Below are positions 1-49,812 of a stretch of 49,812 nucleotides of DNA, one piece after another. The stretch is from assembly GCA_017471245.1 (NCBI GenBank), contig JAFUVB010000057.1, positions 1 to 49,812 on the forward strand, given 5' to 3'. The DNA is from Prevotella sp. (GTDB taxonomy: Bacteria > Bacteroidota > Bacteroidia > Bacteroidales > Bacteroidaceae). Numbering within the stretch: the stretch's first letter is position 1; each line of letters starts with the position of its first letter. The position numbers were made by a program, and so were the translations under genes. The notes under the pieces are model-generated. The model had not been told where the DNA came from. It saw nothing but the letters and a program-made list of their open reading frames with translations, and ran no database searches.

Positions 1-1
1 A

Positions 2-100
2 ATCTCTGCTTTGGAAAAGACCTCGCTCAGAGAACTTGTTACCAAGCCGAGAGACTCTGTCAATCTCAATCAATCTGTCAAAGAACTCACTCTATTTTGA
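2..100 (+). CDS. C-terminal end of an unidentified protein (5' part outside window)
   Basis: An open frame runs from the window edge to a TGA at 98-100 and encodes about 32 residues ending in KELTLF. It has ordinary composition but no recognisable motif. It would converge on the toxin gene that ends at 366. I cannot name it, and with so few residues it may be chance. Confidence 0.3.
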   Translation: MSALEKTSLRELVTKPRDSVNLNQSVKELTLF

Positions 101-138
101 ATATTTATACCTAACGCGATTTTATCGCATCAGTAGTA

Positions 139-243
139 ATTGAACGTTTACCATTGAACATTGAACATTGACCATTGAGCATTGACCGTTGACCGTTTTC
201 CATTGAACATTGACTATTGAACATTGAACATTGGGAGTTGAAC
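139..243. repeat. ATTGACC-type heptamer array, 15 units
   Basis: Fifteen consecutive 7-nt units fill the stretch without a break. Most are ATTGAAC, ATTGACC or GTTGACC, with variants GTTTACC, GTTTTCC, ATTGAGC, ATTGACT and ATTGGGA. The same family appears inside two fecR genes (10102-10129 and 27883-27959). The array lies between the gene end at 100 and the toxin stop at 366. Confidence 0.9.
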
Positions 244-252
244 AATTAAAAG

Positions 253-333
253 CATAGGTTTTAGTAATCAAAAACTAAGGTTTTGGTGATCGAAAGTGTA
301 GGTTTTGCCGAATAAAAACTGTGGTCTTGCGCC
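253..333. repeat. 22-nt periodic T-tract/A-tract repeat, about 3.7 units
   Basis: Units start at 253, 275, 297 and 319, each with GGTTTT (or GGTCTT) near position 5 and an A-rich end at 18-22. The middle bases differ between units, so it is not a CRISPR. A related array with the same period lies at 34222-34309. The remaining bases of 101-365 hold a short GCGAT/ATCGC hairpin at 116-128 and nothing else I can name. Confidence 0.75.
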
Positions 334-365
334 ATTGGCGCAAGCTGTGCCTGTTTGAGTTTGGA

Positions 366-644
366 TTATTTATCTTCGTAGTGTCCATAGGAAGACAATA
401 CATCCACATGTATTTCCGCTTCGAAGATTCTATAAACCAGTCTGTGTTTCTTGGAAATCTGCCTTGACCAGCGGTTTGTAGGTATGCCCTTCAAAGGTTC
501 CGGATGTCCTGTTCCTGTTTTGGGATGCACGACAATTTCATTGAGAAGCCGCATGGCTTTCTGAAAACATGTTGGTTCGCTTCGTTTAAGTTTAGCCAGT
601 CCTTCTTTAGCCAAAGGTGAGAAGGTGATTTGATATGTTTTCAT
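366..644 (-). CDS. yoeB: YoeB/Txe-family toxin (ribosome-dependent mRNA interferase)
   Basis: This 92-residue protein has the full YoeB pattern: GHPEPLKG (Glu49), WSRQISKKHRLVY (Arg61, Arg68) and a C-terminal SSYGHYEDK (His88). These correspond to the family's catalytic Glu, Arg and His. YoeB toxins cleave mRNA in the ribosomal A site and are held inactive by a co-transcribed antitoxin. The start is set by context: the ATG at 644 overlaps the antitoxin stop as ATGA (641-644), the usual translational coupling in such pairs. An in-frame TTG lies upstream at 659 but would run further into the antitoxin gene. Family assignment is firm. Activity is inferred from intact catalytic residues. Confidence 0.9.
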   Translation of the reverse strand: MKTYQITFSPLAKEGLAKLKRSEPTCFQKAMRLLNEIVVHPKTGTGHPEPLKGIPTNRWSRQISKKHRLVYRIFEAEIHVDVLSSYGHYEDK

Positions 645-889
645 AATCTGCTGAGCCAAAGGTTCATGTCTTCGATGCTATTAAATGTGATGCCCTCACC
701 TCGTTCAATTTGCTTTTCTGCCTCTTCAATGTTGTTGAAGAACTCTTGCTCGGTCATCCGGGTTTCGTCTTCCTTGGGATGTGCCAGTTTGCTGACATAG
801 CGCACCAGCCTCCTCGCCAGGTTTTCATCCTGCGCAATGAGACTCAGATTCTGCATAAACGTTGCGTCGAAAACAGCTGATGAATTCAT
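641..889 (-). CDS. Antitoxin partner of the YoeB-type toxin
   Basis: An 82-residue acidic protein precedes the toxin and overlaps its start by 4 nt. The C-terminal half (TEQEFFNNIEEAEKQIERG, then GITFNSIEDMNLWLSRL) is charged and helical, as expected for a toxin-neutralising tail. The N-terminal half does not look like the Phd/YefM fold that usually accompanies YoeB, so the DNA-binding type is uncertain. The ATG at 889 fits a promoter ending about 25 nt upstream. Longer forms reaching to 1246 would run through the promoter and into the divergent GH3 gene. The antitoxin role rests on position and size rather than on a recognised family. Confidence 0.75.
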   Translation of the reverse strand: MNSSAVFDATFMQNLSLIAQDENLARRLVRYVSKLAHPKEDETRMTEQEFFNNIEEAEKQIERGEGITFNSIEDMNLWLSRL

Positions 890-913
890 ATTACATATTG
901 TTTTAGGACACTG

Positions 914-944
914 CAAAAATACGGTTTTTCTTTGAAACTGCCAA
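914..944 (-). promoter_or_regulatory. Bacteroidota-type promoter for the toxin-antitoxin pair
   Basis: On the minus strand TTGG (941-944) is followed after 19 nt by TATTTTTG (914-921), matching the -33 TTTG / -7 TAnnTTTG consensus. The antitoxin ATG is at 889. Confidence 0.6.
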
Positions 945-1003
945 GCATTTGCGAAGAAAAAGCCCGTTTTGGGCGGATTGACGTTAAAAAAAAGAAAATA
1001 TGA

Positions 1004-1032
1004 TTGTATCCGAAAGATAATCCGTAACTTTG
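1004..1032 (+). promoter_or_regulatory. Bacteroidota-type promoter for the GH3 gene
   Basis: TAACTTTG at 1025-1032 fits the -7 consensus TAnnTTTG, with a TTG at 1004-1006 18 nt upstream. The GH3 ATG is at 1056. The site supports a start at 1056 rather than the in-frame codon near 969. Confidence 0.55.
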
Positions 1033-1055
1033 CAGCCAAATTGATTTTTCCGAAA

Positions 1056-2600
1056 ATGAGTGTTACTGGAATTGTCAGGAATGTGTTCCTGAAACGGCAG
1101 AAGGAACTGGAACGGCACCAACATGAGGGCGAAGCCATGCAACAGGAGGTGCTGCAAGGGCTGATGGCGCATGCCAAGCAAACGGAATACGGGCGGAAAC
1201 ATTTGTTCTCGACCGTAAAGACGTATGCCGACTTTGCCCAGACCATTCCGCTGAACGGCTACGAGGAACTGAAAGGCTATATCGAGCGGATGCGCCATGG
1301 CGAGAGCGACGTGCTCTGGCCGGGACAAGTGAAATGGTATGCAAAGTCTTCAGGCACCACCAACGACAAGAGCAAGTTCATCCCCGTTACCCACGAGGGA
1401 CTGAAACACATCCACTATCAGGGAGGCTATGACTCGGTGGCGCTCTATCTGCGCAACAATCCCAAGAGCCGCCTCTTCGACGGGCGCGCGCTGATACTGG
1501 GCGGCAGCCATTCGCCCAACTATACGCTGAGAGACTCGTTGGTGGGCGACCTCAGTGCCATTCTCATTGAGAACATCAATCCGCTTGCCAACTTAGTGAG
1601 GGTGCCGAAGAAACAGACGGCGCTGCTGAGCGATTTCGAGATCAAGCGCGACCGCATTGCACAGGAGACGGTAAAGAAAAACGTGACAAACCTGAGCGGC
1701 GTTCCCTCGTGGATGCTGTCGGTGCTGACACGCGTGATGGAGATTTCGGGCAAGCAATACCTCACAGAGGTGTGGCCAAACATGGAAGTGTTCTTCCACG
1801 GCGGCGTGGCATTCACTCCCTATCGCAAACACTACGAAGAACTGATTCCCTCCGACCGTATGCACTATATGGAAACCTATAATGCGAGCGAGGGATTCTT
1901 CGGCCTGCAAGATGACCCGGCGGATCCGTCGATGCTGTTGATGCTCGACTACGGCGTGTTCTATGAGTTCATTCCCATGGAGTATATCGAGAACCCCATC
2001 GGAAAGGGCGCTGTTGCCGACCCGTCGCTGATGGCGAAGGCTGTTCCCGTGTGGGGAGTGGAAACCGGCAAGAACTACGCCATGGTGATTTCCACCTCGT
2101 GCGGCCTATGGCGCTATATGATCGGCGACACGGTGAAGTTCACAAGCACCAACCCATATAAGTTTATCATCTCCGGGCGCACCAAGCATTTCATCAATGC
2201 CTTTGGTGAGGAACTGATTGTTGACAATGCTGAGAAAGGCTTGCAGTATGCCTGTGAGCAGACGGGCGCAGAGGTGAGCGAATACACGGCGGCACCGGTG
2301 TTTATGGATAACCATGCGAAGTGCCGCCACCAATGGCTCATCGAATTTGCCGTGCCGCCAAAAGACCTGGCGGAATTTGCCGGCATCCTCGACCGAAAGC
2401 TGCGCGACATCAACAGCGACTACGATGCGAAACGCTATAAGGACATCACCCTGCAGCCCCTTGAGATTATCCCGGCTCGGCAGAACCTGTTCAACGACTG
2501 GCTGAAGGCGAAGGGCAAGCTGGGCGGTCAGCACAAGATTCCACGCCTGAGCAACAGCCGGGAGTATATCGAGGAACTGTTTTGCTTAGTTAAGAATTAA
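1056..2600 (+). CDS. GH3 auxin-responsive promoter family protein (acyl-adenylate/amide synthetase fold)
   Basis: This 514-residue protein belongs to the GH3 branch of the ANL adenylating superfamily. The phosphate-binding motif KSSGTTNDKSKF (SSGTT at 98-102) and the acceptor-pocket motif YNASEGFFG (275-283) are clear. Plant GH3 enzymes adenylate carboxylates and join them to amino acids. The substrate of the Bacteroidota branch is not known to me. The protein appears cytoplasmic, with no signal peptide. The ATG at 1056 follows a good -7 element. The last codons (LVKN, stop) are written by heptamer-like units AGTTAAG and AATTAAG, which run on into the next gene. It is likely co-transcribed with the lipoprotein downstream. 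Confidence 0.88.
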   Translation: MSVTGIVRNVFLKRQKELERHQHEGEAMQQEVLQGLMAHAKQTEYGRKHLFSTVKTYADFAQTIPLNGYEELKGYIERMRHGESDVLWPGQVKWYAKSSGTTNDKSKFIPVTHEGLKHIHYQGGYDSVALYLRNNPKSRLFDGRALILGGSHSPNYTLRDSLVGDLSAILIENINPLANLVRVPKKQTALLSDFEIKRDRIAQETVKKNVTNLSGVPSWMLSVLTRVMEISGKQYLTEVWPNMEVFFHGGVAFTPYRKHYEELIPSDRMHYMETYNASEGFFGLQDDPADPSMLLMLDYGVFYEFIPMEYIENPIGKGAVADPSLMAKAVPVWGVETGKNYAMVISTSCGLWRYMIGDTVKFTSTNPYKFIISGRTKHFINAFGEELIVDNAEKGLQYACEQTGAEVSEYTAAPVFMDNHAKCRHQWLIEFAVPPKDLAEFAGILDRKLRDINSDYDAKRYKDITLQPLEIIPARQNLFNDWLKAKGKLGGQHKIPRLSNSREYIEELFCLVKN

Positions 2601-2615
2601 GAATGGGGAATGAGG
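2588..2615 (+). repeat. Short heptamer run across the GH3 stop codon
   Basis: Four units (AGTTAAG, AATTAAG, AATGGGG, AATGAGG) cover the last GH3 codons and its stop. They also create the ATG at 2603, a possible upstream start for the next gene. Confidence 0.55.
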
Positions 2616-2635
2616 ATAAGCATATTGGACGCAAG

Positions 2636-4600
2636 ATGATGAAGGCGGGAAACGGCCTGCGTCAGTTTATGGTGGTGATGCTGTTGTGGAGCGTCGCCAC
2701 GGCACTGCTCTTCTCCTGCGCCAAGATGGGTTCACCCGACGGCGGATGGTATGACGAGGAACCGCCGCACATCGTGGGCAGCATCCCAGAGGACAAGAGC
2801 GTGAACGTGAAATCCAAGAAAATCAGCATTCTCTTTGACGAATATATCAAGGTGGACAACCCCACGGAGAAGGTGGTCATCTCGCCACCGCAGTTGGAGA
2901 TGCCCGAGATAAAAGGTGCAGGCAAGCGCATTTTGGTGAACCTGCTTGACTCGCTGAAAGAGAATACCACCTACACCATCGACTTCTCGGATGCCATCAG
3001 CGACAACAACGAGGGAAACCCATTAGGCAACTACACCTATTCGTTCTCTACCGGCAACCACATCGACACCATGGAAGTGTCGGGATATGTGGTGGAGGCA
3101 GAGAACCTGGAACCAGTGAAAGGCATCTTGGTGGGACTCTATGAGAACATGGCCGACTCGGCATTCCACCATGAGCCGATGCTGCGCGTGAGCCGTACCG
3201 ACGGCCGCGGGCGCTTCGTCATCAAAGGTGTTGCCAACAGCAGCTACCGCATCTATGCCCTGCAGGATGCCGACGGCAACTACGTGTTCAACCAGAAGAG
3301 CGAGATGATTGCCTTCAACCACGACACCATCGTGCCAAGCAGCAAGCCCGACATACGGCAGGATACCATCTGGCGCGACTCACTGCACATCAACACCATC
3401 AAGCGAGTGCCTTACACCCACTTCCTGCCCGATGACATCGTGCTGCGCGCATTCAAGGAGGTGCAGACCGACCGCTACCTGCTGAAAAGCGAAAGGGCGA
3501 AGGCAGAGCAGTTTACATTCTATTTCAGCTACGGCGACTCCATACTGCCCAATTTGCGCGGACTGAACTTCGACGAAAAGGATGCCTTCGTGGTGGAGCA
3601 CACTGAGAAGAAAGACACCATCACCTACTGGATTCGCGACTCGCTGCTCATCAACCAGGATACGCTGAAAGTGGAACTGGCATATCATGCCACCGACACC
3701 ACCGGCATGCTCATGCTGCAGACCGACACGCTCACACTGCTCTCAAAAGAGCCGTATGAGAAACGCATGAAACAGAAGGAAAAAGAATACAACGACTGGA
3801 AGAAACAACAGGCAAAAGCAGAGAAACGGGGCGAACCCGTGCAGACGGAGATGCCCAAGGTGTATCTGCAACCGCAGTATAAGGCTCCCTCTGAACTGGA
3901 TCCCGACAAGAACATCTCCATCATCTTGCCTGTGCCGATAGAGAAACCCGACACTTCCATGATACACCTATACTCCAAGCGCGACACCCTTTGGTATCAG
4001 GCACCATTCCTGTTCCGGGAAAAGGAGAATCAGCCACGCACCTACGAACTGTTAGGCGAGTGGCGACCGGAGGTGGAATACAGTTTAGAGATCGACTCTG
4101 CCGCCTTCAGAGATATCTACGGCAACGTGTCGAAAGCCTTCAAGCAGGGATTTAAGGTTAAATCAAACGATAGCTACAGTTCGCTGCTCATGAACGTGAC
4201 TGGATACAAAGGCAAGCGCATCGTGGCACAGTTGCTCAGCAGTTCCGACAAGGTGGCTAAAGAAACCACTACCGAATCGGGTGTCTTGGAATTCTTCTAT
4301 GTCACCCCCGGCACTTACTACCTGCGCATGTTTGAAGACAACAACGGAAACGGCAAATGGGACACTGGCGACTATGATGCCGACCAACAGCCTGAGAATG
4401 TTTACTATTATCCCGACAAGATTGAGTGTAAGGAGAAATGGGATGTGACGCTTACATGGAGCATTCGCCTGAACAGCGACGGGCAGTTGAAGCCTGCTGC
4501 CATCACCAAGCAGAAAGCCGACAAGCAAAAGACCATCAAACGGCGCAATCTGGAGCGTGCCAAGCAATTGGGTATAGAATACTTGCAAGAGCAATTGTAA
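2636..4600 (+). CDS. Ig-like domain (SbsA/Big_5 type) lipoprotein
   Basis: From the ATG at 2636 this is a 654-residue exported lipoprotein. A short basic N-terminus and a hydrophobic stretch end at LLFSC, with lipid-attached Cys28. Next comes a Big_5/SbsA-type Ig-like domain (PPHIVGSIPEDKSVNVK ... TYSFSTGN, about 40-140) and then a carboxypeptidase-regulatory-like beta domain (VSGYVVEAENLEPVKGILVGLYE). The C-terminal part has a similar fold with DNNGNGKWDTGDYD, which resembles a calcium-binding loop. An ATG at 2603 is also in frame, but it lies within the heptamer run and gives an over-long N-region, so 2636 is preferred. The role is unknown. Position between GH3 and DUF3108 suggests an envelope function. 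Confidence 0.85.
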   Translation: MMKAGNGLRQFMVVMLLWSVATALLFSCAKMGSPDGGWYDEEPPHIVGSIPEDKSVNVKSKKISILFDEYIKVDNPTEKVVISPPQLEMPEIKGAGKRILVNLLDSLKENTTYTIDFSDAISDNNEGNPLGNYTYSFSTGNHIDTMEVSGYVVEAENLEPVKGILVGLYENMADSAFHHEPMLRVSRTDGRGRFVIKGVANSSYRIYALQDADGNYVFNQKSEMIAFNHDTIVPSSKPDIRQDTIWRDSLHINTIKRVPYTHFLPDDIVLRAFKEVQTDRYLLKSERAKAEQFTFYFSYGDSILPNLRGLNFDEKDAFVVEHTEKKDTITYWIRDSLLINQDTLKVELAYHATDTTGMLMLQTDTLTLLSKEPYEKRMKQKEKEYNDWKKQQAKAEKRGEPVQTEMPKVYLQPQYKAPSELDPDKNISIILPVPIEKPDTSMIHLYSKRDTLWYQAPFLFREKENQPRTYELLGEWRPEVEYSLEIDSAAFRDIYGNVSKAFKQGFKVKSNDSYSSLLMNVTGYKGKRIVAQLLSSSDKVAKETTTESGVLEFFYVTPGTYYLRMFEDNNGNGKWDTGDYDADQQPENVYYYPDKIECKEKWDVTLTWSIRLNSDGQLKPAAITKQKADKQKTIKRRNLERAKQLGIEYLQEQL

Positions 4601-4663
4601 GTTAGGGGTGAGTGATTAGAGGTGAGAGGTGAGAAATTAGAGGTGAGAGGTGAGTGATTAAAC
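4601..4663 (+). repeat. GTGAGAG/ATTAGAG heptamer array starting right after a stop codon
   Basis: Nine 7-nt units (GTTAGGG, GTGAGTG, ATTAGAG, GTGAGAG, GTGAGAA, ATTAGAG, GTGAGAG, GTGAGTG, ATTAAAC) begin at the first base after the TAA at 4598-4600. The purine-rich strand is the coding strand. Confidence 0.9.
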
Positions 4664-4707
4664 GATTTACCTCTATTTTCATCTTTACTATATAAACCAA
4701 AAAGGAA

Positions 4708-5556
4708 ATGACAATGAAGACAAATAGAAGCAATATCATGATGAAAAGAATGCGCAATACCATCGTTGCGCTGTTCCTTTGTGTATTCAGCACGCACACT
4801 GCCTCAGCACAGTGTACATTCAAGAATACCGCCTTCAAGGGTGGGGAATTCCTGTCGTACAACCTTTATTATAATTGGAAATTCGTTTGGGTGAAAGCAG
4901 GAACGGCATCGATGTATACCGTTCAGAGCCACTACAAGGGAAAGGATGCGTTCCGCGCCAGTCTGACCACACGCGGAAACGACAAGGTTGACGAGATGTT
5001 TGTGCTGCGCGACACGCTGCTCTGCTATAGCACGCTCGACATGGCACCGCTCTATTTCCGCAAGGGAGCACGAGAGGGCAGTCGCTACACGGTGGATGAA
5101 GTGTGGTATAACTATAAAAACGGCGGTGTGGCACTCACCCAGCGCCGCATGTACAAGGACGGAACGAGCAAGACCATCAACAACTTCCGCGAGGACTGTG
5201 TCTACGATATGCTGAACATCTTCCTGCGCGCACGCAGCTTCAATCCCGAGGGATGGCAGAAGGGACACGTGGTGAACATTCCCATTGCCGACGGCAACAG
5301 CATCGACCCGGCACAGCTGCGCTATCGCGGCAAGAGCACCGTGAAGGCTGACAACAACAAGAAATACCGCTGTCTGGAACTGTCGTACATGGAGAAAGAA
5401 GATGGGAAATACAAGGAAATCGTACGCTTCTATGTCACCGATGATGACAATCACATCCCCATTCGTCTCGACATGTTCCTGCGTTTCGGTTCCGCCAAGG
5501 CTTTCCTCACCAATATGCGCGGCAACCGCAATCCCGTGAACTGCTTGGTAAAATAG
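4708..5556 (+). CDS. DUF3108 domain-containing exported protein
   Basis: A signal peptide (IVALFLCVFSTHTASAQ) precedes a single DUF3108 domain. That domain shows GGEFLSYNLYYNWKFVWVKAG near its start and FYVTDDDNHIPIRLDM near its end. DUF3108 proteins are periplasmic beta-rich proteins of unknown function in Bacteroidota and Proteobacteria. The ATG at 4708 follows an AAAGGA-like stretch, but in-frame ATGs at 4714 and 4738 would also leave a working signal peptide. It lies 107 nt after the Ig-like lipoprotein, the gap being mostly the heptamer array. The stop is followed directly by another heptamer array. Confidence 0.85.
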   Translation: MTMKTNRSNIMMKRMRNTIVALFLCVFSTHTASAQCTFKNTAFKGGEFLSYNLYYNWKFVWVKAGTASMYTVQSHYKGKDAFRASLTTRGNDKVDEMFVLRDTLLCYSTLDMAPLYFRKGAREGSRYTVDEVWYNYKNGGVALTQRRMYKDGTSKTINNFREDCVYDMLNIFLRARSFNPEGWQKGHVVNIPIADGNSIDPAQLRYRGKSTVKADNNKKYRCLELSYMEKEDGKYKEIVRFYVTDDDNHIPIRLDMFLRFGSAKAFLTNMRGNRNPVNCLVK

Positions 5557-5647
5557 GATTTAGAGGTGAGAGTTAAGAATTAAGAATTAAGAGTTAAGAA
5601 TTTAGAGTTAAGGATTTAGAGGTGAGGATTTAGAGGTGAGAGGTGAG
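5557..5647 (+). repeat. Heptamer array (GTTAAGA and GGTGAGA types), 13 units, abutting the DUF3108 stop
   Basis: Thirteen units (GATTTAG, AGGTGAG, AGTTAAG, AATTAAG, AATTAAG, AGTTAAG, AATTTAG and so on) begin at the base after the TAG at 5554-5556. The coding strand is purine-rich. The array is the left arm of a long inverted repeat with 5731-5814, and its RNA could fold into a terminator-like hairpin between the two convergent genes. Confidence 0.92.
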
Positions 5648-5720
5648 AGGATTAGAAGATTAGAGAATACATTCGAGTACAAGTAATCTAATACATTTGA
5701 GTACAAGAAATCTGTAACAA
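5641..5720. repeat. Core of the palindromic heptamer-armed element, intergenic copy
   Basis: After AGGTGAGAGG comes ATTAGAAGATTAGAGAATA, then ATTCGAGTACAAGT. This matches the core of the elements in the locus B fecR (reverse complement of 28047-28127), with one heptamer fewer in the left arm. A TTCGAGTACAAG/TTTGAGTACAAG pair repeats within the core. Confidence 0.6.
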
Positions 5721-5730
5721 AACATACGTC

Positions 5731-5814
5731 TTCATTCCTTAACTCCTTCACTCCTCAACTCTCACCTCTAAATTCTTAACTCTAAATTCTTAACTCTTAA
5801 TTCTTAACTCTTAA
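5731..5814 (-). repeat. Heptamer array, 12 units, abutting the esterase stop
   Basis: Read on the minus strand, units TTAAGAG, TTAAGAA, TTAAGAG, TTAAGAA, TTTAGAG and so on begin at the base after the esterase TAG (5815-5817). They run for 12 units, the last ones degenerate. As in the plus-strand arrays, the purine-rich strand is the gene's coding strand. Confidence 0.9.
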
Positions 5815-7128
5815 CTATTCCAAGTTTCTCTTAATCCATTCCATCTGCCCATATTCCGTGTCATCACTCGTCCAATGCTCATTGATGGGAGTGATGAGCG
5901 GCTCTTTCTCGCATGAGAGCGTATTCCATACGGCATAGCTGGTGGTGGGAGGACAGGTCACATCGTTGAAGCCCCATGTGAGATAGGTCTTCGCCTTCAC
6001 ATAGCGTGCGAAGTTCACCACATCGTAATACGCCATCACCTTCATTTTCTCGGGCGTGAGCATTTTGTTCATGCGGTTGAAATGCGGATAGCCACCCGTG
6101 CGCCCTTTCTCGGCATAGCCAGCCATGTCGCTCAATGCGGGGTGGTTTGCCACACAGAGCGTGACGCGCTTGTCGAGTCCTGCCGTGACAATCGCCAAGG
6201 CACCGCCCTGACTGCCACCTTGCACAGCCACGTTCTTGCCGTCCCATTCGGGCAGGGAGGTGAGCAGGTCGATGCTCCGCACACATGCCAGATAGACATG
6301 CTTCATATAGTAGTTGTCGCGGTCGTCGAGACCATTCTCCAAATAGCCGTTGTTGCTGTTGTTCAAGGCATTGCTGATTTCCTGGAACTGCTTGTCGGTC
6401 ATCGTGGGATTCAAGCCGTGAATCTCTATTTCCAAACGGATGAAGCCGTTTTCTGCATAGTATTTGTGGCGCAGCGGCTCCTTGATGGTCTTCACGCCGG
6501 CACCCGGAGGACACATCACCACGGGGCAACTGCCCTTCTTTGCCCCCTTCGGATAGAACAGATAGCCATAAATGCACTGTCCGCGGCTGTCAAGCTGCAA
6601 GCGTATCAAGTAGCAGTCAATCTTGTCGGTGCAATACTCCTTTGCCAATTCCTTGGAATAAGTGAGCGGGAACTTCGCCGCCTGCGCCATGTTCCGATCC
6701 CAGAACTCGCGGAAATCAGCCGGTTCTGCGGTGTAAGGCCTGATGTCGTCAACAGAGAAACCCACCTTGATATGATGACTATACTCCTTCCCGTCGATGT
6801 TTATTTTCAGGCGCAGGTCGCGGAATCCGGAAGTCTTGCGCGTACCTATATTAATATGCGCGCGCCCATTCTTCAGCTTCACGCTTCCCGTCTGGTCATC
6901 CTCCAGCATGTCGTTTCCGACGCCATACGTCACCACACCGTCGCGCGGAATGCCGTATTTATAGAACTGCACCTCAACAATGGCTTTCTCGCCCGTCTTG
7001 TAAGTCCAGTCGGCATGATCAGGGACGGTCACCCAGAGATAATCACTGCGATAGGGATAGTTCTCCGCCATCATCATTGAAAGTGAAAGGTGGAAGAACA
7101 AAACCAAAAAAAAGATTTTTTTCCTCAT
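5815..7128 (-). CDS. Secreted CE7-type acetyl (xylan) esterase
   Basis: This 437-residue protein has a signal peptide (FFLVLFFHLSLSMMMAE). An N-terminal beta domain of about 130 residues is followed by an AXE1/CE7 alpha/beta-hydrolase. The CE7 signature RGQ (SRGQCIYGYLFYP), the nucleophile elbow GGSQGG (Ser306), Asp389 in WGFNDVTCPP and His418 in INEHWTSDD are all visible. CE7 enzymes remove acetyl groups from xylan-derived sugars and related esters. The HE motif is changed, with the order Glu-His. The extra N-terminal domain is longer than in compact bacterial CE7 enzymes. It diverges from the hydrolase at 7223, sharing a 94-nt promoter region. Confidence 0.85.
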   Translation of the reverse strand: MRKKIFFLVLFFHLSLSMMMAENYPYRSDYLWVTVPDHADWTYKTGEKAIVEVQFYKYGIPRDGVVTYGVGNDMLEDDQTGSVKLKNGRAHINIGTRKTSGFRDLRLKINIDGKEYSHHIKVGFSVDDIRPYTAEPADFREFWDRNMAQAAKFPLTYSKELAKEYCTDKIDCYLIRLQLDSRGQCIYGYLFYPKGAKKGSCPVVMCPPGAGVKTIKEPLRHKYYAENGFIRLEIEIHGLNPTMTDKQFQEISNALNNSNNGYLENGLDDRDNYYMKHVYLACVRSIDLLTSLPEWDGKNVAVQGGSQGGALAIVTAGLDKRVTLCVANHPALSDMAGYAEKGRTGGYPHFNRMNKMLTPEKMKVMAYYDVVNFARYVKAKTYLTWGFNDVTCPPTTSYAVWNTLSCEKEPLITPINEHWTSDDTEYGQMEWIKRNLE

Positions 7129-7156
7129 TGTTTTTGTAGATTGATGAATTTGTGTG

Positions 7157-7164
7157 CAAAGATA
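7157..7164 (-). promoter_or_regulatory. -7 element for the CE7-type esterase
   Basis: TATCTTTG on the minus strand, about 29 nt before the esterase ATG. No good -33 TTTG is seen. Confidence 0.5.
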
Positions 7165-7177
7165 CAGATTTTTTTAT

Positions 7178-7185
7178 TACTTTTG
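7178..7185 (+). promoter_or_regulatory. -7 element for the divergent hydrolase
   Basis: TACTTTTG fits TAnnTTTG, 37 nt before the ATG at 7223. Its centre is only 21 nt from the opposing -7 element, so the two promoters probably compete or share control. Confidence 0.5.
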
Positions 7186-7222
7186 CACAGAAATAAAAAT
7201 AAACTGCTAAAATTATACCTAC

Positions 7223-8377
7223 ATGAACAAAATGATTTGCCGAATGGCGTTGGCAGCAGTCTTGCTGCTGCTCACCGCAAATGCACATGCTCAGAAGCGC
7301 GAGAACTATGAGTATTACAAGAACCTGCCTAAATATGCCGACCAGCTGATTGCCGACCTGAACTATCCAATGGCATGGGGCAACAGCAAGATCAAGAATT
7401 TCAAGAAATGGAAAAAAGCAGCCCGACAGAAGGTGTTCGACTGCATGCTCACTCCCCCGCCCGCTCCCGACAGCTACGACATGAAGGTGATAGCCGAAGA
7501 GCAGCGCGACGGCTACAAGGCGCAGAAGATTGAGTTCAACCTGTCGAAATACTACCGCGTGACCGCCCTGATGCTCATACCTGACGGCGACGGTCCATTC
7601 CCCGCAGTGAATGCCCTGCACGACCACGGCGCACATCTTTTCATCGGCAAGGAAAAGATGATCCGCCCGTTTGACGTGAGCGAGGAAGTGGTAAAGGATG
7701 CCGACGAATGGGCAGCCAACCTTTACGATGGCCAGTATCTGGGCGACTATCTTGCCCGGCATGGCTACGTGGTGTTCTCCGCCGACGCCCCCATGTGGGG
7801 AGAGCGCGGACGAGCCGAGGGAGTGGACCGCAGCAAATACGACATGATAGCGGGCAACATGATGATGTATGGCGTTGATCTGAGTGCATACATGACCTAC
7901 GACGACATTCGCGGAACCGAGTTCCTTGCCACGTTGCCCCAAGTGGATGCCAACCGCATCGGGTGCGTGGGGTGCTCAATGGGCGGCTACCGCTCGTGGA
8001 TGCTCTCCGCGCTGAGCGACCATATCAAGGCGGGCTCATCCATCTGCTGGATGGTGACCACCGACGTGCAGATGACATGGAAATACGGACGGTCGGAAAA
8101 CGGAGGGTTTGCCAACTGCTTCCCTGGTCTGCGCCGCTGGATGGACTATCCCCACGTTGCCAGCCTTGCCTGCCCCAAACCCATGCTCTTCATCAACGGT
8201 TCCCAAGACAAGCTGTTCCCCGTGCCTGGTGTGGAGAAGGCATTCCGTCAGATGCACGACGTCTGGCAAAGCCAGCATGCCGCTGACCGTCTCACCACAG
8301 AAATATGGCCCATCCCCCACAGCTGTCCGCTCAAGGCTCAGCAGAGGGTGCTCGATTTCTTCAACACGAACCTGTAG
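7223..8377 (+). CDS. Secreted alpha/beta-hydrolase (dienelactone hydrolase/Abhydrolase_7-like esterase)
   Basis: This 384-residue protein starts with a signal peptide (ALAAVLLLLTANAHAQ). The hydrolase core has the nucleophile motif GCSMGG (Ser252), Asp329 in NGSQDKLFPV and His366 in IPHSCPL, a complete Ser-Asp-His triad. NALHDHGAHLF likely forms the oxyanion region. Relatives are annotated as acetyl or carbohydrate esterases, but the substrate cannot be read from the sequence. It is divergent from the CE7-type esterase, which suggests a joint role in de-esterifying plant or host glycans. The stop lies 29 nt from the convergent sigma gene. Confidence 0.8.
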   Translation: MNKMICRMALAAVLLLLTANAHAQKRENYEYYKNLPKYADQLIADLNYPMAWGNSKIKNFKKWKKAARQKVFDCMLTPPPAPDSYDMKVIAEEQRDGYKAQKIEFNLSKYYRVTALMLIPDGDGPFPAVNALHDHGAHLFIGKEKMIRPFDVSEEVVKDADEWAANLYDGQYLGDYLARHGYVVFSADAPMWGERGRAEGVDRSKYDMIAGNMMMYGVDLSAYMTYDDIRGTEFLATLPQVDANRIGCVGCSMGGYRSWMLSALSDHIKAGSSICWMVTTDVQMTWKYGRSENGGFANCFPGLRRWMDYPHVASLACPKPMLFINGSQDKLFPVPGVEKAFRQMHDVWQSQHAADRLTTEIWPIPHSCPLKAQQRVLDFFNTNL

Positions 8378-8406
8378 GCACAGAAAAACCGGGCAACGCA
8401 TCCCCC

Positions 8407-8991
8407 TCAACACATCATCTTCCTGCTCAGTTCCATCAGCATCAGGCAGACGTAGAGGCTGTCGTTGCCGCTCAGCTTGTCGCGCATCATCTCAAGGAAG
8501 CGTGCCTTCCGCTTCTTTGTCCCGCTCAGCGAAAGACCGATTGCGGCAGCCATTTCGGCATTGCTCAGCCCCTGCACATAGCTCAGTTCGAAAACCTGCC
8601 TATACTCTTCGGGCAGCTCGTCGATGGCATCATAGAGCATGTCCATCGTCTCCTGAATCATCATCTTCCCCTCCATGCTCATATCCACGGGCAGATGGCG
8701 CTGCTGCGATGCCAAATACCTGCTCCGGCTCACATCCTTGCGAACCACGCTCGCAGCCTCGTTGTGAACACAAGAATAAAGATAGGCTTTCAGGTTGGCC
8801 GGCGACTCAAACCCCTCGCGGTTCCTGTAGGCACTGAAGATGGAATTCTGCACCACGTCTTCAGCCATGTAAAGATACTCTTCTGGTAAAAGTTTCACGG
8901 CAATAGACAACAAACTGGGATATGCTTTCCTGAAGAAAGCATCCACATCACCCTTCTTAAACCGGTTATAGCTTGCACTGTCTATATCCAT
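8407..8991 (-). CDS. ECF RNA polymerase sigma factor of locus A
   Basis: This 194-residue sigma-70 family protein has only regions 2 and 4. Region 2 spans about 15-85 (YMAEDVVQNSIFSAY, NLKAYLYSCVHNEA). Region 4 holds a helix-turn-helix (DELPEEYRQVFEL, GLSNAEMAAAIGLSLSG). It is divergent from the FecR-type anti-sigma gene at 9158, the standard arrangement for FecIR-like control of SusCD operons in Bacteroidota. The ATG at 8991 is preferred over an upstream in-frame codon at 9015, because the latter overlaps the -7 element. It probably directs transcription of locus A, possibly including itself. Confidence 0.88.
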   Translation of the reverse strand: MDIDSASYNRFKKGDVDAFFRKAYPSLLSIAVKLLPEEYLYMAEDVVQNSIFSAYRNREGFESPANLKAYLYSCVHNEAASVVRKDVSRSRYLASQQRHLPVDMSMEGKMMIQETMDMLYDAIDELPEEYRQVFELSYVQGLSNAEMAAAIGLSLSGTKKRKARFLEMMRDKLSGNDSLYVCLMLMELSRKMMC

Positions 8992-9012
8992 TGTGAAACT
9001 TTTTAGTGTGTG

Positions 9013-9020
9013 CAAAGATA
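9013..9020 (-). promoter_or_regulatory. -7 element for the locus A sigma gene
   Basis: TATCTTTG on the minus strand, 21 nt before the ATG at 8991, giving a very short leader. Confidence 0.5.
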
Positions 9021-9157
9021 ATATAAATTATTCAAAAAGCATAAAATCAGAGACTTTTATTTGAAAAACGGCTGAAAAACGAAGAAGATTCCAAAAATAT
9101 CTCTTCCTGATGCGGTACTTTTTCACCTACATAGCGAATTAGTTATAAAGAAGTTGA

Positions 9158-10393
9158 ATGAAAAGAGCTGAAATATTAAAAGACATAAAACTGCTGATAC
9201 TAAAATACATTTTAGGAATTATCAGCGATGAGGAGAAAGAGCGTCTGAATTCATGGAGGCAAGAGTCACAGGAGCACGAAGACATCTTTCAATGGCTGAG
9301 CCGTGCAGAACACCATGAGGAAGAATATCTGTTCCGCCAATCCATGAATACAGAACAAGCCCTTCACGCCTTTAAGAAAAAAGTGGAGAAGTTAGAGGGG
9401 AGAAGTAAAAAAATTCCTCTAAAATACGCCGCTGCCATTTTGGTGTCTATTATTGTCGGCGCAGGATATTGGTATTGGCAATATACCAAGGTGACGCCAC
9501 CAGAAATATCCGAAGACATTCAGCTCGCCATGCAGCTGAGCATCCAAAGCGGAAAGCAGGAAGCTGAAAGTGAAGAGTTAAGAGAAAGTGAAGAGTTAAG
9601 AGTGAAGAGTGAAGAATCAGAGTTGAGTGAAGAGTTAAGAGTGAAGAGTGAAGAATCACATGGAAAAATGAATAAAGAAGAGTCACCAGCGAAAAATTCT
9701 TCACTCTTCACTCTTAACTCTTCACTTAATATCACCTCTTCACTTACTAAGGATCAGCTGTTGGCAGCCAAGCGCATTACCACCAAGCACGACAAGGAGT
9801 TCTGGCTGACATTGGATGACGGCACATTGGTACACCTTAATTACAATACGCGCCTGATATACCCCGAGAAGTTCGGGCGTGACGACCGCAACGTCATTCT
9901 TGACGGTGAAGCCTACTTCATGGTGGCAAAAGACAGAAGCCGCCCCTTCATCGTTCACACCCCAAATGGGGATGTAAAGGTATACGGCACCGAGTTTAAT
10001 GTGAATACCAACAACACAGCTGTCGTTCTCGTAAAGGGTTCTGTATCTGTAACGCCGACCGGCGGCAAGGAAAAGATGCTGAAGCCAGGACAGCAGGCAA
10101 CGGTCAATGTTCAATCGTCAACAGTCAATATTGAAAGTGTGGATGTGGAGCCGTATGTGGCTTGGAATACAGGAACCTTCGTTTTCGATGATTGCCCATT
10201 GGAGACGATGATGGAGGTTCTCTCTCATTGGTATGGTTTTGAGGTAGTATACGAAGACGATGATGTAAAAAAAGAACGAATAACAGGTGATTTTGACCGA
10301 TATGTCAAACCAGATCAACTGCTGGAGGCAATAAGCAAATCATCAGGTTTATCCATTCGTAGTGAAGAGAAGACACTATATGTTAAACATTAA
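9158..10393 (+). CDS. FecR-family anti-sigma factor of locus A (DUF4974 C-terminus)
   Basis: This 411-residue protein has a cytoplasmic sigma-binding part (1-85), one membrane helix (KYAAAILVSIIVGAGYWYW, about 89-107), a linker, the periplasmic FecR domain (about 205-315) and a DUF4974 domain (about 330-411). Such proteins hold the ECF sigma until the STN domain of a SusC contacts them. The linker is odd. Bases 9564-9735 are heptamer repeats read in frame as SEELRVKSEES-type peptides, then an inverted arm read as SSLFTLNSS. A smaller array (10102-10129) lies before DUF4974. The central FecR block is nearly identical at DNA level to the two other fecR genes here. The gene sits 11 nt before SusC. 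Confidence 0.9.
   Translation: MKRAEILKDIKLLILKYILGIISDEEKERLNSWRQESQEHEDIFQWLSRAEHHEEEYLFRQSMNTEQALHAFKKKVEKLEGRSKKIPLKYAAAILVSIIVGAGYWYWQYTKVTPPEISEDIQLAMQLSIQSGKQEAESEELRESEELRVKSEESELSEELRVKSEESHGKMNKEESPAKNSSLFTLNSSLNITSSLTKDQLLAAKRITTKHDKEFWLTLDDGTLVHLNYNTRLIYPEKFGRDDRNVILDGEAYFMVAKDRSRPFIVHTPNGDVKVYGTEFNVNTNNTAVVLVKGSVSVTPTGGKEKMLKPGQQATVNVQSSTVNIESVDVEPYVAWNTGTFVFDDCPLETMMEVLSHWYGFEVVYEDDDVKKERITGDFDRYVKPDQLLEAISKSSGLSIRSEEKTLYVKH
9564..9735. repeat. Inverted GTGAAGA-type heptamer element inside fecR of locus A
   Basis: AGTGAAG, AGTTAAG, AGTGAAG, AGTGAAG, AATCA is present twice in direct orientation (about 9589-9658). After about 40 nt its reverse complement follows (about 9698-9728). 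The arms match over roughly 30 nt. The whole stretch is open in the fecR frame. The right end, from CTTCACTTAATATCACC onward, is shared with the fecR at the window's right edge. Confidence 0.88.
10102..10129 (+). repeat. Four-unit GGTCAAT-type heptamer array inside fecR of locus A
   Basis: GGTCAAT, GTTCAAT, CGTCAAC and AGTCAAT are read in frame between the FecR and DUF4974 domains. The same site in the locus B gene has a longer array. The peptide between the shared flanks is 14 residues longer there, which is 42 nt or six heptamers. Confidence 0.8.
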
Positions 10394-10403
10394 TTAAATC
10401 ATT

Positions 10404-13400
10404 ATGGAGAGAATGCAAAAAAGAAAAATTAGCATTTTGTCTGTTTTGCTATCATTCGTTTTGTTGTGTGTGGCGTTACCGTCACACGCACAGGCGCAGG
10501 ATAGTCATACAGCAAAGAAGGATTTGGTGACTCTCGACATGAAGTCGGCGGCAGTCATCCAAGTATTCCGTCAGATAAAGAAACAGACGGGATATCACTT
10601 TGTGATTAATAGCAATCTTGCCTCCACCTTACCAAAGGTGAATGTCTCGGTGAAGAACAAAACCGTGAGTGAAGTGCTCGACACCGTGCTTGGGAATCTT
10701 GACTGTGCTTACGAGATCAACGGACGGATAATCACGGTTTATAAGAAATCAGCCTCACGCGAAACAACCAGCGTTGCAGTCAATAGGACAGCGGCTCCCG
10801 GCAGAAGGGCAACCCTGCGAGGTCAGGTGACCGATAGCAACGGTGACCCTTTGCCCGGTGTGACAATCCGTGTGGAAAACAGCGCCGATGCTGCCGTGAG
10901 TGATGCAGATGGAAACTATCAATTGTTTCTTCCACAAGACGAACCGGCAATGATTGTCTATTCTTTTGTGGGAATGGAAGAAAAGAAGGTGCGCTACAAC
11001 GGACAGCGTGTGCAGGATGTAAAACTGCGCGACGACAGCCATGTGCTCGGCGAGGTTGAAGTGTTCGGCAACGGTATCTTCAAGCGTCGCACCGAGAGTT
11101 TCACCGGCAGTGCGGCAACCTACAATCAGGAAGACCTGAAAAGCGTGGGCAATGCCAATATCCTGAAGAGCCTTTCCGACCTGGATCCCTCTTTCATCCT
11201 CGATGATAATGTTTTAAACGGTAGCGACCCCAACGCCCTGAACGATATCACCATCCGCGGCAATGCATCGTTTGCAGGCTTGCAGGGAGAATACTCCGGC
11301 AACCCCAACAGCCCGTTGTTTATCATCGACGGCTTTGAGTCGACCCAGCAGCAGGTGTTCGACCTTGATATCAACCGCGTGGAAAACGTCACCATCCTGA
11401 AGGATGCCGCTGCCAAGGCAATCTATGGTGCCAAGGCCGCCAACGGCGTGGTTGTCGTCGAAACGAAACAACCAGAAGCCGGTCGCATCCGGCTGACATA
11501 TACCGGCGACCTGAACATCACCGCTCCCGACCTGAGCAGTTACGACCTGACGAATGCAGCAGAAAAGCTTCAGGTGGAGTGGAACTCTGGGCGTTACTCG
11601 GCATCATCCCCTACATACGCACAGAATTACCGTGAGCAATACAACGAACTGGTGAAGAATGTAGCGCGCGGCGTGGATACCTACTGGTTGTCGAAACCCC
11701 TCCATACAGGCGTCGGACACAAGCATACAGCTTATCTCGAAGGCGGCGACGACCGTATGCGCTACAGCGGCACCGTCTCCTACAATGGTGTCACAGGCGT
11801 GATGAAAGGCTCCGACCGCAGGACCGTCTCAGGCAACATCCAGCTGAGCTACCGCTATAAGACGCTGCTCTTCCGCAATTCACTGAGCATTACCAGCAAC
11901 AGGGCCGACAACTCTCCTTACGGTTCGTTCACAAGCTATTCTTCTGCCAACCCGTACTTCTCACCGTATGATGAGAACGGAAACATGGTGAAGGTACTCG
12001 GCTATTTCCAAGTGCCGGGAGTGGGCGGGTCGCGCACCACCTATTATAATCCCTTGTATAATGCCACCATCGGCACGAAAGATTTTTCCAAATATAATGA
12101 ATATACGGAGAACTTCTATATTGAATGGCGCCCCACCAACCAGTGGACATTCTTGGGACGTTTTGGATACACGCATCAAGACAATCAGAGCGATGTGTTT
12201 TATCCCGGCGACCACACACGCTTCACAGAATGGACTGGTGACAGGTATTTCCAGCGCGGATCTTATTCAATGACCAACGGCAACAGCGAGACGCTTTCTG
12301 CCGACCTTGCTGGAACATATACCGGCCGGTGGGACAAGCACCTGCTGATTGCTAATGCTGCATGGAGCATGAACTCCACAAATTCTGAGAGCCATGGCAT
12401 GGAGGCGTGGGGATTTCTGAACAACCACGTTGATTACATCAACTTCGCCAAGCAGTATGCTGAGAATGGGCGCCCATCGGGTTCAGAGGCAAAGACACGC
12501 AGTCTTGGCATCACCGGCACCGCCAACTATTCCTACGATGAGCGTTACCTCTTCGACTTCTCCGTACGTTATAACGGTTCTTCCATCTTTGGTGCCAATA
12601 ACCGCTGGGGAACTTTCTGGTCGGCAGGTCTGGGATGGAACATCCACAACGAGAAATTCGTGAAAGATAACCTGCGATGGATCAACCAGTTCAAAATCCG
12701 CGGCTCCTACGGTCTTACCGGAAGTCAGAACTTTAGTCCCTACCAGGCACTTGCCACCTATCAGTTCTATGACAACATCGTTTACGACAACATCGTTGGC
12801 GCTTATCTGATGGCCGTCAACAACGACAACCTGAAGTGGCAGCAGACTGCAGATTTGAATATCGGAGCCGACATCCGTCTGTTCAACTCTCTCAGTCTGA
12901 GGGTTGATGTCTATAACAGCACTACCAAGGATGCCCTGCTCGCCATGACCCTTCCCACCTCTACAGGATTCAACTCTTATCAGGAGAACCTTGGAAACAT
13001 TGTTAACAAGGGTTTCGATGCCTCTGCCAACTGGCGATTTTTCCATAAAGGACACAACTACATGTCGCTGAACGCTTCAGTAAGCCATAACACCAACAAG
13101 GTGAAGGAAATCAACGATGCCCTCCGCTCGTTCAACGAGACACAGGATGCCTCGGGAGTCACCACCCCCATCATCCGTTACGAGGAAGGGCAGTCTATGT
13201 CGGTAATATGGGCTGTTCAGTCGCTTGGCATTGATCCTGCCACCGGTCGTGAGGTTTTCGTGAAGAAAGATGGCTCAACCACTTATAATTATTCCACCGA
13301 CGACTACATCGTAGCTGGTGACAGCAATCCCAAGTATCGCGGAAACTTCGGTTTGAGCGGTGAGTATGAAGGCATAGGACTGAACATTTCCTTCAGGTAT

Positions 13401-13784
13401 CGTCTGGGCGGCGATGTATACAACCAGACACTTGTCGACCGAGTGGAAAATGTGAACGTGGCCAACAACGTTGACCGTCGTGTGTTGAAAGATACATGGC
13501 ATGAGGTTGGTGATGTAGCCACTTTCAAGCGGATATCATATACTCCTTCAACTACCTATGCGACCACACGTTTCGTAGAGCGTGACAATATCTTGGAGTT
13601 CGCTTCGCTGTCGGCTTACTATGATTTCAAGTACCAGTCATGGTTGAGCAAACTGAAGATGGAGCGCCTGCGTGTGCAGTTCTATATGAACGACATCTTC
13701 CATCTGTCTACAGTGAAGCAAGAGCGCGGACTTTCTTATCCCTACGCCCGTAGTTTCTCGTTCTCCATATCAGCAACATTCTAA
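10404..13784 (+). CDS. SusC/RagA-type TonB-dependent outer-membrane transporter with STN domain, locus A
   Basis: This 1126-residue protein has a signal peptide ending about residue 32 (PSHAQAQ). The STN signalling domain follows (about 41-114, DMKSAAVIQVFRQI ... INGRIITVYKK), then a carboxypeptidase-regulatory-like domain (about 137-210, GQVTDSNGDPLPGVTIRVE), the plug (with LFIIDGFES and ANGVVVVETK) and a beta-barrel ending in aromatic SFSISATF. SusC proteins import oligosaccharides or peptides with their SusD lid. The STN domain marks this one as a FecR/sigma-signalling receptor. It is close to the SusC of locus B (shared QPEAGR and the following barrel start). It follows fecR by 11 nt, so co-transcription is likely. 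Confidence 0.95.
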   Translation: MERMQKRKISILSVLLSFVLLCVALPSHAQAQDSHTAKKDLVTLDMKSAAVIQVFRQIKKQTGYHFVINSNLASTLPKVNVSVKNKTVSEVLDTVLGNLDCAYEINGRIITVYKKSASRETTSVAVNRTAAPGRRATLRGQVTDSNGDPLPGVTIRVENSADAAVSDADGNYQLFLPQDEPAMIVYSFVGMEEKKVRYNGQRVQDVKLRDDSHVLGEVEVFGNGIFKRRTESFTGSAATYNQEDLKSVGNANILKSLSDLDPSFILDDNVLNGSDPNALNDITIRGNASFAGLQGEYSGNPNSPLFIIDGFESTQQQVFDLDINRVENVTILKDAAAKAIYGAKAANGVVVVETKQPEAGRIRLTYTGDLNITAPDLSSYDLTNAAEKLQVEWNSGRYSASSPTYAQNYREQYNELVKNVARGVDTYWLSKPLHTGVGHKHTAYLEGGDDRMRYSGTVSYNGVTGVMKGSDRRTVSGNIQLSYRYKTLLFRNSLSITSNRADNSPYGSFTSYSSANPYFSPYDENGNMVKVLGYFQVPGVGGSRTTYYNPLYNATIGTKDFSKYNEYTENFYIEWRPTNQWTFLGRFGYTHQDNQSDVFYPGDHTRFTEWTGDRYFQRGSYSMTNGNSETLSADLAGTYTGRWDKHLLIANAAWSMNSTNSESHGMEAWGFLNNHVDYINFAKQYAENGRPSGSEAKTRSLGITGTANYSYDERYLFDFSVRYNGSSIFGANNRWGTFWSAGLGWNIHNEKFVKDNLRWINQFKIRGSYGLTGSQNFSPYQALATYQFYDNIVYDNIVGAYLMAVNNDNLKWQQTADLNIGADIRLFNSLSLRVDVYNSTTKDALLAMTLPTSTGFNSYQENLGNIVNKGFDASANWRFFHKGHNYMSLNASVSHNTNKVKEINDALRSFNETQDASGVTTPIIRYEEGQSMSVIWAVQSLGIDPATGREVFVKKDGSTTYNYSTDDYIVAGDSNPKYRGNFGLSGEYEGIGLNISFRYRLGGDVYNQTLVDRVENVNVANNVDRRVLKDTWHEVGDVATFKRISYTPSTTYATTRFVERDNILEFASLSAYYDFKYQSWLSKLKMERLRVQFYMNDIFHLSTVKQERGLSYPYARSFSFSISATF

Positions 13785-13812
13785 TTTTACCTATTTATAA
13801 TATTGAATCACT

Positions 13813-15237
13813 ATGAATAAGAATATCAATCATATAGTATTCGCGCTCTTGCTGACATTCACCCTGACTGGCTGTAACGACTGGTTAGACGTAAATCCAG
13901 AGTCACAGGTTGAAGACAATGAGCTGTTCGAATCAGAATCAGGGTTCAAGGAGGCTTTGGCTGGAGTATATTCTGGAATGGTGAGTGAATCCACCTATGC
14001 CAAGGAAACACTCTATGGTGCCTATGGCGCATTGGCACAGGAGTGGGTAAACGAGCCCACCAGCTATCAGGATTTGGCCACATATAACTATGATGCCGCT
14101 GCACCTACCAATCTGTTTGCCAATATTTGGCGTGTCAATTATAATGCCATTGCCAACGATAACAATCTTATCAACAACATTGATGAGAACCGCTATAAGT
14201 TCAGTGGCAACAACTACAGCATCATCAAGGGTGAGGCGCTTGCCCTGCGGGCATTGCTCCATTTTGACCTGCTACGGGCTTTTGGTGTAAGTTTTGAGGT
14301 AGACCCCAACAAACCGGCAATTCCATACAGCACAGAGCTGTCTTACCGTGTCTTCCCACAGCTAAGTGTTCGTGAAGTGGCAGAAAAAGTGATTGCCGAC
14401 CTGAAAGAGGCAGAGCAACTGCTCAAGGTGGATCCCATCTATACTGGTGAGGAGATTACTGAGGCGGTGGACAACGGATATCTGATTAACCGTACCCTCC
14501 ACATGAACTACTACGCTGTAAAAGGTTTGCAGGCAAGGGTATATATGTGGACAAAGCAGTACGACCTCGCCAAGGCTGCCGCTGAGGAAGTTATCAACTC
14601 TGGGAAATTCTCCTGGGCAAGACCGGGAACAGTGCGGCAGGGTACAAATCCATTCCCCACTACCACTGAGCATCTCTTTGCACTCGACGATGTGAATCTG
14701 AGCAACCGCGCCGACAGTTATTTCAACGAGAACTCGAACACCAGCAGTTTCTCGCTCGATGCCACCACGCTGCTCGATTATTATGACAGCGAGACCACCG
14801 ACTACCGCTATCTGTATCAGTTTGCCAGCGGAACAAATTATGACTATGTGGAGAATCGCTATGTAACTAAGTATTGGTCGCCGAGTTCAAGTTCTTCAAA
14901 GGATGCCAACCGCCTGCCGATGATCCGTCTGAGTGAGCTGTACCTGATTCTTTCGGAAATAGACTTCCGCAACGGAGGAACGGGACTGGAGCGACTCAAC
15001 GAACTGCGACTGGCACGCAATGTGGGTGACTTGGAGATTACAACCGACTATTATGACACGCTGATACGCGAATACCGTCGTGAGTTCATTGGAGAAGGAC
15101 AGCTGTTTTTCCTCTACAAACGTCTGAACCGCGAATCAATCATCCGCAGCGATGTAGATGCCATTGCTGAAAAGATTTACACTTTCCCACTGCCACAGAG
15201 CGAGACAACTGCTGCACAACGTGAAGATAACCGATAA
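13813..15237 (+). CDS. RagB/SusD-family surface lipoprotein, locus A
   Basis: This 474-residue lipoprotein has a lipobox LTGC (Cys21) followed by NDWLDVNPES, the usual SusD N-terminus. TPR-like helices (GEALALRALLHFDLLRAFG) and the C-terminal SusD block (LNELRLAR, REYRREFIGEGQLFFLYKR, YTFPLPQSE) are present. SusD proteins form the hinged lid over the paired SusC barrel and capture substrate. The partner SusC ends 28 nt upstream. Substrate cannot be inferred from this sequence. Confidence 0.94.
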   Translation: MNKNINHIVFALLLTFTLTGCNDWLDVNPESQVEDNELFESESGFKEALAGVYSGMVSESTYAKETLYGAYGALAQEWVNEPTSYQDLATYNYDAAAPTNLFANIWRVNYNAIANDNNLINNIDENRYKFSGNNYSIIKGEALALRALLHFDLLRAFGVSFEVDPNKPAIPYSTELSYRVFPQLSVREVAEKVIADLKEAEQLLKVDPIYTGEEITEAVDNGYLINRTLHMNYYAVKGLQARVYMWTKQYDLAKAAAEEVINSGKFSWARPGTVRQGTNPFPTTTEHLFALDDVNLSNRADSYFNENSNTSSFSLDATTLLDYYDSETTDYRYLYQFASGTNYDYVENRYVTKYWSPSSSSSKDANRLPMIRLSELYLILSEIDFRNGGTGLERLNELRLARNVGDLEITTDYYDTLIREYRREFIGEGQLFFLYKRLNRESIIRSDVDAIAEKIYTFPLPQSETTAAQREDNR

Positions 15238-15251
15238 TCAAAAAGAAGAAG

Positions 15252-16028
15252 ATGGATATGAAAAGATATTTTTTCTATATACAGGCGGCACTACTAATGA
15301 TATTGTCATTTGAAAGCTGCAGTGAGAATGAAACACCTGTTTACGATACCAGCTTGTCTGCATTGCACATCTGGGTGGGTCGTCAGGCAACCGCTTCCGA
15401 TCAGGTGATCTACAACTATTCGTATACCATGGGCACCGACAGCGTGGTGTTCTATGCGCGGGTACTCGGCCTGCCTGTGGATTACGACCGGACATTCACC
15501 CTTGAGGCATTCGAGGGAAACCTGCAGGAGGCTGCAGGCAGCTATAAGATTGGAACATATACAATTCCTGCCGGAGAAATTCAGGGCAGCTACCCCATCT
15601 ATTTCGATACGGCGGCACTGGGCAATCCTGCAGCTTTTTCTACAAGCGACGGCGAGCTGCACCTGCGGTTGGCACCAAACAGCGAGTTTGAGACGGGCGC
15701 AACCGAATTGAGCGTCATTAATATTGTTTTGCGCAATTACCTCTCTAAACCCGAAGACTGGGATGCGGCGGTTTATCCCAACCGCCCCTATACGGGCTAT
15801 TTCGGTGCATATAGCAAAGTGAAGTATCAGTTTATGATTCAAGCACTCGGACTCGTTGATTTCCATATCTCATGGACACAGACAACAAACTATAATGAGT
15901 CTACCAACACCGTCTCCGACCCCTATGCACAGTATCTCCGTCAGCAACTTGTGGTGGCTCTTGATGAATACAACAGTACCCATGCCACACCGCTCACGGA
16001 TGAGAATGGAATAATTGTCACGTTTTAA
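15252..16028 (+). CDS. DUF4843 lipoprotein, locus A
   Basis: This 258-residue lipoprotein (FESC lipobox) carries a DUF4843 domain. The N-terminal half is beta-rich (DSVVFYARVLGLPVDYDRTFTL), and the C-terminal half has the family's typical FGAYSKVKYQFMIQALG stretch. DUF4843 proteins recur after SusD genes and are probably surface-exposed accessory substrate-binding or lid-associated lipoproteins. Function is not established. It follows SusD by 14 nt. Locus B has a matching gene at the same place. Confidence 0.8.
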   Translation: MDMKRYFFYIQAALLMILSFESCSENETPVYDTSLSALHIWVGRQATASDQVIYNYSYTMGTDSVVFYARVLGLPVDYDRTFTLEAFEGNLQEAAGSYKIGTYTIPAGEIQGSYPIYFDTAALGNPAAFSTSDGELHLRLAPNSEFETGATELSVINIVLRNYLSKPEDWDAAVYPNRPYTGYFGAYSKVKYQFMIQALGLVDFHISWTQTTNYNESTNTVSDPYAQYLRQQLVVALDEYNSTHATPLTDENGIIVTF

Positions 16029-16047
16029 CTAATAAACATTTTTTTCT

Positions 16048-17628
16048 ATGAACAGATTAAGAATATCATTATATGCCTTTGCTGCTACACTGATGCTCAT
16101 CTCTGTATCTGCTTGCTATGAAGACAAGGGCAACTATGACTATATTGACTTGGTGGAAGTAAGGATAGACACAACAGGCACGGGCATACAGAGAGAGTAT
16201 AGCATTCAGCGGTATGATGAGTTGTCGCTTGCTCCAAATGTGTACTTCAACGGCAGGCTGGCCACTGATAACGATCCGCTGGATTATGTGTGGACATTAT
16301 ATGCAGTGACAACAAGCGCCATCACCGACTACACCGTGGATACCTTGGCCACTACTCGTGTGCTGAATGCTCCCATCACCCGAAAGGCTGAGTCGTATGC
16401 GCTTCAGCTCACGGTGAAAAACCGTGAGGACAACACGGAGACCTATTTCACTACCAGTGTGCGCGTCGACGAGGTGATTGCCGGTGGATGGGTGGTTCTC
16501 TATGAGTCGGCCGAGGCTCCTGGCATGTCGGATGTCGGTGTCATCATGAATCCCTTGGTGAAGAGAAACATCATCCAAAACCGGGAATTCTGGGATCTCT
16601 ACACAGCATCCAACGGGCAACACCTTGACGGCAAACCTGTGAGAGTGCAGAAGACCGTCGTGTCTATTGCCGACGACCCCATCACGATTGTCACCGACAA
16701 AGAGATTGTGTTGGTCAACAATGCTTCCTTCGTGACAAGCTACACTTTCGACGACTTCTTCTTCGATGCTCCCGATAACCACAAGATACAATATTATGGC
16801 AATGTGGGCATGATGTCGCGCGGCGAGCTGCTCATCAATGATAATAAAGTATATACCACATCGTGGAACGCCCTGAGTAGATCCAACTCTTTCGGCGTAG
16901 GTTCTACCGGCAACTATGGTGAGTTGGCTCCGTGGGCAAGTGATATCAAAGGCGTGAATTTTAACTCAGTGGTTTATGATCAGACCAACCAGCGGTTCAT
17001 CAAGCAGAACTATAGCACATTGGAGTTGAGCGCATTTGCTGCTCAGGAAGAGGATGCTGCTTTCGACGTGAACAACGTTGGCGGCACATTGCTCATGGGC
17101 GATTGGGGTATGGGTGCCTCTGTGAACATGCCTTACGACTACAATATCTTCAGCAATGGCAATGAGCGTTTCCTCACCATCAGCAACTTCGTGAATACCA
17201 ATGCCAGCACCACACGTGTAGGTATGAACAAGTATGATATCTCTGATTCCCCCGGCATTCAGCAAGCCACATGTATGGCAGCGGCCAGCCTCGGACAGTA
17301 TGTCCTCTATGGATCAGGCAATTCTGTGTATAACCTGCAATACAACCGCTCAACCACTGCCGATACCTATTGGACAGCACCAAGCAGCGGTGAGGAGGTA
17401 ACATGTATCCGTTTGCAGAAGTTTTATTTCTTCACTTTGCAGAGTGCCATGCTCCCCAATCCCAATGCCGTGGTTCACATAGCCACATGGAATGAAGCGA
17501 CGAAGGAGGGCAAACTCTATCAGTATCAGATTAATCCCGCCAGCGGTGCCCTCATGGGAGAGCCTTATGTCTATACAGTTCCCGGCAAGGTGAAGGATAT
17601 GGGCTGGAATGCCATCATGGGAGGGTAG
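16048..17628 (+). CDS. PKD-like family lipoprotein, locus A
   Basis: This 526-residue lipoprotein (lipobox VSAC, then YEDKGNYDY) belongs to the PKD-like family (PF16407 type) found in SusCD loci. The N-terminal PKD/Ig-like part spans about 30-155 (DYVWTLYAV ... TSVRVDEVIAGGWVVLYE). The rest looks like a beta-propeller-like repeat region with recurring aromatic strands. It is probably surface-exposed and assists substrate binding. It lies 19 nt after DUF4843. The 60 nt after its stop show weak 7-nt periodicity (AGTTCTG, AGTTCAT), possibly a decayed heptamer array. Confidence 0.8.
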   Translation: MNRLRISLYAFAATLMLISVSACYEDKGNYDYIDLVEVRIDTTGTGIQREYSIQRYDELSLAPNVYFNGRLATDNDPLDYVWTLYAVTTSAITDYTVDTLATTRVLNAPITRKAESYALQLTVKNREDNTETYFTTSVRVDEVIAGGWVVLYESAEAPGMSDVGVIMNPLVKRNIIQNREFWDLYTASNGQHLDGKPVRVQKTVVSIADDPITIVTDKEIVLVNNASFVTSYTFDDFFFDAPDNHKIQYYGNVGMMSRGELLINDNKVYTTSWNALSRSNSFGVGSTGNYGELAPWASDIKGVNFNSVVYDQTNQRFIKQNYSTLELSAFAAQEEDAAFDVNNVGGTLLMGDWGMGASVNMPYDYNIFSNGNERFLTISNFVNTNASTTRVGMNKYDISDSPGIQQATCMAAASLGQYVLYGSGNSVYNLQYNRSTTADTYWTAPSSGEEVTCIRLQKFYFFTLQSAMLPNPNAVVHIATWNEATKEGKLYQYQINPASGALMGEPYVYTVPGKVKDMGWNAIMGG

Positions 17629-17691
17629 TTCTGAGTTCATAAAAACAGAATTCATAGTGTAGAGTTTATAGATTTGAAAAAATCAATCCAA

Positions 17692-18864
17692 ATGAAAAAA
17701 ACATTCTTATTAACCACCATGCTCCTGCTCTTAGTGCTCAGTGCACAAGGGCAGGGCATGTCTTTCGAACCTGAGGGGACATTGTTCAGACAGGCCGTTG
17801 AGAAGGCTCGGCAGACAGGAAAGAAAATTTTCCTCGACTGCTACACCTCTTGGTGCGGACCGTGCAAGATGATGGCACGCGATGTGTTTCCACAAGAGAA
17901 GGTGGGCTCCTTCATGAATGCCTCGTATGTCAATATCCAGATTGACATGGAGAAGGGTGAGGGACCCGAGTTGGCAAAGAAATGGGAAGTCTCTGCCTAT
18001 CCCACGTTTATCATCTTCAATAGCAACGGTCAGGAGATAGGACGATTCCTCGGTGGCAGCAATGCCGACGAGTTTATCAAGCGTGTGGGTGATCACAGCA
18101 TTGACAAGGGCTCCGATGTGATGGATCAACGCTGGAACGATGGAGACCGCAGCGAGGAGTTTCTTTATGCGTATCTCGAAACTCTGAGCAGCACCTATAA
18201 ACACAACCAGTGTAACCTTGTGGCAGAGGCATTGCTGAAGGGTAAGGCAGAGACTTTTGCCGGTGACGAGAAGTTGCGCAATGTCTTCATGCGCCATCTC
18301 AACAATCCGCTGGATCCCGCTTTCATCTATACGGCCAAGCATCCAGAGGCGTTGAAATCCGCTGTGGGTGAAAGACAGGTAAATGCTAAACTGCTGCGCG
18401 GATGGAGCAACTTCGGGCGTGACCTGATCATCGAAAAGGATGGTAAGGTATGGCTCGACACGGAGCACTTCAACCAGTGGGTAGCACTCATGGAAGAGTG
18501 CGACGTGCCGGAGAGGGAAGCCAACCGTCTGAACACGCTCATCCAACTGGCTCAGCGGCAGAAAGACTGGTCTTCCTACGTGAAGTACATCACGGAATAT
18601 GGAAACAATCCCTCTTTAGACGTTCCCGACCTTGATTTGCTGAAGTGGATGACACCGATAGCTCAGGAGTGTAAGGACAAAGCTCTGAGAGAACTGGCTG
18701 CTGCACTGCTGCAACAGCGCTACGATGATATCCAGAACGGCAAGCGTCAGTCTCAGACACGAGCCGGTGCCATGACTCTTTCGGGCAACCTCACCGCCGT
18801 GATGCCCCGCATCATCGCCACGCTCAAGGGCGAAAAGGTGGATTTCGGCAGACCTGCCAATTAA
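17692..18864 (+). CDS. Exported thioredoxin-fold protein with CGPC active site
   Basis: This 390-residue protein has a signal peptide (LLTTMLLLLVLSAQGQG). A thioredoxin domain at about 28-140 carries WCGPC (Cys55, Cys58) and the cis-proline motif SAYPTF. The remaining 250 residues are helical and unassigned. The domain suits periplasmic disulfide reduction or isomerisation. The ATG at 17692 is chosen over an in-frame TTG 18 nt upstream because it starts directly with a basic MKK signal peptide. It is followed by a TlpA-like gene, and the two end locus A. Confidence 0.82.
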   Translation: MKKTFLLTTMLLLLVLSAQGQGMSFEPEGTLFRQAVEKARQTGKKIFLDCYTSWCGPCKMMARDVFPQEKVGSFMNASYVNIQIDMEKGEGPELAKKWEVSAYPTFIIFNSNGQEIGRFLGGSNADEFIKRVGDHSIDKGSDVMDQRWNDGDRSEEFLYAYLETLSSTYKHNQCNLVAEALLKGKAETFAGDEKLRNVFMRHLNNPLDPAFIYTAKHPEALKSAVGERQVNAKLLRGWSNFGRDLIIEKDGKVWLDTEHFNQWVALMEECDVPEREANRLNTLIQLAQRQKDWSSYVKYITEYGNNPSLDVPDLDLLKWMTPIAQECKDKALRELAAALLQQRYDDIQNGKRQSQTRAGAMTLSGNLTAVMPRIIATLKGEKVDFGRPAN

Positions 18865-18924
18865 ACTTTTTGCCCGTCATGTTGTCTATATAACAGAATA
18901 TCATTAACTACAATTACATAAGGT

Positions 18925-20079
18925 ATGAAAAAAGCTTTGTTATGTTTGATTCTTCTGATGAGCGGTCTCATCGTGAGAGCCGCCGATGGAGGCGTGTTGC
19001 GCATTGTTGGTAATATTCGCGATGCAGCGGGCGCTCTCGTTATCACTCAATTGGAAAACCGCCGCGTTGTAAAGGCAGACACCGTGAAGCTAAACGACGG
19101 TTGGGTGGATGTCAATCTGAAGATGGATAGCCCCAGAATGCTATACATCAGCAGGGCGCAGCAGAGAGGCACTCAACAAAGAGAGGCGCAGCCAAGAGGT
19201 CGTCGCCCGGCTACGATCCAGATTGTGGGCGTCCCTGGCGAGACGTTGCAGATTGTGGGTACACTTGCCGATTATACCATCCTCGGCAGCAGATTCTACC
19301 AGCAGTATGTGGAGATGGCTGATGCCTTGAAGCCGCTTTCCGAAGAGAGTGCTGCCCTGCGCCGGCAGACCGACCAGATGATTGCCAACGGCGGTGACAG
19401 GGATGAGGCGATGAACAAATACCAGGAGGGCGCAGCGAGGATTCGTCAGCGCACTGAGCAGGCCATCATCGATTTCGCCAAGGCTCATCCCGACAACGAG
19501 GCCACCGTTACCTATCTGGAACAGGTGAATCCCCGCAATTGGGAGCGTTTTCTGGGAGCGTTAACCCCTGCCGTGCGTGATGGACGTATGAAGCCCTATT
19601 ATCAGCCCACTGTTGATATGGTGAAAGCTCAGATGGAGCGTCAGGAGCGTGCCGCCAAACTGCAGGAAGCCGGTCGTGAGGTGCCCGACTTCACGCTCAT
19701 GGATATCAACGGCAAGCCCCTGTCATTGTCATCCCTTCGTGGCAAGTACGTGGTGCTCGATTTCTGGGGCTCATGGTGTGGCTGGTGCATCAAGGGATTC
19801 CCCGAGATGAAGAAGTATTACGAGAAATATAAGGACAAGTTTGAGATCCTGGGCATCGACTGCAACGACACCGAGGAGAAGTGGAAGAAGGCTGTTGAGG
19901 ACAACCAGCTGCCCTGGCTGCATGTTTATAACAAGAAAGACGATAATGACGTGACAAAGATTTTCGGCATCACGGGCTACCCCACCAAAATCATCATCGA
20001 CCCGCAGGGCAGGATTGCCCGGAGCATCATTGGCGAGAGCCCTGAATTCTACGTTTACCTTGACGAGCTGTTTAAGTAA
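18925..20079 (+). CDS. TlpA/ResA-like thiol-disulfide oxidoreductase with DUF4369-like N-terminus, locus A
   Basis: This 384-residue protein has a signal peptide (LCLILLMSGLIVRA). A beta-rich DUF4369-like domain (about 22-120) is followed by a helical linker and a C-terminal TlpA thioredoxin domain (about 240-384) with WGSWCGWC (Cys285, Cys288) and the cis-Pro motif GYPTKIII. It probably works in the periplasm, reducing disulfides of imported or envelope proteins. The homologue at the end of locus C has the same layout with CFWC. A strong hairpin terminator follows at 20093. Confidence 0.86.
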   Translation: MKKALLCLILLMSGLIVRAADGGVLRIVGNIRDAAGALVITQLENRRVVKADTVKLNDGWVDVNLKMDSPRMLYISRAQQRGTQQREAQPRGRRPATIQIVGVPGETLQIVGTLADYTILGSRFYQQYVEMADALKPLSEESAALRRQTDQMIANGGDRDEAMNKYQEGAARIRQRTEQAIIDFAKAHPDNEATVTYLEQVNPRNWERFLGALTPAVRDGRMKPYYQPTVDMVKAQMERQERAAKLQEAGREVPDFTLMDINGKPLSLSSLRGKYVVLDFWGSWCGWCIKGFPEMKKYYEKYKDKFEILGIDCNDTEEKWKKAVEDNQLPWLHVYNKKDDNDVTKIFGITGYPTKIIIDPQGRIARSIIGESPEFYVYLDELFK

Positions 20080-20092
20080 GCATACACAAACG

Positions 20093-20139
20093 AAAGCACC
20101 GATGGCCGAGCGCAGATTGCCCGCCATCGGTGCTTTTGT
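20093..20139 (+). terminator. Rho-independent terminator of locus A
   Basis: A perfect 14-bp stem, AAAGCACCGATGGC with GCCATCGGTGCTTT, has a loop of about 16 nt and ends in TTTTGTTTT. It lies between convergent loci A and B. The minus-strand tail (CTTTCGTTTG) is weaker, so it may also work for locus B only in part. Confidence 0.88.
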
Positions 20140-20168
20140 TTTCCGGTCATTCGTTCCCGTTAGTTTTT

Positions 20169-21719
20169 TTATTCACTGGTTGGGAAGATGGGCATGGCGC
20201 GGCTCTGCCCCGGCGACGTCATGATCATGTTGCTCACCTGCACGGGTGTCACGCGGCGGATGCTCTTCACCTTGCCTGCGCCTGATGCGGTGAGGTAGGC
20301 TTCTTTCGTGGGGAAGCCGCCCACGAGGCTGTCGAAGAAATAGAGTTTGTAGCTGCCTGCGCCCTGCACGCCCACGATGAGATTGTCGAAGTTGTAGCTC
20401 GTGTCGCCGAATCCTGCCACGAAGAACCACTGGTTGGTGACGAAGCTCACCGCCTCGGATACGCCGGGGAGCGGCACTTCAACCTCGCTGCCGGTTGCCC
20501 AGCCGTAGGCATATAGCTTGCCGTTGTCGATGGCGTAGATGTAAGAGGCGCTGCCTCCGCACCCTGCCACCATGGATGCCTTGGCAATGTGCATCGACGG
20601 GTCGAGCTCCTTGGCATCGGTGAGTGCTCCCATGCTGCTCACGCGATAGAGTGTGCGCTTGGCGGTCTGCCTGTCTTCGGCGAGGAACCACACGGTCTCC
20701 ACACCGCCTATGCGGTTGATGCCGCTGGCGATGCACTGCTGACGGCCGGTGGGATCTGATGTCACGTCGGTGGCGTATGAGCAGTTCACGTCGGCGCACC
20801 TCACGCCGTGGGTGGCATTGCTCCAGTATGCCATTCCCATGCGTCCGCAGCTCAGCATCTGTATGTGCTTGGTTGCCTCGTCGTCGATGGCGGGCAGGGC
20901 GAACTTGCCTGTGGAGAGGGTGCCTGCTCCCTTCATCGATTTGCTGCTGATGCCTTTCTTCGACATGAGGAATCCGAAGTTGGCACCGTTGGAAATGTTG
21001 TAGTACACATCATCGTTGTTTTCACCGGCATAGCAGATGGTGCTGTGGTCGAAGGTCTGCTTCATGTCTTCGGTGCGGTAGGCGCGATAGTCTTCGGTGG
21101 TGAAGATGTTGAGCATGTTTGCCACGCCCATCTGGTTGTTGTCGGGGTTCACGTATTGCTGCATGTAGAGCACGGCGAGTGCAGTGGGTGCACCCTTCAT
21201 GGGTTCGCCCGACAGTTTGGTGATGATGTTGCTCGAAACGCCGTTGCTGGTAACCATGTCTATGTCGGTAAGCCCGCCATCGGTTTCCTTCAGCACATAG
21301 AAACCGTCGGAGAACTCAGTGGAGACATTGAGCGTGGTGCGGGTGTAGCGTGCGTAGCCGGTGGTTATGGATTTCACCTCCAACACCACCACGTAGGCAC
21401 CGGAAGCGAGGTTCACCTCGTAGTTCAAGGTGCGCTCATTGCCTATCACATTGCTGCGGAAGCCGGTAGTGTTGATGTCTTTGTCCACGTAGATATACCA
21501 TGTATACTGGAGATCAGACTCGGGATAGCCGGTTGTGATCTCTGGAGTGATGCTCAGCACGTTGCCGGCATACGAGATGACCGACTGAGGCGGTATGTCG
21601 CTGATTTCGATGCTCTGCACGCTTGACGGGTCGCCTAACGAGCTGTCGTCGCTGTAGCAGCTGCTCACCGTAAATGATATGAGGGCTGCCATAATGATTG
21701 GGATTATTCGTCTTTTCAT
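20169..21719 (-). CDS. PKD-like family lipoprotein, locus B
   Basis: From the ATG at 21719 this is a 516-residue lipoprotein (lipobox VSSC, then YSDDSSLGD). It has a PKD-like N-terminal part (LQYTWYIYVDKD ... TRTTLNVSTEFSDGFYVLKE) and a long beta-rich C-terminal part. It has the same domain plan as the locus A gene at 16048, though the sequences are only distantly alike. An in-frame ATG at 21746 gives a longer N-terminus (MATKKKRET) and cannot be excluded. It is the last gene of locus B. No thioredoxin or TlpA gene follows, unlike locus A. Confidence 0.8.
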   Translation of the reverse strand: MKRRIIPIIMAALISFTVSSCYSDDSSLGDPSSVQSIEISDIPPQSVISYAGNVLSITPEITTGYPESDLQYTWYIYVDKDINTTGFRSNVIGNERTLNYEVNLASGAYVVVLEVKSITTGYARYTRTTLNVSTEFSDGFYVLKETDGGLTDIDMVTSNGVSSNIITKLSGEPMKGAPTALAVLYMQQYVNPDNNQMGVANMLNIFTTEDYRAYRTEDMKQTFDHSTICYAGENNDDVYYNISNGANFGFLMSKKGISSKSMKGAGTLSTGKFALPAIDDEATKHIQMLSCGRMGMAYWSNATHGVRCADVNCSYATDVTSDPTGRQQCIASGINRIGGVETVWFLAEDRQTAKRTLYRVSSMGALTDAKELDPSMHIAKASMVAGCGGSASYIYAIDNGKLYAYGWATGSEVEVPLPGVSEAVSFVTNQWFFVAGFGDTSYNFDNLIVGVQGAGSYKLYFFDSLVGGFPTKEAYLTASGAGKVKSIRRVTPVQVSNMIMTSPGQSRAMPIFPTSE

Positions 21720-21764
21720 TGTTTCTCTTTTCTTTTTCGTTGCCATGACATTGTTTATTTTTCT

Positions 21765-22637
21765 TCATCTTCCGGGCAATGCCGGAGCAAAGACCACAGC
21801 CGTTCCGTTTTCTTCGCGATAGACATCCTGACCGTTGGCCTGGCGCTTGGCATTCTCCTCGGCAAGCCGGTTGGCAAACACCTTGGCGAGATAGTCGAAG
21901 TATGCCTTGTCGGTGTTATACATCTCTGTGATAAACTCATCGCTCCACGACAGTCCGCTCCAATCGAGCATCAGCTGGAACTTCACGTCGCCGTAGGCTC
22001 CAAAGATGAGATTCAGGTTGCAGCCATCCCAGGCGGTTGGCTTTGACAGACGGTCGGTGAAGGTGATGACTCTTGTCTGCATCATCGTGAAGCCGTTCTT
22101 GAAATTGTCGTTTGCCTTGAAACGCACCTTCAGCACGGCATCTTTCTTGGAAAGACCGCTGTTGCGGAGCATCACGATGGGTACGCGGAAGAGGCTCTCG
22201 CCAGCCTTTACCACTTGGATTCTCTTTGCCTCAGGACTGTCGAATGCCACGTAGTCGGTGCCGGGAACGGCATTATCGGCTCCGTCCACCATTAATTGCT
22301 CCAGCGAATACTCACGATCGCTATCAGTGACAAAGCCCACAGTCTTGGCAAGTATCCACAGTGTGTCGCTCTGCACGTTGCCGTGAGTCTTGAAACTATA
22401 GAGCAGTGGATCGTCAATCACCGTTGTATTCGCAGCGATATCCTCATTGCTCATCTCCTTTCCGGCAGCATTGAAGAAGCGGAAGTTAAGATAGGCATCG
22501 GAATGTGAATATGGCTCCAGCTCCTGCTCGCACGATGTGAGGAGTGCAAGCCCGAGCATAGCGCACGCTAACGGCAGCCTCCTCATCTTCATATATATCC
22601 TTGTCTTCATATATTTCTGTTTTTTCGGTTCAGTCAT
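21765..22637 (-). CDS. DUF4843 lipoprotein, locus B
   Basis: This lipoprotein of up to 290 residues (lipobox LTSC, then EQELEPYSHSD) has the DUF4843 features DTLWILAKTVGFVTDSDREY and FGAYGDVKFQLMLDWSG. Start is uncertain: in-frame ATGs 27 and 45 nt downstream (MKTRIYMKMRRLP) give a better signal peptide. It lies between SusD and the PKD-like gene, as in locus A. It is probably an accessory surface lipoprotein of the SusCD complex. Its C-terminus (EENGTAVVFAPALPGR) is longer than that of the locus A protein. Confidence 0.78.
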   Translation of the reverse strand: MTEPKKQKYMKTRIYMKMRRLPLACAMLGLALLTSCEQELEPYSHSDAYLNFRFFNAAGKEMSNEDIAANTTVIDDPLLYSFKTHGNVQSDTLWILAKTVGFVTDSDREYSLEQLMVDGADNAVPGTDYVAFDSPEAKRIQVVKAGESLFRVPIVMLRNSGLSKKDAVLKVRFKANDNFKNGFTMMQTRVITFTDRLSKPTAWDGCNLNLIFGAYGDVKFQLMLDWSGLSWSDEFITEMYNTDKAYFDYLAKVFANRLAEENAKRQANGQDVYREENGTAVVFAPALPGR

Positions 22638-22656
22638 AATACTATTTCAGTCGTTC

Positions 22657-24207
22657 TCATTTGGCCTGTGCAGGGTCGTATTCTGTCTCAGGCAAGGGGA
22701 TGACATACGTGTTTTCGCCAGCCGGTTCGCTCATCCATTTGATGGATTTCTCGCCCAGGCGCTTATAAGTGAAGAACATCTGCCCCTCGCCGTAGAACTC
22801 CCGGCGGTACTCGTTTTCTATCCAAGTGTGCACATCGCTCAAACTGCTGAACTCAGGCATACTAGCAACGTCGTGGGCAACCATGTATTCCCTGTAGAGA
22901 CGGTTCACTTCTGTCAGGTCGGAAGAAGTCTCCATGGCTATCAGGTACATCTCCGACACGCGAAGCATGGGTACTATCTGATAGTAAAGAGCAGGGTTCG
23001 TCACCTTCTCCTCGTCGTAGCAATAGCGCATAAAACCGCACCACAATGCACTGGCATCATCTCTCAGCTGCCGGTTCCACAGGTTGGTATAGCGGTTGTG
23101 GCTGTTGGTGTTCTCACCGTCGAACAGTTCATCGAGCATGGTGTGCGTGAGCACGAGATGATACTCTGGGTCATAGGTGCCGATGATTTTTTCCTCGTTG
23201 TCGGAGAAATAGCCGACAGCAAGCGACTGTATGTTATATTTGCTGATGCTGAAGTAGCATTCGTTGGGACACGCCAAATAGCCTGCCTTGAAATCGCTCT
23301 GTCCGCTCAAAGCGCGTACGGTTCCGCCGTCGGCTCTCTGCGCACCTATCAGCTCGCGTGCAATGGTGAGCGCTTCCTGCTTGTCGCCTGTATAGAGTGC
23401 CATGCGGGCATGCAGTGCGCGCACAGCCCAGTAGTTGAGCCTCATCTGGCGGTATTGCAGATAGGCATGCTGCTCATACACCTCGCCCGTGGCATAGGTT
23501 CTGTTATACGGATAATGCATGGCGGGATCGCTGTCTTTGAGCAATTGCTCAGCCTGCGTAATGTCGCTCTTCAGCTTGCCAACATATTCGTTGAAACCGA
23601 AATAGGGAGGCATCTCATCAATGCCTGTTGTTTCAGAATAGGGAAGCTTCACCTGCATCGACCCTCCTTGCGGCATCTGCCCGAACAGTCGCAGGATGTC
23701 CAACTGGCAATAGGCACGTATGGCGTAAGCTTCGCCCAAGACAATGTCATGGATGCGCTTCTCTGAGAACACGCCCACATTTTCATTGGCATTCTTGATG
23801 ATCAGACTTGCCTGGGCTATTGTCTTGAAAAGCGATGTATAGATTCCGCTCATGGCACTCTTGGCATAGTCGGAAGTGTAGTCGTGATTGCTTAGGTCAC
23901 GCTCTGCATAGCGCTTGCTACTGGGGGTTATATACCATAGGTCGGCAAGGCATTCCACGCTGGTCATGCTGAGCCGCATGCCGTAGGCATCGGTCGAAGC
24001 CATTTGTATGTAGCAGCCGGTAAGAGCCGTCTGGAAACCTTTCTCTGTAGAGAACTGTCCATCCTCTTTCTGCTCTGTGTCAGGACGAACATCAAGCCAG
24101 TCGTTGCAACTTGAAAGCAGCAAGGAGCAAGACGCAAGCATCAAGAGCCAGGCCATTAGTCCGGTCCTGTTTATCTTAATAACTCTTTTTGTATTCATAA
24201 TCATCAT
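22657..24207 (-). CDS. RagB/SusD-family surface lipoprotein, locus B
   Basis: This 516-residue lipoprotein has a lipobox LLSSC followed by NDWLDVRPDTEQ. SusD features include GEAYAIRAYCQLDILRLFG, the helical middle region, and the C-terminal ENEYRREFYGEGQMFFTYKR with YVIPLPETE. It pairs with the SusC encoded 15 nt upstream. The start is one of two close ATGs (24207 or 24198). It is the counterpart of the locus A SusD at 13813. Confidence 0.93.
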   Translation of the reverse strand: MMIMNTKRVIKINRTGLMAWLLMLASCSLLLSSCNDWLDVRPDTEQKEDGQFSTEKGFQTALTGCYIQMASTDAYGMRLSMTSVECLADLWYITPSSKRYAERDLSNHDYTSDYAKSAMSGIYTSLFKTIAQASLIIKNANENVGVFSEKRIHDIVLGEAYAIRAYCQLDILRLFGQMPQGGSMQVKLPYSETTGIDEMPPYFGFNEYVGKLKSDITQAEQLLKDSDPAMHYPYNRTYATGEVYEQHAYLQYRQMRLNYWAVRALHARMALYTGDKQEALTIARELIGAQRADGGTVRALSGQSDFKAGYLACPNECYFSISKYNIQSLAVGYFSDNEEKIIGTYDPEYHLVLTHTMLDELFDGENTNSHNRYTNLWNRQLRDDASALWCGFMRYCYDEEKVTNPALYYQIVPMLRVSEMYLIAMETSSDLTEVNRLYREYMVAHDVASMPEFSSLSDVHTWIENEYRREFYGEGQMFFTYKRLGEKSIKWMSEPAGENTYVIPLPETEYDPAQAK

Positions 24208-24221
24208 TTATTTATTATCAA

Positions 24222-27200
24222 TTAAAACAACAGCTTTACGCTGGCTTGTATGTTGCGGGCATAAGGATAGTTGATACCGCGTTCCTGCCTGATTGTTCCC
24301 CAATGGAAAAGATCGCTGGTGTTAATTCCAAACACAGCCGTCTGCATGCCGAGGGTCTTGCGAAGCCACTTGCCGTCCCAGCGGTATTGCAAACTGGCTG
24401 AAGACAGTTCAAGCACATTGTCTTTCATCACGAAGCGCGATGTGGCACGTGTGGCATTCTCGCTGTATCCCTTAAAGAAGGTGACATCGCCCGGTTTCAT
24501 CCAGCGGTCGGTCAGTGCGCGGCGGTCAACATTCTGCGACTTCAAGGCAGCGATAGGCACTTCCACCTTGTCGAGCAGCGTGCTGTTGTATCTGTAGCCG
24601 CCCCAATAGTAGGTGAAAGTGAAGTTGAGCGTCCATCCCTTGTAACGGATAATGTTGCTGAAATTGCCTCGGTACTTTGGATCAGCCTGTCCGCAGAACA
24701 CTTTGTCGCCCGGTCGCCAAGAGTCGGTCACGTTTCCGTCTCGGTCAACATAGATTTCCTCTCCTGTGGAAGGATTGATGCCTAACGACTTCACGGCGTA
24801 GATGGCATTCTGCGGCTGTCCTTCATAGAACAGGTTTGCCACCTCCACATTCTGAGCGCGATAAGCCTCTGTCTGTGCCTTCACATAATCAGAGAGTTTG
24901 GAAATCCAGTTCTTGTTATAAACCAGTTGTCCTGTCATCATCCACGTGAACCCGTGATTCATGTCGCGGATAGGATAGCCGCTGAGCGACAGTTCCCATC
25001 CTCGGTTTTTCACTTCACCCACGTTGGCAATATAGTTGTTGATACCCATGCTCGATGGCAAATCCATGTTGGAGAGCAGGTTCGACGTTCTCTTGTCGTA
25101 GATATTGAACTCTCCCTTCAGCCGTCCCTTGAGTATACCAAACTCCAGTCCAAGGTTCGTCTCACGTGTGGTTTGCCATGTAAGGCGCGGGTTTCCCCAT
25201 GCTATCAGCTGCGAACCAATCCAGTTCATGTATTTGCTCGAAGTGATTGACCTGAAGATGGTGTTGGCACCAGAGCCACTGCCCATCTGTGATCCCACCT
25301 CACCAATGGATGCTTTCAGACGCAAGATGTTGAGAACGGGATTACCCTTGAGGAATTGTTCGTTGTGCAGGTTCCAGCCAATACCCGTTGACCAGAAAGG
25401 AGCCCACTTCTTCTCGCTTCCAAAGGTGGAACTGCCGTCAACGCGATAAGAGAAATCAAGATAGTAGCGTGAGTCATATGTATAGTTCACGTTGCCCGTG
25501 AAACCCACTCTTCGCGACTTGCTCTTGGTGCCGTTGGGTATTCCGTCGTGCAGATACTGGCGCGCATTGCCTAAGAACGGATTCTCGCTGTCGGAAATGC
25601 CTTCTGCCGTGAATGAATAGGAAAGGTTGTCGCGGGCGGAGACAGAATAGTCGGCACCTACGTAAAGCAGATGCTTGTCGGCAAACAGATGGCTATATGA
25701 CAATGTTGCGTTTCCGTCGTAGCTGTATCCGTTGCCTGTTCCATAACGGTAGAGTCCGCGCCTGAGGAATCCCTCATCGGTGTTATACTCATAATAATGT
25801 CCATAGCTGTTGGTGGTAAAATAAGAATGCTCTGCGGGCAGGAAATAGTCGCTGTTGTTGTTCAGCTTACTGATTCCGAACTGTCCGCGGAACGTGAGGT
25901 CGGGAATGATTTTCCACTCGATGGCAAAGTTATTGGTCAGCGTTTCGTGTCCTGCCTTGTCAATGGTGTTCAGTTCCGCATCGTAGAGCGGGTTGGCGCG
26001 TCCTGTTCCCTGAGAAGGACCGAGGAAAGCCTCAAAATACTGGCGCAAGGCGCCGTTCTCATCGTATGGAATGTCATAGGGCTGCAGGGCAACATACTGG
26101 TTGAAGTTTCCGAAGTTGCTTTCTTGTGAGCGCACCAGTCCCAGTGTGGTATAGTTCTTGAAAGTGATGTTTTTCAGGGTGTACACCAGCTGGATGCTTC
26201 CATTGAACGAGTGGCGATATGAGTTTTTCATGGCACCTTCCGTATCTTTGAAGCTTGTGCTCACAGCCCAGCGGAACTGGTCGCTGCCACCCTCTAAACG
26301 AAGGTTATAGTGGGAGCCAACGCCCGTGCGCACTGGCTTGTTCAGCCAGTCAGTGGTGGCACCGGAGAGCACGCTCTTCAGCTTTTTGTTATAATGCTCC
26401 TGAAAATTATAATCGTTGGGGGCATAGTCGGCTGAATAGAGATTCAGCGAGTTCTCTAACTCCAGTTTCTCCTTAGCATTCAGGTAATCATAACTTGTCA
26501 GGTCGGGAGCCTCAATGTCAACTCCCACTTCAGCATTGATGCGCAGTCTCCCGGCTTCGGGCTGTCGCGTGGTTACAACAATGACACCGTTGGATCCGCG
26601 TGAGCCGTAGATGGCGGTGGCAGCGGCATCCTTCAGGATGTTGATGCTCTCAATCTCCTCATCGTTGTAGTCCATGAGTTTCTCAAGCGACATCTCGAAT
26701 CCGTCGAGGATAATGAGCGGCGTGTTCACGCTGTTGCTGGTGGAACTGTTGAACTCCGCAACACTCATCGGTAGGCTTGAATTTCCTCTAATGTTTATCT
26801 GCGGCAGGTTGTTCGGGTTGCTACCGGCAAGATTGTTCACCTGAAAATTGAGAGAGGCGTCGATGGTCTTCAGCGTTTGCAGCAGGTTCTGTCCTTTGTG
26901 CAGGTTCAGTTCTTCCTTGTCGATAGTGGAGACGGCTCCCGTGTAGCTCTCCTTGGCTTTATTGAAGATACCCGTTACCACCACTTCACCGATTTGGTTG
27001 TCTGAACGCATCACCACGTCGCGCTTCACGTTGCCCGTTCCCTGGGCTATGGTGACATACTCTGTCGTTAGTCCCACGTAGGTAAACTTAAGCTGCGTTT
27101 CCTCTGCGGGGATTCTGACGGTGTAGAATCCGTTGATGTCGGTTACTGCCGACACGCGGGAATCGCCTACACCCACGGGAACCCCCATGAGCGGTTCTCC

Positions 27201-27581
27201 ACTTTCGTCGCGTACATATCCCGTTACCGTGCGCTCGCGCTTCTCCGAATTCTTACGGAAAACGGTTATCGTGCGCCCGTTGATGTCGTAGGTGCAACCG
27301 GCATTGCCCAGCACTTGGTTTAGCACCTCGCGCACCGGCTTGTCTTTGACATGTACACTCACCTTGGGCAGCGACTTGGCAAGTTCACTGCTGATGACAA
27401 AATTGTAGCCTGTCTGTTTTTGAATCTGTGAAAACACCTGATCGATTCTCACATCATTCAGGCTCAGCGTGACCAAATCACCTTTCTGTGCAAAAGAATG
27501 AAGTGTCAACGTCGGACAGAATGAAAACAATGCTATCATCAATAGCATGATTCCACTCCTTTTCAACTTAACATTTTTCAT
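24222..27581 (-). CDS. SusC/RagA-type TonB-dependent transporter with STN domain, locus B
   Basis: This 1119-residue protein has a signal peptide ending about residue 32, the STN domain (about 35-108, SLNDVRIDQVFSQIQKQTGY ... INGRTITVFRK), a carboxypeptidase-regulatory-like domain (GYVRDESGEPLMGVPVGV), a plug with LIILDGFEM and SNGVIVVTT, and a barrel ending NIQASVKLLF. The STN domain predicts signalling through the adjacent FecR, which is frame-disrupted. It lies 30 nt after fecR. It is closely related to the locus A SusC in the plug and first barrel strands. Confidence 0.94.
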   Translation of the reverse strand: MKNVKLKRSGIMLLMIALFSFCPTLTLHSFAQKGDLVTLSLNDVRIDQVFSQIQKQTGYNFVISSELAKSLPKVSVHVKDKPVREVLNQVLGNAGCTYDINGRTITVFRKNSEKRERTVTGYVRDESGEPLMGVPVGVGDSRVSAVTDINGFYTVRIPAEETQLKFTYVGLTTEYVTIAQGTGNVKRDVVMRSDNQIGEVVVTGIFNKAKESYTGAVSTIDKEELNLHKGQNLLQTLKTIDASLNFQVNNLAGSNPNNLPQINIRGNSSLPMSVAEFNSSTSNSVNTPLIILDGFEMSLEKLMDYNDEEIESINILKDAAATAIYGSRGSNGVIVVTTRQPEAGRLRINAEVGVDIEAPDLTSYDYLNAKEKLELENSLNLYSADYAPNDYNFQEHYNKKLKSVLSGATTDWLNKPVRTGVGSHYNLRLEGGSDQFRWAVSTSFKDTEGAMKNSYRHSFNGSIQLVYTLKNITFKNYTTLGLVRSQESNFGNFNQYVALQPYDIPYDENGALRQYFEAFLGPSQGTGRANPLYDAELNTIDKAGHETLTNNFAIEWKIIPDLTFRGQFGISKLNNNSDYFLPAEHSYFTTNSYGHYYEYNTDEGFLRRGLYRYGTGNGYSYDGNATLSYSHLFADKHLLYVGADYSVSARDNLSYSFTAEGISDSENPFLGNARQYLHDGIPNGTKSKSRRVGFTGNVNYTYDSRYYLDFSYRVDGSSTFGSEKKWAPFWSTGIGWNLHNEQFLKGNPVLNILRLKASIGEVGSQMGSGSGANTIFRSITSSKYMNWIGSQLIAWGNPRLTWQTTRETNLGLEFGILKGRLKGEFNIYDKRTSNLLSNMDLPSSMGINNYIANVGEVKNRGWELSLSGYPIRDMNHGFTWMMTGQLVYNKNWISKLSDYVKAQTEAYRAQNVEVANLFYEGQPQNAIYAVKSLGINPSTGEEIYVDRDGNVTDSWRPGDKVFCGQADPKYRGNFSNIIRYKGWTLNFTFTYYWGGYRYNSTLLDKVEVPIAALKSQNVDRRALTDRWMKPGDVTFFKGYSENATRATSRFVMKDNVLELSSASLQYRWDGKWLRKTLGMQTAVFGINTSDLFHWGTIRQERGINYPYARNIQASVKLLF

Positions 27582-27882
27582 ACAGTCATAATTATATTAA
27601 ACTTTTAAAGACTATTTCTCGATAATAATACTCTCTCCCTGATGCCTCAGCCTGAGACCCACGCTCATGGTGATGGCTCTCAATGTGTTGTCGAGCGGTT
27701 CATAGCGGTCGAAATAACCGATGATCTTCCGGCTCTTGATTTCTTCAGACGCAAAGTCGATGTGTATGCCATACCATTTTGATATTACATTTATCACCCG
27801 CTCCAGTTCAATGTCCTTGAATGAGAACTTACCAATATTCCATGCCACATACGGTTCCACATCCACGTTTTCAACTTTGATC

Positions 27883-27959
27883 ATTGATGATTGACCATTG
27901 ACCGTTGACCATTGACCATTGGCCATTGATGATTGACCATTGACCGTTGCCTGCTGACC
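27883..27959 (-). repeat. ATTGACC-type heptamer array, 11 units, inside fecR of locus B
   Basis: ATTGATG, ATTGACC, ATTGACC, GTTGACC, ATTGACC, ATTGGCC, ATTGATG, ATTGACC, ATTGACC, GTTGCCT and GCTGACC run without a gap. Read on the minus strand they encode NGQ/SS/NGQW-type peptides between the FecR and DUF4974 domains. The same family occurs at 139-243 and 10102-10129. Confidence 0.9.
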
Positions 27960-28030
27960 TGGCTTCAACATCGTTTCCTTGCCGCCGGTAGGTGTTACTG
28001 ATACGCTTCCCTTTACGAGAACGACGCTGG

Positions 28031-28128
28031 TAGAGGTGAGAGGTGAGAGGTGAGAGATTTGTCTTGATTATGCTCACCTGTACTTGATTCTATTCTCTCA
28101 CCTCTAATCTTCTTACCTCTCACCTCTG
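28031..28128 (-). repeat. Palindromic heptamer-armed element, copy 1, inside the FecR domain
   Basis: On the plus strand a left arm of repeated GAGGTGA units is followed by a core (GTCTTGATTATGCTCACC, TACTTGATTC) and then TATTCTCTCACCTCTAATC and a pyrimidine arm. The 81 nt at 28047-28127 match copy 2 at 71 positions by hand alignment, with no gaps. It sits in the variable loop after FNVNT and is where the reading frame breaks. Confidence 0.88.
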
Positions 28129-28415
28129 TTCTCGTATTCACATTGAACTCGGTGCCGTATACCTTCACATCCCCATTGGGGGTATGAACGATGAAGGGGC
28201 GGCTCTTGTCCTTGGCAACCATGAAGTAGGCTTCACCGTCAAGAATCACGTTGCGATCGCCACGCCCGAACTTCTCGGGATATATCAGGCGCGTATTATA
28301 ATTAAGGTGTACCAATGTGCCATCGTCCAATGTCAGCCAGAACTCCTTGTCGTGCTTGGTGGTAATGCGCTTGGCTGCCAACAGCTGATCTTTGGTAAGT
28401 GAAGAGAGATTCTCA

Positions 28416-28537
28416 GGGGTGAGAGGTGAGGGGTGAGAGGTGAGAGATATGTCTTGCTCCTGCTTACCAGCACCCGATTCTATTCTCTCACCTCTAATCT
28501 TCTCACCTCTCACCTCTAACTTCTCACCACTCACCCC
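28416..28537 (-). repeat. Palindromic heptamer-armed element, copy 2, in the periplasmic linker
   Basis: Same structure as copy 1: GGTGAGA arm, core GTCTTGCTCCTGCTTACC with CCGATTC, then TATTCTCTCACCTCTAATC and a pyrimidine arm. The matched 81 nt are 28437-28517, exactly 390 nt (130 codons) from copy 1, so both are read in the same frame. The fecR frame passes through this copy unbroken. Confidence 0.88.
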
Positions 28538-28682
28538 AAAAACTTCTGCTTCCTGCTTTCCGCTTTGGATGCTCTGCTGCATGGCGAGCTGAACGGCTTC
28601 GGAGATTTCTGGCGGGGTGACTTTCGTGTATTGAGAATACCAGATTCCTGCGCCTGCAACAAGAAGCACCAAGATGGCAGCG

Positions 28683-28806
28683 GCATATTTTAGAAGATTA
28701 GAGGTGAGGGGTGAAAGGCTACGGGTAGGCGCGTCAGCGGGAATGGGCGAGCTTGGCTCGGGATTGAAGGTTAGAGAAATGCCCTGCTTCTGTTCACCGC
28801 TCACCC
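28683..28806 (-). repeat. Degenerate third copy of the element upstream of the membrane helix
   Basis: AGAAGATTAGAGGTGAGGGG at one end and TTAGAGAAATGCCCTGCTTC plus GTTCACCGCTCACCCC at the other resemble the arm and core of copy 2, with unrelated sequence between. They encode SLSPLTSNLL and SGEQKQGISLTF, similar to the peptides of copies 1 and 2. Confidence 0.5.
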
Positions 28807-29087
28807 CGTTCAACATACTATACTCACGGTATCTTTTAGCGATTTCTGCACCGCTTTCGTTCATCAGTTCGTCATACTTCCTCTTGAAACTCTCGTCCTT
28901 TAAACGGGCGTTGAGCAAATCAAGCTCCTCCTCGGTGAGGGGCTCACCGAAAAGTTTTCTCGTGATAATATCATTAATCGTTGTTTTCTGCATAACAAAG
29001 CGTTTTTAATTCAATAACACAATGGTATGCAAAATGGTGACAAGACTACGAAAAAAAGTTATAACTCGTAACGAATTTTGGAAGATT

Positions 29088-29100
29088 AACGATTATCGTT
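29088..29100. promoter_or_regulatory. Short palindrome near the left edge of the island
   Basis: AACGAT-T-ATCGTT is a 6-1-6 inverted repeat between the fecR start and the island. It could be an operator or chance. The rest of 28994-29106 is AT-rich with no clear TAnnTTTG promoter for fecR. Confidence 0.3.
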
Positions 29101-29106
29101 TCTTAA

Positions 29107-29217
29107 AAACGCTTGCCAGAGCAAGAATTTGACCTAAAACAAAGGCAAAACGATGAAGAGCGGCACCAGAAAGCCATTGAGCGATACAAAAAAGCCGGTA
29201 ATTGTTTGGAGGAATAG
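29107..29217 (+). pseudogene. Remnant of an unidentified coding sequence
   Basis: An open frame without an ATG, bounded by a TAA at 29104-29106, encodes about 36 residues rich in Gln, Glu, Lys and Arg (LPEQEFDLKQRQ ... AIERYKKAGNCLEE) and ends in TAG. Its charged, helix-like composition resembles the C-terminus of a real protein rather than noise. It lies at the junction between fecR and the island, so it may be left over from the insertion or from a displaced gene. Family unknown. Confidence 0.35.
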
Positions 29218-29236
29218 AGAAAAAAATCTATCTTTG
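29205..29236 (+). promoter_or_regulatory. Promoter of the kinase/restriction island
   Basis: TTTG (29205-29208), 20 nt, then TATCTTTG (29229-29236) matches the Bacteroidota housekeeping consensus on both boxes. The kinase-like ATG is at 29256, so the leader is only about 13 nt. Confidence 0.75.
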
Positions 29237-29255
29237 CAGCAAACTCTAAAACACA

Positions 29256-29909
29256 ATGAGTGATGACATATCTCAATCAGTTTCACAAGGAGGCTATGGA
29301 GCGTACGATGCGGAAAATCGAAGAATCAGAGAAATCGCCGATGAACTCCAGAGACTTTGCAGCCTATATGAAGCGCAATCTCCAAACAGCAAAGGAGATG
29401 GAAGCCGCTTTGAAGTAGAACAACGCCAAACTGAAACATTTGCAAAATCCGTGGGACTATGGATTCCTATGGATGAGGTGTTTGACTTAGGTTTTCCTGG
29501 TCCCAGCGGTAATGAGAATGACACCTACGTTTCTGAATCAGCAATCTATAAAGTAAACAACCTTCTAAATGCTGGAGGAATTTGCAAGTTGCAGGAGAAA
29601 ATCTTACTCCATAACACTATCTTTCCTAATACCTTCTATTCTCTTTATGGCTTTGCTGGTTACGATGGCCGAAGCGTCCTCCCTGTGTTACAGCAGAAGA
29701 GAATTTGTAATGCCCATCCTGCAACTCAAATTATGATTGACACATACATGGCTGCATTGGACTTCAATAAAACTTCTGCTGTAGGCCGATTCTGTAATAA
29801 CACTTATGAGGTTTGGGATCTTGTGCCTCGTAATGTCCTTGTTGATGACGAGGGCGACATCTATATAGTTGATGCAGAAATATCACAGAAGGAACAGTCC
29901 CTCTTGTGA
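29256..29909 (+). CDS. Polyvalent-protein-type serine/threonine/tyrosine kinase-like protein
   Basis: This 217-residue protein resembles the kinase domain found in phage and mobile-element polyvalent proteins. It shows a GPSGNENDTYVSESAIYKVNN segment with candidate ATP-binding Lys99, then FPNTFYSLYGFAGYDG, then the catalytic block VWDLVPRNVLVDDEGDIYIVDAE. Asp188 and Asn193 correspond to the catalytic-loop Asp and Asn, and Asp206 to the metal-binding Asp. The usual DLHPRN has Val in place of His here. There is no signal peptide. The N-terminal 75 residues are unassigned. It is AT-rich, with its own promoter, 32 nt before the MmeI-like gene, so the two probably form one transcript. Family recognition is by motif only. 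Confidence 0.62.
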   Translation: MSDDISQSVSQGGYGAYDAENRRIREIADELQRLCSLYEAQSPNSKGDGSRFEVEQRQTETFAKSVGLWIPMDEVFDLGFPGPSGNENDTYVSESAIYKVNNLLNAGGICKLQEKILLHNTIFPNTFYSLYGFAGYDGRSVLPVLQQKRICNAHPATQIMIDTYMAALDFNKTSAVGRFCNNTYEVWDLVPRNVLVDDEGDIYIVDAEISQKEQSLL

Positions 29910-29941
29910 GTAGTTACGAAACTAAGAAAGAGATTTAATAT

Positions 29942-32845
29942 ATGATGACAGAGAAGCAAATGTCAGAAGCTGCGGAGCAGTTTTCAAAAGATTGGGCGAA
30001 AGCAACCTATGAACGCGGACAGGCGCAACCATTTTGGATTGCGCTGCTAAGAAAAGTATTTGGGATAGATGATGCTGAACAATATATTTCATTTGAGAAA
30101 CAAGTGAAATCCACCACGACCCACTTTGCAGATGGTTTTATTAAGAATTCAAGAGTTCTTATTGAACATAAGAGTGCTGATGTGGATCTAAATAAGAAAT
30201 ACTATCATGGTGATGAAATGCTTACTCCTTTTGAGCAAGCAAAGAAATATGATAATGATGTTTTATTCTCAAACCATGCTCGATGGATAATCACTTGTAA
30301 CTTCAAACAGTTCTTTATCTATAATATGAATAAACTGGGATTTCCCCACATAGAGATAGAATTAAAGAACCTTCGCAGAGATTATCGCAAGTTAAAAGTA
30401 CTCATTGAGCCTTATACGACATTCTTGGATAATGAGGAAACAAAAGAGAAACTTGTTGCGAGCAAGGCAAGTGAGTTTGTCAGGAAAATGTATGATGAAA
30501 TCAGAAAGCACAACAAGGTAGACAAGAAGTTTCTTCACTCACTCAATGTTTTCTGTGTTAGAGTAGTATTCTGCCTTTATGCTGATGATTCTTTTCTTTT
30601 TGATGATAGACAGTTCAGAAAGTTTGTCGAAGCTTATTCCGCCAACCAATTGCAAGAGAAATTTGATCATCTTTTCATAGCTTTGAATACGCCAACAGAA
30701 AAGCGTCCAAGCATCACAGACGCTGTTATCAAGCAGTTTCCCCACGTGAATGGCGGATTGTTTGCCAACGACCCCGATTATTCTACGCCTAAAATACCGC
30801 AGAGTGTAAAGAACATGTTGCTTAACGAAGCAGAAAACCTCGGAATGCCTGACAGTGATGAGAAATTCAGTTGGGACAAAATCTCTCCAACAAATTTCGG
30901 GTGTATCTTTGAAAGTACAGTAGATGATGAAGTAAGAAAGTCGGGCGGTATGCATTATACCACAGTAGAGAACATTCACCGAGTGATTGACCCTTTGTTT
31001 TTGGACGGTTTCAAAGATAGACTCAGAGATATTAGCGAGATGCCGAATGAAACAAAGGAAGAACGACAGGCACAGGATGATGCTCTCCAAGAATTACGGT
31101 TAGACATGAAGAGTATTCGTGTCCTTGATCCTGCTTGTGGCAGTGGTAACTTTCTTACGGAAACGTTCAAGTCTCTTCGCCGAATAGATATGGAAGCACG
31201 AAAGCTAATGGGCTTTTGGGGAAAGCAGCAATATCTTGACAATACAGATCCTTGTGAAGTGCAAATGACTCAATTTTATGGTATTGAGATTGACGATTTC
31301 GCAGTTAATGTTGCCAAAACGGCTATGTGGATTTCTGAATGTCAGATGCTGAAAGAGCTTAGCAAAGAGATTGAAGGCATCAGAATACTCCCCCTGTTAA
31401 GTAATAATAATATTAAATGTGCAGACGCGCTGAAGTACGACTGGGCAAAACTTGTAAAACGAAACAAAAAGACTCCTGTTTATATTATAGGTAATCCGCC
31501 ATTCCAGGGAAGTCAGCGTAAAAACGAGGAACAAAAGCAGAGCAAAGCATTTGCAATGTCAGCTGAATATAATGGAAAAAAGATATGGGAGAAGCATGGC
31601 AATTTGGATTTTGCCTGTGCATGGTATGCAAAGGCAGCTGAGTTTATGCAAGGATATAGTAATATTCAGACTGCATACGTTTCTACAAATAGTGTAACTC
31701 AGGGTGAACAAGTTGCTTTGCTGTGGGAGCCACTTATTAAACACTATAAACTTTGCATTACCTTTGCATGGAAATCATTTAAATGGTTTAATAAAGCAGA
31801 CTCTATGGCTCATGTGCATTGTGTTATTGTAGGGATAGGTAAAGCTTCAAATTTCAAGGATGCTAAACGTAGAATATATAATATAGGAAAAGAGGCATTA
31901 CTTGTTGATAACATCAATTGCTATCTGATGGATGCAGAGGATATCTTTATCAAGAGCCGTCCAAAGGCATTAGGAAATGTTCCAGAAATGGTAAAAGGAA
32001 GTATACCCGTTGATGGAGGAAATCTTTTGATAAGTGAAGATGTATATAAAGAATTTGCAGAGAAGGAGCCAGAAGCTTTGCAATTCATAAAACCATGCTT
32101 TGGTGCCAAAGAGTTTTTACACAACTTTCATAGATACTGTCTTTGGATTCCTGATGAAACTCCCAATAGCCTTCTGAAGAATCTGCCAATGGTGTGGAAA
32201 AGACTAAAAGCCGTGGAGAAGTTTCGTGAGGATAGCCCAAAGAAGGCAACACAACTATATGCCAAGCAGATGCACCGCTTTATGGAGAGAAGGCAGCCTA
32301 ATACAGATTACATTCTTGTGCCAAGTCATTCATCTGAAAATCGGGATTATGTTCCAATGGGTATCGTTTCTCCTGATATAATAAGTTCCAATGCAAACCT
32401 ATTGATTGCAACTCCTTCAAAATGGCTATTTGGTATTCTTGAATCACGAATCCATATGGCATGGATGAAATATACTTGTGGGAGGCTTGAAACCAGGAAT
32501 CGTTATTCTGCCGATGTTGTATATAACAATTTCCCTTGGATTGGCCTGACAGACGAACAGAAGGCTGCTATAGAAAAAACAACTGATGATATTCTTGAAG
32601 CCCGCAAATCTGATTCTAAATCAACCTTGGCTGATATGTACGACTATCTTAAAGGAAAACTGCTTGAGGCACATAAGGCTAATGACAAGTTAGTCGCTAA
32701 GATTTATGGGATAGAGACACAAAATGAAGAAGAAATTGTCCTTGAATTGATGCGTAGGAGTGTAGAGATGTCAAAGAAAGCTGATAAGCCTAAAAAGAAG
32801 CGCAAGGTAAGGAAGTTGACAAAAACAAAGAAATCTAAGAAGTAG
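29942..32845 (+). CDS. MmeI-like Type IIL restriction-modification enzyme (nuclease plus N6-adenine methyltransferase)
   Basis: This 967-residue single-chain enzyme has the MmeI layout. An N-terminal PD-(D/E)XK nuclease is followed by a helical spacer (FCVRVVFCLYADDSFLF, VNGGLFAND), the methyltransferase with SAM motif DPACGSGNFL (Asp396) and catalytic NPPF (Asn518), a target-recognition region (about 620-850) and a C-terminal helical part with a Lys-rich tail. The nuclease motif is Asp64 in HFADGF, then IEHK (Glu75, Lys77). MmeI enzymes methylate one strand of their site and cut about two helical turns away. All catalytic residues seen are intact. Base composition is clearly AT-richer than the SusCD loci, suggesting transfer. 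It is oriented against its neighbours. Confidence 0.87.
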   Translation: MMTEKQMSEAAEQFSKDWAKATYERGQAQPFWIALLRKVFGIDDAEQYISFEKQVKSTTTHFADGFIKNSRVLIEHKSADVDLNKKYYHGDEMLTPFEQAKKYDNDVLFSNHARWIITCNFKQFFIYNMNKLGFPHIEIELKNLRRDYRKLKVLIEPYTTFLDNEETKEKLVASKASEFVRKMYDEIRKHNKVDKKFLHSLNVFCVRVVFCLYADDSFLFDDRQFRKFVEAYSANQLQEKFDHLFIALNTPTEKRPSITDAVIKQFPHVNGGLFANDPDYSTPKIPQSVKNMLLNEAENLGMPDSDEKFSWDKISPTNFGCIFESTVDDEVRKSGGMHYTTVENIHRVIDPLFLDGFKDRLRDISEMPNETKEERQAQDDALQELRLDMKSIRVLDPACGSGNFLTETFKSLRRIDMEARKLMGFWGKQQYLDNTDPCEVQMTQFYGIEIDDFAVNVAKTAMWISECQMLKELSKEIEGIRILPLLSNNNIKCADALKYDWAKLVKRNKKTPVYIIGNPPFQGSQRKNEEQKQSKAFAMSAEYNGKKIWEKHGNLDFACAWYAKAAEFMQGYSNIQTAYVSTNSVTQGEQVALLWEPLIKHYKLCITFAWKSFKWFNKADSMAHVHCVIVGIGKASNFKDAKRRIYNIGKEALLVDNINCYLMDAEDIFIKSRPKALGNVPEMVKGSIPVDGGNLLISEDVYKEFAEKEPEALQFIKPCFGAKEFLHNFHRYCLWIPDETPNSLLKNLPMVWKRLKAVEKFREDSPKKATQLYAKQMHRFMERRQPNTDYILVPSHSSENRDYVPMGIVSPDIISSNANLLIATPSKWLFGILESRIHMAWMKYTCGRLETRNRYSADVVYNNFPWIGLTDEQKAAIEKTTDDILEARKSDSKSTLADMYDYLKGKLLEAHKANDKLVAKIYGIETQNEEEIVLELMRRSVEMSKKADKPKKKRKVRKLTKTKKSKK

Positions 32846-32924
32846 CCCATATCTGGACTTATGCTCACATTGTGTCATACACTTTGAGCAGGCAATAGAA
32901 TTAGAACAAACACGTTAAATAAAT

Positions 32925-33491
32925 ATGGCAAAAAAGAATAAGGAAATAGAAATTAGTGAACCTCTTATGGTGAAGTCTCACGATGTAATGCTGGATGCAG
33001 AATATGCAGAATGGATAGCAGAGGTGAAACACCGCTATCGCTCGGCTCAGGTGAAGGCTGCTGTGAAGGTGAATGGCGAGAAACTGCTGTTTAACTGGCA
33101 AATGGGACGCGACTTAGTTCAGAAAAAGGCTGAGGAGCGTTGGGGTGCTGGTGTCGTAGAACAGGTAAGTCTGGATTTGAAAAAGGAGTTTCCCAACGAG
33201 GACGGATTCTCGACATCAAACCTGTGGTATATGAAGAAGTGGTATCTATTCTATACTAATCATGCATCATTAGAAAAACTCCAACGACTCGTTGGAGAAT
33301 TGCAATCTTCAATAAATCAAGAACGTTTGAAATTGCACCAAGTTGGTGCAGAATTAATCCACCAAGCTGGTGGAGAATTTCCATGGCCGTTTGCTTTTGT
33401 TCCTTGGAGGCATCACGTCGGATTTCTTCCAAGGTTACAAAGAAAACTATTTCAATCTGCCTATGGATTCCATGGGTTGGCAGATTCTTAG
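32925..33491 (+). pseudogene. DUF1016/YhcG-type PDDEXK nuclease protein, truncated after its N-terminal domain
   Basis: The first ~165 residues match the DUF1016 N-terminal domain: AEYAEWIAEVKHRYRSAQ, LLFNWQMGRDLVQKK, then FSTSNLWYMKKWYLFY and FVPWRHHV. YhcG proteins are normally about 330-380 residues and carry their PD-(D/E)XK nuclease in the C-terminal half, which is absent. After PWRHHV the frame runs into unrelated residues and stops at 33491, overlapping the end of the convergent sigma gene by 4 nt. The protein is therefore probably non-functional as a nuclease. It lies 79 nt after the MmeI-like gene in the same direction. The linker before FVPWRHHV contains three palindromes. Confidence 0.72.
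33279..33374 (+). repeat. Three consecutive palindromes inside the DUF1016 gene
   Basis: CTCCAACGA-C-TCGTTGGAG (33279-33297), TGCACCAA-G-TTGGTGCA (33334-33350) and TCCACCA-AGC-TGGTGGA (33358-33374) are all perfect arms. The last two encode the paired peptides LHQVGAEL and IHQAGGEF, so they may have arisen by duplication. Confidence 0.8.
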
Positions 33492-34078
33492 TTGCTGAGC
33501 AGGAGCAAAAGCAGGATGAAACCCTTGTCGCCCAAGTCCTCACGCAGCTTGGCAATGGTGCGGCGGCGGTGAGTCTTCACTGTGTCGATCGACAAGCTCA
33601 GGGCATCGGCTATCTCCCTGCATTTCTTCCCCTCCAAACACATGAGGAACACTTCGCGCTGGCGCTCGGGCAGTTCGTCAATCTTCTTGAATATCAAACG
33701 GTATATCTCTTCCTTGAAGAAATCCTCCTCGCCGTTATCCGTGAGATGGAACTCTTCGTGCTGGTTGGATACATAATCGAGATAGTTGCGCTCTGCCCCC
33801 TTGTGCCTGAGATGGTTGATCGACAGGTTCCTTACTCCATTATAAAGATAGTTTCTGATGCCCGCTTCGTTTTCCACGTTCACCGACAGTTCAAGCACCT
33901 TGGTGAAGACATCGTGCACAATGTCTTCAGATGCCAACAGATCCTGAGTTATCTGCATGGAATAATTCACAAGTGCCTTATAATACTCATTATAAAGCTG
34001 CTCCAGCAGATGATTGTCAGGCTGCTTTTCGCTATTTGGCAACATCACCCTCCCGTTATCATGGTTTCTCTTCGCCAT
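33488..34078 (-). CDS. ECF RNA polymerase sigma factor, probable partner of the locus B FecR
   Basis: This 196-residue sigma-70 family protein has region 2 (LYNEYYKALVNYSMQI, SEDIVHDVFTKVLEL) and region 4 with a helix-turn-helix (DELPERQREVFLMCLEGK, CREIADALSLSIDTVKTHRRR). The C-terminus ends in a hydrophobic run of leucines. It reads toward the locus B fecR on the same strand, and the two would be neighbours but for the 4.3-kb island between them. That island is the reason for assigning it to locus B. It could instead serve another locus. A TACCTTTG -7 element lies 21 nt before its ATG. Confidence 0.87.
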   Translation of the reverse strand: MAKRNHDNGRVMLPNSEKQPDNHLLEQLYNEYYKALVNYSMQITQDLLASEDIVHDVFTKVLELSVNVENEAGIRNYLYNGVRNLSINHLRHKGAERNYLDYVSNQHEEFHLTDNGEEDFFKEEIYRLIFKKIDELPERQREVFLMCLEGKKCREIADALSLSIDTVKTHRRRTIAKLREDLGDKGFILLLLLLSN

Positions 34079-34098
34079 GCATGATCAATTCTTGGGGA

Positions 34099-34106
34099 CA
34101 AAGGTA
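34099..34106 (-). promoter_or_regulatory. -7 element for the locus B sigma gene
   Basis: TACCTTTG on the minus strand, 21 nt before the ATG at 34078, the same spacing as for the locus A sigma gene. Confidence 0.5.
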
Positions 34107-34221
34107 ATATTTTTTCTTTAAATGTATGCATTTTTCCTTATTTTCTTGTTGTCTGTCCTGACGCTTTTCACGATGCCAAAACACCGAAAAACCGCTTTTC
34201 TGAAAGTTAGTCTGCGGATTA

Positions 34222-34309
34222 CTCGCTGTTTGTATTTCAGAAACTGCTTGTTTTCAAATGAAAAACTGTCTGTTTTTGAAATGAAAACTCGCAGTTTTTG
34301 ATATAAAAA
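34222..34309. repeat. 22-nt periodic T-tract/A-tract repeat, four units
   Basis: Units start at 34222, 34244, 34266 and 34288 and follow the pattern CT-N4-GTTT(T)-N6-7-AAAA. The array resembles 253-333. T-tracts and A-tracts alternate about every 11 nt, near one helical turn. The rest of 34107-34524 holds a hairpin (34447-34487) and no gene that I can support. Confidence 0.78.
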
Positions 34310-34446
34310 CTTTTGCAAACTCTCATTCCTGTATTTTCAAAAGCGGCAACTTACTGAAAATGAGGCATATAAAAGAGTCCTTGAAATGCGGGTTCAGTTG
34401 CTATGAAACTGCATTATTTGACCAAAAACAACCCTTTTTTTATATT

Positions 34447-34487
34447 CTAACGGTGAGAGATTACCCAAAAGAACCTCTCACCGTTAG
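34447..34487. repeat. 13-bp hairpin downstream of the locus C TlpA-like gene
   Basis: CTAACGGTGAGAG and CTCTCACCGTTAG form a perfect stem with a 15-nt loop. On the minus strand it follows the TlpA stop by about 38 nt but has no T-run after it, so intrinsic termination is doubtful. Its arm contains the GGTGAGA heptamer. Confidence 0.6.
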
Positions 34488-34524
34488 AAGCATCGGATGC
34501 GAAAGATGTGAAAAAGGAATGACC

Positions 34525-35640
34525 TTACTTCCGAAACAATTCGTCCAAATATTCGTAGAACTCTTCCTTTTCGCCCACGAAGACGCGGTTGATGGTGCCG
34601 TCGGGGTTGATGATCACCTTGGTGGGATAGCCGCTCACGGCATAGAGCTGCGGCACATGGTCGCTCTTGGTGTTGCGCACATGCAGCCAGTTCATCTGGT
34701 TTTTCTCCACGGCCTGCTTCCATTTCTCCTCGGTGTCGTTTTCATCGATGCCGAGAATCTCAAAGCGTCCCTGATACTTGTCGTAGTATTTCTTCGTCTG
34801 GGGAACGCCGTTCAGGCACCAGAAACACCACGAGCCCCAGAAGTCGAGCACCACATACTTGCCGCGCAGGCTCTTCAATGACAAGGGATTGCCCTGCAAA
34901 TCGTTGAGCGTGAAGAGCGGAGCCACCTTGCCCGGCTGTATGCCCTCAGCCACCTTGAGGCGCGCTATCTCCTTGGTGAACCTGTCGACATAGGGCAGGC
35001 ACCATGCAGCCATCCTGCCATTGCGCACCTGCTCGCTCATGGCATTGTATGCCTTGCTGCTCTTATGGGCATCGCGGATATTCTGCAGCAAGAGAAGGGC
35101 AGCCTCATCATTCGGGTTCTCCGTCATGTATTTCACGCTGGCGTCTTCTAAACGGTTGATGATGTCAGTCCGTTTCTGGTGAAACTGTTTGGATATTTCG
35201 TCTTGGTTCATCCTTGGGTCGTCTCGCATGACGCTTCCCCATGTGATATTCTGCTTCTCTTCTTGCTTGAACGGACGTTCCAATGCTTTCACTTTGTTCA
35301 ACTGCCGGTAGAATGGCGATCCTCCCAGCTCATAATCATCGAAAGTGCCGCTGATCGTAACATTCTCGCCGGGAATGCCATAGAGTGAAATCTGCCTGCG
35401 CATGTAGCCAGTGGTCAATACCTCCTCCATGACGGATATCTCATTGGGGCTTGTCATTGGCAATGAGAACTCAAAGTTGCCGTTGCGCACCACAACCGTG
35501 TCGTAAACCCCTTTTCCCGGGGCATCAACCAGCAACACGTTGGTCGCCAGACCGCTCAGGTTTCCTTTCACCTGCAAATCATTCTGTGCGCTTGCCGTCA
35601 GGGGCAGCAGACAGTAAAGGATTATCAAACAATTTCTCAT
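34525..35640 (-). CDS. TlpA/ResA-like thiol-disulfide oxidoreductase with DUF4369-like domain, locus C
   Basis: This 371-residue protein has a signal peptide (LIILYCLLPLTASAQ), a DUF4369-like beta domain (about 20-110), a helical linker, and a C-terminal TlpA domain with WGSWCFWC (Cys272, Cys275) and GYPTKVII. It has the same architecture as the locus A protein at 18925. The C-terminal domains are strikingly similar (SLRGKYVVLDFWGSWC, EILGID, NDTEEKWK), while the N-terminal halves differ. It follows the S9 peptidase by 2 nt, so the two are surely co-transcribed. A likely role is periplasmic thiol reduction linked to peptide breakdown. Confidence 0.86.
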   Translation of the reverse strand: MRNCLIILYCLLPLTASAQNDLQVKGNLSGLATNVLLVDAPGKGVYDTVVVRNGNFEFSLPMTSPNEISVMEEVLTTGYMRRQISLYGIPGENVTISGTFDDYELGGSPFYRQLNKVKALERPFKQEEKQNITWGSVMRDDPRMNQDEISKQFHQKRTDIINRLEDASVKYMTENPNDEAALLLLQNIRDAHKSSKAYNAMSEQVRNGRMAAWCLPYVDRFTKEIARLKVAEGIQPGKVAPLFTLNDLQGNPLSLKSLRGKYVVLDFWGSWCFWCLNGVPQTKKYYDKYQGRFEILGIDENDTEEKWKQAVEKNQMNWLHVRNTKSDHVPQLYAVSGYPTKVIINPDGTINRVFVGEKEEFYEYLDELFRK

Positions 35641-35642
35641 TA

Positions 35643-38234
35643 CTATCTTTTTTTAAGTTCTTCCCTATGCTTCATGTCATTTTCTGTAGGCCAAAACTCG
35701 TTTCGTGGTGCGATTTTGTCGATTTCATAATGGGGCTTACCTTGCCTTTTCGCTTCTTCGCGCATAAGATGATGCTTGGTTATTATTGATATCACGTTTC
35801 CTGTCTTCTGCACAGAATGAATATTGTTTTTGGAGAACAACGGTTCAAGTTCAGATTCCTGTAATCTTAAATTGTTTAATTTAACGATATCTGTTTCATA
35901 CTTCTTAATGTTGTATACTTTCAAAATATCACTAAGAGTCAGGAATGGTTCTGCCCCTTTTGCAACCCAAAATACCATAGCACTTTTTTCGTTTTTTAGA
36001 TAAGGTACATATTTCTCTGCAAGATGAATGGAATCAACCACGTCTAAGCCACAAAGGTCAGATGCAACAATCTCTCCACTGTGTGTCATCATTGTGCTTC
36101 CATCAGGAAATTTCAATATTTGCAAAACAAGTGGTGCTACACTGTCTGTAGGTTGTTTCTCAACATACTGAGCAGAAGGTTTCAATGCCCTCTCAAAGAA
36201 ATCCCTTTTGCGTCTTTCGAAGTACTGCTCGTGGCGGAAGTCGTAGTGATGCTCCTGACCCGGAAGGATGAGCAGCTCGAAGTCTTTGTTTGCCTGAATG
36301 AGCGACTCCACCAAGCGCTGCGTGTGGGCGGGATGCACATTCTGGTCGCGGTCGCCTGTGACGATGAGCAGCTTGCCTTTCAGACGGGGAGCCAGCTCCA
36401 TAACGGTCTTTACCTCAAAATGCCCGTCCTCGCTGATGCCCTGATAGTTTTCTCCCCAGTTGCGGTTATAGATACGGTTGTCGTAATTGCCGCTGGATGC
36501 CACGGCAGCCTTATAGAAATCAGGATAGGTCATAATAGCCGTTGCAGCCATCATGGCGCCTCCGCTATGCCCTACAATGCCGACGCGCGTGGAATCGATG
36601 AAGGAGTATTGGCGAAACAGGTCGCGCAGTCCTGCCACATCGTCGGCAAGCGGATAGTCGCGCAGGTTGCCGTAGCCATAATCATAATACTTCTTGCCTC
36701 GATAAGGTGACGAACCCCGATGACCGAATACCACGACAATGAATCCCCGCTGCGCCAAAGCACCATTATGATACTTGTCGAACACGGTGAAATCGTTCCA
36801 CACCGTTTCGGTGAAAGGACCGGGATAAACCTGCGAGATGACGGGATATTTCTTCGAGGGGTCGAAATCGAAAGGCTTCCACATAATTCCGTAGAGCGGG
36901 GTCTTGCCGTCGGCAGCCGTCAGCTGTATCGGTTCGGGGCATTTCCATCCGTAGGCTGTGAGGCGGCTGATGTCGGTATGCTCCAGCTCTTGCAGCAGCT
37001 TGCCGTCTCTGTCACGCACACAGACTGTCGGTGGAAGGTTGATGCGCGACCACACGTCAACCACCAGTTGCCGCTCCGGACCGATGAACACATGGTGGTT
37101 GGCATCCTCAGGAGTTAACAGACGGATGCCCTTGCCGTTGAAGCCCACCCGATAGACATGACAGTAGTTCGGGTTTCGCCCCTTCTCCCTGCCATAGCCG
37201 TCGAAGAACAACTGCTGGTGCTTGGCATCGATGCTGATGATGCGCCCGCACGTCCAGTCGCCCTGAGTGACGGCATTGAGCAGTTTCCCATTGATGTCAT
37301 AGTGGTAATAGTGCCCCCACCCCGTGCGGTCGCTCCACAGGAAGATGTGTTTGCCGTCGACGATATGGCAGGCAAACATGTCGGGATTGATGCGCGGACG
37401 ACTCACTTCGCTGATCAGCATGTGAACCTCGCCCAATGTGTCGGCCATGCAGAGCTCAGCCTCTTCGCGCGACCGCTTGAAGCGCCAGAAGAAGACACGG
37501 TCGGTAACACCCTCGGCTTTCTGCCAACGCAGCTGCTGCCACCGATAGTGATGCGTGTCGAGCAACTGGAAGCTGCCCGTCTTCAGGTTGCCCAAATAGA
37601 GTTGTTGCGTCTCCACCACTGAGTCGCCCGGCAGTTCGTAGACATAGTCTCCGTTTTGAGGTGGTATGTTCAAGGAATAGGTAAGCGAGAACTTTCTCAC
37701 CTTCCTGCCATCCTTGCGCATGATGATGAAGTAATCGCTGTCGAGCCAATGGGTGTCGATAATCTCGAACTTCAGGTCGGTTGCCCCATCGGTGGTAAGT
37801 TGGCGGCGCTCGTGCGTCTGAAGGTTCTCCAACAGCAGGTTGTTCAGACTGTCTTCTGAGAGGCACCACAGAGAATCGGGCGACGTGCCATAAGGATTGA
37901 TTTTAGGATAGGTGCGCTTCTCAAAGTCTTTTGTATCGGCAATGGTATATTTGCCTTTGCCCTGTTCGTAGACATGGTATTCCTGTTTGCTGTCACCATA
38001 GTCTTGCCAGCCATACCAGAACTTCGTTCCCTCCTTGTTGAAGAAGGGAACAATGGAAGTCCTGCCGATGAGCGGTTTCAGGTTTGCATCGTCATACCGC
38101 TCCACATTCACCGTGTCGGTCTGCTGGTTCACATCTGTCATGACAACCGCCTGAGCCGCCATTTCCAGATGAAAGCATGTAAGACACAAGACTCCAAGAG
38201 CCAGCCTATTCTGTATTATATCCTTGATGTACAT
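35643..38234 (-). CDS. S9 family (DPP IV-like) serine peptidase with an unusual C-terminal extension
   Basis: This 863-residue protein has a signal-like N-terminus (ALGVLCLTCFHLEMAAQA), a DPP IV-type beta-propeller (about 45-440) and an alpha/beta-hydrolase catalytic domain. The triad is Ser557 (GHSGG), Asp630 (TGDRDQNVHP) and His662 or His663 (GQEHHYDF). DPP IV-like enzymes clip dipeptides from peptide N-termini. About 179 residues follow the normal end of the catalytic domain (after FFERAL). They look folded (FPDGSTMMTHSG, FLTLSDILKVYNI, LNNLRLQESELEPL) but match no domain I recognise. It lies in an operon with metalloproteases upstream and TlpA downstream, supporting periplasmic peptide processing. 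Confidence 0.88.
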   Translation of the reverse strand: MYIKDIIQNRLALGVLCLTCFHLEMAAQAVVMTDVNQQTDTVNVERYDDANLKPLIGRTSIVPFFNKEGTKFWYGWQDYGDSKQEYHVYEQGKGKYTIADTKDFEKRTYPKINPYGTSPDSLWCLSEDSLNNLLLENLQTHERRQLTTDGATDLKFEIIDTHWLDSDYFIIMRKDGRKVRKFSLTYSLNIPPQNGDYVYELPGDSVVETQQLYLGNLKTGSFQLLDTHHYRWQQLRWQKAEGVTDRVFFWRFKRSREEAELCMADTLGEVHMLISEVSRPRINPDMFACHIVDGKHIFLWSDRTGWGHYYHYDINGKLLNAVTQGDWTCGRIISIDAKHQQLFFDGYGREKGRNPNYCHVYRVGFNGKGIRLLTPEDANHHVFIGPERQLVVDVWSRINLPPTVCVRDRDGKLLQELEHTDISRLTAYGWKCPEPIQLTAADGKTPLYGIMWKPFDFDPSKKYPVISQVYPGPFTETVWNDFTVFDKYHNGALAQRGFIVVVFGHRGSSPYRGKKYYDYGYGNLRDYPLADDVAGLRDLFRQYSFIDSTRVGIVGHSGGAMMAATAIMTYPDFYKAAVASSGNYDNRIYNRNWGENYQGISEDGHFEVKTVMELAPRLKGKLLIVTGDRDQNVHPAHTQRLVESLIQANKDFELLILPGQEHHYDFRHEQYFERRKRDFFERALKPSAQYVEKQPTDSVAPLVLQILKFPDGSTMMTHSGEIVASDLCGLDVVDSIHLAEKYVPYLKNEKSAMVFWVAKGAEPFLTLSDILKVYNIKKYETDIVKLNNLRLQESELEPLFSKNNIHSVQKTGNVISIITKHHLMREEAKRQGKPHYEIDKIAPRNEFWPTENDMKHREELKKR

Positions 38235-38273
38235 GGTTTTCGCTTTTTTACTAAAAACCGCCGAAAGGCATCT

Positions 38274-40604
38274 TTATTGTATGTTTTTATTGAAATACAT
38301 CTTGTCGAGACGCATCTTCAGCAGACTGAAATGCTCACGACTGTCTTGGTCGGCATGCTCCTCGGCAAGACGAGCCACCTTCTTGGCTGTATCTACCAGC
38401 CACACCTGAAGCAGGCAGTTGCCTTCGTTCTGCATACCCATCACGATGTTGTGAGATGCCACATACTCAGCAACGTTCAGCAACAGGGCAATCTGCGTCT
38501 TGCGCTTGAAGTCGCTCACCGGCAGTGTCTTGTCGAAATCGGCAAAGACCACACGGTTTATGAAATCCGTGAGCTCGGCGGCGGTATAGGCATTGCTGCC
38601 CTCATGGCGTTCTTGCTCGGCAAGCGTCTGCAACACATCGGCACTCATCAGCTTCTTCAATACACCATTGGCCGTTCCGATGCTCATGCTCTTCATGTTG
38701 CCGGAGCAAATTTTCGTAATCTCCGGGCGGAGAAGCCACTGGGGAATGCCATTAAGGATATTGTTTTCAAGATAAGACAAAGCTGCCAACTGCTGCTGGC
38801 GAGGCACATATACGGTGGCTTGCTCGCTCACGCCACGGATGATGGGATACTTGCTGCGCCCGCCCACCAACGAGGCAATCTGGTTGAGATACTGCTCCAT
38901 CTTGCCGACATGTCCGACAGCCACATGCGACTCCTTCGTAAATGAGTTCTGCTCTTTGGGCAGACTGCCAAAGTCTTTGTGAAGATGCGCATAGCTCTCC
39001 TTCAGGTTTTCCATGCCCAAGCGGCATGCTTCTAAGATGTCCGTCGACAAGGTTCCCTTGATGGTATATGGATCTCCCTTGTCTTCAGCAGAGAAATACT
39101 GATTCTTGGTGGCAGGCTGTTTCTTGCCTTTGCCGTATGCAAACTTCATGGCAGCCATGTCATAGTCGGAGACACAGGGAAGCAGTGCGGCTGCCTTCAC
39201 ACCGCTCTTTGCAGACGGGAGATAGTTGAACTGTAACGGCGATGTGGCACTGGCAGCCATTCCGTGCTGATGGAGCCATGAGGGTGAGCACAACTGCGAG
39301 GGCGTGAAGGCAGTCTTCGCACGCCAGTTGGCTTTCATGCCCAGCACGTTGCCAATCTCAGCAACTAACTGTGCAGTCAGGATGTCGCGGCGCACCTCTA
39401 TATTGTTCATATCTTTGGCAATGCGCTTGTCGATATGACGAGCAAGAATGTAATAGCTTTCCAGTAAGTCTTCGTCAACCGACATGTCGGTGAAGTTAAC
39501 ACGGGCAGCCATAATCTCACCTGTCATCGGGTCGATAATCTTGTTGCTGTTAGGTCCACTGGCTGCATTGCCCCAACAGAACAGGATATGCCCATAGCTC
39601 AGCGAGCGCTCTGCCACATCGGAAGTGATCCTGAAAGGCTCTTTCACGCCAGCCTTCACCAAAGCCTGCTGCCACTGGGCAACGGCATTGCGGACACTCT
39701 GCTGGAAAATGGCGGGAGCCACAGGATCGATGAATACCGTGACAGGTTCTCCCGAAAAGTTCCAGCGACAGATGTAGTTCCTTCTGCGCGCACCGTAGTT
39801 TTTCATGTCGAATTCCTGCCGCGTGATGGTCTGGAAGCCGAAAGCTGCACTTTCTGCTATTGCCGCCATATTCTTAGAGGGCAGCAGCTGGATGATGAAC
39901 TCCAGCCCAAGGGTCTGCGCCACATCCTGCATATTGTCCATTGAACCCTGAGCCATGTTGTCTGTCTGCGAGCGATAGACATTTATCGCAACCCCGTTAT
40001 TGATGGCGCGGATGCCTGTAACACCCGAGCGCGACGGGTCGGGATGACTCAGCGCACCGTTCTTGCTCACATCGAAGAGACCTGACGACTGGTTGACGTC
40101 GCCCGAAATATCCACTATATAAGAGTCGCCCTTCTCGCCCAATGTCATGACGGTGAACGATTTGTCGATAGGCAGCATCATGCTCCCCCGGATGGCATCG
40201 TTCATCGATATGTCGATGGAGTCTGCCTGCACGTCCAAGCTGCGGTTGCGGCGCATGTAGAGCATCTGATTGTTGTGCCTCTCAAACCTCACCACATCAG
40301 AAGCGGGCGAAACGAAACTGCCGTAGCCCTCAACCACCTGGGCTGAAACGAGCACGTCGCGCCCTAATGCACTGAACGGTATCTCCAAACAGAAACGGTC
40401 GTCTTTCTGGTATATATTGAAATAAGCCTCATGCTTCACCACACCGGGCTGGCTGATAAACTGCTCAAAGGTTAGAGGAGTGGCATTGCCTTGTGCTGAA
40501 ACCGTCATCGGGAGGCACGCAGCCACACACAAGAGCATCTGCAACAGCTGCGGGAAATACTTTTTCTGCATATTTGTTTTCTTTCTCATTTGATTCTTTC
40601 TCAT
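38274..40604 (-). CDS. Zinc-metalloprotease-like protein lacking the HExxH site (probable pseudoprotease)
   Basis: This 776-residue exported protein (signal LLQMLLCVAACLPMTVSAQ) is a paralogue of the metalloprotease encoded 5 nt upstream. It shares that family's layout (DUF5117/DUF4953-type), including FIDPVAPAIFQQSVRNAVAQWQQAL and DPMTGEIMAARVNF. Where its partner has HEVGHTLGLRH, this protein reads AEIGNVLGMKA (Ala415, Asn419, Ala425): all three zinc-binding histidines are gone, although the hydrophobic frame of the helix remains. It should not bind catalytic zinc. The intact long frame argues for a selected non-catalytic role, for example binding substrate or partnering the active enzyme. 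The start could also be one of two internal ATGs (MRKK or MQKK). Confidence 0.85.
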   Translation of the reverse strand: MRKNQMRKKTNMQKKYFPQLLQMLLCVAACLPMTVSAQGNATPLTFEQFISQPGVVKHEAYFNIYQKDDRFCLEIPFSALGRDVLVSAQVVEGYGSFVSPASDVVRFERHNNQMLYMRRNRSLDVQADSIDISMNDAIRGSMMLPIDKSFTVMTLGEKGDSYIVDISGDVNQSSGLFDVSKNGALSHPDPSRSGVTGIRAINNGVAINVYRSQTDNMAQGSMDNMQDVAQTLGLEFIIQLLPSKNMAAIAESAAFGFQTITRQEFDMKNYGARRRNYICRWNFSGEPVTVFIDPVAPAIFQQSVRNAVAQWQQALVKAGVKEPFRITSDVAERSLSYGHILFCWGNAASGPNSNKIIDPMTGEIMAARVNFTDMSVDEDLLESYYILARHIDKRIAKDMNNIEVRRDILTAQLVAEIGNVLGMKANWRAKTAFTPSQLCSPSWLHQHGMAASATSPLQFNYLPSAKSGVKAAALLPCVSDYDMAAMKFAYGKGKKQPATKNQYFSAEDKGDPYTIKGTLSTDILEACRLGMENLKESYAHLHKDFGSLPKEQNSFTKESHVAVGHVGKMEQYLNQIASLVGGRSKYPIIRGVSEQATVYVPRQQQLAALSYLENNILNGIPQWLLRPEITKICSGNMKSMSIGTANGVLKKLMSADVLQTLAEQERHEGSNAYTAAELTDFINRVVFADFDKTLPVSDFKRKTQIALLLNVAEYVASHNIVMGMQNEGNCLLQVWLVDTAKKVARLAEEHADQDSREHFSLLKMRLDKMYFNKNIQ

Positions 40605-40609
40605 GTTTC

Positions 40610-43030
40610 TTATTTATTGCCGAGCAATCCGCGGTTGCTCTCTTGCTGCCAGATAGTTACAAAGTTGGCAACAGCCTGATGATGGTTGCGCTGCAGGAAA
40701 TTGCTTTCACGGGCAGCCTTGCGCAAGGCATCGGCTTTCACGCGTTCAAGAACCTGCTTGAGTACCGTTCCCGTTGTAAACTGAATGGCAACCAGATTCT
40801 CAGCATTCATGGTCAGGTTTGAGAGCATTTCCTTCTGCAGCCCCATGTCATACTCGCTCAGGTGCGCCTGCTGGTTTTTCTCGCGGTACACCTTATTATA
40901 TATATACTCGATGAGCTCCACGGGATCAAGGTCGTCGTCTTGCGGACTTTGGGTGTTCAGCGCACTGTATTTCAGCAACAGTATGCCTAACTGATGAGCA
41001 GCATTCATCATGTCTTGCGTGGGATTAACGCCTGTCTTTTCCATCAGCCGTGCCGGATGCAGCCACTGCTGGTCTTTCATCAGCCACTCATTCAGGAAAT
41101 CTAACGCTTCCATCTGTTTCTGCTTGGGTACATGCACATTGGTAAGCAACTGCTCATCGCGGTCGGCATTGTCATCATAATGACCAGCCACATATTTCAT
41201 CACGTGACCGATGTAATTCCAATATTGGTTCAGCACGGAGTGATAGCGTTTTGTCAGCACGTAATAGTCATCATCGCTCACGGGTGTCCACTCTTCCAAA
41301 TGCTGCATGATATACTGCAGGTTTTTCATGCCGTAGGTGTTTGCCCTGATATCATCGTCGCTTGAGTCTTCGCTCTGCACGCGCGGGTCGCCAAGGGTGC
41401 GCTCTTCGATATAGAGATGCCGCTTGTCCTTTGCCCGTTGCATGGTGGTCCACTGGTGCAATTCTTCCGTCTGCTTGCGCAGGTCGCCGTCGGGTTTCCA
41501 GCGATAGCCCCACTCTATGGCAAACAGATCGTATTCGCCAATGCGCGGCAGAAGATCCTCGGGATCCATCTTGTCGCCCGCCTGTGCCACATAGTTGAAC
41601 CGCTGATAGTCCATGATGCTGGCACCCAGCCCGTTTCGTTTGATAAACAGTGATGAGCGCAGTGAGTCTGCAGGATAGCAAGTGCTGCCCATGAAGTCGT
41701 GGCGCAGTCCTAAGGTGTGTCCCACCTCGTGGCAAAGCACCGTCTCTGCCAGCCTGCCCATCAGTTCGCGGTCCATGGGATATTTGCGTGCCTCGGCATC
41801 CGTCGGCGAGCACATGGTGAAATACCAGCGCTGAATGAGTTCGAGCACAGAGTGATAGATGCCGATATGCGTGGTGATGATTTCGCCGGAACGCGGGTCA
41901 ACAACCATCGGACCGTAGGCATTGGGGATGGGCGATGCCTTGTAGGAGATGAGCGGATAGCGCGCATCGCCCTGTGAATAGTCGGCATTGGCGGGAGCCA
42001 TCTCTGCGTGGATGGCATTCTTGAACCCTGCCCGCTCGAAAGCTTTCTGCCAGGCGTTCACGGCACGAATGAAATAAGGCTGCAGGAATTTCGGCGTTGC
42101 CGGGTCTATATAATATATAATAGGTGTCTTCGGCTCCACCAGCTCACCGCGCAGATAGCGTTCCTTGTCCTCGTCTTTCGGTTCAAGCCGCCATCGGGCA
42201 GCCATGCTGCCAAGCCCCGACCTGTCGTCGTGAGTGGAGAGCCCTAACAGATTGTAGTTGAAGAAGCCCACTCGCGGATCGAACAGGCGCGGAGTCATTG
42301 GTTTTTCGGGCAACAGCATCCACGATGAACACACTTCCCACTGTGATATGGGCTGCTCGCCTGTTGCCGGTTCCTTAAGCATATAGCTGCGGCTGCTGGT
42401 GAAATTGATGTTCTCCGGAAAAGCCTTTACGCTGACAATCTGCGTATACTGCGGCTGTGCAGCGCCCAGTTTCAGTGTGCTTGCTCCGCCTTTCAGCGAG
42501 AACAATGCATCGTCGTCCATCATCCAGTCGGTGATATCCACAAGCGACGACTCCCTGCCCGTTGCTATAATCTTCAATGATTTTGCAACAGGAGCTACCA
42601 ACTGACTGTAATAATTCTTGTAGATACTCTTGTCATTCCCTTGATAAGCGATTTCGGGAATGGTCACATCAATGCGCCCATTGTTTTTCGTCAGGCGAAT
42701 CATCTTGTCGTACATCGAGTCGCCGCCGTAGCCGAATCGCATGTCTTCCTTGCGCTCCTTGCGCCACGCACCCTTGGTAATGGTGACGGTTACGAGGATG
42801 TCGCGGTTAAGAATCTTGTCAGGTATTTCAAGCAAATGCCTGCCCCCTTGCAGGTAATAGGTCATCAGTCCATCGCTTTTCAGCGCATCCTTGGTGATGA
42901 CAGAGTCAATGGGAATGGCTTTTTCCATCAGAGAAGCACTCGCCGACGATGTGCCGGCAAGCGCTTCTGATGAAAGAGAGATAAATATGCCTAAGGCAAA
43001 GCCTCGAACAAGATTATCAAATATTCTCAT
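40610..43030 (-). CDS. Zinc-dependent metalloprotease (DUF5117/DUF4953 type), locus C
   Basis: This 806-residue protein has a signal sequence (FALGIFISLSSEALAG), a long N-terminal beta region of DUF5118/DUF5117 type, and a metzincin-like catalytic domain. His434-Glu435, His438 and His444 form HExxHxxGxxH (HEVGHTLGLRH). YYIDPATPKFLQPYFIRAV and DPRSGEIITTHIGIYHS before the site are family-typical. It is probably periplasmic or surface-attached and acts on proteins or peptides captured by the SusCD pair encoded upstream. It is followed 5 nt later by an inactive-looking paralogue. The start at 43030 is 13 nt after the preceding lipoprotein stop. Confidence 0.88.
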   Translation of the reverse strand: MRIFDNLVRGFALGIFISLSSEALAGTSSASASLMEKAIPIDSVITKDALKSDGLMTYYLQGGRHLLEIPDKILNRDILVTVTITKGAWRKERKEDMRFGYGGDSMYDKMIRLTKNNGRIDVTIPEIAYQGNDKSIYKNYYSQLVAPVAKSLKIIATGRESSLVDITDWMMDDDALFSLKGGASTLKLGAAQPQYTQIVSVKAFPENINFTSSRSYMLKEPATGEQPISQWEVCSSWMLLPEKPMTPRLFDPRVGFFNYNLLGLSTHDDRSGLGSMAARWRLEPKDEDKERYLRGELVEPKTPIIYYIDPATPKFLQPYFIRAVNAWQKAFERAGFKNAIHAEMAPANADYSQGDARYPLISYKASPIPNAYGPMVVDPRSGEIITTHIGIYHSVLELIQRWYFTMCSPTDAEARKYPMDRELMGRLAETVLCHEVGHTLGLRHDFMGSTCYPADSLRSSLFIKRNGLGASIMDYQRFNYVAQAGDKMDPEDLLPRIGEYDLFAIEWGYRWKPDGDLRKQTEELHQWTTMQRAKDKRHLYIEERTLGDPRVQSEDSSDDDIRANTYGMKNLQYIMQHLEEWTPVSDDDYYVLTKRYHSVLNQYWNYIGHVMKYVAGHYDDNADRDEQLLTNVHVPKQKQMEALDFLNEWLMKDQQWLHPARLMEKTGVNPTQDMMNAAHQLGILLLKYSALNTQSPQDDDLDPVELIEYIYNKVYREKNQQAHLSEYDMGLQKEMLSNLTMNAENLVAIQFTTGTVLKQVLERVKADALRKAARESNFLQRNHHQAVANFVTIWQQESNRGLLGNK

Positions 43031-43043
43031 ACAAATGTCGTTC

Positions 43044-44078
43044 CTAATTCTGATTGCCTATGGCCTGGAGATCCATACCGTAGTTGTCGATGAAATACTG
43101 GCGCACAATCTGATAGCGCCTTTTCAATATGCCGTTTGTATCTTTCACACTACTGAGCAATCCTCTGTAGTCAGCAGCCTCATGTATGTAATAGGAACCA
43201 TAAGAGGCATAGGCAAAGTTAGTCCAACCATCATACTGACCGGGGGCAGGTGTTGTTTCATCGCATAGCCAATCCTCACTAAAAAGCAACATACCGATGA
43301 TAAACTTGCGCCAGTCGCTCTCTGGTGTACAGTTATAGCTGTCGGAAAGGATGCCGGCAGCGCAGCAATTGACGATGTTGCTGACATTGCCCAGATTGGC
43401 ATAGTCTATCGATGCCGTGAACTCTTCGCTCGGACCAGCTTTGCGTTCAGCGATATACTCAGGCCACACGTGGAAGAGCTTTGCGGCAAAAGCATGCTTG
43501 TCTGCAGCGGTCATCTGGGTAATGTCACTGTTTCCCCAACCCACGCAGATATGGTCGAAGTTATACCATGCTCTTACTTCATCTTTGTGAACGATATAAT
43601 CAACAGTGTATGAGAACACAGGTGTCCAAATGTAGTTATATTGTGCCGTTACATAGCAAGAGTCAACTTCGCTACACAATAGTATTTTTGTTGGCAGTAA
43701 TGCTTTTTTACCTTTTTCAGTCATCTTGCTGAACCACACCTCATCGAGCAGAGCCATCTGCTGCCTAACATAGTTTTGGTCAGACGGTTTGCAAATATAG
43801 TTTCCACCGGCAACGGCAGAAGTAAACTTCTCGTTTTCATCGAACATCCTCCAACCTGATACATACCAATAAGCATCTTTGTCGGAGAAATCGTAAAGCA
43901 GATAAACGCCGTAGTTCTTGTAGAAATCAAGAATGGTCTGATCGTAGTCATGATTACCCTGTGGCAACTGATAGCTCGTCAGCACCTGCGACGGCACAAG
44001 TTCATCCTCATCATAGTTACATGCCGTGAAGCAAAGAGCCAGAACGGCAAGCAGCATCATATATTTATTCTTCATCAT
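43044..44078 (-). CDS. SusCD-associated lipoprotein, locus C (possible relative of the LP_HExxH metallohydrolase lipoproteins)
   Basis: This 344-residue lipoprotein (lipobox FTAC, then NYDEDELVPS) directly follows SusD, with only 1 nt between the genes. The N-terminal part (YDQTILDFYKNYGVYLLYDFSDKDAYW) recalls the SusCD-associated zinc metallohydrolase lipoproteins. No HExxH is present, though. The nearest stretch is DKHAFAAKLFHVWPEYI, without the Glu. Further on it is rich in Trp, Tyr and Cys. It may be a non-catalytic member or an unrelated accessory lipoprotein. Its place equals that of DUF4843 in loci A and B. Family assignment is tentative. Confidence 0.6.
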   Translation of the reverse strand: MMKNKYMMLLAVLALCFTACNYDEDELVPSQVLTSYQLPQGNHDYDQTILDFYKNYGVYLLYDFSDKDAYWYVSGWRMFDENEKFTSAVAGGNYICKPSDQNYVRQQMALLDEVWFSKMTEKGKKALLPTKILLCSEVDSCYVTAQYNYIWTPVFSYTVDYIVHKDEVRAWYNFDHICVGWGNSDITQMTAADKHAFAAKLFHVWPEYIAERKAGPSEEFTASIDYANLGNVSNIVNCCAAGILSDSYNCTPESDWRKFIIGMLLFSEDWLCDETTPAPGQYDGWTNFAYASYGSYYIHEAADYRGLLSSVKDTNGILKRRYQIVRQYFIDNYGMDLQAIGNQN

Positions 44079-44079
44079 C

Positions 44080-45525
44080 TTATCGTGGGTTTTGAACTAA
44101 ATTCTTGTTTTTCGAAATAGCATCCTGCGGGATGGGAAGCGCATAGAGCGGTGAGTTAGCAGGAAGCGTATAGGTGGTCTGCGTGCCATTAGCATCTATA
44201 TAAATATGTGTGACACTCAGTCCCAAACGCTTGATATCTATCCAGCGGAAACCATCCTCCCAAAGCAGCTCGCGGCGGCGCTCCTCAATAATCTGGCTGA
44301 CGGCATCATCAGCGCTGCTTGCCGTGAGCGGTGTATACGTGCCTGCGCGAAAACGGCTCTCGCGGAGCGTGTTCAGGTCGGCCATGGCTCTTGCCACGTC
44401 ACCCGTGCGCGCGTATGCCTCAGCCCTGTTCAGGTAAACTTCAGCCATGCGCAAACCATGCTCACCATCAATACGGTTGTTGAGGCTGGTCTTTGTTCCA
44501 TATTGACAAAGCGTGGAGGAACTTGTGATATAGTTGTAGTCGTATTGTGTAGGATCATAGCGACGATCGTTCACCTCAAAAAGTGCCTTAAGCTCGGCAG
44601 AAACATTGTAAGGATGAGTTCTGCCAGACACCAAATTCGTTCCTTCAATAAACTCTGATCCAAAAAAGCGACCGCCATAGTTCCAGACAATCTCAGGACT
44701 TCCGGTCATATCATAGATATTCATATAAGAAGAACGCAACTGATCAAAATTTGTCAGCGAAGGACCGTCGTTGATTGTCATCGAAGCCACGGAAATCAAT
44801 TTCTCCCATTCTTCAGTATAAAGATAGTGACGAGACAAAAGCCCATTAACAGCTGTTTTCGTGATTCGATATTTGGTAGTAGGAACAAAATCTTTCAGTT
44901 CCTCTGCCGCTTTCATATACTCGGACTCAATAAATTCACAGGTTTCCCGCAAAGTGGCGCGTGTAGGGTATTGGTCGCTGACATGAGACGAGGTTATAAG
45001 AGGTACACCAAGATACTGATCTGGATTACCTGCGGAATAGGTCTGGCAATAGATGCTCACTAACTTCTGATAGTAGTAAGCGCGCAGGGCGCGTGCCTGA
45101 CCCTTCATCTCTATACGGTCTTTTTCAGAACCCTTCATATCGTCGGCATAGTCAAGAACCACATTGCAACCCTTAATGAGCGTATAATAGCTCTTCCATG
45201 AATTTTCTTCGCTGATAAAACTCTCGACACCATCAAACATTGTTGGACTAAAACAGAATACAGGACTGCCTTTCTCTAACATCGTTATCATGGTTTCATC
45301 AGTCAATGCCCAACACTCAACCTCGTCAGTAAGTAATGTGAGATAGGCATCATTCACATAGGTTGTTGCACTATAAGGGTAAGCTTCCGAATACAATAAG
45401 GAAGCCAAATCCTCCACTGTTGTAGGGCGAATCTCATCCTGACTGGATTCTTCAAAGAAATCACCACAACTGGTCAATAGCATAATAGCTGCCAGTAATA
45501 TATATAAATGTTTCATTTTGTTCAT
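44080..45525 (-). CDS. RagB/SusD-family surface lipoprotein, locus C
   Basis: This 481-residue lipoprotein has a lipobox LTSC followed by GDFFEESSQDEIRP. SusD features are the helical GQARALRAYYYQKLVSIY, LRMAEVYLNRAEAYARTG (the SusD C-terminal TPR block), ERRRELLWEDGFRWIDIKRLG and the terminal YALPIPQDAISKN. It pairs with the SusC 9 nt upstream. It belongs to a different SusD branch from those of loci A and B, which share the NDWLDV start. Confidence 0.94.
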   Translation of the reverse strand: MNKMKHLYILLAAIMLLTSCGDFFEESSQDEIRPTTVEDLASLLYSEAYPYSATTYVNDAYLTLLTDEVECWALTDETMITMLEKGSPVFCFSPTMFDGVESFISEENSWKSYYTLIKGCNVVLDYADDMKGSEKDRIEMKGQARALRAYYYQKLVSIYCQTYSAGNPDQYLGVPLITSSHVSDQYPTRATLRETCEFIESEYMKAAEELKDFVPTTKYRITKTAVNGLLSRHYLYTEEWEKLISVASMTINDGPSLTNFDQLRSSYMNIYDMTGSPEIVWNYGGRFFGSEFIEGTNLVSGRTHPYNVSAELKALFEVNDRRYDPTQYDYNYITSSSTLCQYGTKTSLNNRIDGEHGLRMAEVYLNRAEAYARTGDVARAMADLNTLRESRFRAGTYTPLTASSADDAVSQIIEERRRELLWEDGFRWIDIKRLGLSVTHIYIDANGTQTTYTLPANSPLYALPIPQDAISKNKNLVQNPR

Positions 45526-45534
45526 CTTTATGGA

Positions 45535-48500
45535 TTAAAAAGCGACATTCAAGTTGAAAGAGCATGAGCGTGTTCGTGGCTGCTGCCCTGTTGCCACTTC
45601 TGCATCACGACCTTTGAAATCTTTACTGTTGATTGCAAAGATGTTGGAAACGGAAGCACCTATAGACATGGATTGCAGATGGAACGTACGTTTAAGCCAC
45701 TCATTGGGGAAGGAATAGTTTAATGACATGTTATTGCAACGCAGAGATGATGCACTGACTACACGGGCAGTACTATAATTGTACATTTCATACTTTGTCG
45801 CCGTTTCGTTGTTTGGTAAAGACCAATTGTTTCGGGTATTCCATGTGACGATATTATAGTCGGGAAGCCCTGGGAATTCAGCATTGCGGTTCTCTGGTGT
45901 CCATCGGTTAAGCAACTCTGTAGAAAGGTTCTCATACTCCGAAGGCATGGTTGATGTCTGGTAGGCTGGCGAAAGGAATTTTTTTCCACCAAGTTGCAGA
46001 TAAAGACTGGTAGACAATGAAAATTGTTTATATCTAAAAGACATACCAAGACCTCCTGTAAAGTCTGGGTCGAGTTTACCAACATGAACCATAAAGGATG
46101 TGGGATCAGTAAGATCGGCTCCCGGCTCATAACTTGTATCAATGACAGGATATCCTGTCTCTGGGTCTATTCCCTCATATTTGAAAGCCCAAAGTGAGGT
46201 GACGGGGTATCCGTCTTTGTTGAAACTGCCGCTGATAGCTGTTTTCCAACTCATGCTTTGCATTGCAACCTCAGTAACCTCATTCCAGTTTTTGGCTGTG
46301 TTCACACTGACATCCCATGTGAAATCCTTTGTGCGGATCGGAGTAAAGCCAACGGTCAACTCATATCCTTTGTTGACCATACTACCACTGTTAACAGGAA
46401 TATTCTCGATACCGTATTCACGCGGAAGCGCCATGGTCGTGATAATATCTGTTCCTTTCTTATAATAATACTCCACACTCATACGAATCTTGTTATTGAA
46501 TAAGCCAAAGTCGGCACCATAGTTCTGCGAAAAGGTTTTCTCCCAGCGCAGGTCATCGTAGGGAATGTTAGAGATATTCAACAGATCATTGCCGGTTCTC
46601 TCGTCGATGATACTTGCTTTTGCACCTGTTTGTGACGGAATTCGCAATATTAATGCAGAGCTGAAGTTGCTGGCCATGTTACGTTGATAGCCAAAGCTGG
46701 CGCGTACAGACAAATCACTGAAAACGCTTTGATTCTCAAACCATTTCTCACGTGCTACATTCCAACGGAGACCGCCTGCCCATACGGGATTGAACTTCTC
46801 ATTATGGTACTGTCCGAAACGGTTCGAGGCATCACCACGAACACTGAAATTCACAACATATCGATTATCGTAGGCATAATTCAATGTCAGATATAAACCC
46901 ATCGTGTTAGTAAGACGATCAGTTATCTTTGGCTGAGTTTGTTCTAACAATACATTGGCATATGTTGTCCCATAACTATTAGTGCGCGTTGTAGGAACAA
47001 CAGCAAAGGCTTTACCTCGCTCAGGCAAGTAACCATAACGCACATCGCGATAACCATCGTATTTCGTGCTGGACATTTCCATACCAATCATCGTTGTCAA
47101 TGCGTGAACATTGTTGAACAGTTTGTCATACTGCAATGAGTTGCGCCAGTTCCAAGTGAACTGATTGGTATTGTCGGTGTCGTACTCGCCACCGCGTGGA
47201 AGAGGAGAGTTCAAATAATCAAAAGACGTAGGCAGAACGGATCCATATTCATAAAAACGCTTTGCTGCAATATAGTTGGAGTATTCTGTTGCCCAGCTCT
47301 CACCTTTCACGCTACTAACATTCAAAGAGAAAAGAGTATTGAATCTCAGATCATCCAAAATGTCATAATAAGCATTGATGCTTGTGGTTAGCGTCAAGTT
47401 TTTGTTCTTGTTGCCTGTATTATCCCGCTCGTTAATGATGTTATACAGGTAACCGTTACCTTCCTTGTGATAATACGAAAGACTGCCATCGTCCTCGAAA
47501 GCAGATATGGCTCTGTTCGTGTTAAACGCATAAGTATAAGGGCTTACTCCTGCAAAGAATCCCTCTGTAGTGGAATAGTTTCCGCTGATATCAGCACTTA
47601 CACGGAACTTACGAGAAAAGTCCATATTCAGTCCTACGTGAGCACCAAAGCTTTCATTATCATTACCAATAGCTGTTCCGTTTGTCTTATTATACGATAG
47701 AGATGAATAATAACGAGCTTTTTCAGACCCGCCGCTGAAACTCAGACTATGACGATGACTTACAGGGTTGCGAAAAAGAATATCAAACCAATCGGTATTT
47801 CTTGTTTCCATTTTTGCTACCTGACTCTCAAAATCATCTGCAGTTATCTTTCCGAACAGATATTTATTAAGTGCTCCTGCATAACCTATGTCACCGCTAC
47901 TGGACAATGAGATAAGACCTCTTTCGAAAATCTCTTTTGATACTGCCACACGCTGCAATGAGTTCATGCGCTCCAGGGCATTGTAGCTGACACGCTCACC
48001 AAAGTTAACACCACCTGAATAGCTAACGGCCAATGAGCCTGTTTTTCCGCGTTTGGTCTTGATGACAATCACACCGTTGGCTGCACGAACACCATAGATG
48101 GCTGTTGCTGATGCATCTTTCAACACGGTGATATTCTCAATATCCATGGGATTCAACCAAGAGATACTATTACCCACGAAATTGCGGATATAGTCGAAGT
48201 TGTCTTCTGTAATTCCACCTTGTGTGTCAAACTCGGTGGCATCGAATGGCAGCGGAGTTTCTTGGATCACACCGTCAACCACCCAAACTGGCTCCTGACT
48301 TCCCAACAAGGTTGATGTTCCACGCACGCGGGTCTTCTGCTTGACACCCACCAATCCACTCTGATTTTGGATAGCCACACCTGCAAGTTTTCCTTGCAAA
48401 GCCTGCTCAATAGAACTAATAGGAGTCAAATCAAGATCCTTTGCCTGAACCTGACTCACAGAACCGGCAATGCGGGTGCGGTCTAACTCTTGATAACCGG

Positions 48501-49080
48501 TAACCACCACCTCGTCGAGCTCAGTGCTACTATTCATGGCAACATTCAGGGTTGAGAGCCCTGTGCCTTTGTGAATACTACGCTGTTCGGGTTTCATTCC
48601 TACGAAAGAGAACTCGAGCGTGCATTCGCTGGTGGGAATCTCTATGCTGTAATGACCGTCGCTGTTGGTAACAGTTCTTATTTGGTGACCTTTTACACTC
48701 ACCACGGCACCAAGCAACGGGTCGCCACTTTGGTCAATGATACGACCGCTAATGGTACGCTTTCCGCCGTTTTTCACTTTGTCACTCAAGGCAATAAAAC
48801 CTTCTCTGATCTCATAATTAAAACCTGCCTTTCCAAGAACCTTGGTCAATACACTACGTAGGGGAACGTTGTTTTCATGTACCGTCACTCTGGCATTCGA
48901 CTGTGAGCCACTGGCCATGATAAAGTCAAGACCTGTCTGCTGCTTCACTTCGTTGAGGAATTCTCCCAACGTTGCTCTGTCCAGATTGATGGTTACCCTT
49001 TGGTCGTCAGACCCTTGTGCCATGATTGACAATACGCATGCCATCAGTGCACAAAGAAGGATCACTCTCTTTTTTCTCAT
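45535..49080 (-). CDS. SusC/RagA-type TonB-dependent transporter with STN domain, locus C
   Basis: This 1181-residue protein has a signal peptide (VILLCALMACVLSIMAQG), the STN domain (about 28-100, NLDRATLGEFLNEVKQQTGL ... IREGFIALSDK), a carboxypeptidase-regulatory-like domain (GRIIDQSGDPLLGAVVSVKG), a plug with VWVVDGVIQE and ANGVIVIKTKRGK, and a barrel ending SCSFNLNVAF. The STN domain implies signalling through the FecR 35 nt upstream. It is more like canonical SusC (VVVTGYQ, NIEVLKDASATAIYG-type plug) than the other two. Metalloproteases and peptidase in the same operon suggest a peptide substrate, as known for RagAB. Confidence 0.95.
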   Translation of the reverse strand: MRKKRVILLCALMACVLSIMAQGSDDQRVTINLDRATLGEFLNEVKQQTGLDFIMASGSQSNARVTVHENNVPLRSVLTKVLGKAGFNYEIREGFIALSDKVKNGGKRTISGRIIDQSGDPLLGAVVSVKGHQIRTVTNSDGHYSIEIPTSECTLEFSFVGMKPEQRSIHKGTGLSTLNVAMNSSTELDEVVVTGYQELDRTRIAGSVSQVQAKDLDLTPISSIEQALQGKLAGVAIQNQSGLVGVKQKTRVRGTSTLLGSQEPVWVVDGVIQETPLPFDATEFDTQGGITEDNFDYIRNFVGNSISWLNPMDIENITVLKDASATAIYGVRAANGVIVIKTKRGKTGSLAVSYSGGVNFGERVSYNALERMNSLQRVAVSKEIFERGLISLSSSGDIGYAGALNKYLFGKITADDFESQVAKMETRNTDWFDILFRNPVSHRHSLSFSGGSEKARYYSSLSYNKTNGTAIGNDNESFGAHVGLNMDFSRKFRVSADISGNYSTTEGFFAGVSPYTYAFNTNRAISAFEDDGSLSYYHKEGNGYLYNIINERDNTGNKNKNLTLTTSINAYYDILDDLRFNTLFSLNVSSVKGESWATEYSNYIAAKRFYEYGSVLPTSFDYLNSPLPRGGEYDTDNTNQFTWNWRNSLQYDKLFNNVHALTTMIGMEMSSTKYDGYRDVRYGYLPERGKAFAVVPTTRTNSYGTTYANVLLEQTQPKITDRLTNTMGLYLTLNYAYDNRYVVNFSVRGDASNRFGQYHNEKFNPVWAGGLRWNVAREKWFENQSVFSDLSVRASFGYQRNMASNFSSALILRIPSQTGAKASIIDERTGNDLLNISNIPYDDLRWEKTFSQNYGADFGLFNNKIRMSVEYYYKKGTDIITTMALPREYGIENIPVNSGSMVNKGYELTVGFTPIRTKDFTWDVSVNTAKNWNEVTEVAMQSMSWKTAISGSFNKDGYPVTSLWAFKYEGIDPETGYPVIDTSYEPGADLTDPTSFMVHVGKLDPDFTGGLGMSFRYKQFSLSTSLYLQLGGKKFLSPAYQTSTMPSEYENLSTELLNRWTPENRNAEFPGLPDYNIVTWNTRNNWSLPNNETATKYEMYNYSTARVVSASSLRCNNMSLNYSFPNEWLKRTFHLQSMSIGASVSNIFAINSKDFKGRDAEVATGQQPRTRSCSFNLNVAF

Positions 49081-49115
49081 CTGTCATTTTTTTAAGTTAA
49101 ACATATAATGAATTA

Positions 49116-49812
49116 CTATTTGATTACTACATGATTGTCTTTCATGGTAATTGTAAGCCCAGTGGCGAATTCGATTGCATGAAGAGCCGGAGAGATGCTC
49201 TTGTATTTATTGATGTTACCCGTAAAAGGAATGCTGCAGGCTTTCTGGTTCTCAAAAGTAACCTGAACGCCATACCAATGACTCAATATCTGCATCAGCT
49301 TGTCAAGTCGGCAGTCTCTGAATATATACTTTCCTTCGTTCCATGAAGTGTATATATCGGTTTCCACGTTTTTGTCAACCAACTCCAACTCATTTGTCTT
49401 CATTTCACCCAACTGCCCAGGCTCAAGTATCAATTCTATTCCTTTCGACGAAGTGAGTCCTACGCTTCCTTTTACCAAAACCACGGTGGTTGAGGCAGCA
49501 TTTGTGTTCACATTAAACTCTGTGCCATATACTTTGATGTCGCCGTGTAGTGTATGTACAACAAATGGGCGGCTCCTGTCCTTGGCGACCATGAAATAAG
49601 CTTCACCATCAAGAATCACGTTGCGGTCGCCGCGGCCAAACTTCTCGGGGTATATCAGACGCGTATTATAATTAAGGTGTACCAATGTACCATCGTCAAG
49701 TGTCAGCCAGAACTCCTTGTCATGTCGCGTGGTGATGCGCTTCGCTGCCAACAGCTGATCCTTAGTAAGTGAAGAGGTGATATTAAGTGAAGAGTGAAGA
49801 GTGAAGAGTGAA
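49116..49812 (-). CDS. FecR-family anti-sigma factor of locus C, N-terminus outside the window
   Basis: The frame is open from the window edge to the stop at 49116. It starts in a heptamer-encoded linker (SLFTLHSSLNITSS), followed by TKDQLLAAKRITTRHDKEFW, the FecR domain (GEAYFMVAKDRSRPF, VYGTEFNVNT, VVLVKGSVGL) and DUF4974 (FRDCRLDKLMQILSHWYGV ... TMKDNHVVIK). The membrane helix and the sigma-binding part would lie beyond 49812. The linker and central block are almost identical to the locus A gene, whereas DUF4974 diverges. No ATTGACC array is present before DUF4974, unlike the other two. It is probably co-transcribed with the SusC 35 nt downstream. Confidence 0.88.
   Translation of the reverse strand, partial: SLFTLHSSLNITSSLTKDQLLAAKRITTRHDKEFWLTLDDGTLVHLNYNTRLIYPEKFGRGDRNVILDGEAYFMVAKDRSRPFVVHTLHGDIKVYGTEFNVNTNAASTTVVLVKGSVGLTSSKGIELILEPGQLGEMKTNELELVDKNVETDIYTSWNEGKYIFRDCRLDKLMQILSHWYGVQVTFENQKACSIPFTGNINKYKSISPALHAIEFATGLTITMKDNHVVIK
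49752..49812 (-). repeat. GTGAAGA-type heptamer array in the fecR linker, cut by the window edge
   Basis: Minus-strand units TTCACTC (three times) and TTCACTT are followed by AATATCACCTCTTCACTTAC. The same junction occurs at about 9715-9746 in the locus A fecR. The outer arm, if any, is beyond the window. Confidence 0.85.

Follow-up and report, generated by a model that had tools for sequence, protein, structure and literature searches.

The repeats described here probably stem from a modular, non-autonomous hairpin element, in which a core is enclosed by two tandem-heptamer arms and which is dispersed in the manner of MITE- or REP-like palindromes; we put the probability of this reading at roughly two in three. 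Copies of it are found within and between genes of the window, i.e. of the whole 49,812-nt stretch of Prevotella sp. DNA that was analysed, and its components recur elsewhere in the same genome and in other genomes.

Two copies lie in one fecR gene of the window (Table 1). As reported in the earlier note, positions 28047-28127 and 28437-28517 are nearly identical (71 of 81 positions, no gaps), are 390 nt or 130 codons apart and share one frame of the minus-strand ORF 28013-28993, where copy A is translated as VRGKKIRGERIESSTGEHNQDKSLTSHLSPL and copy B as VRGEKIRGERIESGAGKQEQDISLTSHPSPL. A longer alignment, 28032-28127 vs. 28422-28517, is identical at 85 of 96 positions (89% over 96 nt). The inverted GGTGAGA-type arms noticed earlier are also present, and they were found to consist of tandem heptamers, with GGTGAGA units forming one arm, TCTCACC units the opposite one, and a period of 7 at 28032-28056, 28095-28127, 28418-28446 and 28485-28535. 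Rather than a fixed palindrome, the element is a core with tandem-heptamer arms that vary and come in more than one type. The sequence GGTGAGAGGTGAGA, with up to three mismatches allowed, occurs 38 times in the window, whereas 100 shuffled sequences contain it 3.2 times on average and never more than 8 times. Both copies fold into strong predicted hairpins (z = -5.7 for copy A at 28017-28135, z = -5.5 for copy B), and none of 200 shuffles was as good. Copy B (28437-28487) matches core 2, one of the two dispersed cores described below, with 76% identity (E = 3.5e-4), as do both copies of the fecR paralog C6 (likewise 76%); copy A gave no match to the core-2 query at E<=0.01.

The degenerate third copy that had been proposed at 28683-28806 does exist, but the segment is a composite, which holds a further, GGCTACGGGTAGGCGAGC-like module. 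The own-genome loci examined contain this module at 11 different places. A GGCTACGGGTAGGCGAGC...GCTCGGGAATGA-like module stands before several core-2 copies (L149, L152, L153, L156, L158) as well as inside fecR, at the same segment. The intergenic relative claimed at 5641-5720 carries core 2 (matches at 5690-5746 and 5663-5689), but the surrounding stretch 5600-5749 folds weakly (z = -1.9; 9 of 200 shuffled sequences did equally well).

Table 1. Repeat sites and parts of the disrupted fecR gene in the window (a dot means that no strand is assigned)
Feature	Position	Strand	Remarks
Intergenic TTGAACA/TTGACCA heptamer array	139..233	.	
Intergenic GGTGAGA-type array after ORF 2603-4600	4602..4660	+	no opposite arm seen
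Intergenic composite between convergent ORFs	5558..5816	.	GGTGAGA- and AGTTAAG-type heptamers, core 2 (twice, partial), octamers
AGTGAAG-type element, both arms, in frame	9565..9726	+	site 1 of second fecR (9158-10393; paralog 9731); reads SEELRVK...SLFTLNSSLN
Short TGGTCAA-type array	10101..10128	+	site 3 of second fecR
fecR remainder, different frame	27612..27971	-	FecR_C domain
TTGACCA/TGGTCAA heptamer array, fecR site 3	27877..27949	-	VNGQWS-type repeats ahead of FecR_C domain
fecR N-terminal part	28013..28993	-	FecR domain, profile 2-84 of 97; frame stops at 28013
Element copy A, fecR site 2	28032..28127	-	heptamer arms, short core; fecR frame shifts in TCTCACC arm
Element copy B, fecR site 1	28415..28535	-	heptamer arms, core akin to dispersed core 2
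Degenerate composite copy, fecR N-terminal part	28683..28806	-	holds GGCTACGGGTAGGCGAGC-like module
AGTGAAG-type arm, site 1 of third fecR (minus strand; paralog 49410)	49786..49812	.	cut by contig end

Since the FecR and FecR_C domains are in different frames, the gene is broken at copy A in the assembly, and the suggested addition of a tolerated peptide does not apply to this particular fecR as assembled. The break, seen in one draft assembly, may be an assembly error, the mark of a dead gene copy or a reversible slip. Unbroken fecR paralogs are present in the genome. Downstream of the window gene lie a SusC-like (24222-27581) and a SusD-like gene (22657-24207). The segment 29256-29909, which adjoins the broken fecR, matches Kinase-PolyVal (PF18762) and not a sigma factor.

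The genome has 26 FecR-domain matches; ten of these are more closely related (E<=1e-30), and the window's contig carries three of the ten. Filled, reduced and empty element sites coexist among these paralogs. Site 1 is occupied by a GGTGAGA-type element in the window gene (28121) and in C6, by an AGTGAAG-type element in 9731, C26, C10 and, at the contig edge, 49410, and is empty in C53, C64 and C56, whereas C16 is cut there. At site 2 the window gene and C6 have the full element, C26, C10 and C16 a reduced one, and 9731, 49410, C53, C64 and C56 none. The element sites are thus common to several paralogs, so the copies look inherited or exchanged rather than freshly inserted, and the idea that the element inserted at least twice into this one fecR was rejected, paralog C6 carrying both. 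The DNA between the two sites is 86-93% identical in five paralogs, the N- and C-terminal parts 57-76%, which argues that the middle of the gene has been exchanged among the paralogs. The middle of the window gene is closest (93%) to that of 9731, a paralog with a different type of element at site 1 and an empty site 2; element content therefore changes faster than the gene itself. The site-2 segment is 108 nt long in the window and 154, 85, 79, 58 and 13 nt in five paralogs; its length is 1 mod 3 in all five and 0 mod 3 in the window gene, which has three TCTCACC-like units there vs. four in the in-frame paralogs C6 and C26. When filled and empty sites of fecR and KdtA (see below) were compared by eye, the flanks were too diverged and no target-site duplication was seen; no constant insertion junction was found either.

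Beyond fecR, the genome was sampled for tandem repeats over 296,062 bp. Sixteen arrays had a period of 7 and none a period of 3 to 6; among other periods, the multiples 14 and 21 gave nine arrays each, 22 gave 13 and 12 gave five. Many arrays are accompanied, at a distance of tens to a few hundred nucleotides, by their reverse complement, the paired arrays being of the GGTGAGA, TTGACCA, AAGAAGC and AGTTAAG/AGTGAAG types. Fifteen scrambled heptamers did not occur at all in the own-genome sample and the window.

Two cores recur at unrelated places with 75-97% identity. At E<=0.01 the genome contains 34 matches to core 1 and 40 to core 2; these include partial and tandem copies and are therefore not counts of separate elements. 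The examined copies are almost always intergenic. Core 1 has arms of GGTGAGA or of AAGAAGC, and a copy tends to have the same type left and right: among 30 copies scored by a script, one of them unscorable, 17 had AAGAAGC on both sides, nine GGTGAGA on both sides and three one of each (26/29 concordant, Fisher p=2.2e-5), although one copy scored as GGTGAGA on both sides looks mixed by eye. The right arm of core 2 is usually an octamer array, (AACTCCTT)n, and in fecR it is TCTCACC. Two core-1 elements fold at z = -11.6, and four of the five folded elements are strong hairpins. Terminal inverted repeats, the classical criterion of MITEs, are present in the elements. Core 2 is also repeated in tandem, with a spacing of about 79 nt, at G000:C103:55128-55424 (L155, L159-L161). 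A plasmid or phage origin of the cores was considered and rejected: a plasmid search with one core-1 copy and a phage search with one core-2 copy gave no match.

Arrays of the same heptamers sit inside many unrelated genes. Of 247 arrays, 89 have an open frame extending 60 or more codons beyond both ends when read as TCTCACC, and 6 in the opposite reading; it must be noted that these loci were mostly fetched because they carry the repeat, thus the fractions are not genome-wide. The asymmetry is expected: TCTCACC repeats are free of stop codons in all three frames and read as SHLSPLT, whereas in three perfect units of GGTGAGA every frame has a TGA. From 346 sequences we collected 88 distinct in-frame ORFs, several of which are plainly repeat-made non-genes and some of which come from outside Bacteroidota. 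Thirty of the 88, picked by eye as recognisable genes, were scanned with Pfam, and six were used in a PDB search. In 20 of the 30 chosen proteins a Pfam domain spans the array: a P-type ATPase, CbiD, an AAA helicase, threonine synthase, PurB, TsaE, PurD, SufS, two amidohydrolases, 5-formyl-THF cyclo-ligase, a Pyr_redox_2 protein, aminopeptidase P, CbiC, a SAM methyltransferase, a radical SAM/HemN protein, GATase_3, TP_methylase, TatD and a CDP-alcohol phosphatidyltransferase. For the remaining ten (MetH, FeoB, DnaG, CarA, two KdtA proteins, a CbiT/CobL-like protein, a DEAD helicase, a PLD protein and a DUF5703 protein) the array falls outside the segments with the best matches or in a gap between two of them. 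The genome of the window contributed CbiD, the AAA helicase and the DUF5703 protein. Two arms with a core are found inside genes of other species, too, e.g. in DnaG of G017, and many in-gene arrays have no recognisable core.

Compared with solved homologs, the array adds six residues to PurB, four to TsaE, and 16 and six at two places of threonine synthase; in SufS, CbiT/CobL and 5-formyl-THF cyclo-ligase it adds none or about one. In SufS (L249) and CbiT/CobL (L197) the heptamer-encoded peptide aligns with at most one gap, as though native residues had been substituted rather than added to. A variable loop of KdtA was compared in 32 proteins: the SLTSHLSPLTS type is found in five, and an octamer array and a TCTCAAC-like repeat in one protein each; two of the five repeat carriers (L325, L335) had been found via the repeat, so the count is otherwise three in 30 best matches. 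Depending on the species, this loop (L346-L375) holds TCTCACC, TCTCAAC-like or CAATCTCT-octamer repeats or a short unrelated sequence. The array sites thus look like permissive loops, which are held by different repeats in different species. As related bacteria have the same repeats in many unrelated genes with the frame intact, these proteins contain stretches resembling parasitic DNA.

With the 96-nt copy as query, matches at E<=1e-6 were obtained in 4 of 40 relatives, the own genome included, all of the same genus. (TCTCACC)3 with at most one mismatch is present in 78 of 200 genomes of the genus and in 21 of the 86 high-quality ones, with up to 104 matches in one genome. The control pattern, read backwards, was absent from most genomes of the genus and occurred 31 times in G049, where the reversed heptamer type is evidently common. 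The reversed, uncomplemented heptamer is frequent in G049, G062, G160 and other genomes of the genus (up to 14+17 matches), pointing to further heptamer families. An exact-match scan of named genomes yielded at least 118 stretches; among the matches listed, many are from Prevotella or Prevotellaceae MAGs of ruminants, others from Saprospiraceae, Hymenobacter and a few other phyla, and the named isolates with arrays include Hymenobacter piscis and H. amundsenii. Dispersal beyond fecR, which the earlier note had anticipated, is thus borne out by the two core families, the distribution of (TCTCACC)3 and the unrelated in-frame genes. A duplication confined to this fecR lineage was rejected, cores and arrays being found at unrelated loci and in other genomes, and the proposed likeness to Rickettsia palindromic elements (RPEs), dispersed palindromes located between genes and in frame in unrelated genes, is therefore supported.

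How could such a distribution arise? In the reading we prefer, the unit would be a core of about 45-60 nt between tandem-heptamer arms, the right arm complementary to the left, and copies would spread like small MITE or REP palindromes by means of an enzyme supplied in trans. Replication slippage and copying between the two arms of a hairpin may let the arms grow, shrink and switch type. A copy inside a gene would survive only in a tolerant loop and with a length that keeps the frame. The absence of stop codons from TCTCACC and the presence of TGA in GGTGAGA would explain why the in-gene arms on the coding strand are TCTCACC, and why the GGTGAGA arms are degenerate. In fecR the elements would fill several loops, be exchanged among the paralogs and vary by the number of heptamers.

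An alternative, which we consider unlikely, is that nothing mobile is involved: a replication or repair bias favouring 7- and 8-nt tandem repeats would generate the arrays in place, and the fecR copies would be alike through gene duplication and conversion. Such a bias would fit the multitude of heptamer types and the octamers. When the TCTCACC types were masked in the 118 named loci listed, 80 arrays with period 7 and 30 with period 8 were found, and at most three with each of the periods 2 to 6. The different repeats in the one KdtA loop, the proteins without added length and the homogenised middles of the fecR paralogs agree with this alternative as well, and in-gene arrays that have no core or add no length fit local change better than insertion. 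Against it speak the roughly 60-nt cores at unrelated places, because local expansion copies no core, and the presence of the same heptamer in many genes while none of its scrambled versions was found in the own-genome sample and the window.

REP/BIME palindromes are linked to RAYT transposases, and it is conceivable, but quite improbable, that the modules described here are palindromes dispersed by such a Y1 transposase. Y1_Tnp was found in 55 of 78 array-bearing vs. 56 of 122 array-free genomes (odds ratio 2.8, p=7.7e-4), and ORFs of RAYT-like length (taken as 240-345 aa), assessed by eye among the matches listed, showed an odds ratio of 4.0 (p=3.4e-4), both values being uncorrected for phylogeny. 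The genomic context of the cores was read for 30 of the 34 core-1 and 20 of the 40 core-2 matches, four core-1 copies at contig ends being set aside. Core 1 never lies between divergent genes (0/26 vs. 26/110 background spacers, p=0.004), as would suit a REP-like palindrome, but intergenic core 2 is not depleted there (4/19). Moreover, the only Y1_Tnp match of the window's genome is in an open frame of 173 aa, below RAYT-like length, and 5 of the 23 genomes with at least 20 arrays have no Y1_Tnp match. Arrays and Y1_Tnp are thus associated, but these array-rich genomes suggest that a RAYT is not required.

An artefact of assembly or binning is hardly credible: many carriers are MAGs and the frame break in the window was seen in one draft assembly, but arrays occur in 78 of 200 genomes, in a CbiT/CobL-like gene (L197) of the single-contig 3.45-Mb genome G132 and in named isolates such as the two of Hymenobacter.

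It is instructive to compare the hairpin element with repeats known from other bacteria. Cyanobacterial STRRs are tandem heptamer repeats. They and the TAACTGA heptamers resemble our arrays in being tandem heptamers with many sets per genome; here the arrays form inverted pairs around cores, are of several types and frequently lie in frame within conserved domains. In the available parts of the source, TAACTGA sets are described from Beggiatoaceae, Cyanobacteria and five Bacteroidetes, with many sets per genome, mixed heptamers and 7-nt indels between strains, as mostly intergenic direct repeats with few and mainly peripheral sets in ORFs (PMC4679880). The BrickBuilt MITE of Porphyromonas gingivalis, whose host is of the same bacterial order, also has a minisatellite within a small inverted-repeat element, in about 19 copies; it differs in its 23-nt unit, located between a leader and a tail, and in being, as far as the accessible text describes it, always intergenic (PMC4596501). 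REP/BIME sequences, described in the part available as dispersed mosaics of palindromic modules (PMC3733652), share the dispersed palindromic organisation, but here in-frame genic copies are common.

Closest in behaviour are the RPEs and the coding palindromes of Wolbachia, which, according to the accessible parts of the papers, are about 100-150 bp long, occur between genes and in frame in unrelated conserved genes, and can fill orthologous sites with different element groups in different species (PMC2229807, PMC3767692, PMC10969869). The window copies are similar in their length of 96 nt, inverted arms, strong hairpins and dispersed location, both intergenic and in frame within genes, and the loops are held by different repeats across species, as described for some RPE sites in the available part of PMC3767692. 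They differ in their variable tandem-heptamer arms of several types, in the many one-armed in-gene arrays and in their free-living Bacteroidota hosts. The element thus works like an RPE, but we do not class it as one, because interchangeable tandem-heptamer arms are absent from the RPE descriptions used; the distinction is drawn from these descriptions. Our literature search, limited to open-licence papers and hence weak, found no report of such elements in Prevotella, and three peptide strings occurred in none of the papers searched.

In the accessible parts of the literature, in-frame palindromic "selfish" DNA in conserved genes is known mainly from Rickettsia and Wolbachia, apart from scattered cases of intragenic MITE fusion. 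We suggest, as a tentative and rather doubtful generalisation, that Bacteroidota have a protein-coding selfish repeat system, in which hairpins with exchangeable arms colonise permissive loops of housekeeping enzymes, staying in frame because the heptamer is stop-free in the three frames of one strand, and in which 7-nt steps make loops and regulators such as fecR length- and phase-variable. A comparable spread among free-living gut bacteria, where many species are available and orthologous sites are found both filled and empty, would make it possible to test how the elements move, what protein loops tolerate and whether regulators of polysaccharide use are altered by slipping heptamers. For annotation, SHLSPLT, VNGQWS and SEELRVK repeats should be taken as derived from repeat DNA and need not be domains.

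A known RNA family was rejected as an explanation, since an Rfam scan of the window at the gathering threshold was negative. Two further kinds of repeats accompany the TTGACCA type. A 22-nt, AAAAGCATAGGTTACGGCAATT-like repeat lies between or beside TTGACCA arms (L045:100-740, L039:3600-3860 and 240-260 of the window), and pairs of TTGACCA elements are flanked by CTGCTGCGTTACC-like inverted repeats, which constitute a further layer of nesting (L031:5660-5960, L037:7080-7330).
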